A DNA stretch of 57,258 nucleotides from Spirochaetaceae bacterium (GTDB lineage Bacteria > Spirochaetota > Spirochaetia > Treponematales > Breznakiellaceae). Positions 1-57,258 of the stretch are shown here, piece by piece; the first letter of the stretch is position 1, and the number at the start of each line of letters is the position of its first letter. A program made the position numbers and the translations under genes. Below the pieces are notes generated by a model. That model did no database searches and had not been told where the DNA came from. It saw only the letters and a program-made list of their open reading frames with translations. The stretch covers positions 1-57,258 of the forward strand of contig JAITHJ010000002.1 of NCBI GenBank assembly GCA_031280035.1. Reading direction: 5' to 3'.

Positions 1-767
1 ACCTCTTTCTCCCAACCTGCTTTATCGGGATAAAGTGTTTTTAGAACAAGAAGCATACCGAAAATACGCTGCTTATTTTTGTCTTCCAGATCGGACAGGC
101 CAGCAGGGAAGGAGGGGAAAATACGGTAATACAGCCGGTCGTGATGGGCGCAGTTATTCCGCAAGTCGGTACAGCAATGGAGCCAGCTCGCAAGTGTTTT
201 AGGGTTGAGATTAAACAAACGCTTCGCCAGATTTTTCTGGTCGTGCGTCTTCAAATCCGCATAGAACCGGGATAGCATACCAAAGGTAAAAAGTTCCATA
301 ACAACCCATACCGGAAACTGACCGTTATAATTTTGGATATGGTGCTGAACAAAGGGGACTTTCGCGTTGTTCCTGACTTCATCCTGGATTTTTTTCATAA
401 AACGGTTGTGGTCATGCCCTTTATTCCGAAAAGATGCGGCGTCAACATATCCCAAAGGTCCATAATGCTCCGCATGGTAATAGGCAAACTGTGAACGCAA
501 AAAGACTTCAATCCGGGCTACGGCGGTAAAAAGGACAGTCCGCAGCTGCCGGTCAAACTCGTATATTCGACAGACGGAATTAAAAGAAGTTTCCGGTTTA
601 TAATTTCCGTCCTTTTGTTTGAACGGCAGGAGGTAGGCTGAAAACCGGTAGTAGCTTACCCGCGAAAGAAACGCCTCTGCTGATACCGGATCATCAATCA
701 GGCAGCCGCGAGCACGAAGTTTTTCAATCTGTCCTGTAAAGTTCAGAAACGACTTAACCTGTTTCAT
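1..767 (-). CDS. Abi family (Abi_2/HEPN) protein, C-terminus cut off
   Basis: An open frame starts at ATG 767 and runs off the left edge after about 255 codons. The N-terminus contains a helix-rich stretch with SRVSYYRFSAYLLPF, followed by YEFDRQLR and AVARIEVFLRSQFAYY, which is the pattern of the Abi_2 (AbiD/AbiF-like) family of abortive-infection proteins. Around residues 203-208 it carries R-N-N-C-A-H, matching the R-x4-H ribonuclease motif of HEPN domains, so RNA cleavage during phage infection is the family expectation. No ribosome-binding site is obvious just upstream. It stands alone, with no partner antitoxin visible in the window. The family call is strong; substrate and trigger are unknown. 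Confidence 0.82.
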   Translation of the reverse strand, partial: MKQVKSFLNFTGQIEKLRARGCLIDDPVSAEAFLSRVSYYRFSAYLLPFKQKDGNYKPETSFNSVCRIYEFDRQLRTVLFTAVARIEVFLRSQFAYYHAEHYGPLGYVDAASFRNKGHDHNRFMKKIQDEVRNNAKVPFVQHHIQNYNGQFPVWVVMELFTFGMLSRFYADLKTHDQKNLAKRLFNLNPKTLASWLHCCTDLRNNCAHHDRLYYRIFPSFPAGLSDLEDKNKQRIFGMLLVLKTLYPDKAGWEKE

Positions 768-930
768 TAAAAAAACGCCCCCCCATGGGACACACTGTAA
801 GGAGGTGCGGGGGGTCCTGTCATCTTTAATATATATCTGTTGACCGTATTGTGTCAAGCCCTGATTTCATAGTTTCATGCCAGTTTTGAGGCGTACTGTG
901 AGTAAAAGTGTGAGCAAACCCAGAAAAAGT

Positions 931-960
931 CAGGAGATTTCAGGAGGTTTCAGTAGATTT
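931..960. repeat. Three tandem 10-bp near-repeats
   Basis: CAGGAGATTT, CAGGAGGTTT and CAGTAGATTT follow each other directly, each differing from the first by one base. The 10-bp period is close to one helical turn, as in arrays of protein-binding sites near recombination sites, but no protein is implicated. Confidence 0.5.
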
Positions 961-1202
961 CACCTAACAGGGCTATTGACAAAAAAACACGATTCTACCA
1001 TATTAAAAGTGTAGAAATTAGTTGATCTGAGACCTCCTGACAGTTAGTTGAGTGGAACTCTGGATCTGCTTGTGGGGGTTCAAATCCTCCCTGGGGAAAT
1101 CTTGTAAATTCTTGTACCACAACAAGTTCTTCCGGCTCAAAACCAGATGCCTTCAGTATAAAAGCGCCTGTAACACGGCTTTTTATATGAGGCAAAAGCC
1201 GC

Positions 1203-1231
1203 TTGAAATTCAACCCCGTCTGACATAAACT
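1203..1231 (+). promoter_or_regulatory. Promoter of hinT, possibly leaderless
   Basis: TTGAAA (1203-1208) and TAAACT (1226-1231) are separated by 17 bp. The expected transcription start near 1238 is only about four bases before the hinT ATG at 1242, and no Shine-Dalgarno sequence precedes that ATG. The transcript may therefore be leaderless. Confidence 0.5.
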
Positions 1232-1241
1232 TAACCGCATT

Positions 1242-1586
1242 ATGGGTGACTGTATCTTTTGTAAAATAATATCCGGTGAAATTCCGGTGAAAAAAATCTA
1301 CGAAAATGACGATATGCTGGCATTTCATGATATATCGCCGCAAGCGCCGGTTCATTTTCTTGTCATTCCTAAAAAACATATAACAAATCTTATGGAAGTT
1401 AAAAAAAATGATACGCCATTGCTTGGTAAACTGCTTGACAAGGCGCAGGAGGCCGCAAAAGAGCTTGGATGCGGCGAAAAAGGAGCGCGCTTTGTCATTA
1501 ACTGTAAATCAGACGGCGCGCAGACGGTGGATCATCTGCATATACACGTCCTTGGCGGACGGCAGCTTGCATGGCCGCCAGGCTGA
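1242..1586 (+). CDS. hinT: HIT-family purine nucleoside phosphoramidase
   Basis: The 114-residue product has the full HinT architecture: N-terminal CIFCKIISGEIP with two cysteines, central ISPQAPVHFLVIPKKHI, and the catalytic histidine triad HLHIHVL near residue 98. Family members hydrolyse adenosine 5'-monophosphoramidates and related aminoacyl-adenylates in the cytoplasm. Length equals that of bacterial HinT. The ATG at 1242 is the natural start because the family motif begins directly after it. The gene is convergent with nusB, separated by only 15 bases. Confidence 0.95.
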   Translation: MGDCIFCKIISGEIPVKKIYENDDMLAFHDISPQAPVHFLVIPKKHITNLMEVKKNDTPLLGKLLDKAQEAAKELGCGEKGARFVINCKSDGAQTVDHLHIHVLGGRQLAWPPG

Positions 1587-1601
1587 CATTACACCTGTAG
1601 A

Positions 1602-2033
1602 CTATTTTTCCGGCGAACCAGCGTCTTTCAGCGTTTTTTTTATATTGTCTAAAACGCCGTTCACAAACTTAAATGAGCCGTCGCCGCCGTATTCTTTGCT
1701 GATTACGATAGCTTCCTCTATAATAACTTCAGACGGAATATCTTTTTGAAACAAAAGAGAATAAACCCCGATACGTAAAACCGCTAAATCAACGCGCTTA
1801 AGCCGCGAAAAATTCCAGTTAATCAGATGCTCTTTGATTTTCTCGTCTATAATATCCAGATTTTCTATCGTTCCCGCCGTAAGATTACGGGCAAAAGCAA
1901 GAACCTCACTGTTAAGACTGACGATTTTTTCGGCCTCCCAGTCGAAATTCAGCAGAGATTCGACTGGAATATCAACAGCGTCATAACAATAGAGCGCCTG
2001 AAACGCAAGAATACGCGCTTTTCTTCGCGACAT
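1602..2033 (-). CDS. nusB: Transcription antitermination factor NusB
   Basis: This 143-residue all-helical protein begins SRRKARILAFQALY and ends in the family signature EYGGDGSFKFVNGVLD. NusB binds boxA RNA with NusE (S10) and supports antitermination in rRNA operons. The start codon overlaps the stop of the upstream chaperone gene by one base (TGATG), so the two are translationally coupled. Length is typical. Confidence 0.95.
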   Translation of the reverse strand: MSRRKARILAFQALYCYDAVDIPVESLLNFDWEAEKIVSLNSEVLAFARNLTAGTIENLDIIDEKIKEHLINWNFSRLKRVDLAVLRIGVYSLLFQKDIPSEVIIEEAIVISKEYGGDGSFKFVNGVLDNIKKTLKDAGSPEK

Positions 2034-3103
2034 CAGTAGTTAAGAAATTTATCATCAATGGTAATTTGACCCTCTTTGCGCAAATCGTCTATCAATTCCT
2101 TTTGCGCCTTGATGAATATATCCTGCTGCTTCTGCTGTCCAAGCAGCAGTTGAATATACATACGTACTGTAACAGGCCTGCCCTGAAACTGCATCTGAAC
2201 CTCCGGCGGCACGTTAAGCAGAATATCATCAAGCTTAAGCGTCTTCATTGGGTATTTGTCCGTAACCTTAATAATATAAAACCCTTGAGCCCTTTCTGAC
2301 GGCGCGTCAAGTACACCGGAAACTTTTCCTTGTTCCAGTGAAAATGCTGTTTTTATAAAACTGTCCGAAACGCCGGGCGTGTTTCGCGGTAAAAAAGTAC
2401 CTTCCGTTGAAACATACGATGAATTGGAAAGCCGTCCTGACAGCACTTTTTCATCAAAGGTACTGGCGTTCCCGCCGATTTCTTTTAACATTTTTGCGGC
2501 ATCATTTCTTGCGGATGCCTTTTCAGAATCATTCTTGAACGGGAAAATAACGGCTGAGAATTTTATTGTCTCCGGTTGAACAAATTCAGACGCATTCTTT
2601 TTGTAAAAATCATTTATCTCATCATCTGCAGGCGGTTTTATAGACTGAAGAAGATTGCCTTTTTTACTCAAAAGATACTTTTGAACAGTCATCGTTTTTT
2701 TATACTGATCTCTGAACGCAGGCATTTCCAGACCTGTTTCTTCACGAATTGCATTGGCAAACTCAGCATCAGTCGGATTATGCCCCAAACCGGCGGCAAG
2801 CTGATTTCTAAGCTCACTTAACTTCTGGTTTATTTCGGCGTCAGTTACAAGTATTTTATCCCGCTCGGCGGCTTGAATCGCAAGCGACTGATTTATCAGG
2901 CTATCTAGTATTTCACGCCGCTGCGCCACAGTCAATTTCTTGCCCGTAGCCTTCTCAATGTTGTCGACTTCGTTTTTTAATTGTTTTACCATAATAGGCT
3001 GCCTTCTAAGAAGTTTTACTTCGGCGACAACCTGCATATCATTCTGGGCAAATACAATTCCGGCGGCAAAAATGACAAAAACCGGAATTAAAAAATATTT
3101 CAT
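2033..3103 (-). CDS. SurA/PrsA-like peptidyl-prolyl isomerase, exported
   Basis: The frame opens at 3118, but ATG 3103 is preferred because an AAGG lies 8 bases before it and a signal peptide starts there (MKYFLIP..., hydrophobic to about residue 19, ending VFAQ). Residues about 30-150 form a SurA N-terminal-like chaperone domain (QRREILDSLINQSLAIQAA). The central and C-terminal part resembles a parvulin domain (FVQPETIKFSAVIFPF; GFYIIKVTDKYP), but the canonical parvulin catalytic residues are not obvious, so it may act mainly as a chaperone. Predicted location is the periplasm, assisting outer-membrane or lipoprotein folding. It is the first gene of a pair with nusB. Confidence 0.8.
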   Translation of the reverse strand: MKYFLIPVFVIFAAGIVFAQNDMQVVAEVKLLRRQPIMVKQLKNEVDNIEKATGKKLTVAQRREILDSLINQSLAIQAAERDKILVTDAEINQKLSELRNQLAAGLGHNPTDAEFANAIREETGLEMPAFRDQYKKTMTVQKYLLSKKGNLLQSIKPPADDEINDFYKKNASEFVQPETIKFSAVIFPFKNDSEKASARNDAAKMLKEIGGNASTFDEKVLSGRLSNSSYVSTEGTFLPRNTPGVSDSFIKTAFSLEQGKVSGVLDAPSERAQGFYIIKVTDKYPMKTLKLDDILLNVPPEVQMQFQGRPVTVRMYIQLLLGQQKQQDIFIKAQKELIDDLRKEGQITIDDKFLNY

Positions 3104-3183
3104 AGAACTAACCTTCATTTGTGATATTACTTATATTCTAACAAATTATGTTCATTAAATAAAGTACCTGCATATTGCAGCTA

Positions 3184-3774
3184 TTACAGCGGGAACTTTC
3201 GTGATCCCGGTTTTATAAACGGAATATCTTGTGCGCAAAGAGGACAATCCTGAACGTCCCAGTTTTCAGCGGCAATTCTGCACGCCGCATAAAGAGGAAT
3301 TTCAAACTGAATATTGTCTGCCCGGCGGTCTACGGCGCATGCTATCGCAATTATTCTGCCGCCTAGAGCTTCAACTACCGCTGCCGCCTCAAGCGATGAT
3401 TTTCCTGTTGTTACAACATCTTCGGCAATGACGATATTCATCCCTTCATGAACCTCAAAGCCGCGCCGCAACGTCATAACGCCGTTATCGCCGCGTTCCG
3501 TAAAAAAAGCCCGGATGCCAAGTATCCGTCCGAGTTCGTACGCCGCTATAACACCGCCCAGCGCGGGGCCGACAACAGCATCAAGCCGCAATTCACTGTT
3601 TTTTATGCTGGACGCGATCTGTCCGGCGACAGGAGCGAGAATCTGCTGCGCCTTATCAGGATACTGAAACAGGCGCGCGCACTGAAAATATTTATCGCTG
3701 TGCCGCCCTGACGAAAGCAGAAAATGTCCTTCAAGCAGAGCGCCGCACGTTTTTAGCGTTTCAACAACATTCAT
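3184..3774 (-). CDS. pyrE: Orotate phosphoribosyltransferase
   Basis: The 196-residue protein contains the PRPP-binding motif IAEDVVTTGKS near residue 115 and the substrate region FLLSSGRHSDKYFQCARLF. It converts orotate and PRPP to OMP, the fifth step of pyrimidine synthesis. Its ATG overlaps the stop codon of pyrD (ATGA), so it is the distal gene of the carB-pyrK-pyrD-pyrE cluster. The C-terminus has two cysteines (CPLCAQD), a feature of the longer PyrE subgroup. Confidence 0.95.
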   Translation of the reverse strand: MNVVETLKTCGALLEGHFLLSSGRHSDKYFQCARLFQYPDKAQQILAPVAGQIASSIKNSELRLDAVVGPALGGVIAAYELGRILGIRAFFTERGDNGVMTLRRGFEVHEGMNIVIAEDVVTTGKSSLEAAAVVEALGGRIIAIACAVDRRADNIQFEIPLYAACRIAAENWDVQDCPLCAQDIPFIKPGSRKFPL

Positions 3775-4676
3775 CTTACCGATAATTCCTTAACCGATTC
3801 AATTTTATGACTGCGCATATATTCCTCTATGCCGCTGATGATTTCAAGTACGGCGCGCGGACGGGAAAACACCGCCGAACCTATTTCTACAGCGCGCGCG
3901 CCGGCAAGAAGAAACTGCAACGCGGCGTCTGGAGAGTCTATGCCGCCAATACCGATAACAGGCGCCGGAACGGCTTTGCATAGTTCCCAAACGATACGCA
4001 GCGCAATGGGACGGATTGCCGGCCCGGAAAGGCCCGCCGTTATGTTTTTAAATACCGGTGCGCGTTTTTCAATATCTATCGCCATCGCTTTGAATGTGTT
4101 TACCGCCGAAACCGCATCGGCGCCGGCGGAGACACATGCCTGCGCGACAGCGTTTATATCCGGCGCGTTTGGCGAAAGTTTTACAATAAGCGGTTTCCGG
4201 CAGGTCTTTCGCACGGTGCGAACAACAACCGCAGCGGTTTCCGGTTCGAGGCCGAATGCCATGCCGCCGGATTTAACATTGGGACATGATATATTCAACT
4301 CAACCATATCAACTGATGAGCCGGAAATCAGCCGCGCTCCTTCGGCGTAGTCTTCTACGCTGTCGCCGCCAAGATTTGCTATCACAACAGGTCCAAGCCG
4401 GCGTAATGCAGGAAGTTCTTCGCTGATAAAAGCCTCCACGCCGGGATTTTCCATGCCTATCGAATTGAGTAAACCGGACGGCGTTTCACAAAGACGTTCT
4501 CCGGTGTTACCTTGCTTTGGCCTCAGAGTAAGTCCTTTTGTACAGATTCCGCCCAGCAAAGACACATCGATAAACGGCGCGTATTCTTTGCCGTAACCAA
4601 ATGTTCCCGATGCGGCGATGACCGGATTACGAAAACGTACGCCGGCTATTTCCAGAGCGGTAATTTCAGTCTTCAA
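3771..4676 (-). CDS. pyrD: Dihydroorotate dehydrogenase class 1B, catalytic subunit
   Basis: The open frame extends upstream to 4814, but that part is pyrK in another frame. A TTG at 4676 is the likely start: GAGG sits 6 bases before it, and family-like sequence (LKTEITALEIAGVRFRNP) begins there. This gives 301 residues, the family length. Motifs: ASGTFGYGKEY (FMN/substrate), NLGG, ELNISCPNVKSGG with the catalytic Cys of class 1, and GIGGI at the phosphate site. It oxidises dihydroorotate to orotate and passes electrons to PyrK. The first codons overlap the pyrK stop by 11 bases. Confidence 0.93.
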   Translation of the reverse strand: MKTEITALEIAGVRFRNPVIAASGTFGYGKEYAPFIDVSLLGGICTKGLTLRPKQGNTGERLCETPSGLLNSIGMENPGVEAFISEELPALRRLGPVVIANLGGDSVEDYAEGARLISGSSVDMVELNISCPNVKSGGMAFGLEPETAAVVVRTVRKTCRKPLIVKLSPNAPDINAVAQACVSAGADAVSAVNTFKAMAIDIEKRAPVFKNITAGLSGPAIRPIALRIVWELCKAVPAPVIGIGGIDSPDAALQFLLAGARAVEIGSAVFSRPRAVLEIISGIEEYMRSHKIESVKELSVR

Positions 4677-5499
4677 ATAAAACCTCACGCGCGGCAAAAA
4701 CCGGCCCATCCACACAGCAACGCCGGTTTCCTGCGGTTGTAGCAACACGGCAGCCCAAACACGCCCCCACTCCGCATGCCATTTTTCTTTCCATACTGAT
4801 AAAACAAGGAACACTGCCGCACATCAAAGCGATTTTTCGCATCATGGGAAGCGGGCCGCAGACGAATATCGCGTCATAACCTTCCGCACTAAAGAAATCC
4901 GTTACAAGACCGTGTTTTTCCTCATATTTTTTTTCACAACCCGGAAAAAAAAATTTGTCCGCATCAGATGCGCTTCGTTCTGAAACACAAACAAACATTC
5001 CGGTAAGCGAAGGAAGATTATTCAAAGAAGATTGTTCTTGCCCATAGATCCACCCCTTTTTAAAACCGGCATAAAAATCTACACATACGGCGCTGTTTTT
5101 GGAAAGTTCTCTTGCAAAGAACGCCAAAGGCGCTATTCCTGCGCCGCCTGATACAAAAGCGGCTTTACGAACACCTGCGGACAAAAACTGAAAAAACCTA
5201 TTACCAAGCGGCCCGGTAAGCTCGGCTTCGGCATTTTCCTCCAGCGCGCAAAGCGCCGCCGTTCCTTTCCCGCGTTCCTCAATAATGAACGAGATACTAC
5301 CGCGAACGCTGTCCAAGTCCGCCACGCTTACCGGCCTTGGCAAAAAGACCGGTGAATAAGCCGATCTTACCATAAAAAACTGACCGGCAGCGGGCGGTTT
5401 AAGCGGCCAAACAAAGCTGATCTCCTTCTGCGTCTCAGAAAGCCGTACGCTGCGAATAACCTTGCAAACGACGCTGCCCGCGTTCAATACTCTTCCCAC
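4666..5499 (-). CDS. pyrK: Dihydroorotate dehydrogenase electron-transfer subunit
   Basis: The 277-residue protein has a ferredoxin-reductase-type FAD domain (FLPRPVSVAD near residue 52), an NAD-binding GGAGIAPLAF near residue 117, and a C-terminal [2Fe-2S] motif with CGVGACLGC followed by CCVDGPVF. These are hallmarks of PyrK, which transfers electrons from PyrD to NAD+. The start is GTG at 5499, inside the 3' end of carB (16-base overlap). Together with pyrD this defines an NAD-linked class 1B enzyme, suited to anaerobic metabolism. Confidence 0.93.
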   Translation of the reverse strand: MGRVLNAGSVVCKVIRSVRLSETQKEISFVWPLKPPAAGQFFMVRSAYSPVFLPRPVSVADLDSVRGSISFIIEERGKGTAALCALEENAEAELTGPLGNRFFQFLSAGVRKAAFVSGGAGIAPLAFFARELSKNSAVCVDFYAGFKKGWIYGQEQSSLNNLPSLTGMFVCVSERSASDADKFFFPGCEKKYEEKHGLVTDFFSAEGYDAIFVCGPLPMMRKIALMCGSVPCFISMERKMACGVGACLGCRVATTAGNRRCCVDGPVFAAREVLFED

Positions 5500-8400
5500 G
5501 ACTTTATTTCAAGACCGTGTTCACGATAATAAGCAAGCGCGTCAATAAATTGCTTGGCAACACGGATATTTGTAATCAGCGGAATATCAAAATCAACGGC
5601 GCCGCGCCGGATTATGTAATCATTTTTCAGTTCTGTTTCACGGTTATTCTTTGGAATATTGATTATCAAATCGAACTTCCGTTTTTTTATCAGCGTACTG
5701 ATATTGGGTTCGCGCGGTACGCCGGATTTTGATTCAGACGGCCAGTGCAGCGGCGTTACCAGAATGTTATTTTTGGAAAGAAAATCCGCCGTACCGCGGG
5801 ACGCGGAAAGCTCATAGCCCATTTCAACAAGCTTACGCGCCGAATCAAGGAAGTTCAGTTTATCTTCAATCGGGCCGGTAGAAAGCAAGATATGTTTTTG
5901 CGGAATACGGTATCCAACGGAAAGCATCGCTTTAAGAAAAGCATCGCATAAATCGATGCCGATGCAGCCTACCTCTCCTGTTGACGCCATTTCAACGCCG
6001 CTTACCGGATCGGCGCCGCGCAGACGGCTAAAACTGAACTGCGCCGCTTTTACGCCAACCCAGGGCAGATCAATCGAAGACGCCGCAGGTTTTTCCACCG
6101 GAGCGTCAAGCATTGCACGAACAGCGAGATCTATCATATTCACCCGGCTTACTTTTGAACAGAAAGGGAAACTCCTGCTGGCGCGAAGATTACATTCAAT
6201 TACCCGCACATGATTTCGCTGCGCCAAAAATTGAATATTGAACGGGCCGGTAATATCGAGCGCGCTTGCAATTTTTGATGAAATTCCCCGTACTTTGCGA
6301 ATCGTTTCTATGTAGAGCCGCTGTGCGGGCAAAGCGACAGTTGCGTCGCCCGAATGAACGCCGGCGTTTTCAACATGTTCCGTTATTGCCGAATATAAGA
6401 TCTCGCCGTGTTTGGCAACGGCGTCGATTTCAATCTCTTTTGAGTTCTCAATAAATTTTGATATTACAACAGGATGTTCCGCGCTTATATCCGCCGCCAG
6501 CGAGAGGAATTTCTCAAGACTCAAATCATCCCATGCAACGTTCATCGCCGCGCCGGACAAAACATAACTTGGCCTTATAAGCACAGGATAACCGGCTTTA
6601 CACGCGAATTCCTTTGCCGATTCAATACCGGTAAGCTCTCGCCAACACGGCTGTTCTATACCAAGCCTGTCCAGCAGCGCAGAAAACTTGTGCCTGTCCT
6701 CAGCCATATCAATAGAAGCCGGCGCGGTACCATAGATAAGCGCTCCGGAATCGTAAAGTTTTGTAGCAAGATTATTCGGCGTCTGCCCGCCCATTGATAT
6801 GATTATACCTTCAGGCCGCTCACGTTCATAAATATCAAGAATGCGCTCCAGCGAAAGTTCTTCAAAATAAAGCCGGTCGCACATATCATAATCTGTTGAG
6901 ACCGTTTCAGGATTGCAGTTCACCATAATTGTACAGCGTCCAAGTTTTCGCGCGGTTTCCGCAGCATTTACGCAGCACCAGTCGAATTCAACGCTGCTTC
7001 CTATCCGGTAAGCGCCGGAACCAAGAACCATAACGCCCCGCCCCGCGCCCGCCGTATCATCGGTCAGGCCATTGTAGGTCATATAAAGGTAGTTTGTTCT
7101 GGCCGGATACTCGGCGGCAAGCGTGTCAATCTGCTTGACTGCCGGACGTATCCGGTAATTTTCGCGCAAGGCGCGGATTTCAGGCTCATTCTTTCCGGTA
7201 AACTCTCCGATTTGGCAGTCTGAAAATCCAGACTTCTTTGCTTTAAGAAGGAGTTCTTTTGAAAGCGCGCCGGCGGCGGATTGGCGTATTTCATTTTCAA
7301 CGTCAAGGACTTTTTTTATTTCACTAAGAAACCACAGATCGATTTTGGTAAGGCTGTGGATTTTTGCAACGCTCCAGCCCAGGGAGAGCGCGCGGTACAC
7401 GATGAAGATACGCCTGTCGGTTGGATTGGCAAGCGCATCGCGGATATTCTCTGTTCCTGCGCCGCAATGTTCGTCTTTTGCGCTCAGACCCGGCGCGCCT
7501 GAACAGCTTGAGCGAATCGCTTTTTGCAGCGCCTCGCCAAAGCCGCGCGCTATGGACATCACCTCGCCGACAGATTTCATCTCGCTGCCTATACGCGCGT
7601 CAACATTTTTGAATTTCGCTAAATCCCAGCGTGGAACTTTCACGGTAACATAATCGAGGGCAGGCTCAAAGCACGCTTTGGTTACGCGGGTTACGCGGTT
7701 TTCAATCTCCGGCAGCGTATAGCCTAAAGCAAGTTTTGCGGCGACAAAAGCCAGCGGATAACCGGTCGCTTTTGATGCAAGCGCCGATGAGCGGGAAAGA
7801 CGGGCGTTTACTTCTATTATGCGGTAGTCTTCAGACGCGGGATCCAGCGCGAATTGTACGTTGCACTCGCCTACGACTCCCAAATGCCGTATAACGCCGA
7901 TGGAAATTCGCCTAAGTTTATGGTATTCGCTGTCCGTCAGCGTCTGGCTTGGCGCAACAACAATGCTTTCGCCGGTATGAATGCCCAGCGGGTCGAGATT
8001 TTCCATATTGCACACGGTAACGCAGTTATCGGCGCGGTCGCGGACGACTTCGTACTCAATTTCTTTCCAGCCGCCAAGCCATTCTTCAATAAGAACCTGC
8101 GGCGATGAAGCGAACGCGCGCTCGCAGCGTTTGCGAAGTTCGGTTTCATTCTTGCAAATTCCCGAACCGGATCCGCCAAGCGCATACGCCGCCCGCGCCA
8201 TCACTGGATAGCCTAGAGCCGCCGCCGCGCGAACGGCATCCTCGACAGCGGCGCAGGCCGCGCTGCGCGCAGTCTTTGCGCCGATTTCGGCAAGGCGTCT
8301 GCAAAACAGTTCGCGGTCTTCAGTATCTTCTATTGTTTTCACCGGCGTCCCAAGAACACGAACGCCGTGCGCGCTCAGAACGCCGCTGCGTTCCAGTTCA

Positions 8401-8699
8401 ACGCCGCAGTTAAGCGCCGTCTGTCCTCCAAATGAAAGCAGTATTCCGTCCGGCTTTTCTTTTTCGATAACGCGCGTTACGTATTCAGGCGTAACCGGAA
8501 GAAAGTACGTGGCGTCAGCCATGCCTTCACTGGTCTGAATCGTTGCAATATTTGGATTAACAAGAACGGTCTTAACGCCTTCTTCCCGCAGAGCCTTGAG
8601 AGCTTGAGAGCCTGAATAATCGAATTCTCCCGCTTGTCCGATTTTAAGTCCGCCTGATCCAAGTAAGAGCGCTTTGCGATAGGTAAAGGAAACCGCCAT
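5484..8699 (-). CDS. carB: Carbamoyl-phosphate synthase large subunit
   Basis: The frame opens at 8801, but ATG 8699 gives the canonical N-terminus (YRKALLLGSGGLKIGQAGEFDYSG) and 1071 residues, the usual CarB length. Two duplicated ATP-grasp halves are visible: GGQTALNCGVELERSG in the first and SMGGQTPNNLATKLY in the second, with GGSGSG-type and ECNLRASRSFPF segments. The C-terminal MGS-like allosteric domain (about residues 935-1071) binds UMP or ornithine in relatives. It makes carbamoyl phosphate from bicarbonate, ATP and ammonia supplied by CarA; carA is not in this window. It leads the pyrimidine cluster and is divergent from the RecQ-like gene. Confidence 0.96.
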   Translation of the reverse strand: MAVSFTYRKALLLGSGGLKIGQAGEFDYSGSQALKALREEGVKTVLVNPNIATIQTSEGMADATYFLPVTPEYVTRVIEKEKPDGILLSFGGQTALNCGVELERSGVLSAHGVRVLGTPVKTIEDTEDRELFCRRLAEIGAKTARSAACAAVEDAVRAAAALGYPVMARAAYALGGSGSGICKNETELRKRCERAFASSPQVLIEEWLGGWKEIEYEVVRDRADNCVTVCNMENLDPLGIHTGESIVVAPSQTLTDSEYHKLRRISIGVIRHLGVVGECNVQFALDPASEDYRIIEVNARLSRSSALASKATGYPLAFVAAKLALGYTLPEIENRVTRVTKACFEPALDYVTVKVPRWDLAKFKNVDARIGSEMKSVGEVMSIARGFGEALQKAIRSSCSGAPGLSAKDEHCGAGTENIRDALANPTDRRIFIVYRALSLGWSVAKIHSLTKIDLWFLSEIKKVLDVENEIRQSAAGALSKELLLKAKKSGFSDCQIGEFTGKNEPEIRALRENYRIRPAVKQIDTLAAEYPARTNYLYMTYNGLTDDTAGAGRGVMVLGSGAYRIGSSVEFDWCCVNAAETARKLGRCTIMVNCNPETVSTDYDMCDRLYFEELSLERILDIYERERPEGIIISMGGQTPNNLATKLYDSGALIYGTAPASIDMAEDRHKFSALLDRLGIEQPCWRELTGIESAKEFACKAGYPVLIRPSYVLSGAAMNVAWDDLSLEKFLSLAADISAEHPVVISKFIENSKEIEIDAVAKHGEILYSAITEHVENAGVHSGDATVALPAQRLYIETIRKVRGISSKIASALDITGPFNIQFLAQRNHVRVIECNLRASRSFPFCSKVSRVNMIDLAVRAMLDAPVEKPAASSIDLPWVGVKAAQFSFSRLRGADPVSGVEMASTGEVGCIGIDLCDAFLKAMLSVGYRIPQKHILLSTGPIEDKLNFLDSARKLVEMGYELSASRGTADFLSKNNILVTPLHWPSESKSGVPREPNISTLIKKRKFDLIINIPKNNRETELKNDYIIRRGAVDFDIPLITNIRVAKQFIDALAYYREHGLEIKSWEEY

Positions 8700-8885
8700 A
8701 ATGATAGTATACCGGATTTGAAAGAAATAAGTCTTCCCCTCATGAGCGCCCGCCGGGCAATTCCTGAAAAGCGCAGCCTCCTGATGAAGGCCGCCGGACA
8801 TTCTCTAAATCAACGACAGCCCGCCGGCGCCGTCTTATCTAAAGCGTGGCGCTTCATAATGCCATTTATAAATGCGGAGGCTGTT

Positions 8886-10373
8886 ATGAAGTATGAAATA
8901 CCCCGAATGGAAACGGTGAAGGCTTTATTCGGCATAGACTATTTGTTTCCCTATCAAAGACTTGTCATAGAGAACATTCTCGAAGCGGCGCGGACGCTTG
9001 CTCGCCGGGACGCCGGAATCATTTCGGAAGAAACTGAAGACCGCCTAACGCTGGGACAGCAAATTGTCGTACTGCCGACAGGCGCGGGAAAGTCGCTTTG
9101 CTTTCATCTTCCGGCGTTACTGCTTGAAGGACATACGCTGGTAATCTATCCAATCCTTTCGCTGATGGCCGATCAGGAGCGCCGTCTTAGGGAGCGCGGC
9201 ATCCTCCCGCTCGTTTTAAGAGGAGGTCAGAGCGCGCAAGAACGCGAAACGCTCTGGAACGAGCTCAAGCTGCACAAGAGCTGCATCATTATTGCGAACC
9301 CTGAAGTACTGCTGACCGAAAAGGTCATTCAGGAACTTCCGGGCGCGGGCATCACGCACATTGTAATTGATGAGGCGCACTGCATAAGCGAATGGGGGGA
9401 GAGTTTCAGGCCGGCGTATCGTGATATTCACAAGATTATTAAAGCGGCGGGCGCGTCTATCGTAACGGCCTTTACCGCGACAGCTTCGAACGCTATACTT
9501 GAAAAGATAAAACGGTATGTCTTTGACGGCAAAGGAGCGCATATGGTTATCGGGAATCCCGACAGGATGAATATCAGCTACACGGCATGCGGCAGCGTAC
9601 TGAAGGATCTTGCCGTCCGCGATATGCTTCTTAAGCACGAGAAGCCCGCGCTCGTATTCTGTTCAACGCGGCTGAAAACCGAAAAACTCACGCGCTATTT
9701 GAGGAACGGCCTTGCGGGCGCCGATATACGCTTCTATCACGCAGGACTGGAATGGGAAGAACGGCGCGCTGTTGAAGACTGGTTTTTTTCTTCAGAGGAC
9801 GGCGTTCTTGTAACAACGTGCGCGTACGGCATGGGCGTTGACAAACCCAATATCAGAACGGTTATTCACCGCGATTATCCGCCGAATCTGGAAGCGTATC
9901 TTCAGGAAATCGGACGCGCGGGACGAGACGGAGACCCTTCGTGCGCTATTGCCATCTGGGGGCCGGAGGACGAATCCGCTTTACCGCGCGACATAACCCC
10001 AGAGGAGAACCGGAGGCGGGATAACGTTCTTGAATTTTCGCGGGACACAAGACATTGCCGGCGCGAGAGTCTGCTGCGGCATTTAGATTACGAGGGAGAC
10101 GTATCAAAACCGGAAACCGGCTGCTGCGATGTCTGCGAAGGCACGGCAAGCCCGCGTCTGCGGGAGGAGCGGACGGTGATCGAGTTTATCTACAAGAATC
10201 AGCTTTCGTTTACCCTCGACGAGGCCGCCGCCGCCCTTACGCGGACGAAGAATATCCTCTGGTCAATAGATGAAGCGCGGGAGATGCTGCTGCATCTCAT
10301 TAAGGAGCATAAAATCGAGGTGTTTCACCGCTTTCCGTGGGAGGACAAACTGATACTGGGATTAAACTCTTGA
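8886..10373 (+). CDS. recQ: RecQ-family ATP-dependent DNA helicase
   Basis: An open frame exists from 8718, but ATG 8886 is preceded by GGAGG at ideal spacing. The 495-residue product has Walker A PTGAGKS (about residues 64-70), DEAHCISEWG (about 162), TAFTATAS (motif III) and QEIGRAGRDG (motif VI, about 340). A zinc-binding region follows (CRRESLLRHL ... GCCDVC); compared with the usual C-x2-C-x2-C ending, the first Cys of that triplet is Thr and an extra Cys sits two residues later. No HRDC domain is present, so this is a short RecQ form. It unwinds 3'-5' in repair and recombination. Confidence 0.9.
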   Translation: MKYEIPRMETVKALFGIDYLFPYQRLVIENILEAARTLARRDAGIISEETEDRLTLGQQIVVLPTGAGKSLCFHLPALLLEGHTLVIYPILSLMADQERRLRERGILPLVLRGGQSAQERETLWNELKLHKSCIIIANPEVLLTEKVIQELPGAGITHIVIDEAHCISEWGESFRPAYRDIHKIIKAAGASIVTAFTATASNAILEKIKRYVFDGKGAHMVIGNPDRMNISYTACGSVLKDLAVRDMLLKHEKPALVFCSTRLKTEKLTRYLRNGLAGADIRFYHAGLEWEERRAVEDWFFSSEDGVLVTTCAYGMGVDKPNIRTVIHRDYPPNLEAYLQEIGRAGRDGDPSCAIAIWGPEDESALPRDITPEENRRRDNVLEFSRDTRHCRRESLLRHLDYEGDVSKPETGCCDVCEGTASPRLREERTVIEFIYKNQLSFTLDEAAAALTRTKNILWSIDEAREMLLHLIKEHKIEVFHRFPWEDKLILGLNS

Positions 10374-10398
10374 CAAAATTACCCCAATGAGGTATGTT
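10370..10398 (+). promoter_or_regulatory. Promoter reading into the 21-bp array
   Basis: TTGACA (10370-10375) and TATGTT (10393-10398) are spaced by exactly 17 bp. The -35 box overlaps the last codons of the RecQ-like gene. Transcription would start near 10405, which is itself an ATG, and would cross the repeat array towards the gene at 10864. Confidence 0.6.
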
Positions 10399-10404
10399 AA
10401 AAAC

Positions 10405-10854
10405 ATGGTGATGAACAGAGCGGAAGCGATACGTACACACAGAATAATCTTCTTCCCCCCTCCCCGCGCTCTCATTACCGCTGACTCCGGTAAGCCGGCG
10501 GCTTTTCCTCCGGCTTGCGCCGCTCTCCTTAGGGACAGCGGTCTTATCCCGAAGGACAGCGGTCTTATCCCGAAGGATAACGGTCTTATCCCAGAGGATA
10601 ACGGTCTTATCCCAGAGGATAACGGGCTTATCCCAAAGGATAGCGGTCTTATCCCGAAGGATAGCGGGCTTACCCCGAAGGATAACGGTCTTATCCCAGA
10701 GGATAGCGGGCTTATCCCGAAGGATAGCGGTCTTATCCCAGAGGATAGCGATCTTATTCCGAAGGATAGCGGCGCTGTTCTTGGGGATAGCGGACGCCGG
10801 CGCGCGGGGAAACGCCGCCGTCCGGCGCAGAAATACGTCATCAAACCCTATTAA
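10405..10854 (+). CDS. Heptapeptide-repeat ORF, doubtful gene
   Basis: Starting at ATG 10405 the frame encodes a short N-terminal segment (MVMNRAEAIRTHRI), about twelve G-L-I-P-[KE]-D-[SN] heptapeptides produced by the 21-bp array, and a strongly basic tail (RRRAGKRRRPAQK). It stops 9 bases before the ATG of the next gene, with GGAG in the join. A well-placed promoter lies in front, but no Shine-Dalgarno sequence. Because the 21-bp unit also stays open on the opposite strand (10362-10844), an open frame alone proves little. No family is recognised. Confidence 0.35.
   Translation: MVMNRAEAIRTHRIIFFPPPRALITADSGKPAAFPPACAALLRDSGLIPKDSGLIPKDNGLIPEDNGLIPEDNGLIPKDSGLIPKDSGLTPKDNGLIPEDSGLIPKDSGLIPEDSDLIPKDSGAVLGDSGRRRAGKRRRPAQKYVIKPY
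10540..10791. repeat. Tandem array of twelve 21-bp units
   Basis: Eleven close copies plus a degenerate twelfth of the unit GGTCTTATCCCGAAGGATAGC run without gaps. Variation is confined to a few positions (G/T at base 2-3, CGA/CAG/CAA in the middle, AGC/AAC at the end). Most copies contain the inverted repeat TATCC-N4-GGATA. The unit length is two helical turns and a multiple of three, so dyads face the same side of the helix and the reading frame is preserved. Confidence 0.95.
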
Positions 10855-10863
10855 GGAGTATAT

Positions 10864-11520
10864 ATGAGTAGTTACATTCCTGCAAAAGAAGCTGATTTTG
10901 TCGCGTGGAGCGATAATCTGCTGACCGTAGCCGCCGCGCGCGCTTCAGAGTGGAATCTTGTCAAGTCCAAAATCGAAGAACTGCGCGCCCTGCATGACGA
11001 AGTCGCCGCGCTGCACCAGATCTGTCAGACGCCAAACTATACCAAACTGGATATGCAGGCCAAAAACGAAAAAAAGACCCTGCTCAAGCAGGAAGAAGAA
11101 GTTTTTGTCCGCAACAACCTCCAGAACAACGATGCGATGACCGATAACGGACGGCAGGCGCTGCGTATCCCGATTTATGACCGGACGCCTACCCCGCGCC
11201 CCACGCCGGATGCCGTGCCGGATATGGAAACCGAGACCCCAAACCCCCGCACGGTGCGGGTTAAGTTCCGCGGCATAAACGCTCCGCGCTGGGGCAAACC
11301 CGATCATGTGGAACGCTTTGAGTGCGTCTGGCTTATCGCCGATGAGCCGCCGGCGCGGATTGAAGACCTTGTCCACCGGTCATTCGCCACCAGAAATCCG
11401 CTGGATTTGACCTTCGATGAGGATCAGCGGGGAAAGCGGCTGCACTTTGCCTGCCGCTGGGAAGGCGGCGCCGGCAAGACCGGCCCGTGGAGCGAGATAT
11501 TTACGGCGATTATCCCCTAA
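10864..11520 (+). CDS. Unknown 218-residue protein
   Basis: The ATG at 10864 follows AAGGAG with a good spacing. The protein has no signal peptide or membrane helix. Residues about 1-90 are helical with coiled-coil character (KSKIEELRALHDEVAALHQI; charged KNEKKTLLKQEEEVF). A proline-rich hinge follows (PIYDRTPTPRPTPD, about residue 100). Residues about 125-218 look like a beta-sandwich with fibronectin-III-like features (HFACRWEGGAGKTGPWSEIF). I do not recognise a named family. The fold suggests a structural or binding protein, not an enzyme. The array ORF lies directly upstream and a lipoprotein gene 54 bases downstream. Confidence 0.7.
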   Translation: MSSYIPAKEADFVAWSDNLLTVAAARASEWNLVKSKIEELRALHDEVAALHQICQTPNYTKLDMQAKNEKKTLLKQEEEVFVRNNLQNNDAMTDNGRQALRIPIYDRTPTPRPTPDAVPDMETETPNPRTVRVKFRGINAPRWGKPDHVERFECVWLIADEPPARIEDLVHRSFATRNPLDLTFDEDQRGKRLHFACRWEGGAGKTGPWSEIFTAIIP

Positions 11521-11574
11521 TAAAAACAGGATAACGCCCCCATAAAAAGCACTGTTCATGGAGGAATAACCATT

Positions 11575-13521
11575 ATGCGGAAAAATAAACGAAATTTGAG
11601 CGCGGCGCTTCTTTCAACGGGAGTTTTTGCCGCGCTTTTTTGCATGGCGCTGTTCGGCGCGTGCAGGGTACAGGGCGAAGACGGCGAGGCTCATCCGCCG
11701 TCAAAGAGCCCCAATACCGGCGGCCTGTTCATGATAACCATCGCTCCTGAGGCCGCCGGCAAGGTAAAGGCAAGCGCGCGCTTCGCGCCGTCCATAGCCG
11801 AAATCTATCTGGAGGTTGCGGACGGGTTATTCGCCCAGAGCTTCGCAGTCGCCATCGAAAACGAGCAGGACGTCATCACGCCGGTTCTCTGTCCCGAATC
11901 CGAAGGAGGAAGACAGCGGTTCAGCTTTACGATGCCTGCGGTCAACGTAACGGTGAACGGGACGTTCAGCGATACCGCTTCGGCGGACGCCTCGCTTGCT
12001 TCGATTAGTACCGCGCAGGTTTGTGCAGACGCCGATCAGACGAATATAGACTCGTTTACGCCGGAACAGACCGATTACATCGTTGAAGTTGACTGTGGAA
12101 CGCAGTCCGTTTCGCTGGCGTTCGCCGCGAACCACATCGGCGCGCGCACGGAATTAGTAAACGCGCAAGCCTCTGAAAACGGCGCGCAGGCCGCGCTGAA
12201 CGGCGACGTTACGATAGTTACCCTAAAGGTAACGGCGCAGGATACTACAACGGTCAAAGAATACGCCGTCAAGGTAATCAGGCTTCCCGACCTGTCGCTT
12301 GAGTTTATAGCGGCGGACGGCGGCGTATTCACAGGCGCCGCCGCGGATATTATAGCGTCTCCCGGAACGGAAGTATCCCATACGCTCCCCTATGACGGAA
12401 CGGGTACGCTGAATGTAACGCTGACTGTCCGCGCGCGAAACTTCAATACGCAGATTTCCGGCGGCGCGGGAGATTTCAGCGGCATCGTTGGATCAGCCGG
12501 AACAGTGCAGACGCAGATACAGGGCTTTGCCATCGGCGAAAGTCATAAGAAAAGCGGCCTTATCAACGTCAAAAAGAACGTAGGCGGACACGACTACTTC
12601 AAAGCGTATATGCTGACGCTCATACGCCCCGACGACCTGCTCTTTCCGTCCGAACCGATGGCCGTTATAGACGGACTTACGCCCCGCTATATAAGGAACA
12701 GCGCGGCAAGCGGCGATTATGACGAAATGTACGTCTTCAAGGCAAACGCTCAGAACCAAAATACCGCTTATACCATGCACTTTAACCGCTCTCCAACGGA
12801 AGCCGCAAAAATATTCATGGTTGCGGGCGGCGCAGGCGGCGGCAGAAGCGGCGATGGCTATCCCGGCGGCGGCGGCGGCGCGGGCGGCGTGATAATCTCT
12901 ACAACGGAGTACTTCCATGCTGAAAACTATACGGTAACTGCCGGCAGAGGCGGAAACGGAAGCACCGACTTTCCCGTAACCGACACGAACCCCGAACGGC
13001 AGGGCGGAAACTCAACAATCGCAGGAACAGGCGTAGAACTTACCGCGTACGGCGGCGGCGCGGGCGGCTCAGACAGAAGCGGCAAAGCTACCTACGGCAA
13101 CTCAGGAGGCTCAGGCGGCGGCGGCTATACCGGCGGAGGCGGGGCGCTTAACGTTACGCCCGCGCAGGGTAAAAACGGCGGCTACAGTTCAGGCGGCGGT
13201 AACGGCTCCGGCGGCGGGGGCGGCGGCTATAAAGGAGCGGGCGGCAATACGGCCGGCGGTACCGGCATCGCGCGCAATGATTCGGCTCTGAACGCGCTAT
13301 TCGCCAACGCGAACGCTGACGTCATCGCCGACATTCCAGCCGGTTTCGCCGGAGGAGGCGGCAGCGGCAAAGGATCCGGAAACAACGGCGGCGGAGACGC
13401 CAAGACGGTGGGAACGCCTCACACCGGAGGCGGCGGCGGAGGCGGCCTAAACACCTACGGCGCAAACGGAGGCTCAGGCATCATCATCATCCGCTACAAG
13501 TATACGCAGCCGTCCCGGTAA
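11575..13521 (+). CDS. Lipoprotein with cadherin-like and glycine-rich domains
   Basis: GGAGG precedes ATG 11575. A lipoprotein signal ends in LFGAC (Cys30), so the protein should be lipid-anchored and exposed. Residues about 140-240 contain a cadherin-like beta-sandwich pattern (IDSFTPEQTDYIVEV ... VKEYAVKVIR). From about residue 411 to the end it is dominated by glycine (AGGAGGGRSGDGYPGGGGGAGG) and finishes GGSGIIIIRY, which is the layout of glycine-rich domains seen in phage tail tips and bacterial surface proteins. The likely role is adhesion or surface display. It is very GC-rich compared with its flanks. Confidence 0.8.
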   Translation: MRKNKRNLSAALLSTGVFAALFCMALFGACRVQGEDGEAHPPSKSPNTGGLFMITIAPEAAGKVKASARFAPSIAEIYLEVADGLFAQSFAVAIENEQDVITPVLCPESEGGRQRFSFTMPAVNVTVNGTFSDTASADASLASISTAQVCADADQTNIDSFTPEQTDYIVEVDCGTQSVSLAFAANHIGARTELVNAQASENGAQAALNGDVTIVTLKVTAQDTTTVKEYAVKVIRLPDLSLEFIAADGGVFTGAAADIIASPGTEVSHTLPYDGTGTLNVTLTVRARNFNTQISGGAGDFSGIVGSAGTVQTQIQGFAIGESHKKSGLINVKKNVGGHDYFKAYMLTLIRPDDLLFPSEPMAVIDGLTPRYIRNSAASGDYDEMYVFKANAQNQNTAYTMHFNRSPTEAAKIFMVAGGAGGGRSGDGYPGGGGGAGGVIISTTEYFHAENYTVTAGRGGNGSTDFPVTDTNPERQGGNSTIAGTGVELTAYGGGAGGSDRSGKATYGNSGGSGGGGYTGGGGALNVTPAQGKNGGYSSGGGNGSGGGGGGYKGAGGNTAGGTGIARNDSALNALFANANADVIADIPAGFAGGGGSGKGSGNNGGGDAKTVGTPHTGGGGGGGLNTYGANGGSGIIIIRYKYTQPSR

Positions 13522-13646
13522 CAAACGTCCGCGCCGCGTAACCGCGCCGCGCCGTGTCATACGAATGATACGGCCTGCGCGGACGCGGCGGCGCAGGCGG
13601 CAGGGCGCGCAATTCAACCCGGCGTAATTCTTCCCGCGCGGGGTAC

Positions 13647-13675
13647 TTGCAAAAACAAAAAATCCATACTAGAGT
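13647..13675 (+). promoter_or_regulatory. Promoter of the rnf operon
   Basis: TTGCAA (13647-13652) and TAGAGT (13670-13675) are separated by 17 bp in an A-rich stretch, 31 bases before the rnfC start. The preceding 130 bp are GC-rich and contain no other gene. Confidence 0.55.
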
Positions 13676-13706
13676 ACCGTATCCCAGTAGACAAAGAGGC
13701 CAATGA

Positions 13707-15100
13707 ATGGCAGAGAAGTGTACATTTAAGCGTGGCATCCACATCCCTGAGAACAAGGAGCGGACCACGGGGAAAGCGGCGGAACTTGTCCCTCTACCGA
13801 AACAAGTCGTCATTCCCGTCAATCAACATTTTGGCGCGCCCAATAAACCGCTCGTTGCGGCAGGCGATGCCGTAAAACGCGGACAAAAAATCGCCGATGC
13901 CGCCGCGCCCGGTCCGATGACCGTTCCGGTTCACGCATCCATTGCGGGTATCGTGAAGAAGATAGAGCCGCGCCTTCAGTCCAACAATACCGAAGGACTG
14001 TGCGTTGTTATCGAAGCTGACGAGTCCGTATCCGGCGATGATTTTATGACGCCGCTCGATCCGTTTACCTGTTCAAAAGACGAAGCGCTGTCCCGCATCC
14101 GCGAGGCCGGCATTGTCGGCATGGGCGGCGCGGGATTTCCGTCTCACATAAAGCTCAATCCGCCGGCGCATCTGAAAATCGACTACATCATCGCCGATGG
14201 AGCGGAATGCGAAGCCTATCTTACCACTGACGAAGCGGCAATACGGGCAAAATCCGCGGCGATTATCAAGGGACTGGCGATTATCATGAAAATCACCGGC
14301 GTAAACACGGCGATAATCGGCATAGAAGATAATAAAGAAGCGCTCGCGCCCCTGCTTGAACAGGCTGTCGCAGACGGCAAATATCCGGGGACAATCTCCG
14401 TGCGGATATGCAAAACTCAGTATCCGCAGGGCGGAGAGAAATTACTGATAAGGGCGCTCACCGGACGCGAAGTCCCCTCAGGCGGCCTTCCCGCCGACTC
14501 AGGCTGTATCGTACAAAATATCGGTTCGCTCATCGCCATTACAGAAGCGTTTACGCTTGGACGTCCGCTCATCAAACGCGGGCTTACCGTGTCGGGAGGC
14601 GCGTGCGGCAACCCGCGCAATATTGTCGCCCCGATAGGAACTATCCTTACCGAACTGCCTGCGGACTATTTTAACATCGACTACAGCAGACTCGCCAAAG
14701 TAATCTTTGGCGGCCCGATGATGGGTTCGGCTGTTCCGCACGCCGGTATTCCCGTTCAAAAAAATACATCAGGCGTCAACTTCCTTACTGCAAAAGAAAC
14801 ATATTCCGAACCGGAAGAATACTGTATCCGGTGCGGCCGCTGCGTACGGTATTGCAGCGCGCGGCTGTTTCCGGTTCTGATGAACAGCGCGCTCGAAGCG
14901 GGCGATCTTGATGAAGCGCAGAAAGCGGGACTTATGGACTGCTTTGAATGCGGCGCCTGTGCGTACAACTGTCCGGCGCGGATCAGATTGACGCAGCGGT
15001 TCAGAATAGGAAAGTTTAATCTTCGTACGCATCTTGCCGCAAAACAGGCTCTGGCGGCGGCTAAAGCGGATGCCGTCAAAGATCAGGAGGCTTTGAAAAA

Positions 15101-15104
<4 letters not shown>
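13707..15104 (+). CDS. rnfC: Rnf complex subunit C
   Basis: The 465-residue protein has the RnfC N-terminal barrel-sandwich domain (FKRGIHIPENKE), a central NADH/FMN-binding Rossmann region (GIVGMGGAGFPSHIKL, about residue 135) and two C-terminal 4Fe-4S motifs (CIRCGRCVRYC, CFECGACAYNC). RnfC is the peripheral NAD-side subunit of the ferredoxin:NAD+ oxidoreductase that pumps Na+ or H+. AGAGG precedes ATG 13707; an in-frame-shifted ATG four bases earlier is out of frame. It is first in the order CDGEAB, as in clostridial-type operons. Confidence 0.96.
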
Positions 15105-16152
<1,048 letters not shown>

Positions 16153-16156
<4 letters not shown>

Positions 16157-16770
16157 AGGATACTATAAAAATGGTTGTGGCGATTGTTATTTTTGCTACA
16201 GCCGCCTGCACAGGCCTTGCTTTTGTATATATGTCTACAAAAGACCGCATTGACGAAAACAAAACGGCTAAATTCAATGCTGCGCTAAAGGAGATATTTC
16301 CTTCAGCCGAAAGCTTTGAGGAAGTTCAGCTTGTTGAAACAAACGACAATCCGGCGGTTACAATGAAAAGCGCCGCTCATCGGGCGGTAAGCGGCGGTAA
16401 AACGCTTGGCATTGCAATAAACGTTTCGGATATGGGTTTCAGTGATACGATTGAAGCGCTTGTCGGCATTAGCTCAGACAATATTGTTACGGGAGTTCGT
16501 ATCTTAAAAAACACGGATACGCCCGGACTTGGCGCAAACGCTTCGTCAGACACGTATTTTATCGATAAAAATACCAAAACGAAAACATTTTACGGCCAGT
16601 TTTCGGGAATGAAGGCCGGCGCTCCCATTAAAGTAACAAAGGACGGCGGCGATGTCGCTGCAATAACTGCGGCAACAATAACAAGCCGTGCCGTATCACT
16701 GCTTGTTGAAACAGCCGCCCGCGCCGGAGAAGCGTATTTTTCGCAAACGCAAAATGGAGGCAAAAATTGA
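16153..16770 (+). CDS. rnfG: Rnf complex subunit G
   Basis: GTG start at 16153 overlaps the rnfD stop (GTGA) and is preceded by AGGAGGTG. One N-terminal membrane anchor is followed by a periplasmic FMN-binding domain. The flavinylation region reads AAITAATITSRAV near residue 175; the usual motif is [ST]-G-A-[ST], so Gly is replaced by Ala while the acceptor Thr is retained. In the family, FMN is attached to this Thr by ApbE. Confidence 0.93.
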
Positions 16771-17399
16771 AAAATCTGTGGAATATATTTACCAACGGAT
16801 TAATAAATGAAAATCCGCTGTTGATTTTGATGATAGGTCTTTGCTCAAGTCTCGCAGTAACAACAAGCGTCGCCAACGGCTTGGGTATGGGACTTTCAAT
16901 GACATTCGTGCTGCTTATGTCGGAACTGGTGATAAGCGTATTCAAGCGCCTTATCCCGCCGGCAGTTCGTATTCCGGTGTTTATCATTGTGATTGCGGCG
17001 TTTACTACGGTGATTGACTATGTATTACAGGCGTATATTCCCGCGCTCTCCGCGAGCATGGGACTGTTTATTCCGCTTATCGTAGTGAACTGCATCATCA
17101 TGGGACGTGTGGAAGCATTTGCGTATAAACAGCCAATAATCAACGTGATTCCAGACGGTCTTGGAATGGGACTGGGATACACATGGGTACTCACCTCAAT
17201 ATCGCTGGTACGCGAAATTCTAGGCGGCGGAACAATTCTTGGCATAGACGTTTTTGGAGGGAAATTTACGCCGGTATTATTCTTTGCGCTGCCGCCCGGC
17301 GGATTTTTGGTGTTTGCATTTTTTATCAGTCTAGGGTTGTTTCTTAAAACGCAGCTTGCCGGCGGAAAGAGCGGCAAATGTAAAATGGGGTGTTGTTGA
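16767..17399 (+). CDS. rnfE: Rnf complex subunit E
   Basis: Start is TTG at 16767, overlapping the rnfG stop (TTGA), with GGAGG six bases upstream. The 210-residue polytopic protein contains the conserved ENPLLILMIGLCSSLAVTT and VVNCIIMGRVEAFA segments. RnfE and RnfA form an inverted pair in the membrane coordinating a [2Fe-2S] cluster through the conserved cysteines in these loops. Confidence 0.94.
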   Translation: MKNLWNIFTNGLINENPLLILMIGLCSSLAVTTSVANGLGMGLSMTFVLLMSELVISVFKRLIPPAVRIPVFIIVIAAFTTVIDYVLQAYIPALSASMGLFIPLIVVNCIIMGRVEAFAYKQPIINVIPDGLGMGLGYTWVLTSISLVREILGGGTILGIDVFGGKFTPVLFFALPPGGFLVFAFFISLGLFLKTQLAGGKSGKCKMGCC

Positions 17400-17974
17400 T
17401 GGAATTATTTGCGATATTTTTCAAGGCGTTCTTAAGCGATAATATTGTGTTTATGAGTTTTCTTGCGTTATGCCCGTTTATCGGTATGTCTTCTGATGAA
17501 AACAAATCATTGGGCATGGGATTGGCCGTTACGTTTGTAACCGTGCTGGCAACCTGCGTTACGTATCCGGTTTTCTGGTTTGTGCTAAAGCCATACGGTC
17601 TTGATTTTTTACAAACGCTGGCTTTTATTCTTGTTATTGCATCGCTTGTGCAGCTTGTCGAGTTTTATCTGAAGAAATGCGCGCCGGGTTTGTATAATTC
17701 GATGGGAATTTATCTTGCGCTGATTACAACAAACTGCGCAATACTTTATGTTACATTGAATAACATCTCGCGGCAATACAAGTTTATAGAGGCGTTGATT
17801 TACTCGATTGGTGTCGCATTTGGGTTCCTTGTCGCGTTGCTGTTGCTTGCGGGAATACGCGGGCGCATCAAGAGCAGTCCCATACCTGCATTCATGAAAG
17901 GCACTCCAATCTTATTTGTGTCCGCATCATTGCTTTCGATGGCTTTTATGGGTTTTGCAGGATTGGTCAAGTGA
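17399..17974 (+). CDS. rnfA: Rnf complex subunit A
   Basis: A longer frame could start at GTG 17390, but ATG 17399 (TGATG overlap with the rnfE stop) gives the family N-terminus ELFAIFFKAFLSDNIV. The protein (191 residues, six membrane helices) has FLALCPFIGMS and LITTNCAILYVTL with the two conserved cysteines, and ends SLLSMAFMGFAGLVK as RnfA/NqrE proteins do. Confidence 0.94.
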   Translation: MELFAIFFKAFLSDNIVFMSFLALCPFIGMSSDENKSLGMGLAVTFVTVLATCVTYPVFWFVLKPYGLDFLQTLAFILVIASLVQLVEFYLKKCAPGLYNSMGIYLALITTNCAILYVTLNNISRQYKFIEALIYSIGVAFGFLVALLLLAGIRGRIKSSPIPAFMKGTPILFVSASLLSMAFMGFAGLVK

Positions 17975-17985
17975 GGTAATCTCTG

Positions 17986-18783
17986 ATGAATATACTACTT
18001 GTTACAGTAATTTTTGCGTCTTCTCTGGCATGTATACTCGGCGTTGCGCTGGGTGTTTTCCGAAAAATCTTTCATGTTGAGACGGATGTTCTTGTTGGTC
18101 TGATACGAGAGACGCTGCCAGGTGCAAATTGCGGCGCATGCGGCTTTCCCGGATGCGATGGTTTCGCGGCTGCCTGTGCGGCAAAAGAAACTCCGCCGGA
18201 TAAATGTACGGTCTCCAGTGCGGAAGATACCAAAAAACGCGCCGCGCTGGTCGGCGGCAGTGCGGAAATAAAACCTGTCATCGCAGTGGCAGCGTGTCAG
18301 GGTTCAACAGAGTTCGCGGCGTTGAAAGGCCGTTATACCGGCGTACCAAACTGCCGGGGAGCAAAGATCTCTTTGAATGGACTAAAAGTCTGCGCATGGG
18401 GATGCATTGGGTTTGGCGACTGCATTGCGTCATGCCGGTTCGGTGCATTGTCAATGGGACAAAACGGCATTCCGGTAATTGATCCGTCAAAGTGCAAAGG
18501 ATGCAAAATGTGCCTTTCAGCATGTCCACAGGCTATTATCAGACTGGTAAATGCCGGTGACCACGGGGCGTTCGCGTTCTGCAACAACCGCAACGCGATA
18601 AAACCGGCGGTACGAAAAGCCTGCAAAATAGGCTGCATCAAATGTGAGGCCTGCGTTAAAAAATGTCCCGTGCAAGCTATCAGAATGGACAACGGAATTC
18701 CGCAAATTGATTACAATAAATGTACTTCATGCGGCGAATGCGTGGAAAAATGTCCGCAGAAAGTACTTAAACTGATGGCATAA
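17986..18783 (+). CDS. rnfB: Rnf complex subunit B (ferredoxin-side, Fe-S)
   Basis: The 265-residue protein has an N-terminal membrane helix, a CGACGFPGC Fe-S domain near residue 47, then several ferredoxin motifs (CKGCKMCLSACP, CIKCEACVKKCP, CTSCGECVEKCP). RnfB accepts electrons from reduced ferredoxin. It closes the six-gene rnfCDGEAB operon, which couples ferredoxin oxidation to NAD+ reduction and ion export. That gives energy conservation to anaerobic fermentation or acetogenesis. Confidence 0.95.
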   Translation: MNILLVTVIFASSLACILGVALGVFRKIFHVETDVLVGLIRETLPGANCGACGFPGCDGFAAACAAKETPPDKCTVSSAEDTKKRAALVGGSAEIKPVIAVAACQGSTEFAALKGRYTGVPNCRGAKISLNGLKVCAWGCIGFGDCIASCRFGALSMGQNGIPVIDPSKCKGCKMCLSACPQAIIRLVNAGDHGAFAFCNNRNAIKPAVRKACKIGCIKCEACVKKCPVQAIRMDNGIPQIDYNKCTSCGECVEKCPQKVLKLMA

Positions 18784-18856
18784 GCGGAATACTAAACTGC
18801 CCGTTACCGGACATCCCTAACCGGATACTAAAACCTTACAGAAGCCGTCAAAACGA

Positions 18857-18885
18857 AGTACCGCGCAGCAGAACCGCGCGGTACT
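18857..18885. terminator. 10-bp perfect stem-loop after the rnf operon
   Basis: AGTACCGCGC (18857-18866) pairs perfectly with GCGCGGTACT (18876-18885) around a 9-base loop, 73 bases after the rnfB stop. No T-run follows on the plus strand, so it is a weak intrinsic terminator at best; it could stabilise the rnf transcript 3' end. Confidence 0.5.
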
Positions 18886-18973
18886 AAATCTGTTGCAGCC
18901 AATAAAGCTTTTTAAGTTTAACTAAAACCGGCGTATAGACAAAAAACATAATAAACTATAGATTAGCCTCATA

Positions 18974-21061
18974 ATGAAAAAGTCTTTACCGTTGTTTATT
19001 TGGATAGCGCTTTTATGCGCGGGTGTGTTGTTTTTACTTCTGCCTTTTGACAGTAATTCAAAGAAAAAGCAGCCGGTTTTGAATACTCTTGCCCAACTGT
19101 CAATTCCACGAACAGGCGCTTATCTTGACGGTACTATCATCGAAATAGATACTGAAGACGCCGCCGACATTTATTACACGATAGACGGCGCGGAACCTGA
19201 TACAAACAGCCTAAAATATGACGAAGAAAATCTTCCCAAAATGGCGTTTGAAGAAATGGGCGTACCGGAATTTACCTTTAAAACTGTTGCCGTAAAAGAC
19301 AGTAAAAAAAGTCCAGTCGAACAAGCTGTGTATTCTCAATATTCCATAACGCTGCCGCCGCTTTTGCGTACCCTTGCGGATCAAATAAATGCAAACGGTC
19401 ATGGCCTAAATAAAAACGATCCTGTAAAAGTTGTAGTTCCGGCAGAAGTTTCCGTAGATGACGTAAAAATTTCATATCCAAATCCAGGCAATCCGGAACT
19501 AACCATAACAGACGGTCTTGGCGCTCTTTATCATGCATTTCAAGGTAAATTTGTTTCCCTTGATTTAAGCGCGGTAAACTGGATTGGTGAAGACGATGAC
19601 GGCAACATGGTAAAAACAATACATGGAATAAGTAATAATGAAGGCATCGCCGTTCGTGCAAACAAAGAAAGCCTTGTAGAACTTATATTGCCGCCAGATC
19701 TTGTTACAATAGGGGCGAGAGCCTTCGCTTTAAGCGTAAATCTTAAAGCAATTGACTTGAAGGATCAAAGCAGCTTAAAGATCATTGAATCCTCCGCCTT
19801 TAGTGAATGTATTGAGGCTGTGCGGATAGATTTTACAGGATGTTCATCTCTGGAAACCATCAGTGACAGGGCGTTTGAAAAATGCTATATGGCGCGGGAA
19901 CTTGATTTTTCTCCGTGCATAAAACTTGAAACAGTCATGCACCATGCGTTTTCTCAACCAAGAAAAGCAAAGTTCATCGAATTTCCCATGTCGCTGATGG
20001 TCATAAGCGACTATTCATTTCAATATGCTATAAACGCTGATTATGTCCGTTTTCGCTCGCCAGAAGTACCGGGCTGGGGCTGGGCGGCGTTTAATTATTT
20101 TAACCGATACGACTGGCAGGAAGGCGCAAAGTCTGACGATCCTAAATACGGTAACGGCCTAAAGCCAACTCACCGCCACACTGCACCGGAAGGCGGACTG
20201 GCCGATTATACAGACAAAATGCTCGTAGTGTATCACCCGAACTCAAGCAGCTGGATAAAACCACACGGCGGATATTATATCGGCGGTGATGCAGGCGGGT
20301 ATTATTTTGCCGGCCAAAACGTTCCTGAAGACAGTATTGGAGACCAGGGCGCAAACTACAGAGGGTTAAGTTCTATTACTATAAATGCCGCAGGTCTGGA
20401 GCCACGTTATAATGACCGCAAAATAACTGCCAATGTTGCTGAAATTCAGGCGCAGATTATAGACGGTGCGGTTACGTTTACCATTGGTACTCCCACAAAA
20501 AATCTTGAAATTCTGAATGCCAAAACAGGTCAAAAAATCACGTTCCCGCCCCATAACGTCAAGGCCACAGACAAATGGCCGCAGACGGGCGAACCTGATG
20601 TCTATAACGGCAACAGCGGTTATTTGGGAGAGCCTTATATTTCAAAACCTGATGTAAAATTTGCCATTCTTAACCTAACAATAGAGGGCGGCGGTGAGCT
20701 TAAACGTTTTATCGAATGTAAAACCGCTGATGAATGGAAACACATTGATGCAGATAAACGCACAGTAAAATACATATACGTCAGTAAAGACGTTATAATA
20801 CACTGCGACCATCACAACGACAGTAACAATTCTGTTGTTTCAACAATATTGATTGAACTTAAACAGGGCTGGAATTTGGTTGAAATATGTGAGCGTACAT
20901 TTGATATTCTTAACGCCAATACTGAAAATCCCGGAGTAACAAAGTCAGTTTGGATAAGCGGCTGTAAATATGACAGTGAAGAGATTAAAAGTGCTGATGA
21001 ATTTACGCAAAACCGCCGGCAATATGATAAGGTTATCCCGTGGATGATAAGTGGTAATTAG
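18974..21061 (+). CDS. BspA-like leucine-rich-repeat surface protein
   Basis: A hydrophobic N-terminus (residues about 6-25) suggests export or anchoring. Residues about 50-110 resemble a chitobiase C-terminal-type domain (ADIYYTIDGAEPDTNS). Residues about 225-370 hold LRR_5 (BspA-like) repeats, for example LPPDLVTIGARAFALSVNLK, SSLKIIESSAFSEC and SLETISDRAFEKC. In oral treponemes related proteins bind host matrix or other bacteria; here the role is inferred as surface binding. The last 300 residues are unassigned. An EndoH-like gene follows 47 bases downstream, suggesting shared work on glycoconjugates. Confidence 0.8.
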   Translation: MKKSLPLFIWIALLCAGVLFLLLPFDSNSKKKQPVLNTLAQLSIPRTGAYLDGTIIEIDTEDAADIYYTIDGAEPDTNSLKYDEENLPKMAFEEMGVPEFTFKTVAVKDSKKSPVEQAVYSQYSITLPPLLRTLADQINANGHGLNKNDPVKVVVPAEVSVDDVKISYPNPGNPELTITDGLGALYHAFQGKFVSLDLSAVNWIGEDDDGNMVKTIHGISNNEGIAVRANKESLVELILPPDLVTIGARAFALSVNLKAIDLKDQSSLKIIESSAFSECIEAVRIDFTGCSSLETISDRAFEKCYMARELDFSPCIKLETVMHHAFSQPRKAKFIEFPMSLMVISDYSFQYAINADYVRFRSPEVPGWGWAAFNYFNRYDWQEGAKSDDPKYGNGLKPTHRHTAPEGGLADYTDKMLVVYHPNSSSWIKPHGGYYIGGDAGGYYFAGQNVPEDSIGDQGANYRGLSSITINAAGLEPRYNDRKITANVAEIQAQIIDGAVTFTIGTPTKNLEILNAKTGQKITFPPHNVKATDKWPQTGEPDVYNGNSGYLGEPYISKPDVKFAILNLTIEGGGELKRFIECKTADEWKHIDADKRTVKYIYVSKDVIIHCDHHNDSNNSVVSTILIELKQGWNLVEICERTFDILNANTENPGVTKSVWISGCKYDSEEIKSADEFTQNRRQYDKVIPWMISGN

Positions 21062-21108
21062 TTTCTTAAGTCCGGTTTATCCGGAATATTAAAATGGAGC
21101 AATAAATT

Positions 21109-22326
21109 ATGAAGTCAATCGATAAAAAACTGGTATGTTTGTCCGCATTTACGCTGATTATATGTTTTGCCGTTATAACCAAATATACCAAGCTATTAGG
21201 CGGCAATATGTATGACACATCAAAAATTAACAAAAACGGCGTAAAAGTTATCAATGAAATTTGGGGAGAACCGGAAGAAGATCCGCGCTGCGTTATGGGA
21301 TACCAGCTTAAAACAAGCGGCAAACCATTTTTTGACCGTTATGTAATCCTTTACGGCGGCAGAATTGTAAACAGAAACTGCGCGACAAACAAATTTCCAG
21401 ATGCACAGCTTTGTAATAAAACTGGACTGCATTTGCATTATGACGACAATGTTTATAAGTATTATGCTCAACAAAGTGAAAAATATCTGCAGCCGCTCAG
21501 AAAAAAAGGAATAAAAGTACTTATGGGCCTTGTTCCCAAAGACAGCGGAGTCTGTATAGGCGTTATAGGTTCATGGCCTATGGAGGACGTATGGCCGTGG
21601 AAACAAAATAATCAGGATTCGGAATATCCCTTCGGAGAAAAGGCAGTGAAAGCATTTGCCAAAGAAATAGCGGAAGAGCTTAAACGTTTAAAGCTTGACG
21701 GCGTTGGATATGACGAAGAATACGGCAATATAAAAAGCGTTTATGGGCCGGGTCCGTCTGCGGTTTATCCTGAATATTTTGGACAATATGAATATTATAC
21801 TGATGCAAAACAAAAAAAAGCTGCATGGAAACGCGGCGGGGAAAATGTTTTTCGCTTCGCGTATCAATTAAACAAAGAAATGCCGGGAGTTATTCAGGAT
21901 ATGTACGAAATTCACTATGGAGAATATGTACCAAAAGAATTAGAAATAGATAACCAAACAGTCAAAGCATCTGACTTGTTTGATATTTCTTTTGAGCCTT
22001 ACTACGGAAGCTGGCAGGCAAACTCAAATTTTCTGCCCAGAAAAAAATACGGCCCTATTTCAATAGACATTGGATCTACAAGCGACGGCGTAAAACCGGC
22101 AAATACAAATTATGGCATAGTTCAGAATATGAATGATCATCTTGCAGGCGGATATGGAGTGAATATGTTTTATTGCCTTCGCTCCCGTGATGAAATGCAA
22201 AGCAGGTTTCCGAAATTTTTTAACAGAGATGAATGGAAGGCCGAGGGTTATCTTACAAGAATTAGCAATGTTCTTTTTGGTGAAGAAACAATATACAACG
22301 GTATTGACTACCCCCGCTTATGGTAA
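21109..22326 (+). CDS. GH18 EndoH-like protein with altered DxxDxDxE motif
   Basis: The N-terminus has one hydrophobic signal/anchor segment (about residues 9-25). The body follows the EndoH subgroup of glycoside hydrolase 18: FFDRYVILYGG, HLHYDDN, LRKKGIKVLMGL and GSWPMEDVWPW are each shared with the protein at 44103. The active-site strand near residue 196 reads LDGVGYDEEYG, where the canonical form is DGxDxDxE. The first inner Asp is Gly, while the Asp-x-Glu catalytic pair remains. The family cleaves the chitobiose core of N-glycans. Activity may be retained or changed. Confidence 0.78.
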   Translation: MKSIDKKLVCLSAFTLIICFAVITKYTKLLGGNMYDTSKINKNGVKVINEIWGEPEEDPRCVMGYQLKTSGKPFFDRYVILYGGRIVNRNCATNKFPDAQLCNKTGLHLHYDDNVYKYYAQQSEKYLQPLRKKGIKVLMGLVPKDSGVCIGVIGSWPMEDVWPWKQNNQDSEYPFGEKAVKAFAKEIAEELKRLKLDGVGYDEEYGNIKSVYGPGPSAVYPEYFGQYEYYTDAKQKKAAWKRGGENVFRFAYQLNKEMPGVIQDMYEIHYGEYVPKELEIDNQTVKASDLFDISFEPYYGSWQANSNFLPRKKYGPISIDIGSTSDGVKPANTNYGIVQNMNDHLAGGYGVNMFYCLRSRDEMQSRFPKFFNRDEWKAEGYLTRISNVLFGEETIYNGIDYPRLW

Positions 22327-22428
22327 ATGAAATACCCCGCCGCAAGCAGCGAGGTATTTAACACGGCGAATAAACAAAAACAATCTTTTTCCGTTAATTT
22401 TTGCTCTAAATTTGCCGATAATAAAAGT

Positions 22429-23202
22429 ATGAAATGGATTTTTTGTATTATTGCGGCGTTTTTTTTAACATGCGCACTTTGGGCGCAAGAAGAGAATGCT
22501 ACAGTGGAACAAAATTCTGACGTACAGCCTAAGATCAGCTATGCGCTGTTAAACAATGACTACTACAAAGAAAGTCTTAAACAGCGCAGTCTTGCGCGGC
22601 TTGCCCTTCAAGAAGGCGAATATGAAAAGTCAATACATCACTCCGAAGAAGCTGAACGTTACGCAAGACTCTCTGACGAATATATAGCAAAAAAACTCCT
22701 TCAGGCGCGTGTAGGCAAGGCTATCCAAGAAGCATCAGATAAAATTACATGGGCAAAGTTAAATGAAGCCGGTAAATACTATCCTGATGAACTAAAAAAT
22801 GCTCAGGAACATTATGCCGCCGCCATTGATTGCCGCAACGAAGAAAATATGGATGGCGCGCTTGAAAATGCTCTTGCCGCGCTTATCGACCTTGAGGCTG
22901 TTGCCGCTCCGCCCAAACAAGAACCGGATGGTAAAGTTGAACTTCCGCCCGATACTCCGTTGAATCCAGGACAGTATAAAGTCAGGCCGTGGGACGGGTT
23001 TGGCGACTGTTTCTGGAATATCGCCAAACATTTCTACGGAAATCCGAATAAATGGCGTATACTCTACGAAGCGAACAAAGATAAATTGCCTGATCCGAAT
23101 AACCCAAATTTGATTGAGGTTGGTACAGTTATTGACATTCCTACTATCGCGGGAGAAGATCGTACCGGTATGTATGATACGGGCAGACCATACTCAAGAT
23201 GA
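22429..23202 (+). CDS. Exported LysM-domain protein
   Basis: The frame opens at 22327, but ATG 22429 starts a clean signal peptide (MKWIFCIIAAFFLTCALWA). Residues about 45-170 are helical, rich in Ala, Glu and Lys (LARLALQEGEYEKSIHHSEEA), suggesting a TPR-like or coiled region. The C-terminus carries a LysM module (DCFWNIAKHFYGNPNKW ... VGTVIDIP), which binds peptidoglycan. Its end overlaps the likely start of thiI by 29 bases. Confidence 0.82.
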   Translation: MKWIFCIIAAFFLTCALWAQEENATVEQNSDVQPKISYALLNNDYYKESLKQRSLARLALQEGEYEKSIHHSEEAERYARLSDEYIAKKLLQARVGKAIQEASDKITWAKLNEAGKYYPDELKNAQEHYAAAIDCRNEENMDGALENALAALIDLEAVAAPPKQEPDGKVELPPDTPLNPGQYKVRPWDGFGDCFWNIAKHFYGNPNKWRILYEANKDKLPDPNNPNLIEVGTVIDIPTIAGEDRTGMYDTGRPYSR

Positions 23203-24433
23203 GTCATTCCTTACAGCGCGCTGTTTAGCTACACCGCGTACCGCTGCCGGTGAACCGCCGGCTAATGAGGAAGTAACAACCAAAACGTATTTGCTTAAAA
23301 CCGGAGAGCTTGTTCTCAAACGCGGTAACCGCGCTATGTTTGAAAAAATTCTATTCCGTAATCTTGCTGCAATGCTTAAAGGCAGCGGCGCACAGATTAT
23401 TTGTAAAGACGGCCGTTTTTTTGTTCGCTGCCGGGAATCAGCTTGCGCCGCCGTTGAAGACGTTCTTCCGCGTCTTGCCGGAATTACAGGCTGGGCTGCT
23501 GCCCGCGTTACCGGAAAAGATAAAAACGCTCTTTTACAAATATGCGTTGATGAAGCGTTATTTTGTTTTGAACGGGGAGCGCGTTCCTTTAAAATTGAAA
23601 CACGCCGTACAGACAAAAGCTTTCCACTCAGCTCGTATGAAATAAACTGCGCCGCCGGAGATGCGATTACCGCCGCGCTGCCTTCGTTTAAGGTTGACGT
23701 GCATACTCCTGATGCAGTAATCAGCGTTGAAATACGCGAAAAAACATTCGTCTATAGCAACGCAAACAAGGGACTACGCGGGCTTCCTGCCGGCACAGCA
23801 GGACGTGGAATGCTGCTTCTCTCCGGCGGCATAGACTCCCCTGTGGCCGGATTCCTTATGGCTTTGCGCGGAATGAGCTTATCCGCCGTTTACTTTCACG
23901 CCTATCCGTATACGCCTGATGAAGCAAAGCAAAAAGTCATTACTCTTGCCGCATTACTGCGCCGTTACACAATCAATTTACGGCTTTTTGTTGTAAGTTT
24001 TACCGCCATAGAACAACGCATAAAAACCGCTGCGCCGCCGCAATGGGGGACGGTTTTACTTCGTATGGCAATGATGGAATGTGCGTCGGCATTAGCGCTG
24101 CGCAACAAGTGTAAATGCCTAATAACCGGAGAAAGCCTCGCACAGGTAGCAAGTCAAACCGTCGAGAATATCGCCTGCACAGAAAGCAAAGCGGCGTTTC
24201 CTGTGTTTCGTCCGCTTATTGGCATGGATAAAGAAGAAATTACTCAAAAATCAATAAAAATAGGAACTTACCAAACGTCAATTCTTCAATATGCTGATTG
24301 CTGTACGCTTTTTAGTCCTGAACACCCTATCCTTCACGCAGATCTTTCTGAAGCGCTTTCCATTTATGACAGTCTTGATCTTGCTGAGCTTTTAAAAACG
24401 GCACTTGACACATGTGAAACGATAAAATCATAA
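23174..24433 (+). CDS. thiI: tRNA 4-thiouridine synthetase ThiI, no rhodanese domain
   Basis: The start is uncertain: TTG 23114 or ATG 23174, neither with a good Shine-Dalgarno; the family N-terminus (YLLKTGELVLKRGNR) lies well inside both. The THUMP domain spans about residues 60-165. The PP-loop SGGIDSPVAG is near residue 216, followed by TGESLAQVASQT and DCCTLFSPEHP. ThiI adenylates U8 of tRNA for thiolation and may feed thiamine synthesis. The C-terminal rhodanese domain of enterobacterial ThiI is absent, so sulfur delivery must differ. Confidence 0.9.
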   Translation: MIRADHTQDESFLTARCLATPRTAAGEPPANEEVTTKTYLLKTGELVLKRGNRAMFEKILFRNLAAMLKGSGAQIICKDGRFFVRCRESACAAVEDVLPRLAGITGWAAARVTGKDKNALLQICVDEALFCFERGARSFKIETRRTDKSFPLSSYEINCAAGDAITAALPSFKVDVHTPDAVISVEIREKTFVYSNANKGLRGLPAGTAGRGMLLLSGGIDSPVAGFLMALRGMSLSAVYFHAYPYTPDEAKQKVITLAALLRRYTINLRLFVVSFTAIEQRIKTAAPPQWGTVLLRMAMMECASALALRNKCKCLITGESLAQVASQTVENIACTESKAAFPVFRPLIGMDKEEITQKSIKIGTYQTSILQYADCCTLFSPEHPILHADLSEALSIYDSLDLAELLKTALDTCETIKS

Positions 24434-24447
24434 CACGAATGAACAGC

Positions 24448-24476
24448 TTGACAAAGACAATCGCAGGGCTTACCAT
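24448..24476 (+). promoter_or_regulatory. Promoter of the orphan ABC ATPase gene
   Basis: TTGACA (24448-24453), 17-bp spacing, TACCAT (24471-24476), 31 bases before the ATG with GAGGTG in front of it. This indicates independent transcription from thiI. Confidence 0.6.
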
Positions 24477-24507
24477 AAAAGTAAGAATAATAAATTAGAG
24501 GTGCGTT

Positions 24508-25629
24508 ATGGCAAAAGTGGAACTTAAAGATATTACCAAAGTTTATGAAGGCAATGTCCGTGCAATGGATAAAGCTAATATCACCGTAAACGACAGGGAA
24601 TTTGTTGTTTTTGTAGGCCCATCAGGCTGTGGTAAATCAACAACTCTCCGTATGATAGCCGGATTAGAAGATATAACCGAAGGGGAACTGTTTATTGACG
24701 GTGAAATGATGAATGATGTTCCTCCAAAAGACAGGAATATAGCGATGGTTTTTCAAAACTACGCTCTCTACCCACACATGACCGTATACGACAATATGGC
24801 GTTTGCCCTCAAAATAAAAAAAACACCTAAGGCTGAGATTGATAAACGCGTACGTGAAGCGGCGAGGATTCTTGACATAGAGAAATTTCTTGAACGCAAG
24901 CCGAAGGCGCTTTCTGGCGGTCAGCGTCAGCGTGTTGCCGTAGGCCGCGCCATTGTACGCAATCCTAAGGTCTTCTTGTTTGATGAGCCGCTTTCAAACC
25001 TCGATGCAAAGCTTCGGGTTACCATGCGCGCCGAAATTTCCGCGCTTCATCATAGACTCAACGCAACTATGATATATGTTACGCATGATCAGGTTGAAGC
25101 AATGACAATGGCCGATCGCATTGTTGTATTTAACGTTGGAAAAGTTCAGCAGATTGGTACGCCGCTTTATTTGTACAATCATCCTATCAACAAGTTTGTG
25201 GCAGGCTTCATCGGTTCACCGCCAATGAATTTTTTACTTGTGAATGTGGTTGCCGATGGTGATGGCGTAATGCTTGATGAAGGCGGCTTTAAGCTGAAAC
25301 CTGTGCCAGAGCATATAGAATATCTCAAAAAATACACCGGCAAAGAAGTGTATTTTGGTATTCGTCCAGAAAATCTGGAATATGTTGCAGACGCTTCTTC
25401 CAGCAATAATATGCCGCTTACTGTAAGTGTTGTTGAACCGCTCGGCGCAGACACAACGTTATGGCTTCGTTCAGAAAATACCAGAGAACTAGTCGCCAGA
25501 ACAGGACCCGGTCATATTTTTAAGATTGACCAAAAAGTCAACTTCAGTCCTGATATGACAATGGCGCGGTATTTTGATAAAGAAACAGAGCTTTCTATAC
25601 TTCCATTACCACAGGAAGAAGCAGTTTAG
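24508..25629 (+). CDS. Sugar-type ABC transporter ATPase (UgpC/MsmK family)
   Basis: The 373-residue protein has Walker A GPSGCGKST (residues 37-45), Q-loop VFQNYALYPHMTVYDN, signature LSGGQRQRVAVGRA near 134, Walker B VFLFDEPLSNLDAKLR and switch VTHDQVEAMTMADR. The C-terminal TOBE/OB region (IGSPPMNF; YFGIRPENLEY) is that of carbohydrate importers. No permease or binding protein is adjacent, so it probably serves several sugar transporters encoded elsewhere, as MsmK does in streptococci. Confidence 0.9.
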   Translation: MAKVELKDITKVYEGNVRAMDKANITVNDREFVVFVGPSGCGKSTTLRMIAGLEDITEGELFIDGEMMNDVPPKDRNIAMVFQNYALYPHMTVYDNMAFALKIKKTPKAEIDKRVREAARILDIEKFLERKPKALSGGQRQRVAVGRAIVRNPKVFLFDEPLSNLDAKLRVTMRAEISALHHRLNATMIYVTHDQVEAMTMADRIVVFNVGKVQQIGTPLYLYNHPINKFVAGFIGSPPMNFLLVNVVADGDGVMLDEGGFKLKPVPEHIEYLKKYTGKEVYFGIRPENLEYVADASSSNNMPLTVSVVEPLGADTTLWLRSENTRELVARTGPGHIFKIDQKVNFSPDMTMARYFDKETELSILPLPQEEAV

Positions 25630-25672
25630 TTTCCTATATCATCCGCAAAGATACTGAAAATGACGCTGTACG

Positions 25673-26728
25673 TTAGATTATCAACATAGCATCGCCATAG
25701 CTGAAAAACCGGTATCCTTCTGTGAGTGCGTTGTTATATGCGTTAAGAATCATTTTGCGTCCCGCTTCCGCGCCGCTAAAAACGCCGCAAAATGACGAAA
25801 CAAGCATCAATAGCGTTGATTCAGGCGTGTGGAAATTAGTAAAAAGCATATCCGCCGTATGAAACTGGTAATCTCCGTAAATAAACAGAGAAGTTGAATT
25901 TTTACCGCGGCGCAGCCGGCCGCTGTTCCATGCTGATTCAAGAGCGCGTAAGGTCGTTGTCCCAACAGCAATGATATTTCTGCCCTCACGCTTCGCCGAT
26001 TCTATTTTTTCAGCGGCATCATCATTTATATAAAAATGTTCAGTATGCATTTTATGATCTTCAATATTTTCTACATGGACAGGCAGAAAGGTTCCAAGTC
26101 CAACATGAAGCGTAATAAACGTCATCATGATATTTTTTTTCCGCAGTGTTTCTAAGAGCTCGCTCGTAAAATGAAGACCGGCGGTCGGCGCCGCAGCCGA
26201 ACCAGTTTTGTCTGCGAATATAGTTTGGTACCTGATATCATCTTGTTCTTCATCACTTCTTTTTATATACGGAGGCAGTGGAATATGCCCAAAGCAGTCA
26301 AGCCAATTATCATCTACCGGAATATTAAAAGCGATATGACAGCATCCTTCTTCATGATCGCTTATTTCAGCGTAGTTCCCGTCAGGAAGAACAAAACGCC
26401 TGCCGGCTTTCATGCGTTTGCTGCGCTTCATAAGAGCTTTCCACATCTGCCTGTCAGGAACGTCTGTGATCTGTTCAAGCAGCAAGAATTCGGCTTTTTT
26501 ACCGGAAACCTCGTCAATACAGAATATTCTTGCTTTGCGAACGCGGGAATTATTGAACACAAAAAGGCTTCCACTTTCAATTAATTCGGGCAGTTCAAAA
26601 ACAGCGTGGTTGCCCCAGTTTCCTGAACGGCGGTCAAGCAGCATCATTCGGCTCTCACCGCGTTTCTCCGGTGGAAACTGCGCTATATTTTCAGCAGGAA
26701 TTTCAAAAGAAAAATCCTTTATCTTCAT
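25673..26728 (-). CDS. queA: S-adenosylmethionine:tRNA ribosyltransferase-isomerase
   Basis: A 351-residue QueA with FEIPAENIAQFPPEKRGESRMMLLDR at the N-terminus (split here for brevity: PAENIAQ, P-x2-KR-x-S-R), SAAPTAGLHFT near residue 177 and FHTPESTLLMLVSSF near the end. QueA transfers the ribosyl part of SAM to preQ1 in tRNA, making epoxyqueuosine. Its start abuts the stop of the TPR gene, so the two are co-transcribed. It is convergent with the ABC ATPase gene. Confidence 0.95.
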   Translation of the reverse strand: MKIKDFSFEIPAENIAQFPPEKRGESRMMLLDRRSGNWGNHAVFELPELIESGSLFVFNNSRVRKARIFCIDEVSGKKAEFLLLEQITDVPDRQMWKALMKRSKRMKAGRRFVLPDGNYAEISDHEEGCCHIAFNIPVDDNWLDCFGHIPLPPYIKRSDEEQDDIRYQTIFADKTGSAAAPTAGLHFTSELLETLRKKNIMMTFITLHVGLGTFLPVHVENIEDHKMHTEHFYINDDAAEKIESAKREGRNIIAVGTTTLRALESAWNSGRLRRGKNSTSLFIYGDYQFHTADMLFTNFHTPESTLLMLVSSFCGVFSGAEAGRKMILNAYNNALTEGYRFFSYGDAMLII

Positions 26729-28126
26729 TCAAGTACGTCTTGCTTTTCGAGAATCAGCTATAGCCTGCATTTTTGCATCGACATTATTGAGTATTGATTT
26801 TAACCTTTCTTTTTCAATTAAGTCGATGAGCCTTGCCTCAGTAAATTTTCTTGCTTCCTCACTATAATCACCAACGCCGGCGCAGATTCCTTTATCGGCT
26901 TTTTCATCTTTCAAATGGGAATGGAAATCTCTTAAAACAAGTTCTCCTATCACGCCCTGTATTCTGATAAATCTAAACATAACGATACTCGACCATTTGG
27001 GCGTATCAACTTCGGCGACAATATCAGTCCAATCATTTCCGTTCATTTTAGTTTTTATTATCTTGACTTTTGAATTGCTAAAATACGTCATGGTAACTTT
27101 CCGGCACAGCGCAATAAAATCCGCAGAAGAAGCCATTGTAAAAATCCTAAGATTCTTGTTTGCAACTAATTCTTTATTATTATTTATCAGCTCCTCCACA
27201 TTTTTATAACTATCACGGATTTCCTTTATCTGCTGTAGATACTTCATCGCGGTAACAGTGTCCTGCTGTCTTAAATAAACGGATGCAAGCTGATATTTCA
27301 GTTCAACTTCTATATCTTCCTCTATAGTTTGATGTTTAAGCCCGATTTCAAAATCTGATATTGCCTCTTCATTCCGATGAGCCTCAATATGAATCATGCC
27401 GGATTCAAGACAAGCCTGAGCGCCCCAGATCTCGTCCGGCCTCAGATGAGAATATATGCGAAGCGCCTGTTCTTTTTGACCGGCGTCGGCGTAACACTCC
27501 GCCAAAGTAATCAACGATTCCTTATCGCCAGGGTCAGCTTCCATAGCCTTTCGGATGTAGCCCATCGCCTCTTTGGAACGTTTTAGCTTAAAAAGCGCGT
27601 GTCCCATTATACGAAGACTACCGGAATGCTCAGGGTTTCTTGTAATAGCCATTTTAAGCATTTTAACCGATTTTTCATAATTTCCACGCATAAATTCAAG
27701 ATTGCCAAACTGATAATTTACTTCAGGACTGGACTGGTCAAGAGAACGGGCAATTACAAAAAATTTATGCGCGGCTTCAAAATTATTAAGGCGCATCGCC
27801 GCAATGCCCGCTCTAAGATTTGCCTGAACATGGCTCAATTCACCGTTTACCGGAGGCAGCTCAGAAAGAGCTTCATAAGTGTGATAGGCTTTTTCCCAAT
27901 CCTGCGCCTGATAATACACATCTCCCAGAAAATTCAGCGCAACCGCGTCTTTAGTATTTTTTGCAAGACGCCTGGTAGCCTCTTCTATTGCCTCTTCTTT
28001 TGATTTTGATTTTTTAATACTTTTTGCAGACCCGCTATATTTGTAATTTACAGCAATATATCCCCCTATAGAAGAAATCGCTATAATAAGAACCGCAACA
28101 ACCAATATAGGGATTAGAAAGTCCAT
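26729..28126 (-). CDS. Membrane-anchored TPR protein
   Basis: ATG 28126 (ATG 28138 also possible) starts one transmembrane helix (LIPILVVAVLIIAISSIGGYIAV). Residues about 35-290 contain six or more tetratricopeptide repeats (for example NFLGDVYYQAQDWEKAYHTY, VNYQFGNLEFMRGNYEKS, SLITLAECYADAGQKEQALRIY). The last 150 residues are a separate globular domain ending in a basic helix (KARRT). TPR proteins act as assembly platforms; partner unknown. It forms a two-gene unit with queA. Confidence 0.82.
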   Translation of the reverse strand: MDFLIPILVVAVLIIAISSIGGYIAVNYKYSGSAKSIKKSKSKEEAIEEATRRLAKNTKDAVALNFLGDVYYQAQDWEKAYHTYEALSELPPVNGELSHVQANLRAGIAAMRLNNFEAAHKFFVIARSLDQSSPEVNYQFGNLEFMRGNYEKSVKMLKMAITRNPEHSGSLRIMGHALFKLKRSKEAMGYIRKAMEADPGDKESLITLAECYADAGQKEQALRIYSHLRPDEIWGAQACLESGMIHIEAHRNEEAISDFEIGLKHQTIEEDIEVELKYQLASVYLRQQDTVTAMKYLQQIKEIRDSYKNVEELINNNKELVANKNLRIFTMASSADFIALCRKVTMTYFSNSKVKIIKTKMNGNDWTDIVAEVDTPKWSSIVMFRFIRIQGVIGELVLRDFHSHLKDEKADKGICAGVGDYSEEARKFTEARLIDLIEKERLKSILNNVDAKMQAIADSRKARRT

Positions 28127-28207
28127 GTTAATTATCATATACGATACACACCAGACTTTCAAGTGCAATGTCCGGTAGACGCTTCGATAAGATTACGCTT
28201 TGACCTG

Positions 28208-28954
28208 TCAGCTTCTGTTAATAAGATTCGCTTGATAGCCGGCGCCGAATCCATTATCTATATTTACAACGCTTACACCCGGCGCACACGATGTAAGCAT
28301 GCCAAGCAATGCAGAAAGCCCGCCAAATGAGGCTCCATAACCTACGCTGGTCGGCAGCGCAATAACAGGCGAAGAGACAAGTCCGGCCAATACTCCAGCA
28401 AGAGCGCCTTCCATACCGGCGCACGCTATAATTACACGTGCCTCCCGTATTTCATCAAGACGGGAAAATAGTCTGTGAATGCCCGCAACGCCTATATCGC
28501 AGATAAGTTTTACTCTGCTGCCTAAAAATTCAGCCGTCCTTACCGCTTCGTGCGCTGCCGGCAAATCAGATGTTCCCGCCGTGGCAACGACAATAAGTCC
28601 CTGCCGTTTTTCCTCGTTGCATAACGTTCCCAGACTAAGAATTTGCCCCAATTCATCATAGCCGGCTTCAGGAAAACGCACTTGAACTCTTTTTGCAAGA
28701 ACGCGGCCCGCTTTAGTTGCCAACACTGGCTTTCCGCGCTCATGTATATCAGCTATGACTGTTTCCGCCTGTTCTACGGTTTTTCCTGCGCAAAAAACTA
28801 CTTCCGGGCAGCCCGTCCGTTCCGTGCGCATCATATCAATATTAGCAAATCCCAAATCACTGTTATACAGCGAAACTATCGAATTATAAGCTTCATCAAC
28901 ACTGATGCTGTTATTTCTTAATGATAAAAGCGCGTTATATATTTCCTTATTCAA
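28208..28954 (-). CDS. larB: Nickel-pincer cofactor biosynthesis protein LarB
   Basis: Starts at TTG 28954 with GGAG seven bases upstream. The C-terminal half resembles PurE-like AIR carboxylases (VVATAGTSDLPAAHEA; GMEGALAGVLAGLVSSPVIALPTSVGYG), the LarB arrangement. LarB carboxylates and hydrolyses nicotinic acid adenine dinucleotide for the nickel-pincer cofactor of lactate racemase-type enzymes. LarA, LarC and LarE are not in the window. The nickel/cobalt transporter 9 kb away could supply the metal. Confidence 0.9.
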   Translation of the reverse strand: MNKEIYNALLSLRNNSISVDEAYNSIVSLYNSDLGFANIDMMRTERTGCPEVVFCAGKTVEQAETVIADIHERGKPVLATKAGRVLAKRVQVRFPEAGYDELGQILSLGTLCNEEKRQGLIVVATAGTSDLPAAHEAVRTAEFLGSRVKLICDIGVAGIHRLFSRLDEIREARVIIACAGMEGALAGVLAGLVSSPVIALPTSVGYGASFGGLSALLGMLTSCAPGVSVVNIDNGFGAGYQANLINRS

Positions 28955-29084
28955 AAATTTACTCCATAATATCCGCCAGCTTTTCTATCTTTCTTAAAAC
29001 AGGTTCACAATAAAGGTTTCAGCAATACGGCAAAATTTCACCAAACGCCGCATCCGCCGCGAAAGAAATCATTAACAGGTACCG

Positions 29085-30455
29085 CTATTTTATACGCTTG
29101 TAAATTTTGATTTCCGTACGCAGACGTTCAGCAAGACCAGCTATTGGTACGCGAACTTGTTCCATTGAATCGCGGAATCGCAGCGTAACGTCCTTTTTTT
29201 CTTTTGAATCGTAATCCACTGTAATGCAGAATGGCGTACCTGCTTCATCCTGTCTACGATAACGCCTTCCTATAGCGCCTGAATGATCATAGTCTGCAGC
29301 AAAATCATTTTTAAGTTCATTTCGAATTTCAGCGGCAAGATCAGCAAGTCCGTCTTTTTTCATGAGCGGAAGTACGGCAACGGTAACCGGCGCCAAAACA
29401 GGATGAAAACGCAACACCGTACGCCAGTCATCTTCATTGCCTTTATCAGCTATTTTTTCCTCATCATAAGCATCGCATAACACCATTAACAACGACCGTG
29501 TCAGTCCCGCCGATGTTTCTATAATAAACGGGATATATTTCTTGTTGCCGTCATCCTGGTCAATATACTGGAGATCTTTTCCTGAATACTGAGTATGACG
29601 GCTCAAATCATAATCGGAACGATTATGAACACCTTCAAGCTCTTTCCAGCCCATTGGGAACAAATATTCTATATCGTAGGCGTCTTTAGCGTAATGAGCA
29701 AGTTCATCCGGACCATGCTGATGCCAGCGTAGCCTATCTATGCGTATGCCGAGTTTTTCATAATAAGCCCAGCGGCGTTTCTTCCATTCATCAAACCATT
29801 GTTCGTCAGTACCAGGCTTTACAAAAAACTGCATTTCCATTTGTTCAAATTCGCAGGTACGAAAAATAAAATTCTTTGTAACGATTTCATTACGAAACGC
29901 CTTCCCAATTTGAGCAATGCCAAACGGAAGTTTCATACGATTTGACTGTATTACATTTTTATAATTTACATAAATGCCCTGCGCCGTTTCAGGACGTAAA
30001 TAGATTACACTTGCGTCACCTTCTATAGGCCCAATATGCGTTTTAAACATTAAATTAAATTTCCGTGTATCAGTAAGCTCACCGCCGCATTCCGGACATT
30101 TTTTTGCAGCAAGATTCTCCTGTGGAATCTGATCGGCGCGAAAGCGTACCTTGCATTTTTTGCAATCAACCAAAGGATCTGTAAAATTTTCAACATGACC
30201 TGAAGCTTCCCAGGTACGCGGATGCATTAAAATTGCCGCATCAATGCCTACGATGTCATCATGAAGCTGGGTCATTTCTTTCCACCAAACCTGCGCAATC
30301 CGGTTTTTCAGTTCAATGCCAAGAGGACCGTAGTCCCACGCGCCGGATTGACCGCCGTATATTTCCGAAGACTGAAACACAAAGCCCCGCCGCTTTGCAA
30401 GCGAAGTAATTTTTTCCATTGTACAAGCGCCCTGATATACGGTTTCTGTTTCCAT
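29085..30455 (-). CDS. glyS: Glycyl-tRNA synthetase, homodimeric type
   Basis: Start at ATG 30455 is supported by AAGGAG eight bases upstream; an internal ATG at 30419 begins MEKITSLAKRRGFVFQSSE. The class II motifs are present (RFRNEIV-like AFRNEIVTKNFIFRTCEFEQMEMQ split as motif 2; GLTRSLL as motif 3), with a zinc-type cysteine set CKKCKVRF ... CPECGGEL. C-terminal anticodon-binding domain from about residue 345. 456 residues matches the eukaryote/archaeal-like alpha2 GlyRS found in spirochaetes. Confidence 0.95.
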   Translation of the reverse strand: METETVYQGACTMEKITSLAKRRGFVFQSSEIYGGQSGAWDYGPLGIELKNRIAQVWWKEMTQLHDDIVGIDAAILMHPRTWEASGHVENFTDPLVDCKKCKVRFRADQIPQENLAAKKCPECGGELTDTRKFNLMFKTHIGPIEGDASVIYLRPETAQGIYVNYKNVIQSNRMKLPFGIAQIGKAFRNEIVTKNFIFRTCEFEQMEMQFFVKPGTDEQWFDEWKKRRWAYYEKLGIRIDRLRWHQHGPDELAHYAKDAYDIEYLFPMGWKELEGVHNRSDYDLSRHTQYSGKDLQYIDQDDGNKKYIPFIIETSAGLTRSLLMVLCDAYDEEKIADKGNEDDWRTVLRFHPVLAPVTVAVLPLMKKDGLADLAAEIRNELKNDFAADYDHSGAIGRRYRRQDEAGTPFCITVDYDSKEKKDVTLRFRDSMEQVRVPIAGLAERLRTEIKIYKRIK

Positions 30456-30638
30456 AACACAATCTCCTTAAATTAAGGCATTCATCATAACACACCAGCT
30501 TATATTTAATAAGCCCTCACAAATTTCAAAAATTATTCGTAAATTATGAAAACTTAAATTCATCAGTACGCTTGTTTTTTAAAAAGGCATCGGCTTGCAG
30601 AAATTTTCTTTACGATGAATACGAATTTATACTTGTAT

Positions 30639-30666
30639 TTGTTATAGACAAAATATTTGCTATATC
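30639..30666 (+). promoter_or_regulatory. Possible promoter of the PLP-enzyme/Rrf2 operon
   Basis: TTGTTA (30639-30644) and TATATC (30661-30666), 16-bp spacing, in AT-rich DNA 27 bases before the ATG at 30694. Match is moderate. The rest of the 238-bp gap to glyS shows nothing else clear. Confidence 0.35.
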
Positions 30667-30693
30667 TTACAATTTGCATTTGAGAGCCGTTTT

Positions 30694-31848
30694 ATGAAAT
30701 TTTTTGATAGTAATTTGAAGATTGAGACGCAAATAGCCCGTGGAAGCAAGAGCTTTGAACCGGTAACCGGCGCGGTAAGTACGCCTGTTTTTCAAAGCGC
30801 CTGTTTTCGTCATGCGGCGCTGTATGAATCTACCGGTTTCGATTACAGCAGAGCGGCAAATCCCACGCGGCAGGTTCTTGAAAACACGATGGCAATCCTT
30901 GAACATGGAAAATACTGCCTTGCATTTTCAACCGGTATGGGCGCAATTTCAGCCATTATAAAAATATTCGCGCCAGGCGATCATATAATAGTATCACAAG
31001 ATCTTTATGGCGGCACATACCGTCTTTTTACCGGATATTATGAACATTATGGTTTTGCTTTTTCATTTATTGATACAAGTGATTTCACCCAAATCGAAGC
31101 GGCTGTACAGCCTCAAACCAAGGGGCTGTTCATCGAAACGCCGTCAAATCCAATGATGAAGATTTCTGATATTTCGCGCTGCGCGGATTTCATTCATAAG
31201 CGCGGCGGACTTCTTATTACTGATAACACATTTTGTACGCCCTATTTTCAAAATCCTCTTGATTTAGGCTCCGACTTTGTTATACACAGCGGTACAAAGT
31301 ATCTGGGAGGACATAATGACACTCTTTCAGGGTTTATAGTACATTCAAATGATACATACAAAGATAATTTATTAAATATACAGATGAGCGAAGGCGCGTG
31401 TCTTTCGCCATTTGACGCATGGCTTACAATACGAGGAATAAAAACGCTCGCGCTTAGAATGAAAAAACATCAGGAAAATGCAGCTGTTATTGCACAATGG
31501 CTTGCCGCGCATTCAAAAGTTGAAAAAGTTTTTTGGACAGGCTTTGAGAATCACCCTCAATATGAATTATCGCGCAGACAAATGCGCGGCCACAACGGGA
31601 TGATTTCATTTTATTTCAAAGAGGAATCATGCGTTGCCAGCCTGCTTAAAAAAGTTAAGCTTATTTTATTTGCTGAAAGTTTAGGCGGAGTTGAGTCTCT
31701 TATTACCTATCCGCTCGTACAAACGCACTCCGATATACCTGATGATATGCGCAGAGCTGCCGGTATAAATGAACGTTTAGTAAGACTATCTGTTGGCATT
31801 GAGAATGCCGATGACATCATCATGGATTTGGAACAAGCAATAAATTAA
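30694..31848 (+). CDS. Cys/Met-metabolism PLP enzyme (MetB/MetC/MetY family)
   Basis: The 384-residue enzyme has the family hallmarks: YSRAANPTRQVLE, FSTGMGAISAI, ETPSNPMM, and the PLP lysine in HSGTKYLGGHND near residue 205; it ends with the SLGGVESLITYP signature. Family members carry out cystathionine gamma-synthase, beta/gamma-lyase or O-acylhomoserine sulfhydrylase reactions, which cannot be told apart by eye. Two Rrf2 regulators follow directly (one base gap), suggesting control by cysteine or Fe-S status. Confidence 0.9.
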   Translation: MKFFDSNLKIETQIARGSKSFEPVTGAVSTPVFQSACFRHAALYESTGFDYSRAANPTRQVLENTMAILEHGKYCLAFSTGMGAISAIIKIFAPGDHIIVSQDLYGGTYRLFTGYYEHYGFAFSFIDTSDFTQIEAAVQPQTKGLFIETPSNPMMKISDISRCADFIHKRGGLLITDNTFCTPYFQNPLDLGSDFVIHSGTKYLGGHNDTLSGFIVHSNDTYKDNLLNIQMSEGACLSPFDAWLTIRGIKTLALRMKKHQENAAVIAQWLAAHSKVEKVFWTGFENHPQYELSRRQMRGHNGMISFYFKEESCVASLLKKVKLILFAESLGGVESLITYPLVQTHSDIPDDMRRAAGINERLVRLSVGIENADDIIMDLEQAIN

Positions 31849-31849
31849 A

Positions 31850-32281
31850 ATGCGTATATCTACAAAAGGGAAATATTCACTTATTGCGCTGCTCTATATT
31901 GCTTTGCTTGATAAAGGAGTTTATGCCAGCGCAAGTGAAATTTCAACAGCTACAGGAATATCAGAAGGTTATCTTGAACAATTATTTATTGAACTGCGCA
32001 AAGCCGGCATAATTCAAAGCGTTCGCGGGCCTCAAGGAGGCTATTATCTTGATAAAGAACCAAAAAATATTTCGGCCGGCGATATACTGCGTTCTGTTGA
32101 AGGTTCGCTGTCTCCGGCGGAATGCGTTGATTCTATGGTATGTCCAAAAGAGCAATCATGTTTAACATGGAATACATGGAATCTTCTAAACAGCAGCATT
32201 AAAAATTTTGTTGATTCCATATCGCTTGCGGATCTTATAGATGATTATGACGCAAACAAAGATCCGGAGTATGAAATATGA
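31850..32281 (+). CDS. Rrf2/IscR-type regulator with Fe-S cysteines
   Basis: The 143-residue protein has the Rrf2 winged helix (SASEISTATGISEGYLEQL; GIIQSVRGPQGGYYL). It carries three cysteines at residues 92, 98 and 104 (C-x5-C-x5-C), the same spacing and numbering as the [2Fe-2S] ligands of E. coli IscR; the fourth IscR ligand, His107, is Trp here. It likely senses Fe-S or redox state and may control the upstream sulfur enzyme gene. It starts two bases after that gene ends. Confidence 0.88.
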   Translation: MRISTKGKYSLIALLYIALLDKGVYASASEISTATGISEGYLEQLFIELRKAGIIQSVRGPQGGYYLDKEPKNISAGDILRSVEGSLSPAECVDSMVCPKEQSCLTWNTWNLLNSSIKNFVDSISLADLIDDYDANKDPEYEI

Positions 32282-32712
32282 AAATATCATCCCGTGGAAG
32301 ACACGGAATTCGCTTTTTACTGGATCTTGCGCTGCATTATAATGAAGGACACGTTACGCTTGCGAGCATTGCCGAACGTCAAAATATCTCCGCGTGGCAT
32401 CTTGAACAAGTCGCTATCATACTGCGCAGAACAGGTTTTATTCGCTCCATTAAGGGATCATCCGGCGGATATTCGCTTACACGCAGGCCGGAAAACATCA
32501 GCTTGGGTGAAGCGCTCAGGACGCTTGAAGGCGATATGCTGATAACTGATCCGCCGCTGCCTGGAGAACGTGAAAAAAAATATGCCGCGACGGTACGCCG
32601 TGTTGTATTCGACAGACTTAATGAAAAAATTTCCCAAATTATCGACGCCGATTCGCTGGCATCGCTCACCCGCAATACAGAGACTTCTGAATCTTATACT
32701 TATGTCATTTAA
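32278..32712 (+). CDS. Second Rrf2-family regulator, cysteine-free
   Basis: Start ATG overlaps the preceding stop (ATGA). The winged helix is clear (TLASIAERQNISAWHLEQVA; GFIRSIKGSSGGYSL), but the effector region has no cysteine at all, so it cannot bind a cluster by the IscR mode. It resembles CymR-type members that respond through protein partners. The tandem, overlapping arrangement suggests the two may form heterodimers or control each other. Confidence 0.85.
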   Translation: MKISSRGRHGIRFLLDLALHYNEGHVTLASIAERQNISAWHLEQVAIILRRTGFIRSIKGSSGGYSLTRRPENISLGEALRTLEGDMLITDPPLPGEREKKYAATVRRVVFDRLNEKISQIIDADSLASLTRNTETSESYTYVI

Positions 32713-32884
32713 CAATATCAATTTATGGGTATTCAATTTTAACCTATAAAGCAAAACTAATCTTTGTACAATGATATGATACGCGCAATTACGCCACGCA
32801 ATCATTTACCGCATGAATATCGACAAAAGTTTCAAAGCGGATACATGGAATACGCCGGATGATATTCACGAGGTTAAAAAAAAT

Positions 32885-32911
32885 TAAAGTTCCTTTTTGC
32901 AAAGCCGATAC
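32885..32911 (+). promoter_or_regulatory. Sigma-28 (FliA) flagellar promoter
   Basis: TAAA (32885-32888), exactly 15 bases, then GCCGATAC (32904-32911): seven of eight -10 positions match the FliA consensus TAAA-N15-GCCGATAA. Transcription should start near 32917, giving a leader of about 95 bases before flaB. Confidence 0.85.
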
Positions 32912-32916
32912 TTTTA

Positions 32917-32986
32917 GTGGATGGCAATGGTGAGCGGCCGAATGCCTTCGCCGTCCACAAAAAAAAACAAAGAGCAAGGATGCTCT
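32917..32986 (+). promoter_or_regulatory. Structured 5' leader of the first flagellin gene
   Basis: Two hairpins: GTGGA (32917-32921) with TCCAC (32954-32958), enclosing a further GGCA/TGCC pairing, then AGAGCA-AGGA-TGCTCT (32971-32986), a perfect 6-bp stem. They lie between the sigma-28 promoter and the ribosome-binding site. Such leaders often stabilise abundant flagellin mRNA or bind CsrA; the loop AGGA resembles a CsrA core. Confidence 0.5.
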
Positions 32987-33011
32987 GCTAACAAATCATG
33001 GAGGAAATGAT

Positions 33012-33872
33012 ATGATTATCAATCACAATCTCAGCGCTATGTTCGCTGATCGTACGCTTGGCGTTACTCAGGTGGAAATTCAAAAAAATTCAGAAAAATT
33101 ATCATCGGGTATACGGATTAACCGCGCCGGCGATGATGCTTCCGGTCTTGCTGTTTCAGAAAAAATGCGCAGTCAGATTCGCGGCTTAAACCGCGCTTCG
33201 GCAAACGCCGCTGACGGTATTTCGTTCATTCAGGTAACGGAAGGCTATCTTCAGGAAAGTGAAGATATTATTCAACGTATACGTGAATTGGCTGTTCAGG
33301 CAGCGAACGGTATTTATACCGAAGAGGACAGAATGCAGATTCAGGTTGAAGTTTCTCAGCTTGTTGACGAAGTTGACCGCATTGCAAGCCATGCGCAGTT
33401 CAACGGCATGAATCTCCTTACCGGACGTTTTGCCCGGTCAACCGGAGACAACACCATTACCGGTTCTATGTGGTTTCACATTGGCGCGAACATTGATCAG
33501 CGCATTCAGGCTTTTATCGGCACAATGACTGCCAAAGCGCTCGGTATGAAAAATGTCGGCGATGATACAATAATGACCATCGAAGACATGGAATCGGCCA
33601 ACCGTTCTATTGGTACGCTCGATGCCGCCATTAAAATTATAAACAAACAAAGGGCTGACCTTGGCGCGTATCAGAACAGGCTTGAGCATGCTATCCGCGG
33701 TCTTGATATTGGCGCTGAGAATTTGCAGTCCGCTGAATCCAGAATCCGCGACACCGACATGGCGAGCGTCATGGTCAACTACACGAGAGACCAAGTGCTT
33801 ACGCAGTCGGGCATTGCGATGCTGGCCCAGGCTAACCAGAGGTCAAGCTCGGTATTGCAACTTCTTCAGTAA
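33012..33872 (+). CDS. flaB: Flagellin FlaB (periplasmic filament core)
   Basis: 286 residues with the FlaB N-terminus [16 protein letters not shown] and conserved [26 protein letters not shown]-terminal D0/D1 segments [12 protein letters not shown] and [22 protein letters not shown]. FlaB subunits form the core of spirochaete periplasmic flagella. GGAGG lies 7 bases before ATG 33012. Its central region differs from the second copy (inserted [11 protein letters not shown]). Confidence 0.96.
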
Positions 33873-33903
33873 CATAGTATACTAAGTCTAGACTGAAGGG
33901 AGG

Positions 33904-33945
33904 GGCGTCCCGATCGATTTTCGGTCGGGACGCCTCATGTTATTT
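33904..33945 (+). terminator. Strong stem-loop after the first flaB
   Basis: A 13-bp stem (33904-33916 with 33922-33934, one G-T pair) closes a 5-base loop, 31 bases after the flaB stop. Only a weak T-rich tail (TGTTATTT) follows, so it may be a partial terminator or a 3'-end stabiliser separating the flagellin messages. Confidence 0.7.
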
Positions 33946-33965
33946 GACAGACACCCTCGATGCTA

Positions 33966-34119
33966 CGGACAGCAGATTTTAGCTGTCCGGATCATACACG
34001 GAAAGTCCAGTGGACGGAAGAGAATTTTATCTCTTGTGTTCCCTGGACGTTCCGTTAAAGGAAGGCTGAAGGCGACAGCGCGAACGTCCTTTGGCATTCC
34101 CTCGTATGGGACGCTTTTT
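33966..34119 (+). ncRNA. Structured leader of second flaB, candidate Termite-flg RNA
   Basis: A perfect 8-bp hairpin (CGGACAGC 33966-33973 / GCTGTCCG 33982-33989, 8-base loop) is followed by a long imperfect hairpin (33998-34055; ACGGAA/TTCCGT, GTCCAG/CTGGAC, AGAGA/TCTCT). GGACGTTC (34045-34052) can instead pair perfectly with GAACGTCC (34082-34089), and CGTCC of that segment can pair with GGACG just before CTTTTT (34110-34119), a terminator-like ending. Mutually exclusive helices upstream of a flagellin suggest a regulatory RNA. The Termite-flg motif in Rfam is described upstream of flagellar genes in termite-gut bacteria; membership is a guess. Confidence 0.45.
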
Positions 34120-34158
34120 GGCATGGAGCCGAAGAGAACAACATCATGGAGGGTTATT

Positions 34159-35001
34159 ATGATTATTAACCACAATTTGAGCGCCATGTTTGCCAATCGT
34201 CAACTTGGAATAAGTGAGACTGATACGACGAAATCCATGGAAAAGCTCAGCTCCGGTCAGCGGATTAACCGCGCCGGTGATGACGCCTCTGGTCTTGCTG
34301 TTTCAGAAAAAATGCGCAGCCAAATCAGAGGATTGAATCAAGCTCAGCGTAACATTCAAAACGGCGTATCGTTTATCCAAGCGACGGAAGGTTATTTGCA
34401 GGAAACCCAGGATATTCTGGGACGCTTGCGTGAGCTGTCCGTACAGTCGGCAAACGGTATTTACACTGATGAGGACCGAATGCAAATTCAGGTTGAGGTA
34501 AGTCAACTTGTTGACGAAGTCAACCGTATTGCAAGTCACGCCCAATTCAATGGCATGAATTTGCTAACCGGAGCTTTTGCGACGGAAGGCCCGCATACCA
34601 TGCAGCTGCAAGTCGGCGCCAATATGGATCAGAACAAACGTATCTATATTGGTACAATGACCTCGACGGCATTGGGGCTTACGGGTGAAGGGGAGCAGGG
34701 ATTCAATATCGCTACTCCTGAAGCGGCAAACCAGGGCATTGGAATGCTGGATATGGCGTTGCAGAGGGTTTCCAAGCAAAGAGCCGATCTTGGTGCTTTC
34801 CAAAACCGGTTTGAATTGGCAGCGGACGGCGTGGCAACCGCGTCGGAGAATTTGCAAGCCGCCGAGTCACGAATTCGTGATGAGGATATGGCTTCCGGTA
34901 TGGTTGAGTATACAAGATCGTCAATACTTAATCAGGCTGGTGTTGCAATGCTGGCTCAAGCCAATGTCCGTAACCAATCGGTGTTACAGCTGTTAGGCTG
35001 A
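34159..35001 (+). CDS. flaB: Flagellin FlaB, second copy
   Basis: The frame opens at 33937, but ATG 34159, preceded by GGAGGG and starting [18 protein letters not shown], is the true start (280 residues). The conserved N- and C-terminal D0/D1 regions match the first copy ([33 protein letters not shown]). The central part is shorter. No sigma-28 promoter is visible in its own leader, so it may depend on read-through or an unrecognised promoter. Confidence 0.96.
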
Positions 35002-35053
35002 CATAGTAAAGGCTTGTGTTCAAGAGACTCCTGGATGTTGTCTTTTGGCACAA

Positions 35054-35090
35054 AATGGGGAAGTTCGCGCGCTTCCCCATTATTTTTTTT
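35054..35090 (+). terminator. Rho-independent terminator after second flaB
   Basis: AATGGGGAAG (35054-35063) pairs perfectly with CTTCCCCATT (35072-35081), followed by ATTTTTTTT. A textbook intrinsic terminator 53 bases after the flaB stop. Confidence 0.92.
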
Positions 35091-35111
35091 ATTTAGAAAA
35101 GGAAATTTATC

Positions 35112-35474
35112 ATGAGTATGCCGGTAGTATTTGCGGGAGGGGCAAGTCCGCAAATGAAGGCGGACACATTTACAAATAACTCGCACAGCCGTTTCACAGC
35201 AAAAGAGGTGATAGCAGCTAAAAGAGCTGCTTCATTATCACGCAGAGCTGCAAGAGAACACATGGAAGCGGCCGTAGCGAATATTAAAAAAATTCATCTT
35301 GCCTTCAATAGAAAATTACAATATGAGGTTGATCAACAATCTCACGAAGTAACCGTGAAGGTTATAGACGGCAATACCAACAAGGTTATAAAAGTTTTGC
35401 CGCCGGAGGAATTAAAACGGCTTAGGAGAGGCGTTAATGATGCCGCTGGAGCTTTGTTTGACGAAGAAGTGTAA
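35112..35474 (+). CDS. flaG: FlaG-family flagellar protein
   Basis: The 120-residue protein has a variable, basic N-terminus and the FlaG C-terminal domain (RKLQYEVDQQSHEVTVKVIDGNTNKVIKVLPPEE, residues about 67-100, quoted in part). FlaG family proteins influence filament length. AAGGAA precedes the ATG. It lies between flaB and fliD, the standard location. Confidence 0.85.
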   Translation: MSMPVVFAGGASPQMKADTFTNNSHSRFTAKEVIAAKRAASLSRRAAREHMEAAVANIKKIHLAFNRKLQYEVDQQSHEVTVKVIDGNTNKVIKVLPPEELKRLRRGVNDAAGALFDEEV

Positions 35475-35491
35475 AATTAGAATGGGAGGGA

Positions 35492-35515
35492 CAGGGGAAA
35501 TTCAGCATTTCCCTG
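35492..35515 (+). promoter_or_regulatory. Hairpin between ribosome-binding site and fliD start
   Basis: GGGAAAT (35495-35501) pairs with ATTTCCC (35507-35513) around TCAGC, extendable by CAG/CTG. The only strong Shine-Dalgarno-like sequence, GGGAGGG (35484-35490), is about 35 bases before the fliD ATG. Folding of the hairpin would bring it to within about 12 bases. Confidence 0.45.
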
Positions 35516-35525
35516 CATTATACTG

Positions 35526-37814
35526 ATGGCTGATATTTCTATTCCAGGCGTAAAAAGCCGGTTTGATACGGAGAAAACCATTGAAGGCCTTATGGAAATT
35601 GAGCGGATTCCCCGCAAAAGGCTTGAACAAGATGTTGAAAATCTCAAAACTCAAAAGACAACATGGCAGTCTTTAGGACGGCAAATAACTGTCCTTAGAG
35701 ATGAAGCGAATAAACTTTATTCGTTTCAAAATCCGTTTAATGAACGTACCTCGATTTCATCAAATTCATCCGTTATTGACGCTAATACGACACGGGAAGC
35801 GCGGGATCAGTCGCATGATTTCAGCGTTATTCAAATGGCGCAGGCCGATAAATTTATTTCAAAGCCGCTGGATAAAAATTTTAAGGTTCCGGCCGGTTCT
35901 TATAAATTTTCCACAGGCGAAAGTGAAGTTTCATTCAAGTTTAACGGAGGAAGCTTGCAGGAATTCAGTGATACGCTAAACCGCCGCGCCCAGGGAAAAA
36001 TTTCATCGTCCTTAATTGCGATAAAGCCGGGGACAAACTCTATTGTAATTGGTTCACTGGTAACCGGCGCTGAAAACAGGCTTTCTTTCGCCTCTGATGC
36101 GTTAAAATTCGCTGTAAATACGGGACTTGTTGAAGATAAAAAGCCGGAGCCGGTTGTAACTAACATTAAGGCGGTTCCTGTAAAAAATCCCGGAGAGCCG
36201 CTGGATGATGTGCAAATGGCGGTGGAAGAAGACTCGTTAAAAGTTGCCGTAAACAGCGATACATCTGTTGCATTAAATTCAGGAATTACGCCGACTTCCT
36301 CAATGATTTTGAAATTTGAAACATCAATAACAGATAATCCGGTGGTGTTTGCCGCCGACAAAGCAGCTTTGGAAGCGGCAAAAAAGGCAGCCGCCAGTAA
36401 AATCGAAAACGAAAAAATAATTGCGGACACCAATACGGCTGAAGCTGAAGGAGAAGAAATTAGTGAGGAAGCTGGTGAAACCGCTGAAATTTCTGAAAGC
36501 GGAGAAATCGCGGAGGAAGTTACAAAAGAAGATCCCGATGTTGAAAACACCGAAGACGGCGCTACGGAGACCGCTTCCATTGAAACAGAGCAGACTGAGC
36601 TGAATGAAAACGCAGAGGCCTCTGACAGCACAGAGCTTGTTGAAGATACAGAAACTGCCGAAAACACAGAGGAAAACACAGAGGTTGTAGAGAATACAGA
36701 AGAAAGCTCCGATACCACGCCTGTTCTAACGCCGCGTATTGATAATCTCGCGGTGCTTTCACTCAAATTTGCCGATGGAACAAGCGTTGATCTTAGCCCA
36801 ATTACAGACTCTAAAAAATTTGCGTCAATTACCTATAATCTCTTTGAAATTTCAGGCGGGAAAACAGTAACTTCAATAGAAATCAAAAACAATAACAGCC
36901 ACCGCGATATTTCTATTCGTAATATTCAGGTTATCGAAACGATGCCCAAGTCCGCTTCCAACCCGCTAAACGCTGTCTCCACAGCGCAGGACGCTATTAT
37001 CAAAATGGACGGCATTGAAATTGAACGTCCGTCAAATACAATTGACGACCTTATTCCCGGCGTTACGCTTACTATAAAATCCGTCTCAGAGTCGCCCGTA
37101 AATCTCAGAGTAGAAAATAACACCGAAGCGGTAAAAGACGCCGTCATAAGTCTTGTTGGAAATTACAATAAACTTATAGCCATGCTCAATGTACTTACCC
37201 GTAACGATGATAAAATACTCAACGAGATTACTTATCTAAATGAAAACGAACGTAATGAACTCAAAAGCAGACAGGGGTCGCTTTCCGGCGATTCTGCTGT
37301 TACTAAACTTCGTTCAGATCTTATTTCAATAGTGAGCGCCGCGTATTTTACAGAGCGGAGCGGCAGCGCCGTATTGGCTAATTTTGGCATCTCTACAGAT
37401 GCCCGCGGCGCAGGCGCGGCTGGCTATGATCCGTCACGTCTGCGCGGCTATCTTGAAATTGATGAAAATTTATTTGACACCGCAGTAATGTCAAATCTTG
37501 AGGGATTACAGCAGATTATGGGACGTGATACTGATGGAGATTTTATTATCGATTCTGGACTCGCGTTTTCGCTTAACCGTGTAACAAAGCCATTTGTTGA
37601 TATAGGCGGGGTTATTTCAAATAAATCATCAGGAATAGATTCACGTATAGCGTCAGACAACCGCCGTATAGAAACGCTAGACCGGCAGCTCTCTCAAAAA
37701 GAAGCGGATCTGAAGCGGAAATACAATCAGATGGAAGAGGCCTATAACCGCATGGAAAGCATGTCAAACTCATTTGATAATTTTAATACACAGCAAAACG
37801 GCGGCAAACGATAG
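35526..37814 (+). CDS. fliD: Flagellar cap protein FliD with acidic insertion
   Basis: 762 residues. The N-terminus (ISIPGVKSRFDTEKTIEGLM) and the C-terminal FliD domain (NLRVENNTEAVKDAVISLVGNYNKLI; DRQLSQKEADLKRKYNQMEEAY, quoted in pieces) identify the filament cap. Between about residues 285 and 400 lies a low-complexity region made largely of Glu, Thr, Ala and Ser (for example NTEENTEVVENTEESSDTT), absent from typical FliD. It interrupts the central domain and gives mirror-image serine-rich open frames on the other strand. Function of the insertion is unknown. Confidence 0.93.
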   Translation: MADISIPGVKSRFDTEKTIEGLMEIERIPRKRLEQDVENLKTQKTTWQSLGRQITVLRDEANKLYSFQNPFNERTSISSNSSVIDANTTREARDQSHDFSVIQMAQADKFISKPLDKNFKVPAGSYKFSTGESEVSFKFNGGSLQEFSDTLNRRAQGKISSSLIAIKPGTNSIVIGSLVTGAENRLSFASDALKFAVNTGLVEDKKPEPVVTNIKAVPVKNPGEPLDDVQMAVEEDSLKVAVNSDTSVALNSGITPTSSMILKFETSITDNPVVFAADKAALEAAKKAAASKIENEKIIADTNTAEAEGEEISEEAGETAEISESGEIAEEVTKEDPDVENTEDGATETASIETEQTELNENAEASDSTELVEDTETAENTEENTEVVENTEESSDTTPVLTPRIDNLAVLSLKFADGTSVDLSPITDSKKFASITYNLFEISGGKTVTSIEIKNNNSHRDISIRNIQVIETMPKSASNPLNAVSTAQDAIIKMDGIEIERPSNTIDDLIPGVTLTIKSVSESPVNLRVENNTEAVKDAVISLVGNYNKLIAMLNVLTRNDDKILNEITYLNENERNELKSRQGSLSGDSAVTKLRSDLISIVSAAYFTERSGSAVLANFGISTDARGAGAAGYDPSRLRGYLEIDENLFDTAVMSNLEGLQQIMGRDTDGDFIIDSGLAFSLNRVTKPFVDIGGVISNKSSGIDSRIASDNRRIETLDRQLSQKEADLKRKYNQMEEAYNRMESMSNSFDNFNTQQNGGKR

Positions 37815-37835
37815 CATGCAAGCAATACGTGCACA

Positions 37836-38555
37836 TTATTGATGAACTGACAATGGTAATTCCAGACCGATACTCTGTAAAAATGCTTTGTCGGTCAAAA
37901 GGCCGGGAACAGAACTCTGCGCGGCAATTTTTCCATTATGCACAAAAATAACTTTATCGGCGATATCCAGTACAAGATCAAGGTCGTGGCTTGCTATAAG
38001 CTTTGTACATTTAATTGTTCGCAGCAGCGTAATAAGATTTTTTCGCGCACGCGGGTCAAGCGCGGCGCTCGGTTCATCAAGTACAAGTATTTCCGGCTGC
38101 ATAATCAATACGCCGGCTAATGCGGCGCGCTGTTTTTCACCACCGGATAACTTATACGGCGGTTTTTCTGCGATGTACTCCGCTTCAACCATTTTAAGCG
38201 CATTAAAAGCCGCCGCACGCGCCTCATCCACAGACATTCCTTTTTTCAGTACGCCAAACGCCACATCTTCCCAAATACTTGGCATAAATAACTGATGATC
38301 AGGTTCCTGAAATACAATACCGCTTTCCCGCTTGTTTCTAGAATTTTGCGATTCATCGCCATTAATAATAATTGCGCCGCACGAAGGCTTGAGACAACAT
38401 GCCGCAAGTTGCAGCAACGTAGATTTTCCGCATCCATTCGATCCGGCAATACAAACTGTCTTATTCTTTTCAACTGAGAAACTGACGGCAGACAACACCG
38501 GAGGCGCATTCTTTTCATACGAAAAATAAATGTCCGAAAATCTTATATGTTCCAT
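37836..38555 (-). CDS. nikO: Nickel/cobalt ECF transporter ATPase
   Basis: The frame opens at 38597; ATG 38555 begins the family sequence MEHIRFSDIYFSYEKN. Motifs: Walker A GSNGCGKST, signature LSGGEKQRAALAG, Walker B ILVLDEPSAALDPRAR, switch SHDLDL. It is the CbiO/NikO energy-coupling ATPase. Its start overlaps the upstream T-component gene by 41 bases, an unusually long overlap. It is the last gene of the operon. Confidence 0.9.
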   Translation of the reverse strand: MEHIRFSDIYFSYEKNAPPVLSAVSFSVEKNKTVCIAGSNGCGKSTLLQLAACCLKPSCGAIIINGDESQNSRNKRESGIVFQEPDHQLFMPSIWEDVAFGVLKKGMSVDEARAAAFNALKMVEAEYIAEKPPYKLSGGEKQRAALAGVLIMQPEILVLDEPSAALDPRARKNLITLLRTIKCTKLIASHDLDLVLDIADKVIFVHNGKIAAQSSVPGLLTDKAFLQSIGLELPLSVHQ

Positions 38556-39231
38556 ACAACAATAATAATACGCCGCAGCATACCACAAGGAATGCATCCT
38601 TTATACGCCATTTCAAAATAACCGTTTGGGGAATAATACCGTCAAATCCCCGTGTATAAAGGGCCATATTTATTCCATCAGCCTTTACAAATGCTTTTGT
38701 AAGGGCTGATGCAAATACAGCCGCATATAGTCTCCATTTATATACAACATTTCTTTGACGCGAATTCTCACGGAGTTTCATTGCGTTAATCGAAAATAGT
38801 ACACTATCATGCATCAAATATATATACCGGAAACTCAAATAAAAAATACTTGCTAGTTTTGAATTAATTTTTAACATTAAAAATGCCTGCGCCAATACGC
38901 CTATACCTGCCGGAACCACCATCAGCATATATATTAAAGCGGCGGCATTCACACGCACTATAAAAACAACTGCGCTTTCTATTTTAATAAGATCAAAAAA
39001 CGCCTGAATAATGAATAATAAACAAAACAACTCAACCGGAACAAGGCGTTTCATTACGCATAATATATCACGACACAGCAGCAGTATACAGATAACGATC
39101 ATAATCGTAAGCGGAATATAATTTGAAAGGGTTACCGCTGTCAGTATTAAAAAAAAAGATGCGGCAAGACGCGCTCTCGGATCAAAATTCTGCAAAATAT
39201 CATGCTGGATTTCAAACTGATTTAAGCACAT
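38515..39231 (-). CDS. nikQ: Nickel/cobalt ECF transporter T component
   Basis: The 238-residue membrane protein has the CbiQ/NikQ layout: about five or six helices, a cytoplasmic region with LSFRYIYLMHDSVLFSINAMKLRENSRQ, and the Ala-Arg-Gly-type coupling motif as ALYTRGFDG near residue 200. The coupling helices link the ATPase to NikM. Confidence 0.85.
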   Translation of the reverse strand: MCLNQFEIQHDILQNFDPRARLAASFFLILTAVTLSNYIPLTIMIVICILLLCRDILCVMKRLVPVELFCLLFIIQAFFDLIKIESAVVFIVRVNAAALIYMLMVVPAGIGVLAQAFLMLKINSKLASIFYLSFRYIYLMHDSVLFSINAMKLRENSRQRNVVYKWRLYAAVFASALTKAFVKADGINMALYTRGFDGIIPQTVILKWRIKDAFLVVCCGVLLLLYGTYKIFGHLFFV

Positions 39232-39802
39232 CAGGCTTTATCCTTAAAATAAAAAGAATAATAAAAAAAGTCAGCGTCCCTTCTACAACAGCAAGAATGA
39301 TATTCGCCGTCATAATAACCACTGCAGTTGCGCGCAATTCTTTTGAGCTTAATACAAGAGCGGCTATAGTAAAAAGAGAACCGGTTATTATCGCAGTAAA
39401 TCCGGCAAAAAATGCGCTAATTAAATAATGTTTATTGTGGAACAAAAGCCGAATCGCATAACCTGAAAGCGCCGCCGCTCCCATTATTGATGTATTTGCC
39501 CCTAAAGACAAGAGACCGCCAAATTGAAATAAAAGTCCCTGTAAAAGCAGGGCGATAAACAATGCGGGCAGAACGGGCCACCCAAGCAAAAAACCTGAAA
39601 GACCCAGTAACGTTAAATGAATACTGGACGGACCTATAGGAACATGAACCAGCGAACATAAAAACAAAACCGAACTGACAAGCGCAGTTTTTGGCAATTG
39701 TTCAACAGATGTTTTTTTTAGGCCCAGCGCTAAACCGCCAGCGCCCAGCGCCCAGCCGCCCGCCGTCACCGGCAAAGACAAAACGCCCTCGCTAATGTGC
39801 AC
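39212..39802 (-). CDS. nikM: Nickel/cobalt ECF transporter S component
   Basis: Begins MHISEGVLS, where the N-terminal Met1/His2 region coordinates Ni2+ or Co2+ in CbiM/NikM structures. A second conserved motif, HVPIGPSSIHLTLLG (near residue 53), completes the metal site. About six or seven helices in 196 residues. The C-terminal 30 residues of classical CbiM are absent. Confidence 0.92.
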   Translation of the reverse strand: MHISEGVLSLPVTAGGWALGAGGLALGLKKTSVEQLPKTALVSSVLFLCSLVHVPIGPSSIHLTLLGLSGFLLGWPVLPALFIALLLQGLLFQFGGLLSLGANTSIMGAAALSGYAIRLLFHNKHYLISAFFAGFTAIITGSLFTIAALVLSSKELRATAVVIMTANIILAVVEGTLTFFIILFILRIKPDVLKSV

Positions 39803-40253
39803 AGAGAACTCTCCTTTGCATTTTTTTTAAAAAGAAATACCAAAGCAGCCACACATTAGCAATAAGACTTAAGCCCAAAAAAACGGCAAAAAGCAGCGGC
39901 ATCCGCCGCGCTTCGTGAGAAGCCGCCGCAACGGGCTGCCCCGCTTCGATGGCAATTTCACTCTTGTGTCCCATGCCGTCTTCTGCCGTTACACGCCAGA
40001 GACCTGCCTCATCAGGCGTAAAACTGAAAAGGCCGTTACGATCAGTAGTACCTTGAAGTACGTCGGTATCAGGCGTTGAAGGCGGATAGACGCAGATCCG
40101 CGCGTATATCATAGATTCTCCGGTACTGTAGTTAAACCGCACTGTTTGATTCAGCGTTCCGCCTTCAATGAGCGATGCTTCCACACCATGAGCGGCAATA
40201 ACCGCCGGAAAAACAAGCGTGTATAGTACCGCTCTAAAAATCACCTGTTTCAT
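39792..40253 (-). CDS. nikL: NikL-like accessory component
   Basis: A signal peptide ends ...AVIAA so that the mature N-terminus would begin HGVEAS. A beta-sandwich of carboxypeptidase-regulatory type follows (GGTLNQTVRFNYSTGESMIYARI; FTPDEAGLWRVTAED), then one C-terminal helix (LFAVFLGLSLIANVWLLWYFF). This is the arrangement of NikL in NikKLMQO transporters. Overlaps nikK (ATGA) and nikM. Confidence 0.75.
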   Translation of the reverse strand: MKQVIFRAVLYTLVFPAVIAAHGVEASLIEGGTLNQTVRFNYSTGESMIYARICVYPPSTPDTDVLQGTTDRNGLFSFTPDEAGLWRVTAEDGMGHKSEIAIEAGQPVAAASHEARRMPLLFAVFLGLSLIANVWLLWYFFLKKMQRRVLCAH

Positions 40254-41047
40254 TTAACAGAAAACACCACAATCGCGGCGAGGTTTTCCTCGTCTACATC
40301 AGCCTCATTTGACGCACGTGTGTCGCTAACCCGGACAAGCCAAATTCCGCTCTTACCAATCTTGAATTTTACTTCACCCTTTTTGTTGGTTTTTGCGGTT
40401 AAAGCGTATTTATTTTCCGTCTTGTTATCGTAGCTGTCATAGGTTGCCGAAACTTCCGCGCCAACAAGCGGCTTGCCCTTATATAAGACTTGGAATTCCG
40501 CTGTGGAACCTTTTTTGATATTCGCCGGATTTGTAACCGGTACAATCTCAATATCTTGGCCAAGCGGCGTTTTGAATGAATCGTCCTGCACATTCGGCGT
40601 AAGGTACGTTTTGGAAAACTTTGCAAAATAGCGTGATTTTGCTATGGTTTTTTGGGAATTTGCTTTGGCAACTTCAGCCTTCTTACCATCAGCGTACGAG
40701 CCATCGGTAAAAATACAATAATAACCACCCATCCTGTTGCCTACAAGCAGCGCAGGGCTGTCGCCTTTAAGTTTGTAGCTTGTTTCGTAAAGCAAGCGCG
40801 CCTGATTTGCCGTAAGCGTCAAAACCGTTTTCTCGCCGTTCTGCAACACATAAACCTGATTGACGCTGGCTGGAGTCTCAATCTCTTCGCCTACCATAAA
40901 ATGGTGAGTCGAAAGCACATCCAGCGCGATAGTATCGCCGGTTTTGTAATCCTTTATCTCACGTGGTATTACAAAAAACTCATGCGCCCACACCAAACCG
41001 CCAATGACCGCAAGGAACGCGGTTACAAAAAACATCTTCTTTTTCAT
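40250..41047 (-). CDS. nikK: NikK-like DUF4198 protein
   Basis: A TTG start at 41065 is possible, but GAGGAG stands ten bases before ATG 41047, where the signal peptide begins (KKKMFFVTAFLAVIGGLVWA). The mature protein starts HEFFVIP, again an N-terminal His suited to metal binding. The C-terminal part is a DUF4198/NikK beta-rich domain (GKPLVGAEVSATYDSYDNKTEN; GKSGIWLVRVSDTR). First gene of the five-gene operon. Confidence 0.82.
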   Translation of the reverse strand: MKKKMFFVTAFLAVIGGLVWAHEFFVIPREIKDYKTGDTIALDVLSTHHFMVGEEIETPASVNQVYVLQNGEKTVLTLTANQARLLYETSYKLKGDSPALLVGNRMGGYYCIFTDGSYADGKKAEVAKANSQKTIAKSRYFAKFSKTYLTPNVQDDSFKTPLGQDIEIVPVTNPANIKKGSTAEFQVLYKGKPLVGAEVSATYDSYDNKTENKYALTAKTNKKGEVKFKIGKSGIWLVRVSDTRASNEADVDEENLAAIVVFSVK

Positions 41048-41206
41048 TGTTTTTACTCTCCTCAATAATGAAAATTATATCTTTTTTGAAAACAAGAGGA
41101 GTTCAGCCTCTATTGTTCCCGGCAGGGAACCCGCGACTTCATGGAACGGAGTTGTTCTTCATGAACAACGCTTTAACTATATCACAAAGCCGCCTAATTT
41201 TGTCAA
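41048..41206 (-). promoter_or_regulatory. Promoter and structured leader of the nik operon
   Basis: On the minus strand TTGACA (41206-41201) is followed after 17 bp by GATATA (41183-41178). The transcript would carry a dyad GTTGTTC-N5-GAACAAC (41151-41169), a hairpin GTTCCC-TGCC-GGGAAC, and AACAATAGAGG/CCTCTTGTT (41091-41117) followed by TTTTC, a terminator-like stem. No B12 box was found, so a cobalamin riboswitch is unlikely; a nickel/cobalt-sensing leader or a repressor operator is possible. Confidence 0.5.
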
Positions 41207-41292
41207 GCCCCCGCAGTCCGCACCGCGGTCTGCCGCAACGGCCTGCAATATGAACGGCGCTTCAGTGATTTTACCGGTACGCTCTACGCTGA

Positions 41293-41321
41293 TTGACAAA
41301 TAAAAGCATGGCGTACAAAAT
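41293..41321 (+). promoter_or_regulatory. Promoter of the cyclase gene, possibly leaderless
   Basis: TTGACA (41293-41298), 17 bp, CAAAAT (41316-41321). The predicted start falls on or next to the ATG at 41328, and no Shine-Dalgarno is present. Confidence 0.5.
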
Positions 41322-41327
41322 AAAGAA

Positions 41328-43271
41328 ATGCAAAGCGGCAAACAAAATGAATCCCGCAGGTATGTAAACTTTCCGATACGGATTAAACTCATTTTAGTCA
41401 TTACTATACTCCTGTTTATTTCCTTAGGACTTATAACTATGCTTGTTGAATTTTTTATGAGCCGCAATCTGGAAGATACCGCATGGGAAAACAACATCAA
41501 CATAAATGAAATGTCTTCTACTACTACGGAAATAGAAATTAACAGTGTAATTTCCAGAACATCTGTGTTTATGAATGATGTTTTAATGCTGAACGAAAAA
41601 GGCAATCAGAAATTTACCGGTTTCTTTTTTCGAGAAAACGAAGATATAATAGCAATTGTTACCCGAACGCCGTTTAACGACGGCGATCTTCATGGTTTAT
41701 CATTATGCAGCGAACGTTTTTTTCAGCAAAACGATATAAATCCAGAGATGATAAACGCTTTCATTGCCGTCAATCAGCGTTATTTCACGCATGTGGAAAC
41801 AAACGGAACGTTAATTTTGAACGCTACGCCAGTCTTAAACGGACTTCCGGTTATTGTCATTTTTTACAAACTACAGGAGAACGATAATTCCACGGTTGCC
41901 GCGGTCTTTTTTTCAGCTGAGTCTATAACAACCTCGTTCGGTACCGGAACAAACAATACAATGCTGATAAACAACTTTGGCGATGTGCTGATTGCCACCG
42001 ATCAAGAGCTATTAGTAAACGGCGGCAACCTTGCTGAAACGCCGTTTATTAAGGATGTGCTGGACAGCAATACGGTAAATTTACAGAAAAAATTTAAAGA
42101 CAAAGAAGGCAGGGAATTTCTTGCCGTATCAAAACGCCTTAAAACAGGAAATACTATAACAATAACAACAATACCTTCTGACGTGGTATTTGAAGGCATT
42201 ATAACTGCAACAAGACGCAATATTCTGCTGTCTTTAGCAATTTGGTTTCTTTCGATGCTCTTTGTATGGTTTTTCTCAAAGAGTATTTCACTGCCCCTGC
42301 GTAAGCTGGAAAAAGCCGTGCATAACATAGAGAACGGCATGTATCATCTTGAAATAAATAATAAAAAGAACAATGATGAAACCGGCATTCTTACGCGCAG
42401 TGTTTCTTCAATGAGTCATGTTCTGGAAAACTTTGAAAGCTTTACAAACAAGGAAATTGCGCGGCTTGCGCGCGATGGCAGCCTTAATACAGCCGGAATT
42501 GTGAAACACATAACGATATTCTTTTCAGACATTCGTTCCTTTACGGCTATTTCAGAAAAGTTTACGCCAAATGAAGTCATAGAATTCTTAAACGAATATA
42601 TGGAGCGTATGGTTGACTGCGTTCTTGTTACGAATGGAGCTATAGATAAATTTATAGGCGATGCGATAATGGCTTATTGGGGCGCGATAACTTCCGCAGG
42701 AAGCGCTGAACAAGATGCATTCAACGGCGTAAAATCGGCCTTAATGATGCGGGCGCTGCTGAAGTGTTTTAATAAAGGACGAGGCGGCGATAAAAAGCCA
42801 ATTATCAAAATTGGCTGCGGCCTTAACAGTGGAAAGGCTGTTATTGGACAAATCGGCTCAGAAGAACGTACTGTTTTTACTGTTATTGGAGAGATGGTTA
42901 CCCTTGCTGACCGTACCGAGACATTTAACAAACCGTTTGGATCTGAAATTCTTATCACCGAACACACGTATAGCCTTGTTAAAGATTATTTCATAACGGA
43001 AAAGATGGGGGAAATTAAAGAGAACGGCAAACAGCTTGGAATTTATGCGGTAATCAATATGTGTGAAGGAGAAAGATTAAATGAAACGCTGGCGCAGCTT
43101 GAGAAGCTTTCTCATACCGATAGGGAAATCGTCCTCGCATGTATAGGCCCGTCAGGCCCGCAGACCATAGAAGAGCTGCGCGCTCTGCTTGATATTCCCA
43201 AGCCTGATCTTACAAACATCAATTTGGAAGAAGAAGAGAAAAAATACAGCGTTACAACCAACAATGGCTAA
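41328..43271 (+). CDS. Membrane class III adenylate/guanylate cyclase
   Basis: 647 residues: first helix about 18-40, extracytoplasmic sensor domain to about 300, second helix (ILLSLAIWFLSMLFVWFF), HAMP linker, then a class III catalytic domain. Metal Asp lies in FFSDIRSF (Asp401) and KFIGDAIMAYWG; the specificity Lys is 441. The transition-state motif reads GEMVTLADRTE (from about 521): the Asn usual in VNLA is Thr, while the following Arg is kept. The C-terminal 60 residues are a tail. The membrane sensor is unidentified. Confidence 0.9.
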   Translation: MQSGKQNESRRYVNFPIRIKLILVITILLFISLGLITMLVEFFMSRNLEDTAWENNININEMSSTTTEIEINSVISRTSVFMNDVLMLNEKGNQKFTGFFFRENEDIIAIVTRTPFNDGDLHGLSLCSERFFQQNDINPEMINAFIAVNQRYFTHVETNGTLILNATPVLNGLPVIVIFYKLQENDNSTVAAVFFSAESITTSFGTGTNNTMLINNFGDVLIATDQELLVNGGNLAETPFIKDVLDSNTVNLQKKFKDKEGREFLAVSKRLKTGNTITITTIPSDVVFEGIITATRRNILLSLAIWFLSMLFVWFFSKSISLPLRKLEKAVHNIENGMYHLEINNKKNNDETGILTRSVSSMSHVLENFESFTNKEIARLARDGSLNTAGIVKHITIFFSDIRSFTAISEKFTPNEVIEFLNEYMERMVDCVLVTNGAIDKFIGDAIMAYWGAITSAGSAEQDAFNGVKSALMMRALLKCFNKGRGGDKKPIIKIGCGLNSGKAVIGQIGSEERTVFTVIGEMVTLADRTETFNKPFGSEILITEHTYSLVKDYFITEKMGEIKENGKQLGIYAVINMCEGERLNETLAQLEKLSHTDREIVLACIGPSGPQTIEELRALLDIPKPDLTNINLEEEEKKYSVTTNNG

Positions 43272-43878
43272 TTACAAAACGCCGGACTTCTGGACGCTGA
43301 AAGCGCAGCGGGAAAATTATCCGGCGCGGTCTGTCTTTAAGCTAAAGGAGATTGACGAGAAATTCGGCCTGCTTCCCAGAAACAAAACAAAACATCCATT
43401 CAAGGTTCTTGATCTTGGTGCGGCGCCCGGAAGCTGGAGCATGTATGTACTGCGGCGAATGAAGGATTCCGTCTTTCTTGTAAGCTGCGATCTTACCGGT
43501 ATGCGGTTCGAAAGTACCGGTAATCTGCGCGTCTTAAAAGGCGATTTTACGCAGCCTGATGTACGCGCCATGATAGCCGGAAGCGGGCCGTACAATCTTA
43601 TACTCTCGGACGCGGCGCCGGCGACATCAGGCAGCCGTGTTCTTGACACAGACCGCTCGCTGGTTTTGGCCGAAGCGGCGATGCAGTATGCGGATACGTT
43701 GCTTTTTACAGGCGGGCATTGCGCCGTAAAGCTGTTTCAGGGAGGCGAAACAGCGGAGTTCTTAAAACGGGTACGGCCTGCATTTGACAAAGTAAAAGTA
43801 TTCAAACCGGCGGCCTGCCGCTCGTCTTCGTTTGAAACGTATCTTGTCGCTTTGGGAAAGAAGCAGTGCCGGGGATGA
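43264..43878 (+). CDS. rlmE: 23S rRNA (uridine-2'-O) methyltransferase RlmE/FtsJ
   Basis: Start ATG 43264, overlapping the cyclase stop by eight bases. Family motifs are present: RSVFKLKEIDEKFG with the catalytic Lys, SAM-binding LDLGAAPGSWSMYV, LSDAAPATSG with catalytic Asp, and CAVKLFQGGE with the second Lys. It methylates the ribose of U2552 in the A-loop of 23S rRNA. The last four codons overlap the tRNA-Leu 3' end on the other strand. Confidence 0.93.
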   Translation: MANYKTPDFWTLKAQRENYPARSVFKLKEIDEKFGLLPRNKTKHPFKVLDLGAAPGSWSMYVLRRMKDSVFLVSCDLTGMRFESTGNLRVLKGDFTQPDVRAMIAGSGPYNLILSDAAPATSGSRVLDTDRSLVLAEAAMQYADTLLFTGGHCAVKLFQGGETAEFLKRVRPAFDKVKVFKPAACRSSSFETYLVALGKKQCRG

Positions 43879-43949
43879 GATTTGAACTCACACGGCCTTA
43901 CAGCCAGGGGATTTTAAGTCCCCGGTGTCTACCATTCCACCACCCCGGC
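43867..43949 (-). tRNA. trnL: tRNA-Leu(UAA)
   Basis: An 83-base cloverleaf: acceptor GCCGGGG/CCCCGGC, D-arm GGTGGAATGGTAGACACC, anticodon stem GGGGA-CTTAAAA-TCCCC with anticodon UAA, a long variable arm (TGGCTGTAAGGCCGT), T-arm GTGAG-TTCAAAT-CTCAT. Discriminator A; CCA is not encoded. Class II variable arm and anticodon fix it as leucine. Its 3' 12 bases overlap the rlmE coding end. Confidence 0.97.
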
Positions 43950-44054
43950 GTTACGCAGTCTATTCTACTTCATCTGAATTCCGGTTGTCAACGGATAGGC
44001 GCTGAGGCTGTTTGAAAGGCCGGATACGGGGCGGCGTTTTGTACCAATTCATCA

Positions 44055-44083
44055 TTGACAAACGCGCCGTTTTATACTATCAA
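44055..44083 (+). promoter_or_regulatory. Promoter of EndoH-like lipoprotein gene
   Basis: TTGACA (44055-44060), 17 bp, TATCAA (44078-44083), then GGAGG and ATG 44103. An alternative TATACT lies at shorter spacing. Confidence 0.6.
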
Positions 44084-44102
44084 AAATTCGGAGGAATAGA
44101 GA

Positions 44103-45392
44103 ATGAACTACAAACTAACGGCGGTGCTTCTTGCCGCGCTGACGCTGGCCGCCGGCTGCCGCGCCGCTTCACAGGTGAAAGGCAACGGACTTGCTGCCAT
44201 CAAACAGGATAGAAACGGCAACGTCATTGAAAACATCGTGTATATTGAAGTGAACAACGATGATCCGAGGGTTGCGCTCGGCTATGCGTTTGAAAACACC
44301 GGCATTCAATTCTTTGATTACGTGGTACTCTTTGCGGCTAACCTGCGAAACCGCGACTGCAAGGCGGAGCTTGAAGCCGGCGAAACCGGCCATGACTGCA
44401 CCAAACGCGGCGTTCATCTTCATTACAACGGCAACCTCTCTCATATCCTTGAGAACCGCGACAAATACATCAAACCCTTGCAGGACAGCGGTATAAAGGT
44501 ACTGTTAGGGCTGCTTGGCGACTGGGGCGGCGTCGGCTTTGGCAGCTTCGGCAGCTGGCCTATGGAGGACGTCTATCCGTGGACGACCGCCGGCAACCCT
44601 GCGAACCCGCAGGGCGGCGCGTATCCTTATACGGTAGAGGCGCGCCGCGCGTTCATCGAGGAGGCCGCGGCGGAGGTGAAGCGGCTCGGTCTTGACGGCA
44701 TCGATATAGATGACGAGTGGGGCAGCGGCGGGGACTGGCCTGCGAATCAGAAAGGGCTGTGTATCTACCCCGATCAGGCGGGGTACTACGACGACCGCAC
44801 GGCTGAAGATGCGGCGTGGGCGCGCTGCGGCGTGAACCTTGCAAACTTCCTTGTGAACGCCCGCGATGCGCTCGGGCCGGATGCGATTATCAACGTTTAT
44901 GAATATAACAGCGCGCGGTATATGAACATTCCGGCCAATACCCGCATCATGCTGGAAAACGGGCGGTTTCTGACAACGATCAACGGGTATTACGATTATA
45001 GTGTGGAAGCGGTCTACGGCGCATGGAGTACCGACGGATACAACGGCCACCCGCACATGCGCTACGCGCCGGTGGGCATCGATATTGCAGGCGAAGATAA
45101 CCCCTCATCGCCGCGCCCGCCTATCCGCGGCGCGCCCCTTACCATTGCCGAGTGCGCCAGAATGGAGCTTGCCGTAAAGCGTCCCTACGGCGTGAATATG
45201 TTCTACGGCCTGCGCTCGCATGAAGCGGCGGCGCGTCCCTACGGCAAGGAGGCTCATCCTAAGTTATGGGACGCCGAAGAGAAGCGGCTCTTAACTCAAA
45301 CCGAATACCTTTCACTGTTTTCGGAAGTTTTGTATGGAAGAAAGATCGTCTACTACGGCAAAGACTTCCCGCAAGACTGGACGCGCCGGTAA
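44103..45392 (+). CDS. EndoH-like GH18 endo-beta-N-acetylglucosaminidase, lipoprotein
   Basis: A lipoprotein signal ends LAAGC (Cys19). The body follows EndoH: FDYVVLFAANLRNRDC, HLHYNGNL, PLQDSGIKVLLGLLGDWGG, and the complete catalytic strand LDGIDIDDEWG near residue 196 (DGxDxDxE intact). 429 residues. EndoH-type enzymes release high-mannose N-glycans by cutting the chitobiose core. Lipid anchoring places it on the cell surface. It is a paralogue of the gene at 21109. Confidence 0.88.
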   Translation: MNYKLTAVLLAALTLAAGCRAASQVKGNGLAAIKQDRNGNVIENIVYIEVNNDDPRVALGYAFENTGIQFFDYVVLFAANLRNRDCKAELEAGETGHDCTKRGVHLHYNGNLSHILENRDKYIKPLQDSGIKVLLGLLGDWGGVGFGSFGSWPMEDVYPWTTAGNPANPQGGAYPYTVEARRAFIEEAAAEVKRLGLDGIDIDDEWGSGGDWPANQKGLCIYPDQAGYYDDRTAEDAAWARCGVNLANFLVNARDALGPDAIINVYEYNSARYMNIPANTRIMLENGRFLTTINGYYDYSVEAVYGAWSTDGYNGHPHMRYAPVGIDIAGEDNPSSPRPPIRGAPLTIAECARMELAVKRPYGVNMFYGLRSHEAAARPYGKEAHPKLWDAEEKRLLTQTEYLSLFSEVLYGRKIVYYGKDFPQDWTRR

Positions 45393-45466
45393 AAAAGCCC
45401 TCTGTTCGCAGACGGCGCGCCGTCCGGTTCGCAGACCGCGCGCGCCGCTGCCGGGCGGCTGTGAGC

Positions 45467-45581
45467 AACGCTGTATAGAGGCTGTATATAACGTTATATA
45501 GAGGCGCTTTATAACGCTGTATAGCGGCTGTATATAACGCTATATAGAGGCGCTTTATAACGTTATATAGAGGCTGTATAT
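45467..45581. repeat. Five tandem 23-bp repeats with palindromes
   Basis: Units start AACG at 45467, 45490, 45513, 45536 and 45559; a partial sixth follows. Alternating variants (AACGCTGTATAGAGG..., AACGTTATATAGAGG...) produce a perfect 16-bp palindrome TATATAACGTTATATA at the first junction and close relatives at others. The array lies between the convergent EndoH-like and HU-like genes. The period is not a multiple of three. Confidence 0.92.
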
Positions 45582-45656
45582 AACGGTACATCGCGTCTGC
45601 GTCAGGCGGCGCAAAGGCGCGGCGCGCGCCGTTATCCGCCGGCGCGGCTTGGCGGC

Positions 45657-46385
45657 TTATTTGACCGTAATCTTTTGGTCGTAGGTGATGATTCGCGGTT
45701 CTTTGATGATTACCTTACCCATGCTGAACCGCGTTTTAATGACCAGCGTATACGTTCCCGCCGTCAGGGCAGGAACGCGGATAATCAGTTTCTTGGGGCT
45801 GTTCTGGACAAGCCGGTGAGACACAGGCGTTTCCCCGCCTGAAGAGGAGACGAAGAACGCCCCTAAGCCGGCCTCGTCTTCGGGAGCTATCTTAATCCGC
45901 TCGCCCTCGATAATAAGGTCTTCATTCGGGGTAACCGTTCCATCGGTCTTGCCCGTAGCCGCATCGGTAACAAGCCCGATGAACGCAACGTTCTCTTTGA
46001 CGCCCAGCACCTCAACGCCGACCTCAGTAAGAGCCGTTCTCAGTTCCGCGCTGGGAGTCATATCACAGGATGTTTTATGCTGCGTCTCGTCAAACTTCGC
46101 GCTGCTTCCTATCCAGTTTCCCAAGATACGCGGCGCAATATGGCACACGCCGGTCTGCACACTGCAACCTTCCTGAATCTTCTGCCTTCGCAGCGCATCG
46201 GCGCGGTTCAGAATATCAAGAAGCGTCTCTTCGTGCAGTTCCGAACCGCCCTCTTTAATCGCCTGAGCAATGTCCTCATTGCGCAGCGTCCTGCCGATAG
46301 TCGAAACCTCCGCCAAATAGTCGTTCTCCACGTCCTTTGTCAAAGGATTCGATCTCAGCCATACCTTCCAAAAAAACCGTTTCAT
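45657..46385 (-). CDS. HU-like DNA-binding/DUF4469 protein
   Basis: AAGGAG precedes ATG 46385. Residues about 15-125 resemble the HU-type DNA-binding domain seen in Bacteroides-type proteins (PLTKDVENDYLAEVSTIG; IGRTLRNEDIAQAIKE; IAPRILGNWIG). Residues about 145-242 look like DUF4469, an Ig-like beta domain (LIIEGERIKIAPEDEAGLG; VPALTAGTYTLVIKTRFS). DNA binding is an inference. It is the third gene of the operon with the DUF1538 and PII-like genes (24-base gap). Confidence 0.72.
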   Translation of the reverse strand: MKRFFWKVWLRSNPLTKDVENDYLAEVSTIGRTLRNEDIAQAIKEGGSELHEETLLDILNRADALRRQKIQEGCSVQTGVCHIAPRILGNWIGSSAKFDETQHKTSCDMTPSAELRTALTEVGVEVLGVKENVAFIGLVTDAATGKTDGTVTPNEDLIIEGERIKIAPEDEAGLGAFFVSSSGGETPVSHRLVQNSPKKLIIRVPALTAGTYTLVIKTRFSMGKVIIKEPRIITYDQKITVK

Positions 46386-46409
46386 AAGCCGCTCCTTATC
46401 TCTTAAAAA

Positions 46410-47153
46410 TTAGTGTAAATTGATGCCTATAATATTCTCCGCAGGCATTGAGAAAATAATCCCTTCAGCCTTTGACGCTATGCCAAAGGCTTTGCTTACC
46501 GCTTCCATTATGGGCCCCATCTTCTCCCTTGTGGAAAGAATGATAATGATTTCTTTCTCATCCTGAACGGAGATGCCAAAAAACTTGACAGGGCCGTTGT
46601 GCATAAGGCCGCGCCCGTTAATAACCGTGCCGCCTCCCGCCCCCGCTTCACGGGCCACTCCCATGAATTCCTCGCTGTATCCTTGGTTCAAAATCGCCAT
46701 GATTAAATCGCATTTTGAACCGTCCGTCTGTTCGTTTGCCATATTCTCTCCTTTACCGCTCTGATGATTATTCGCGCCCTCCTCACGAGCGCCAATCGCC
46801 GATAGGCTCTTTTCAACGCTTTCCTTAAAGACCTTCAGGATAGGAGCGTTGATGCCGGACAACGGTACGGAAAACCCAATCCCCGTTCCGGGCATATGCA
46901 GGCCGAGCTTCTTCCCGACTTCCTTTAATAATGCAGGGGCCATCACGCTCTGCTCAAGGCAGATGATAACGGCCTTGTCCGACTTGCCTATGCCAAGCAT
47001 ATCAAGCGTTTCCGAATTCGCCGTGCCTTCCCCTTTAACGACAAAATGAAACCGGACGTGCGCCTGATCAAAAATAGAACTTATATTCTTGACCTTGCTC
47101 CAGTCAACTATAAAAAATACGAGTTTTAATACCACGCGCTTCTTATCGTTCAT
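46410..47153 (-). CDS. Tandem PII-like regulatory protein
   Basis: Start ATG 47153 with GGGG upstream (a TTG at 47159 also overlaps the DUF1538 stop). The protein has two PII-like ferredoxin-fold halves: residues about 1-110 and about 138-247, joined by a hydrophilic linker (GANNHQSGKGENMANEQTDG). The second half contains AREAGAGGGTVINGRG, the PII B-loop region. PII proteins sense ATP/ADP, 2-oxoglutarate or other small molecules and bind membrane transporters. Its neighbour is a membrane DUF1538 protein, so it probably gates that transporter. Confidence 0.78.
   Translation of the reverse strand: MNDKKRVVLKLVFFIVDWSKVKNISSIFDQAHVRFHFVVKGEGTANSETLDMLGIGKSDKAVIICLEQSVMAPALLKEVGKKLGLHMPGTGIGFSVPLSGINAPILKVFKESVEKSLSAIGAREEGANNHQSGKGENMANEQTDGSKCDLIMAILNQGYSEEFMGVAREAGAGGGTVINGRGLMHNGPVKFFGISVQDEKEIIIILSTREKMGPIMEAVSKAFGIASKAEGIIFSMPAENIIGINLH
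46740..46752 (-). promoter_or_regulatory. Internal ribosome-binding site within tandem PII gene
   Basis: AAAGGAGAGAAT stands directly before an in-frame ATG (46742-46740). Translation from here gives a 110-residue protein (46410-46742) corresponding to the second PII-like domain alone, the size of an ordinary PII. This suggests a nested gene or a fusion of two formerly separate genes. Confidence 0.6.
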
Positions 47154-47155
47154 AC

Positions 47156-48751
47156 TCAATCCCCATAGATAATAATCTCTCCGGCTTCCTCTACGGTCAT
47201 AACGTATCCCGCCTGCTTCATCTGCGCCGTCTTTACCCGGTAGACAAGCCCCATAATCTGAATGACGATTAACGGAGCCATCGCTGCCATCGCCACCACG
47301 CCGAACGCATCCCGCAGCATATCACCGCCTGATCCCGAACACGCTCCCATAGCAAGCGGCAGCAGGAAGGTGGACGTCATCGGGCCGGAACATACCCCGC
47401 CTGAGTCAAACGCAATGCCGACAAAAATCTTCGGCACAAAAAACGTCAGCGCAATCGCAATAACATATCCGGGTATCAGTATGTACAGAATATCAATCCT
47501 CAATAGTATACGCGCCATCGTAATGCCCAGCGCGCCGGCCATCCCTACGGCAAGCCCCGTCAGCATCGTCTTTTGCGGAATAGCTCCCGATGAAATAACT
47601 TCGACCTGCTTATTAAGAACATGCACCGCAGGCTCCGCGTCCACTATGAAATAACCTACTATCATCCCAAACGGAATCAGTATCCATTTGAACGGCGATG
47701 AGGCAAGCTCGTTCCCCAGATACTGCCCCACAGGAATAAAGCCGACGTTCACGCCCGTTAAAAACACCACAAGCCCTATAAACGTATACGCAAAGCCTAC
47801 GCCAATGCGCCGTACCTGCTTGAGCTTATAACGGCGCGAAACCCACTGAAAAACCGCAAAGAAGACCACGATTGCGATAAGCGCCTGCAAGACCTCCACC
47901 GTATAGAACGGAAACTCATGCGCGAATTCTCCGGCTATCGCCTGAGTCGTCAAAGGAGACGGCGTTATCTCGATGCCGGTCTTAATATCATCCGGCTTAA
48001 AAAGAATCCCCAAAACCATTATCGCAAGTATAGGCCCCACGCTGCACAATGAGACAAGACCAAAGCTGTCATCCTGCGATCCTTTGTCGCTGCGGATAGA
48101 CGCTACGCCGATGCCCATAGCAAGAATAAACGGAACAGTCATCGGCCCGGTGGTAACGCCGCCGGAATCAAACGCCACCGGTATGAAATACTCAGGCGTC
48201 CAGTACAAGACCGCAAACACGATAAGGTAAAAGACTATAAGTAATATTGAAAGCGGTATCTTCAAAATAACGCGCAGCACGGCGACTACAAGAAAGAAAC
48301 CGACGCCGATGCCCACGGTAAGCACCAGCACCATCTTGGATTGCAGCCACGCCGGCAGCCCCGCTATGTTAAGCGGAACCTGCTGGGCAAGCACCTGTAA
48401 ATCAGGCTCCGCAATCGTGATAAAAAGCCCCATTATAAAGGAAATGCCTATAACGGCTGCAAGTGAAAAAACCGCGTTTACGATACGTACTATCCGGCTT
48501 GAACTGGCGGACTTGTTTGCGGAACGCATAAGCTGAATGCCAATGCCTTCGCCTATCGGCATCATCGACATATCAGCGCCCATAGTAAAAAGCCCCATGC
48601 CGATAATCAATAAGGCTGCGCCCGCTATAAACATCAGCATCATTCCGGCGGGTATTGGCGCCAGTACGACGCTTGCAATAAGTACAATGCCGGTAATCGG
48701 CAGCACTGAGGAAAACGCTTCTCTTATCTTTTCATACAATACCTTATTCAT
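47156..48751 (-). CDS. DUF1538 integral membrane protein, internally duplicated
   Basis: 531 residues with about twelve to fourteen hydrophobic segments. The sequence duplicates itself: FDSGGVTTGPMTVPFILAMG near residue 192 and FDSGGVCSGPMTSTFLLPLAMG near residue 445 (quoted to 20 or fewer in the paper form FDSGGV-x2-GPMT). These are DUF1538 signatures. A transporter or channel role is inferred from topology and from the PII-like neighbour; the substrate is unknown. First gene of a three-gene minus-strand operon. Confidence 0.8.
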   Translation of the reverse strand: MNKVLYEKIREAFSSVLPITGIVLIASVVLAPIPAGMMLMFIAGAALLIIGMGLFTMGADMSMMPIGEGIGIQLMRSANKSASSSRIVRIVNAVFSLAAVIGISFIMGLFITIAEPDLQVLAQQVPLNIAGLPAWLQSKMVLVLTVGIGVGFFLVVAVLRVILKIPLSILLIVFYLIVFAVLYWTPEYFIPVAFDSGGVTTGPMTVPFILAMGIGVASIRSDKGSQDDSFGLVSLCSVGPILAIMVLGILFKPDDIKTGIEITPSPLTTQAIAGEFAHEFPFYTVEVLQALIAIVVFFAVFQWVSRRYKLKQVRRIGVGFAYTFIGLVVFLTGVNVGFIPVGQYLGNELASSPFKWILIPFGMIVGYFIVDAEPAVHVLNKQVEVISSGAIPQKTMLTGLAVGMAGALGITMARILLRIDILYILIPGYVIAIALTFFVPKIFVGIAFDSGGVCSGPMTSTFLLPLAMGACSGSGGDMLRDAFGVVAMAAMAPLIVIQIMGLVYRVKTAQMKQAGYVMTVEEAGEIIIYGD

Positions 48752-48955
48752 TCTTGACTGAAGTATTACGTACTATTTATAATCTGTCAATCATTGTTAT
48801 ATTGTATTCTAGTCTTTTCGGCAGAAAACAGCGCATAATTAAGAAGCAATGCGCTTAAATAAATTACTTTGTCTACAGGCCGTATACGTTCCTTTTAATG
48901 ATAAATAAAACAAATATATACTAAAGTTCACTAAAAAATCATCCGAAAAGCGAGT

Positions 48956-49915
48956 ATGAGCTTTACGCATTTTAGAATGGTGAAAAATAAAATCCATGTA
49001 TCGGTTTGTTTTTTACTGTGTCTTACAGTTCTCGCTGTCTATCCTTCTCTCTATGCGGAAGATATAGTACATATTGTAAAGTACGGCGAAACGATTTATT
49101 CAATGTCGCGCGCATACGGAGTAAACGTTGAAGACATCCTGCTTTTGAACAGCATTGATGACGTGCGCAAGATTTACCCGGGACAGAAAATACTCATCCC
49201 CTCTAGTTCCTTAATGGCAGGGCCTATCTCAGGCGGGTCAGCGCCGCCGGCTGTCATTAAACACAAAGCTGAGAAAGGCGAAACATTATACGGTATCGCC
49301 CGTACCTACGGCATTCAGCTTAAAACCCTGCTGGCGGCAAACAATCTTTCTGAACGCTCCATACTCAGGCCCGGCGACATTTTGAAAATACCGGATCCCG
49401 TTCTCCCGCAGAAGGATGTCAGAACCGCTTCAAGCGATACGTTCTTAGTTGACGGCCTTGCCAAGAATAAAAGCGCCGGCGCGGGAGAGACGGCCTCTTC
49501 AAAAGACAGCGGCGCGCAGGGAACAGGAACGGCTGCGGCTAAAACAGGCGGCGCGCAGCGAGACTGGCCGGTTGACGCAAAAGAGTCGGCGTATATCACG
49601 ACAGGGAAACTCAGTTCAGGGATGGTCCTCACCGGTGAAAAAAGCGAGCCGGTTTTAAGCATATCAAGCGGTACGGTCGTGTTTGCCGGCCCGTATCGCG
49701 GCTACGGGCGCATCGTCATTGTAAAGACCGGCAGCGGGTATGACTACTTCTATGGAGGCTGTGAAAAGATCAGCGTAAACAAAGGCGATCATGTTGTTCC
49801 TGGAATTGAAATCGGCAAGCTCGGCGTTAATGCGGCGACATCGAAACCGCAGTTGACATTCATCGTTCATCACAACCAGAAGCTCGTCGATCCCGCTAAG
49901 GCGCCGCGTTCATAG
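48956..49915 (+). CDS. LysM x2 + LytM (M23-like) protein, catalytic residues lost
   Basis: A signal peptide ends near YPSLYA. Two LysM modules follow (VKYGETIYSMSRAYGVN, about residue 42; AEKGETLYGIARTYGI, about 104). After a Ser/Ala/Gly linker, a LytM fold is recognised (SSGTVVFAGPYRGYG; VNKGDHVVPGIEIGKLG; LVDP). The M23 zinc ligands are missing: the YxHL position reads YGGC and the final HLHF is QLTF. This resembles EnvC/NlpD-type activators of amidases, binding peptidoglycan without cutting it. Confidence 0.85.
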   Translation: MSFTHFRMVKNKIHVSVCFLLCLTVLAVYPSLYAEDIVHIVKYGETIYSMSRAYGVNVEDILLLNSIDDVRKIYPGQKILIPSSSLMAGPISGGSAPPAVIKHKAEKGETLYGIARTYGIQLKTLLAANNLSERSILRPGDILKIPDPVLPQKDVRTASSDTFLVDGLAKNKSAGAGETASSKDSGAQGTGTAAAKTGGAQRDWPVDAKESAYITTGKLSSGMVLTGEKSEPVLSISSGTVVFAGPYRGYGRIVIVKTGSGYDYFYGGCEKISVNKGDHVVPGIEIGKLGVNAATSKPQLTFIVHHNQKLVDPAKAPRS

Positions 49916-50019
49916 ACGGACGTTATGGTTACGATGAATAACCGGAATTACAGCCTGCGGACAGCCCTTGTACCGCTGACGGTACAAACCGAAAAAGCAT
50001 ACGCGCCAACCGGTACTCA

Positions 50020-50829
50020 ATGAAGGTATTATACGTTGCTGAGATAGTCGGCAAGGCCGGTATAGCGTGCTGTAAGAAAGCGCTTATGGAAACGAAGACC
50101 GCAACGGGCGCGGACTTCGTTATCGCCTGCGCGGACGGCGCGACCACAGGAAATGGACTGGGGCGCAGCCACGCGGCGTATCTACGCAAGCTTGGCGCCG
50201 ACGTGCTTACAATGGGCGAATGCTGCTTTTACAAAAAGGACTTAACTGAAAACTTCAATAGCATACCTTATGTTCTGCGTCCGGCGAATCTTGCCTCCAG
50301 CGCGCCCGGCACAGGCGCGCGCGTTTACAAGACATCAAACGGGCAAAAACTTGCCGTTGCGGTATTGCTTGGACAGAGCCATTTCAACAAAGTTCACGCC
50401 GATAATCCGTTTCAGCGTCTGCCTGTTCTTCTGGAGCAGCTTCACGCCGAAACGCCGTTCGTCATTGTTGAATTTCACGCTGAAGCGACAGCGGAGAAAC
50501 TAGCCCTTTTCGCGCTGGCCGCCGGAAAGGCTTCCGCCGTTATCGGCTCACACACACGAGTTCAGACGGCTGACAACAAGATTCTCAAGACCACGGCGGT
50601 AATAACGTGCGCCGGACGAACGGGAAGCATCGATTCATCAGGCGGGTGTAACGCCGCTTCAAAGATCAACAGTTATATTTCAGGGATACCGGACTGGAGC
50701 TATCCCGCATGGGACAGATGTGAATTACAGGGCGTCCTTGTCGACTTGGATGAGCGCGGCGCGGCGGTCTCGATAGAGCGTATTCGCAAAAGCGTCTCCG
50801 GTATCACGCCGGAGAACAGCGGCGGCTGA
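50020..50829 (+). CDS. YmdB-like (TIGR00282) protein with altered metal site
   Basis: 269 residues aligning with YmdB/TIGR00282 calcineurin-like phosphodiesterases over the whole length (KVLYVAEIVGKAG; FHAEATAEK; GSHTRVQTADNKIL). From memory, B. subtilis YmdB uses Asp8, Glu39, Asn40, Asn67, His68, His150, His175 and His177. Here positions 8, 39, 40, 67 and 68 are Glu, Asp, Gly, Glu and Cys, and the second His of GTHTH is Arg. The FHAEAT histidine remains. Changed metal use or loss of catalysis is likely. Confidence 0.8.
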   Translation: MKVLYVAEIVGKAGIACCKKALMETKTATGADFVIACADGATTGNGLGRSHAAYLRKLGADVLTMGECCFYKKDLTENFNSIPYVLRPANLASSAPGTGARVYKTSNGQKLAVAVLLGQSHFNKVHADNPFQRLPVLLEQLHAETPFVIVEFHAEATAEKLALFALAAGKASAVIGSHTRVQTADNKILKTTAVITCAGRTGSIDSSGGCNAASKINSYISGIPDWSYPAWDRCELQGVLVDLDERGAAVSIERIRKSVSGITPENSGG

Positions 50830-50867
50830 CTGTACGCCTCCGCTCCCGCGCCCTCATTCCCGCGCCT

Positions 50868-50970
50868 CCGGCGGACTGACTCGGATGTTGACGGCGCTAT
50901 CCGGCGCGGGGCCGCCCTGCTCAAGCGCGGCGCGCGCCCATTCAGACACGGCCGGCGGACTGACTCGGAT
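50868..50970. repeat. Pair of 19-bp exact direct repeats
   Basis: CCGGCGGACTGACTCGGAT occurs at 50868-50886 and 50952-50970, 84 bp apart, in the GC-rich 194-bp gap between the YmdB-like gene and leuB. A GC hairpin (CCGCC-GGA-GGCGG) lies just beyond. No gene is seen. Confidence 0.7.
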
Positions 50971-51023
50971 ACGGCGCGCCCTTTGCCCGCGCTACAGTCC
51001 GCCGGAGGCGGCGCGCAGCCGTC

Positions 51024-52175
51024 TTACTCAAGCGCGGCAAGCACCGCTTCGCCCATTTCCTTTGTACCGACGATCCTTTCGTTTCCAGAGTCGCCGTCCC
51101 TGCTCGCAATGTCTTTTGTCCGCAGTCCCGCATCCAGCACCGCCGTTACGGCGGCTTCAATTGCGCGCGCTTCTTTCTCCATATTAAAGGAATAGCGGAG
51201 CGCCATTGCGGCGGAAAGTATCGCGGCCAGCGGATTGGCGCTATCTTGTCCGGCAATATCCGGCGCGGAGCCGTGAATCGGCTCGTAGAGTCCCAGAATG
51301 TGCGCGCCGCCCGTTCCTCCATCCGCCCCGCCGCTGCGCGGAACGCCCGCAAGGCTCGCCGAAGGCAGCATCCCGATAGAACCTGTCAGCACAGACGCCT
51401 CGTCAGAAAGGATGTCTCCAAACAGGTTCGACGTAACAATCACATCAAACTGCACCGGAGCGCGAATAAGCTGCATCGCGGCGTTATCAACATAAAGATA
51501 GCTCGTTTCAATATCAGGATAATCCTTAGAGACCCTCTCCCCAACCTCCCGCCACAGACGGGACGATTCAAGCACGTTCGCCTTATCGACAATGCAGAGC
51601 TTTTTCCGGCGCGAGCCGGCGCAGCTATAGCCAACCCGCAAAATACGCTCGATTTCGCCGCTGGAATATCTTTCAGTATCAAACGCGGCGGTTTCGGTCT
51701 CGCCGCCGTCCCGTGCTATGCGCTCCCGCCCGTGCGCGCCAAAGTAGATACCGCCGGTAAGCTCCCGCACGATCAGCATATCGAAGCCCGCCGCACCGCC
51801 GGCTCCGGATATTTCGGGCTTTAACGGACAAGCGGAACGAAGCGGCGGAAGAAGCGCGGCGGGACGAAGGTTCGCAAATACGCCCAAACCGGAGCGAAGC
51901 GCCAATAATCCCTGTTCGGGCCTGACCTGCCCTTTATCCCACTTGGGGCCGCCCATTGCACCCAGCAGCACGGCGCCGCACTGTTTTGCCGTTTCCAGCG
52001 TTTCAAGCGGCAAAGGAGAGCCGGTTTCATCAATCGCCGCACCGCCCGCTTTCAACGGAATAAAATCAAACGAACAGCCGGACGAACGGACGGATTTTTC
52101 CAGCGCGGCAACTGCCCACGCGGTAACTTCCGGACCAATACCGTCTCCTGAAATCAACGCTATTGAAAACTTCAT
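51024..52175 (-). CDS. leuB: 3-isopropylmalate dehydrogenase
   Basis: Start ATG 52175 with AGGAG six bases upstream (the frame opens 24 bases earlier). The 383-residue product shows [10 protein letters not shown] at the N-terminus, [15 protein letters not shown] (substrate), [25 protein letters not shown] with metal Asp, and [20 protein letters not shown] (NAD). It decarboxylates 3-isopropylmalate in leucine synthesis. No other leu gene is nearby. Confidence 0.95.
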
Positions 52176-52570
52176 ACTATGCTCCTGATTGTATAACAAA
52201 CGTCAGAAAACAAAATTTTACATCGCCAATACAAAGCAATTATTGTAACACGCCCTAACCCGCATTACCAATAAGAAACCATGTATAGCGCATGCCTCAT
52301 CTCAGCGGATCAATGTCCACTATAACGCCATACAGCAATACATAACAAATTCATCTATCACTGTACGCGCCTTATACTTATTCGTATTTGACAAAAACTC
52401 ATCCACTCAATTTCCAGCAACACTTTCAGTATACTGTACCAGTTTTACTTTATTACAAGACAGAGGATTAATCAAGTCTTGACTCATTATATGAAAGCAC
52501 TTTGTAAGGCATCTGTAAAACATCATTTCCGATACGTCAAAAATGCCATGTACGGTTATCCGGCATAAAA
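52176..52570. other. AT-rich gap between leuB and tag
   Basis: No gene is supported. On the minus strand a promoter for leuB is possible: TTGGTA (52271-52266), 18 bp, TACAAT (52247-52242). A weak hairpin (TTACAATA ... TATT ... GTAA) follows it. Nothing else stands out. Confidence 0.4.
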
Positions 52571-53149
52571 TTATGTTTTACTACAAAGTATTTTCCAGCG
52601 AAAACAATCAATAAGATGATCATTCACCATTCCTGCCGCCTGCATAAATGCATATATGATGGTAGGGCCGACAAACGTAAACCCACGCTGTTTTAATTCT
52701 TTGGATATTGTTGTTGAGAGAGCGGTAAATGCCGGTATTTCTTTTATTGTTCTATAGTTATTCACAATCGTTTTCCCGTCTGTAAACCCCCACAGCCAAT
52801 CAGAAAAACTAACAGGGCCTTCCATAAATGAAAGATAAGCCCGCGCATTTTTTATAACGGACTCAATTTTTAACCTATTCCTTATAATACGATTATCATT
52901 CAGCAGACGCGCTATATCTATATTTGTATAGCACACAATTTTTTCCGCATCAAAGCCATCAAAAGCCGCCCGGTATCCTTCACGCCGCTTTAGGATAGTA
53001 AGCCAAGACAAACCTGCCTGCGCTCCGTCTAAAATAAGAAACTCAAAAAGTTTTCCGCTGTCGCGCAAAGGCACGCCCCATTCCTCATCATGATAACGCT
53101 GATACTCTTCATCGGCTTCACACCAAGGACAGCGAATAACAGGCTTCAC
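52571..53149 (-). CDS. tag: DNA-3-methyladenine glycosylase I
   Basis: GTG start at 53149 overlaps the upstream stop (GTGA). The 192-residue protein has the Tag signature: CPWCEADEEYQRYHDEEWG, LDGAQAGLSWLTILKRR with the essential Glu/Gln region, and FTFVGPTIIYAFMQAAGMVNDH with the zinc ligands His and Cys (Cys at the N-terminus, HLIDC at the end). It removes 3-methyladenine from DNA. Confidence 0.95.
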   Translation of the reverse strand: MKPVIRCPWCEADEEYQRYHDEEWGVPLRDSGKLFEFLILDGAQAGLSWLTILKRREGYRAAFDGFDAEKIVCYTNIDIARLLNDNRIIRNRLKIESVIKNARAYLSFMEGPVSFSDWLWGFTDGKTIVNNYRTIKEIPAFTALSTTISKELKQRGFTFVGPTIIYAFMQAAGMVNDHLIDCFRWKILCSKT

Positions 53150-54435
53150 GCGAGTTCTTCCGCAGCTTTGAAAATTGTATCTAATACAGGCGTAATCTGT
53201 TCTTCATTAAGCGCAGAAAATGCTATTCTAATATATTTTTCGCCAAGCGCTATAACGCCTATACCGTATTTATCCAGCAAAACACGCCGCAAACTTTCCG
53301 CACTGATTCCAGTACATTCAAAACTCATAAAATATCCTGAATTAAAAGGCAGTGCTTTTAGCACCGGATGATTTTGATGCGCGTCAATAAAACGGCGGAC
53401 GGCAAGATACCTCCGCTGTAATATACCAAAATATCGATCTTTGTTGTCTTGCGTTCTTTGATCAGCAAATGTTTTTAACAGCAAAAATTGCGCGGGAGTA
53501 TTTGAACATGATACAGAAGAACGAATCGTTCCCATGAGTTTCTGAATCAGCGCGTCAAAGTGCGCTTTTTTAAGTCCTTTTGATCCAAATGTAATAAATG
53601 CGATACGCAGTCCCCAAACATAATCTTCTTTAGTAGGGCCGTCAGCTTTTACCGCAAGCACTCTATCATGCAGACCTGCCAGACGGCAAAATATTGATTC
53701 CTTGCAGGTATTATCCTCATATAATAAGCCATAATATGCATCATCACATAGAACAAACACATTTGCGCCGGAATCAGCGGCACGGTAAATACATTCGCAC
53801 AGCATGTCAACTTCTGTACTTGTGGGAGAATATCCTGCTGGATTATTCGGAAAATTCAATACGATGCGTACTTCACCAGTTCTTGCCTCATCTTCAATGG
53901 CTTCAGTTATCGAAACAATATCAATACTTTGATCCAGCAAGAAACTGACATTTCTAAGACGCGCTTCGCGGCGTTCTTCGAATATAAGACTGTAATTGTC
54001 CCAACAAGGAGCGTTGATTATAACCGTTTGGTCTTTATCAAAAAAAATATCGGCCATATACGAAATTCCAGCGGTAATACCGGGAACGACTACAGGCAGC
54101 GAAATGAATTCCGCTTTTAACGAAGGATTCTTTTCTAACAGATGCTTAAACCACAACTCACGTACGCTTTCAACACCGGCAGTCGGGGCATAGGCGACAG
54201 TTTCCGCTTCTGAAAGATACGGAAGATGATCGCTTAACGCCGAAAGAATCATTGGCTTTCCCTTGTGAAATGCCATCCCAATAGTCGCGTTGGCAGTCTC
54301 GGCGAACTTTTTTGCCTCTGCTGACTGAACTATAATTCCTTTTGGGAAATAAATTCTTTTCCCAAAATTGGAGAGCATCTTCTCTGCAACAGTTCCTTCT
54401 AAAATACTGTTTAACTCACAGGCAATATGATTCAT
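53146..54435 (-). CDS. Class I/II aminotransferase (PLP)
   Basis: 429 residues, fold-type I: VVPGITAGISYM, the Asp/Asn positions LNFPNNPAGYSP and VLCDDAYYGLLYED, and the PLP lysine in ADGPTKEDYVWGLRIAF. It differs from the neighbour at 54487 in its N-terminus and lysine context. Substrate unknown; an aspartate/aromatic type is possible. The stop overlaps tag. Confidence 0.8.
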   Translation of the reverse strand: MNHIACELNSILEGTVAEKMLSNFGKRIYFPKGIIVQSAEAKKFAETANATIGMAFHKGKPMILSALSDHLPYLSEAETVAYAPTAGVESVRELWFKHLLEKNPSLKAEFISLPVVVPGITAGISYMADIFFDKDQTVIINAPCWDNYSLIFEERREARLRNVSFLLDQSIDIVSITEAIEDEARTGEVRIVLNFPNNPAGYSPTSTEVDMLCECIYRAADSGANVFVLCDDAYYGLLYEDNTCKESIFCRLAGLHDRVLAVKADGPTKEDYVWGLRIAFITFGSKGLKKAHFDALIQKLMGTIRSSVSCSNTPAQFLLLKTFADQRTQDNKDRYFGILQRRYLAVRRFIDAHQNHPVLKALPFNSGYFMSFECTGISAESLRRVLLDKYGIGVIALGEKYIRIAFSALNEEQITPVLDTIFKAAEELA

Positions 54436-54486
54436 GATATTTCTTATTATATCTTATTATTACACTTATGTTAATATAGAATTCTA

Positions 54487-55707
54487 TCAAGATTCTTGGC
54501 GATAATTCTCAAGAAATTGAGCAAGTTTTGTAAACGCCGTACAAAGCGTTTCTTTTTCAGGAAGAAATACAACACGAAAATGATCCGGCATGTGCCAATT
54601 AAATCCAGTACCATGTACTAAAAGTATATGTTCTGATTTTAAGAAATCCATAATAAATTTCTCATCGTTTGTTATATTAAAACGCTTTACATCTATTTTA
54701 GGAAAACAATAAAGCGCCCCTTTAGGCTTAACAACTTCTATGCCCGGAATTTGCGATAATAACTCTATTGCAGTATCACGTTGTTCACGCAAACGGCCTC
54801 CAGGCAATACAAAATCTTTTATGCTTTGATACCCGCCTAAAGCGGTTTGGATTGCAAATTGCGCCGGTACATTTGCACATAAACGCATATTTGCAAGCAT
54901 ATTTATTCCCTCACAGTAGCCCTGCGCTGTTTTTTTATTGCCTGAAAGCACCATCCAGCCAGAACGAAATCCGGCGGCGCGGTATGCTTTTGACAGGCCG
55001 TTAAACGATATTGTAAGAATATTATTACTTATTAACGCCATAGGAATATGTACTGCATCATCATATATTATACGATCATATATTTCATCTGCAAATACAA
55101 TAAGCTCATGCTCTTCTGCCAATCTTGCAATGCCTTCAAGTATTGCCTTATCATACACAGCTCCTGTAGGGTTATTTGGATTTATTATTACAACCGCCTT
55201 TGTATGGGCATTTATCTTTGATCTTATATCATTTAAATCAGGATTCCATCCTGAAATTTCATCACAAATATAGTGAACCGCTTTTCCGCCGGCAAGCGTA
55301 ACTGCCGCCGTCCATAATGGATAGTCCGGCATTGGAATCAACACTTCATCGCCTGAATTCAGCAAAGCCTGCATTGCCATCATTATAAGTTCGCTTACGC
55401 CATTACCTATCCATATATCATCAATCGTAACGCCTGTAACGCCTTTATTTTGAAAATCCTGCATTATTGCTTTACGCGCCGAAAAAAGACCGGCTGAGTC
55501 GCAGTATCCTTGGGCATCTTGCAGATTTACAATAATATCATGAACAATTTCGTCAGGGGCCGTAAACCCAAAATAAGCGGGATTGCCTATATTAAGTTTT
55601 AATATCCTAAAACCATCGTTTTCAAGGCACTTTGCCTGATCCAATACAGGCCCGCGGATATCATAGCATACATTATTGAGTTTTGCGGACTTGCTAAATA
55701 TTCTCAT
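54487..55707 (-). CDS. AlaA-like alanine aminotransferase
   Basis: 406 residues with DIRGPVLDQAKCLE, NIGNPAYFGF, NPNNPTGAVYD, ADEIYDRIIYDD and the PLP lysine in SFNGLSKAYRAAGFRSGW, as in E. coli AlaA. The reaction is glutamate-pyruvate transamination. Start ATG overlaps the upstream HAD gene stop (ATGA). Confidence 0.88.
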   Translation of the reverse strand: MRIFSKSAKLNNVCYDIRGPVLDQAKCLENDGFRILKLNIGNPAYFGFTAPDEIVHDIIVNLQDAQGYCDSAGLFSARKAIMQDFQNKGVTGVTIDDIWIGNGVSELIMMAMQALLNSGDEVLIPMPDYPLWTAAVTLAGGKAVHYICDEISGWNPDLNDIRSKINAHTKAVVIINPNNPTGAVYDKAILEGIARLAEEHELIVFADEIYDRIIYDDAVHIPMALISNNILTISFNGLSKAYRAAGFRSGWMVLSGNKKTAQGYCEGINMLANMRLCANVPAQFAIQTALGGYQSIKDFVLPGGRLREQRDTAIELLSQIPGIEVVKPKGALYCFPKIDVKRFNITNDEKFIMDFLKSEHILLVHGTGFNWHMPDHFRVVFLPEKETLCTAFTKLAQFLENYRQES

Positions 55708-56339
55708 GCGGAAACAGCCCTAAAACCTTCCGCGCCGAATAAACCAAGAGTACCTGTCTGCCATTCATCAAGCGATTCCATAACAAGAGATTCAACTTCA
55801 TGCCAATTATCAGCTTTTGGAGCGGGCATATCACGATTTGTTGAATTTGAAAACACTATTGTTCTACAGCCATTTTTTCTAAGATTGATAATATTCCGGG
55901 GCGCGTCATCAATATATACATGGGCTCCAACAGCTCCCTTATCATTCATAAAACATATATCCCAATAGGGTATATCATGTTTATCAAGCCAGTCTACAGT
56001 CTGCGTTATTGTAGCTCTGTGAAAATATTTAAGAAAAAGCCTGTTGGTTATAATACGAATTCTGATTCCGCGTCCGGAAAGTTTTCGCAATATAGACGGC
56101 GCATCTTTTATAGGACGCATATTACTGAAAAGATTACATTGCGTTACAGCATACCTATGAAGTCTTTCATAACCGCCAAAATTGTTAATATCCCACTCAT
56201 CAAGTCCAAAACTTACATTCTCAGTAAGCTCGTTAACCGGCCTATTAAGCCATAACGCCGCCACTTCACGCATTGCGCCATAAAAATCACCAACAACTCC
56301 ATCTAAATCTACGCCGAGTATAAAGACACTCTTATTCAT
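55704..56339 (-). CDS. HAD 5'(3')-nucleotidase-like protein
   Basis: 211 residues with the NT5C-type HAD motif GVDLDGVVGDF (nucleophile Asp near residue 10), ITNRLF (motif II position) and YIDDAPRN (motif IV). Family members dephosphorylate deoxynucleotides. The C-terminus extends about 30 residues. It lies 8 bases after the FliL-like gene and couples to the aminotransferase. Confidence 0.78.
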   Translation of the reverse strand: MNKSVFILGVDLDGVVGDFYGAMREVAALWLNRPVNELTENVSFGLDEWDINNFGGYERLHRYAVTQCNLFSNMRPIKDAPSILRKLSGRGIRIRIITNRLFLKYFHRATITQTVDWLDKHDIPYWDICFMNDKGAVGAHVYIDDAPRNIINLRKNGCRTIVFSNSTNRDMPAPKADNWHEVESLVMESLDEWQTGTLGLFGAEGFRAVSA

Positions 56340-56347
56340 AAATCATC

Positions 56348-56842
56348 CTAATTGATAATCATAAAATCCGTAAAATAAAGAGACTCTATATGCCCAAGCC
56401 GCAAAACAGCGTTATATCGTTCCAACAAGATTTCTTTAAGCAGATCATCATCAGATAACTGAGGATCATTTGCCGGTATAGACGCAAGATAATCCTGCGT
56501 TATCTTACGAAAATCACGCAGACGTGCGGCAAGCTCTTCCGTCAATGCTCTGTCAGCGCTGTTATACAAGAATACGGGCGATATTATGAGCGTAGATTCC
56601 GCGCCGCTGTCTGTCTTTAAGGGAACGCGCAATCTGCCTATACCGTTAAATGTCTTTATCGACGATGCCGCTTCTGTTTCCGGCTGTTCTATGCCGTTTG
56701 CATCAGGATTCTGCGGCGCGGCACGCGGACGTATCAGCAGCGCCCACACGCTTACCACTGCGACAATCAAAATCAGCGCAAGCAAAATGATAAATAAGAT
56801 TTTATCCATACTATAAAACTTAGATTTTCCTGCGTTTTTCAT
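56348..56842 (-). CDS. fliL: FliL-like flagellar protein
   Basis: 164 residues: one transmembrane helix (ILFIILLALILIVAVVSVWALL), a linker and a periplasmic FliL domain (LIISPVFLYNSADRALTEELAARL; RYNAVLRLGHIESLYFTDFMI). FliL surrounds or strengthens the stator. It heads an operon of metabolic genes and is not next to motAB or fliM here, so it may be a paralogue. The start may be 56842 or 56809. Confidence 0.78.
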   Translation of the reverse strand: MKNAGKSKFYSMDKILFIILLALILIVAVVSVWALLIRPRAAPQNPDANGIEQPETEAASSIKTFNGIGRLRVPLKTDSGAESTLIISPVFLYNSADRALTEELAARLRDFRKITQDYLASIPANDPQLSDDDLLKEILLERYNAVLRLGHIESLYFTDFMIIN

Positions 56843-57197
56843 AACAACCGCCTATAACTGTATTATATTTCCAAACAAACAGAATGTCTATCATCTCTGG
56901 ATAAACGGACGGCTTGCGCTGTGGGCTGACAGCGTGAATGTCTTTTGTCCCAGCCGACATGTATTCTGTCTCATCCGACATGTATTCTGTCTCAGCCGAC
57001 ATGTCTTTTGTCCCAGCCGACATGTCTTTTGTCCCAGCCGGCATGTCTTTTGTCCCAGCCGACATGTCTTTTGTCCCAGCCGACATGTCTTTTGTCTCAG
57101 CCGGAATGTCTTTTGACTCAGCCGGAATGTCTTTTGTCCCAGCCGGAATGTCCTTTGTCTCAGCCGGAATGTCCTTTGTCCCAGCGCGCGCCGTCAT
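56820..57197 (-). CDS. Heptapeptide-repeat ORF upstream of fliL, doubtful gene
   Basis: 125 residues. From ATG 57197 the array is read as about eleven heptapeptides such as AGTKDIP and AETKDMS, then a unique tail (VYPEMIDILFVWKYNTVIGG). Its stop lies inside the fliL start region (23-base overlap). As with the first array the opposite strand is also open. No promoter or Shine-Dalgarno was recognised. Confidence 0.3.
   Translation of the reverse strand: MTARAGTKDIPAETKDIPAGTKDIPAESKDIPAETKDMSAGTKDMSAGTKDMPAGTKDMSAGTKDMSAETEYMSDETEYMSAGTKDIHAVSPQRKPSVYPEMIDILFVWKYNTVIGGCYEKRRKI
56938..57189. repeat. Second tandem array of twelve 21-bp units
   Basis: Units begin ATGTCTTTTGTCCCAGCCGAC at 56938 and recur every 21 bp; eleven good copies and a partial twelfth, 252 bp in all. 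The junctions form GACATGTC, an 8-bp palindrome, or its variants GGCATGTC and GGAATGTC. The sequence is unrelated to the 10540 array, but copy number, unit length and total length are the same. Confidence 0.95.
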
Positions 57198-57258
57198 GAA
57201 GTTCTTCTACACCGAAGCGGACGGCATAAAGCAATTCAACGGCAAGGTCGTTTTGAAC
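57196..57258 (+). CDS. Possible partial gene at right edge
   Basis: From ATG 57196 a plus-strand frame continues past the edge (KFFYTEADGIKQFNGKVVLN); upstream the same frame runs through the array as MSFVPAD heptapeptides from 56938. The opposite strand also has an open frame here ending at a stop inside the array (AVELLYAVRFGVEELHDG). Neither can be preferred within the window. Confidence 0.25.
   Translation, partial: MKFFYTEADGIKQFNGKVVLN

What the first reader, a model, noticed from the sequence alone, without database searches (positions are those of the whole stretch)
46410..48751. DUF1538 membrane protein, tandem PII-like protein and HU-like protein in one operon
Three minus-strand genes lie 2-24 bases apart: an internally duplicated polytopic DUF1538 protein, a protein made of two PII-like domains, and an HU-like/DUF4469 protein. 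PII proteins commonly gate membrane transporters, so a metabolite-controlled transporter of unknown substrate is suggested. The addition of a predicted DNA-binding/Ig-like protein is unexplained. To my knowledge the DUF1538 function is not established.
Basis: partly seen in the sequence, partly recalled or inferred. Interest (0 to 1): 0.7.

Follow-up and report, generated by a model that had tools for sequence, protein, structure and literature searches.

The report
PII-coupled sodium/proton antiporter operon

Summary
In detail: DUF1538x2 (47156-48751), a tandem PII-like protein (46410-47153) and an HU/DUF4469 protein (45657-46385) lie on the minus strand 2 and 24 bases apart. Two genes are a real unit; the third is not. 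In the sampled loci, 145 of 151 DUF1538 genes (Spirochaetota, Bacillota, Synergistota) are followed at once by the PII-like gene, as in Alphaproteobacteria; only 3 exceptions are genuine. The HU gene is missing from both same-genus relatives and belongs to a dispersed multicopy family. DUF1538 function is not wholly unknown: the DUF1538 pair UmpAB is a published Na+(Li+,K+)/H+ antiporter. New here: the two DUF1538 halves look like inverted repeats (charge pattern opposite in 8 of 8 loop pairs); the PII protein has GlnK fold but lacks the ATP-phosphate residues; and its domain number tracks the transporter form in this sample: separate umpA+umpB with one PII, fused protein with two, long fused protein (~660 aa) with three. 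Best reading: a monovalent cation/proton antiporter gated, probably inhibited, by its own non-canonical PII-like protein. Association is shown; gating and ligand are inferred. I found no paper describing this pairing in the library searched.

The parts
47156..48751 (-). Fused UmpAB-type DUF1538x2 membrane protein, 531 aa, about 14 TM helices
   Evidence: Pfam PF07556 2e-132; NCBIfam UmpA 7.8e-47 and UmpB 1.1e-39, below the equivalog cut-offs; AF2 pLDDT 90.7
48002..48697 (-). DUF1538 repeat 1 (aa 19-250)
   Evidence: loop charges opposite to repeat 2 in 8 of 8 loop pairs
47243..47872 (-). DUF1538 repeat 2 (aa 294-503)
48401..48412 (-). AEPD motif of repeat 1 (aa 114-117; E115, P116, D117 invariant in A3)
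48158..48169 (-). DSGG motif of repeat 1 (aa 195-198) in a broken helix, candidate ion site
   Evidence: D195 invariant; helix break in the AF2 model
47627..47638 (-). AEPA motif of repeat 2 (aa 372-375)
47396..47407 (-). DSGG motif of repeat 2 (aa 449-452)
   Evidence: D449 invariant; helix break
46410..47153 (-). Tandem PII-like protein, 247 aa, starts 2 bp after the DUF1538 stop
   Evidence: AF2 model and Foldseek match to GlnK/PII, probability 1.00
46863..47129 (-). PII-like domain N (aa 9-97), with the conserved GxGTAxSExLDxLGL stretch in the T-loop region
46428..46712 (-). PII-like domain C (aa 148-242), the copy closest to the single PII of split umpA/umpB operons
45657..46385 (-). HU-DNA_bdg/DUF4469 protein: a local bystander, not part of the unit

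Best explanation
The first two genes encode a PII-regulated monovalent cation/proton antiporter. The DUF1538 protein is a fused UmpA-UmpB: two 7-helix repeats of opposite membrane orientation whose AEP and DSGG motifs sit at helix ends and breaks and probably form the ion path (inferred). The downstream gene makes a soluble protein of two PII-like domains that probably docks on the cytosolic face and opens or closes the antiporter according to a bound small molecule, as GlnK does to AmtB or SbtB to SbtA. Because the published UmpAB clone was active although no PII gene was reported on it, the PII-like protein more likely holds the antiporter shut than switches it on. Its ligand is not the usual MgATP/2-oxoglutarate pair in the usual way, since the phosphate-binding residues are gone. 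The HU/DUF4469 gene is not part of the system. Shown: families, folds, conserved gene pairing, domain-number series. Inferred: substrate in this organism, gating, its sign, and the ligand.
For: Gene pairing: 145 of 151 sampled DUF1538 genes have the PII gene immediately downstream on the same strand; of the 6 others, 2 end at a contig edge (L061, L104), 1 is the first gene of a split pair (L034) and 3 are real (L079, L100, L105); in the L079 genome a tandem PII persists elsewhere (L188). Starts mostly overlap or lie within about 15 bp of the DUF1538 stop. Co-occurrence over 99 genomes: Fisher p = 8e-18, uncorrected for kinship, and the 6 DUF1538-only genomes carry the divergent three-domain form next door. 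Nothing else recurs nearby: the next family is in 20 of 148 loci, in mixed orientation. Alphaproteobacterial plasmids have umpA-umpB-PII. Function: UmpAB antiport measured in membrane vesicles (PMC5484666), with the described 4.2-kb clone holding ORF1 to ORF4 and no PII gene mentioned; DUF1538 is among the top 20 pH-predicting Pfam families (PMC13255231). PII fold. Inverted repeats.
Against: No binding or gating was tested. The window protein is well below the NCBIfam UmpA and UmpB equivalog cut-offs (160 and 136 bits against 490 and 500), so its substrate may differ. Antiport rests on one laboratory's E. coli KNabc complementation and vesicle assays; the same kind of screen has assigned antiport to several unrelated membrane families, which calls for caution. 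Solo PII genes without adjacent DUF1538 exist (L188, L189, L190) and one genome (L186) has the PII gene with no DUF1538 found. Whether the Halomonas umpAB operon itself has a PII gene could not be checked.
Confidence: 0.62

Rival explanations
1. The DUF1538 protein is a PII-gated transporter, but for another solute (an organic anion, bicarbonate, or a nitrogen compound); the UmpAB antiport activity is particular to Halomonas or an artefact of the screen.
For: Score well below the UmpAB equivalog cut-offs; the best-known PII-gated transporters carry ammonium and bicarbonate (general knowledge); the family is common in anaerobic gut Bacillota and spirochaetes, which are not halophiles.
Against: The only measured DUF1538 proteins are monovalent cation/H+ antiporters; DUF1538 predicts growth pH among cation transporters; the acidic AEP and DSGG residues are kept in all classes.
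Confidence: 0.25
2. All three genes form one functional unit, with the HU/DUF4469 protein as a DNA-binding partner.
For: Same strand, 24-bp gap, plausible ribosome-binding site.
Against: Absent from both same-genus genomes, whose operons are 75-77% identical in DUF1538 and have other genes downstream; found near DUF1538 in 2 of 147 loci; dispersed multicopy family, over 10 copies in some genomes.
Confidence: 0.03
3. The PII-like protein is not a transporter gate but a free signalling protein whose targets are elsewhere; co-transcription only matches its level to ion stress.
For: Solo copies exist without an adjacent DUF1538.
Against: Near-obligate pairing and a domain number that follows the transporter form.
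Confidence: 0.1

Closest known systems
UmpAB Na+(Li+,K+)/H+ antiporter of Halomonas zhaodongensis (PMC5484666)
   Same: Same Pfam family, paired DUF1538 units, 7 TM predicted per unit
   Different: Here the two units are one polypeptide, with a PII-like gene directly downstream; identity too low for the NCBIfam equivalog models; a term search of that paper for P-II found nothing
GlnK-AmtB ammonium channel and its PII gate
   Same: PII-fold protein encoded beside a membrane transporter; same fold by Foldseek
   Different: Unrelated transporter; T-loop shorter by several residues; the B-loop Lys90 and the Arg101/Arg103 positions not conserved; two domains per chain
SbtB-SbtA, PII-like protein and bicarbonate transporter
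   Same: PII-like protein with altered ligand site paired with a secondary transporter; SbtB among the Foldseek matches
   Different: Different transporter family; SbtB is a single-domain protein

Membership tests
DUF1538 (PF07556) | Match over the curated cut-off, two copies | tested here: met
   439 bits against 22.6, two stretches
UmpAB antiporter (NF041627, NF041628) | Match over the equivalog cut-off | tested here: not met
   159.6 and 136.4 bits against 490 and 500; not filed as an UmpAB ortholog
UmpAB antiporter (NF041627, NF041628) | Monovalent cation/H+ antiport activity | not testable with these tools
   Needs a vesicle assay
PII superfamily | PII fold (beta-alpha-beta-beta-alpha-beta) | tested here: met
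   AF2 model with two such units; Foldseek probability 1.00 to GlnK/PII, target-normalised TM about 0.5-0.75
Canonical PII (GlnB/GlnK) | B-loop GDGK with Lys90, Arg101/Arg103, long T-loop with Tyr51 | tested here: not met
   Position 90 is I/V/L in most N, C and single domains and Lys is not among the commonest residues; position 101 mostly Gly in the C halves; position 103 variable, Arg in 14 of 64 C halves; T-loop shorter in the alignment. The Tyr51 column itself was not scored
Canonical PII (GlnB/GlnK) | ATP/ADP and 2-oxoglutarate binding | not testable with these tools
   Needs a ligand-binding assay
HU/DUF4469 as part of the operon | Conserved linkage to DUF1538 | tested here: not met
   2 of 147 loci, one on the other side and strand

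The most novel reading that the evidence does not exclude
A widespread, undescribed class of PII-gated monovalent cation/proton antiporters, in which the PII part has grown from one to two to three domains per chain in step with fusion and enlargement of the transporter, and senses a ligand other than ATP/2-oxoglutarate; the three-domain form could be a PII trimer made in one chain.
Probability: 0.5. Interest if true: 0.72.

Novelty: new variant of a known kind. Interest (0 to 1): 0.55.

Why it matters
Monovalent cation/proton antiporters set cytoplasmic pH and sodium. If one class is under direct control of a PII-like sensor, ion homeostasis would be tied to a metabolite signal in gut bacteria and spirochaetes, and the DUF1538 family would gain a regulator. 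The one-, two- and three-domain series is also a natural experiment on how a protein that normally works as a homotrimer can be rebuilt within one chain. The pairing makes the function of DUF1538 and the ligand of this PII group directly testable.

Tried and rejected
Viral contigs: no relative of the DUF1538 protein. A solved structure for DUF1538: none by sequence (best E 0.21, an entry named sc-CC-5-24) or by fold (best E 0.018, TM about 0.1). A third conserved partner: none; the nearby class III cyclase gene (41328-43271) has no recurring counterpart among the families listed in that clustering. HU as partner: rejected. A C-terminal acidic tail with a GEII-like motif on DUF1538 as a PII docking peptide: my pattern matched only 46 of 130 fused proteins and none of the 1- or 3-PII classes, so I do not claim it. 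Papers on the pairing: the term searches I ran returned none whose title or abstract describes it; several were narrow, and the library lacks most subscription papers.

Full report
What is there. Three minus-strand genes: DUF1538x2 (47156-48751, 531 aa), a tandem PII-like protein (46410-47153, 247 aa) and an HU-DNA_bdg/DUF4469 protein (45657-46385, 242 aa), with gaps of 2 and 24 bp. The window is contig C67 of a 1.43-Mb, 74-contig genome estimated 64% complete; its closest named relatives in the contig search are MAGs titled Spirochaetaceae and Treponema.

Two genes are a unit, the third is not. In 67 relatives' loci and 80 named loci, 145 of 151 DUF1538 genes have the PII gene immediately downstream on the same strand. 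Of the six others, two are cut by a contig end, one is the first gene of a split umpA/umpB pair, and three are real; in one of those genomes a tandem PII gene lies elsewhere. The two locus sets overlap in part, judged from shared contig lengths; 141 distinct DUF1538 sequences remain. The 80 named loci were the closest matches, so they are not an even sample of bacteria. Over 99 genomes the two genes co-occur (58 both, 33 neither, 6 DUF1538 only, 2 PII only; Fisher p = 8e-18, not corrected for kinship), and the six DUF1538-only genomes in fact carry a divergent PII gene next door. No other family recurs nearby. The HU gene is near DUF1538 in two of 147 loci; the second is a 28%-identical copy on the other side and strand. 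The two same-genus genomes have the operon at 75-77% DUF1538 identity without it, and the family is dispersed in many copies elsewhere.

The transporter. DUF1538 is not functionally blank. UmpA and UmpB of Halomonas zhaodongensis, both DUF1538, together confer Na+(Li+,K+)/H+ antiport and form a heterodimer (PMC5484666). The window protein looks like the fused pair, but falls well short of the NCBIfam equivalog cut-offs, so I do not file it as an UmpAB ortholog. Comparing equivalent loops of the two halves over 51 sequences, Lys+Arg content is higher in alternate halves in all eight loop pairs, as expected for inverted repeats of seven helices with both termini inside; loop limits were set by me from the AF2 helices, so this is a consistency test rather than a blind one. 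The AF2 model is confident (pLDDT 90.7) and has no solved counterpart. The AEP and DSGG motifs are invariant or nearly so and sit at helix ends and breaks; a role in ion binding is inferred.

The sensor. The two halves of the PII-like protein are homologous to each other (98.4%, E 1e-14) and fold like GlnK. Aligned with canonical PII proteins of related genomes, position 90 (Lys) is I, V or L in most domains, Arg101 is mostly Gly in the C halves and Arg103 is not conserved, while Gly89 is kept in all N halves and most C halves; the T-loop is shorter. The usual ATP-phosphate contacts are therefore missing, which says the usual ligand mode is unlikely, not what the ligand is. The genome has a separate canonical PII gene (L208).

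Domain number. Operons with separate umpA and umpB carry one PII domain (L183, L184, L034), closest to the C half. Fused proteins mostly of about 490-560 aa carry two, in three loci as two separate genes (L148, L156, L163). The long fused form, about 650-700 aa, goes with a PII-like protein of about 377 aa; profile comparison supports three PII-like domains in it (T1 and T2 clearly; T3 against the C half E 1e-6, but not against T1 or T2). In a tree the 12 long forms are one clade (support 1.0) and the 130 two-PII forms another (0.90), with the three one-PII forms at its base. In that tree script the two- and three-PII labels were assigned from DUF1538 length, not from a domain count in each neighbour; the PII genes beside 11 long forms were examined directly.

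Mechanism. Most likely a cation/proton antiporter gated by its own PII-like protein. The described Halomonas clone was active and no PII gene is reported on it, which favours an inhibitory gate. Interaction, sign of control, ligand and substrate are inferred, not shown. DUF1538 being among the top 20 pH-predicting families in an independent study (PMC13255231) fits a role in pH or cation balance.

Novelty. PII-gated transporters and DUF1538 antiporters are each known. Of the five papers that name DUF1538, I opened two: in PMC5484666 a term search for P-II found nothing, and in PMC13255231 I read only the passages around DUF1538 and antiporter; the other three I saw only as search listings. Of the further papers that name UmpAB I opened one, PMC10030654, where a term search for P-II and PII found nothing. 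Other searches on PII-like proteins listed no paper whose title or abstract describes the pairing. The library is partial and several searches were narrow, so 'not described' means not found here. I rate it a new variant of a known kind.

Noticed in passing
G000, G004, G012, G015 and other relatives: The HU/DUF4469 family is dispersed and multicopy in some treponeme-related genomes (16 matches in G012 and in G015) and absent from others; several copies lie near contig ends, as repeats do.
   Followed up: partly
L189, L190, L188, L186: Solo tandem PII genes without an adjacent DUF1538; in L189 and L190 they sit beside a similar divergent gene of about 670 aa.
   Followed up: partly
window 41328-43271: Class III adenylate/guanylate cyclase with a HAMP domain; the TTG start listed for the downstream FtsJ-like ORF (43189-43878) overlaps its end.
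   Followed up: no
window 44103-45392: Possible glycoside hydrolase 18-like protein, match below the Pfam cut-off.
   Followed up: no
L048:1501-2292: An extra PII-like gene directly upstream of DUF1538, besides the usual one downstream.
   Followed up: no
L034 and L072 (same genome, G036): One genome holds both a split umpA/umpB with a single PII and a fused DUF1538 with a tandem PII.
   Followed up: partly
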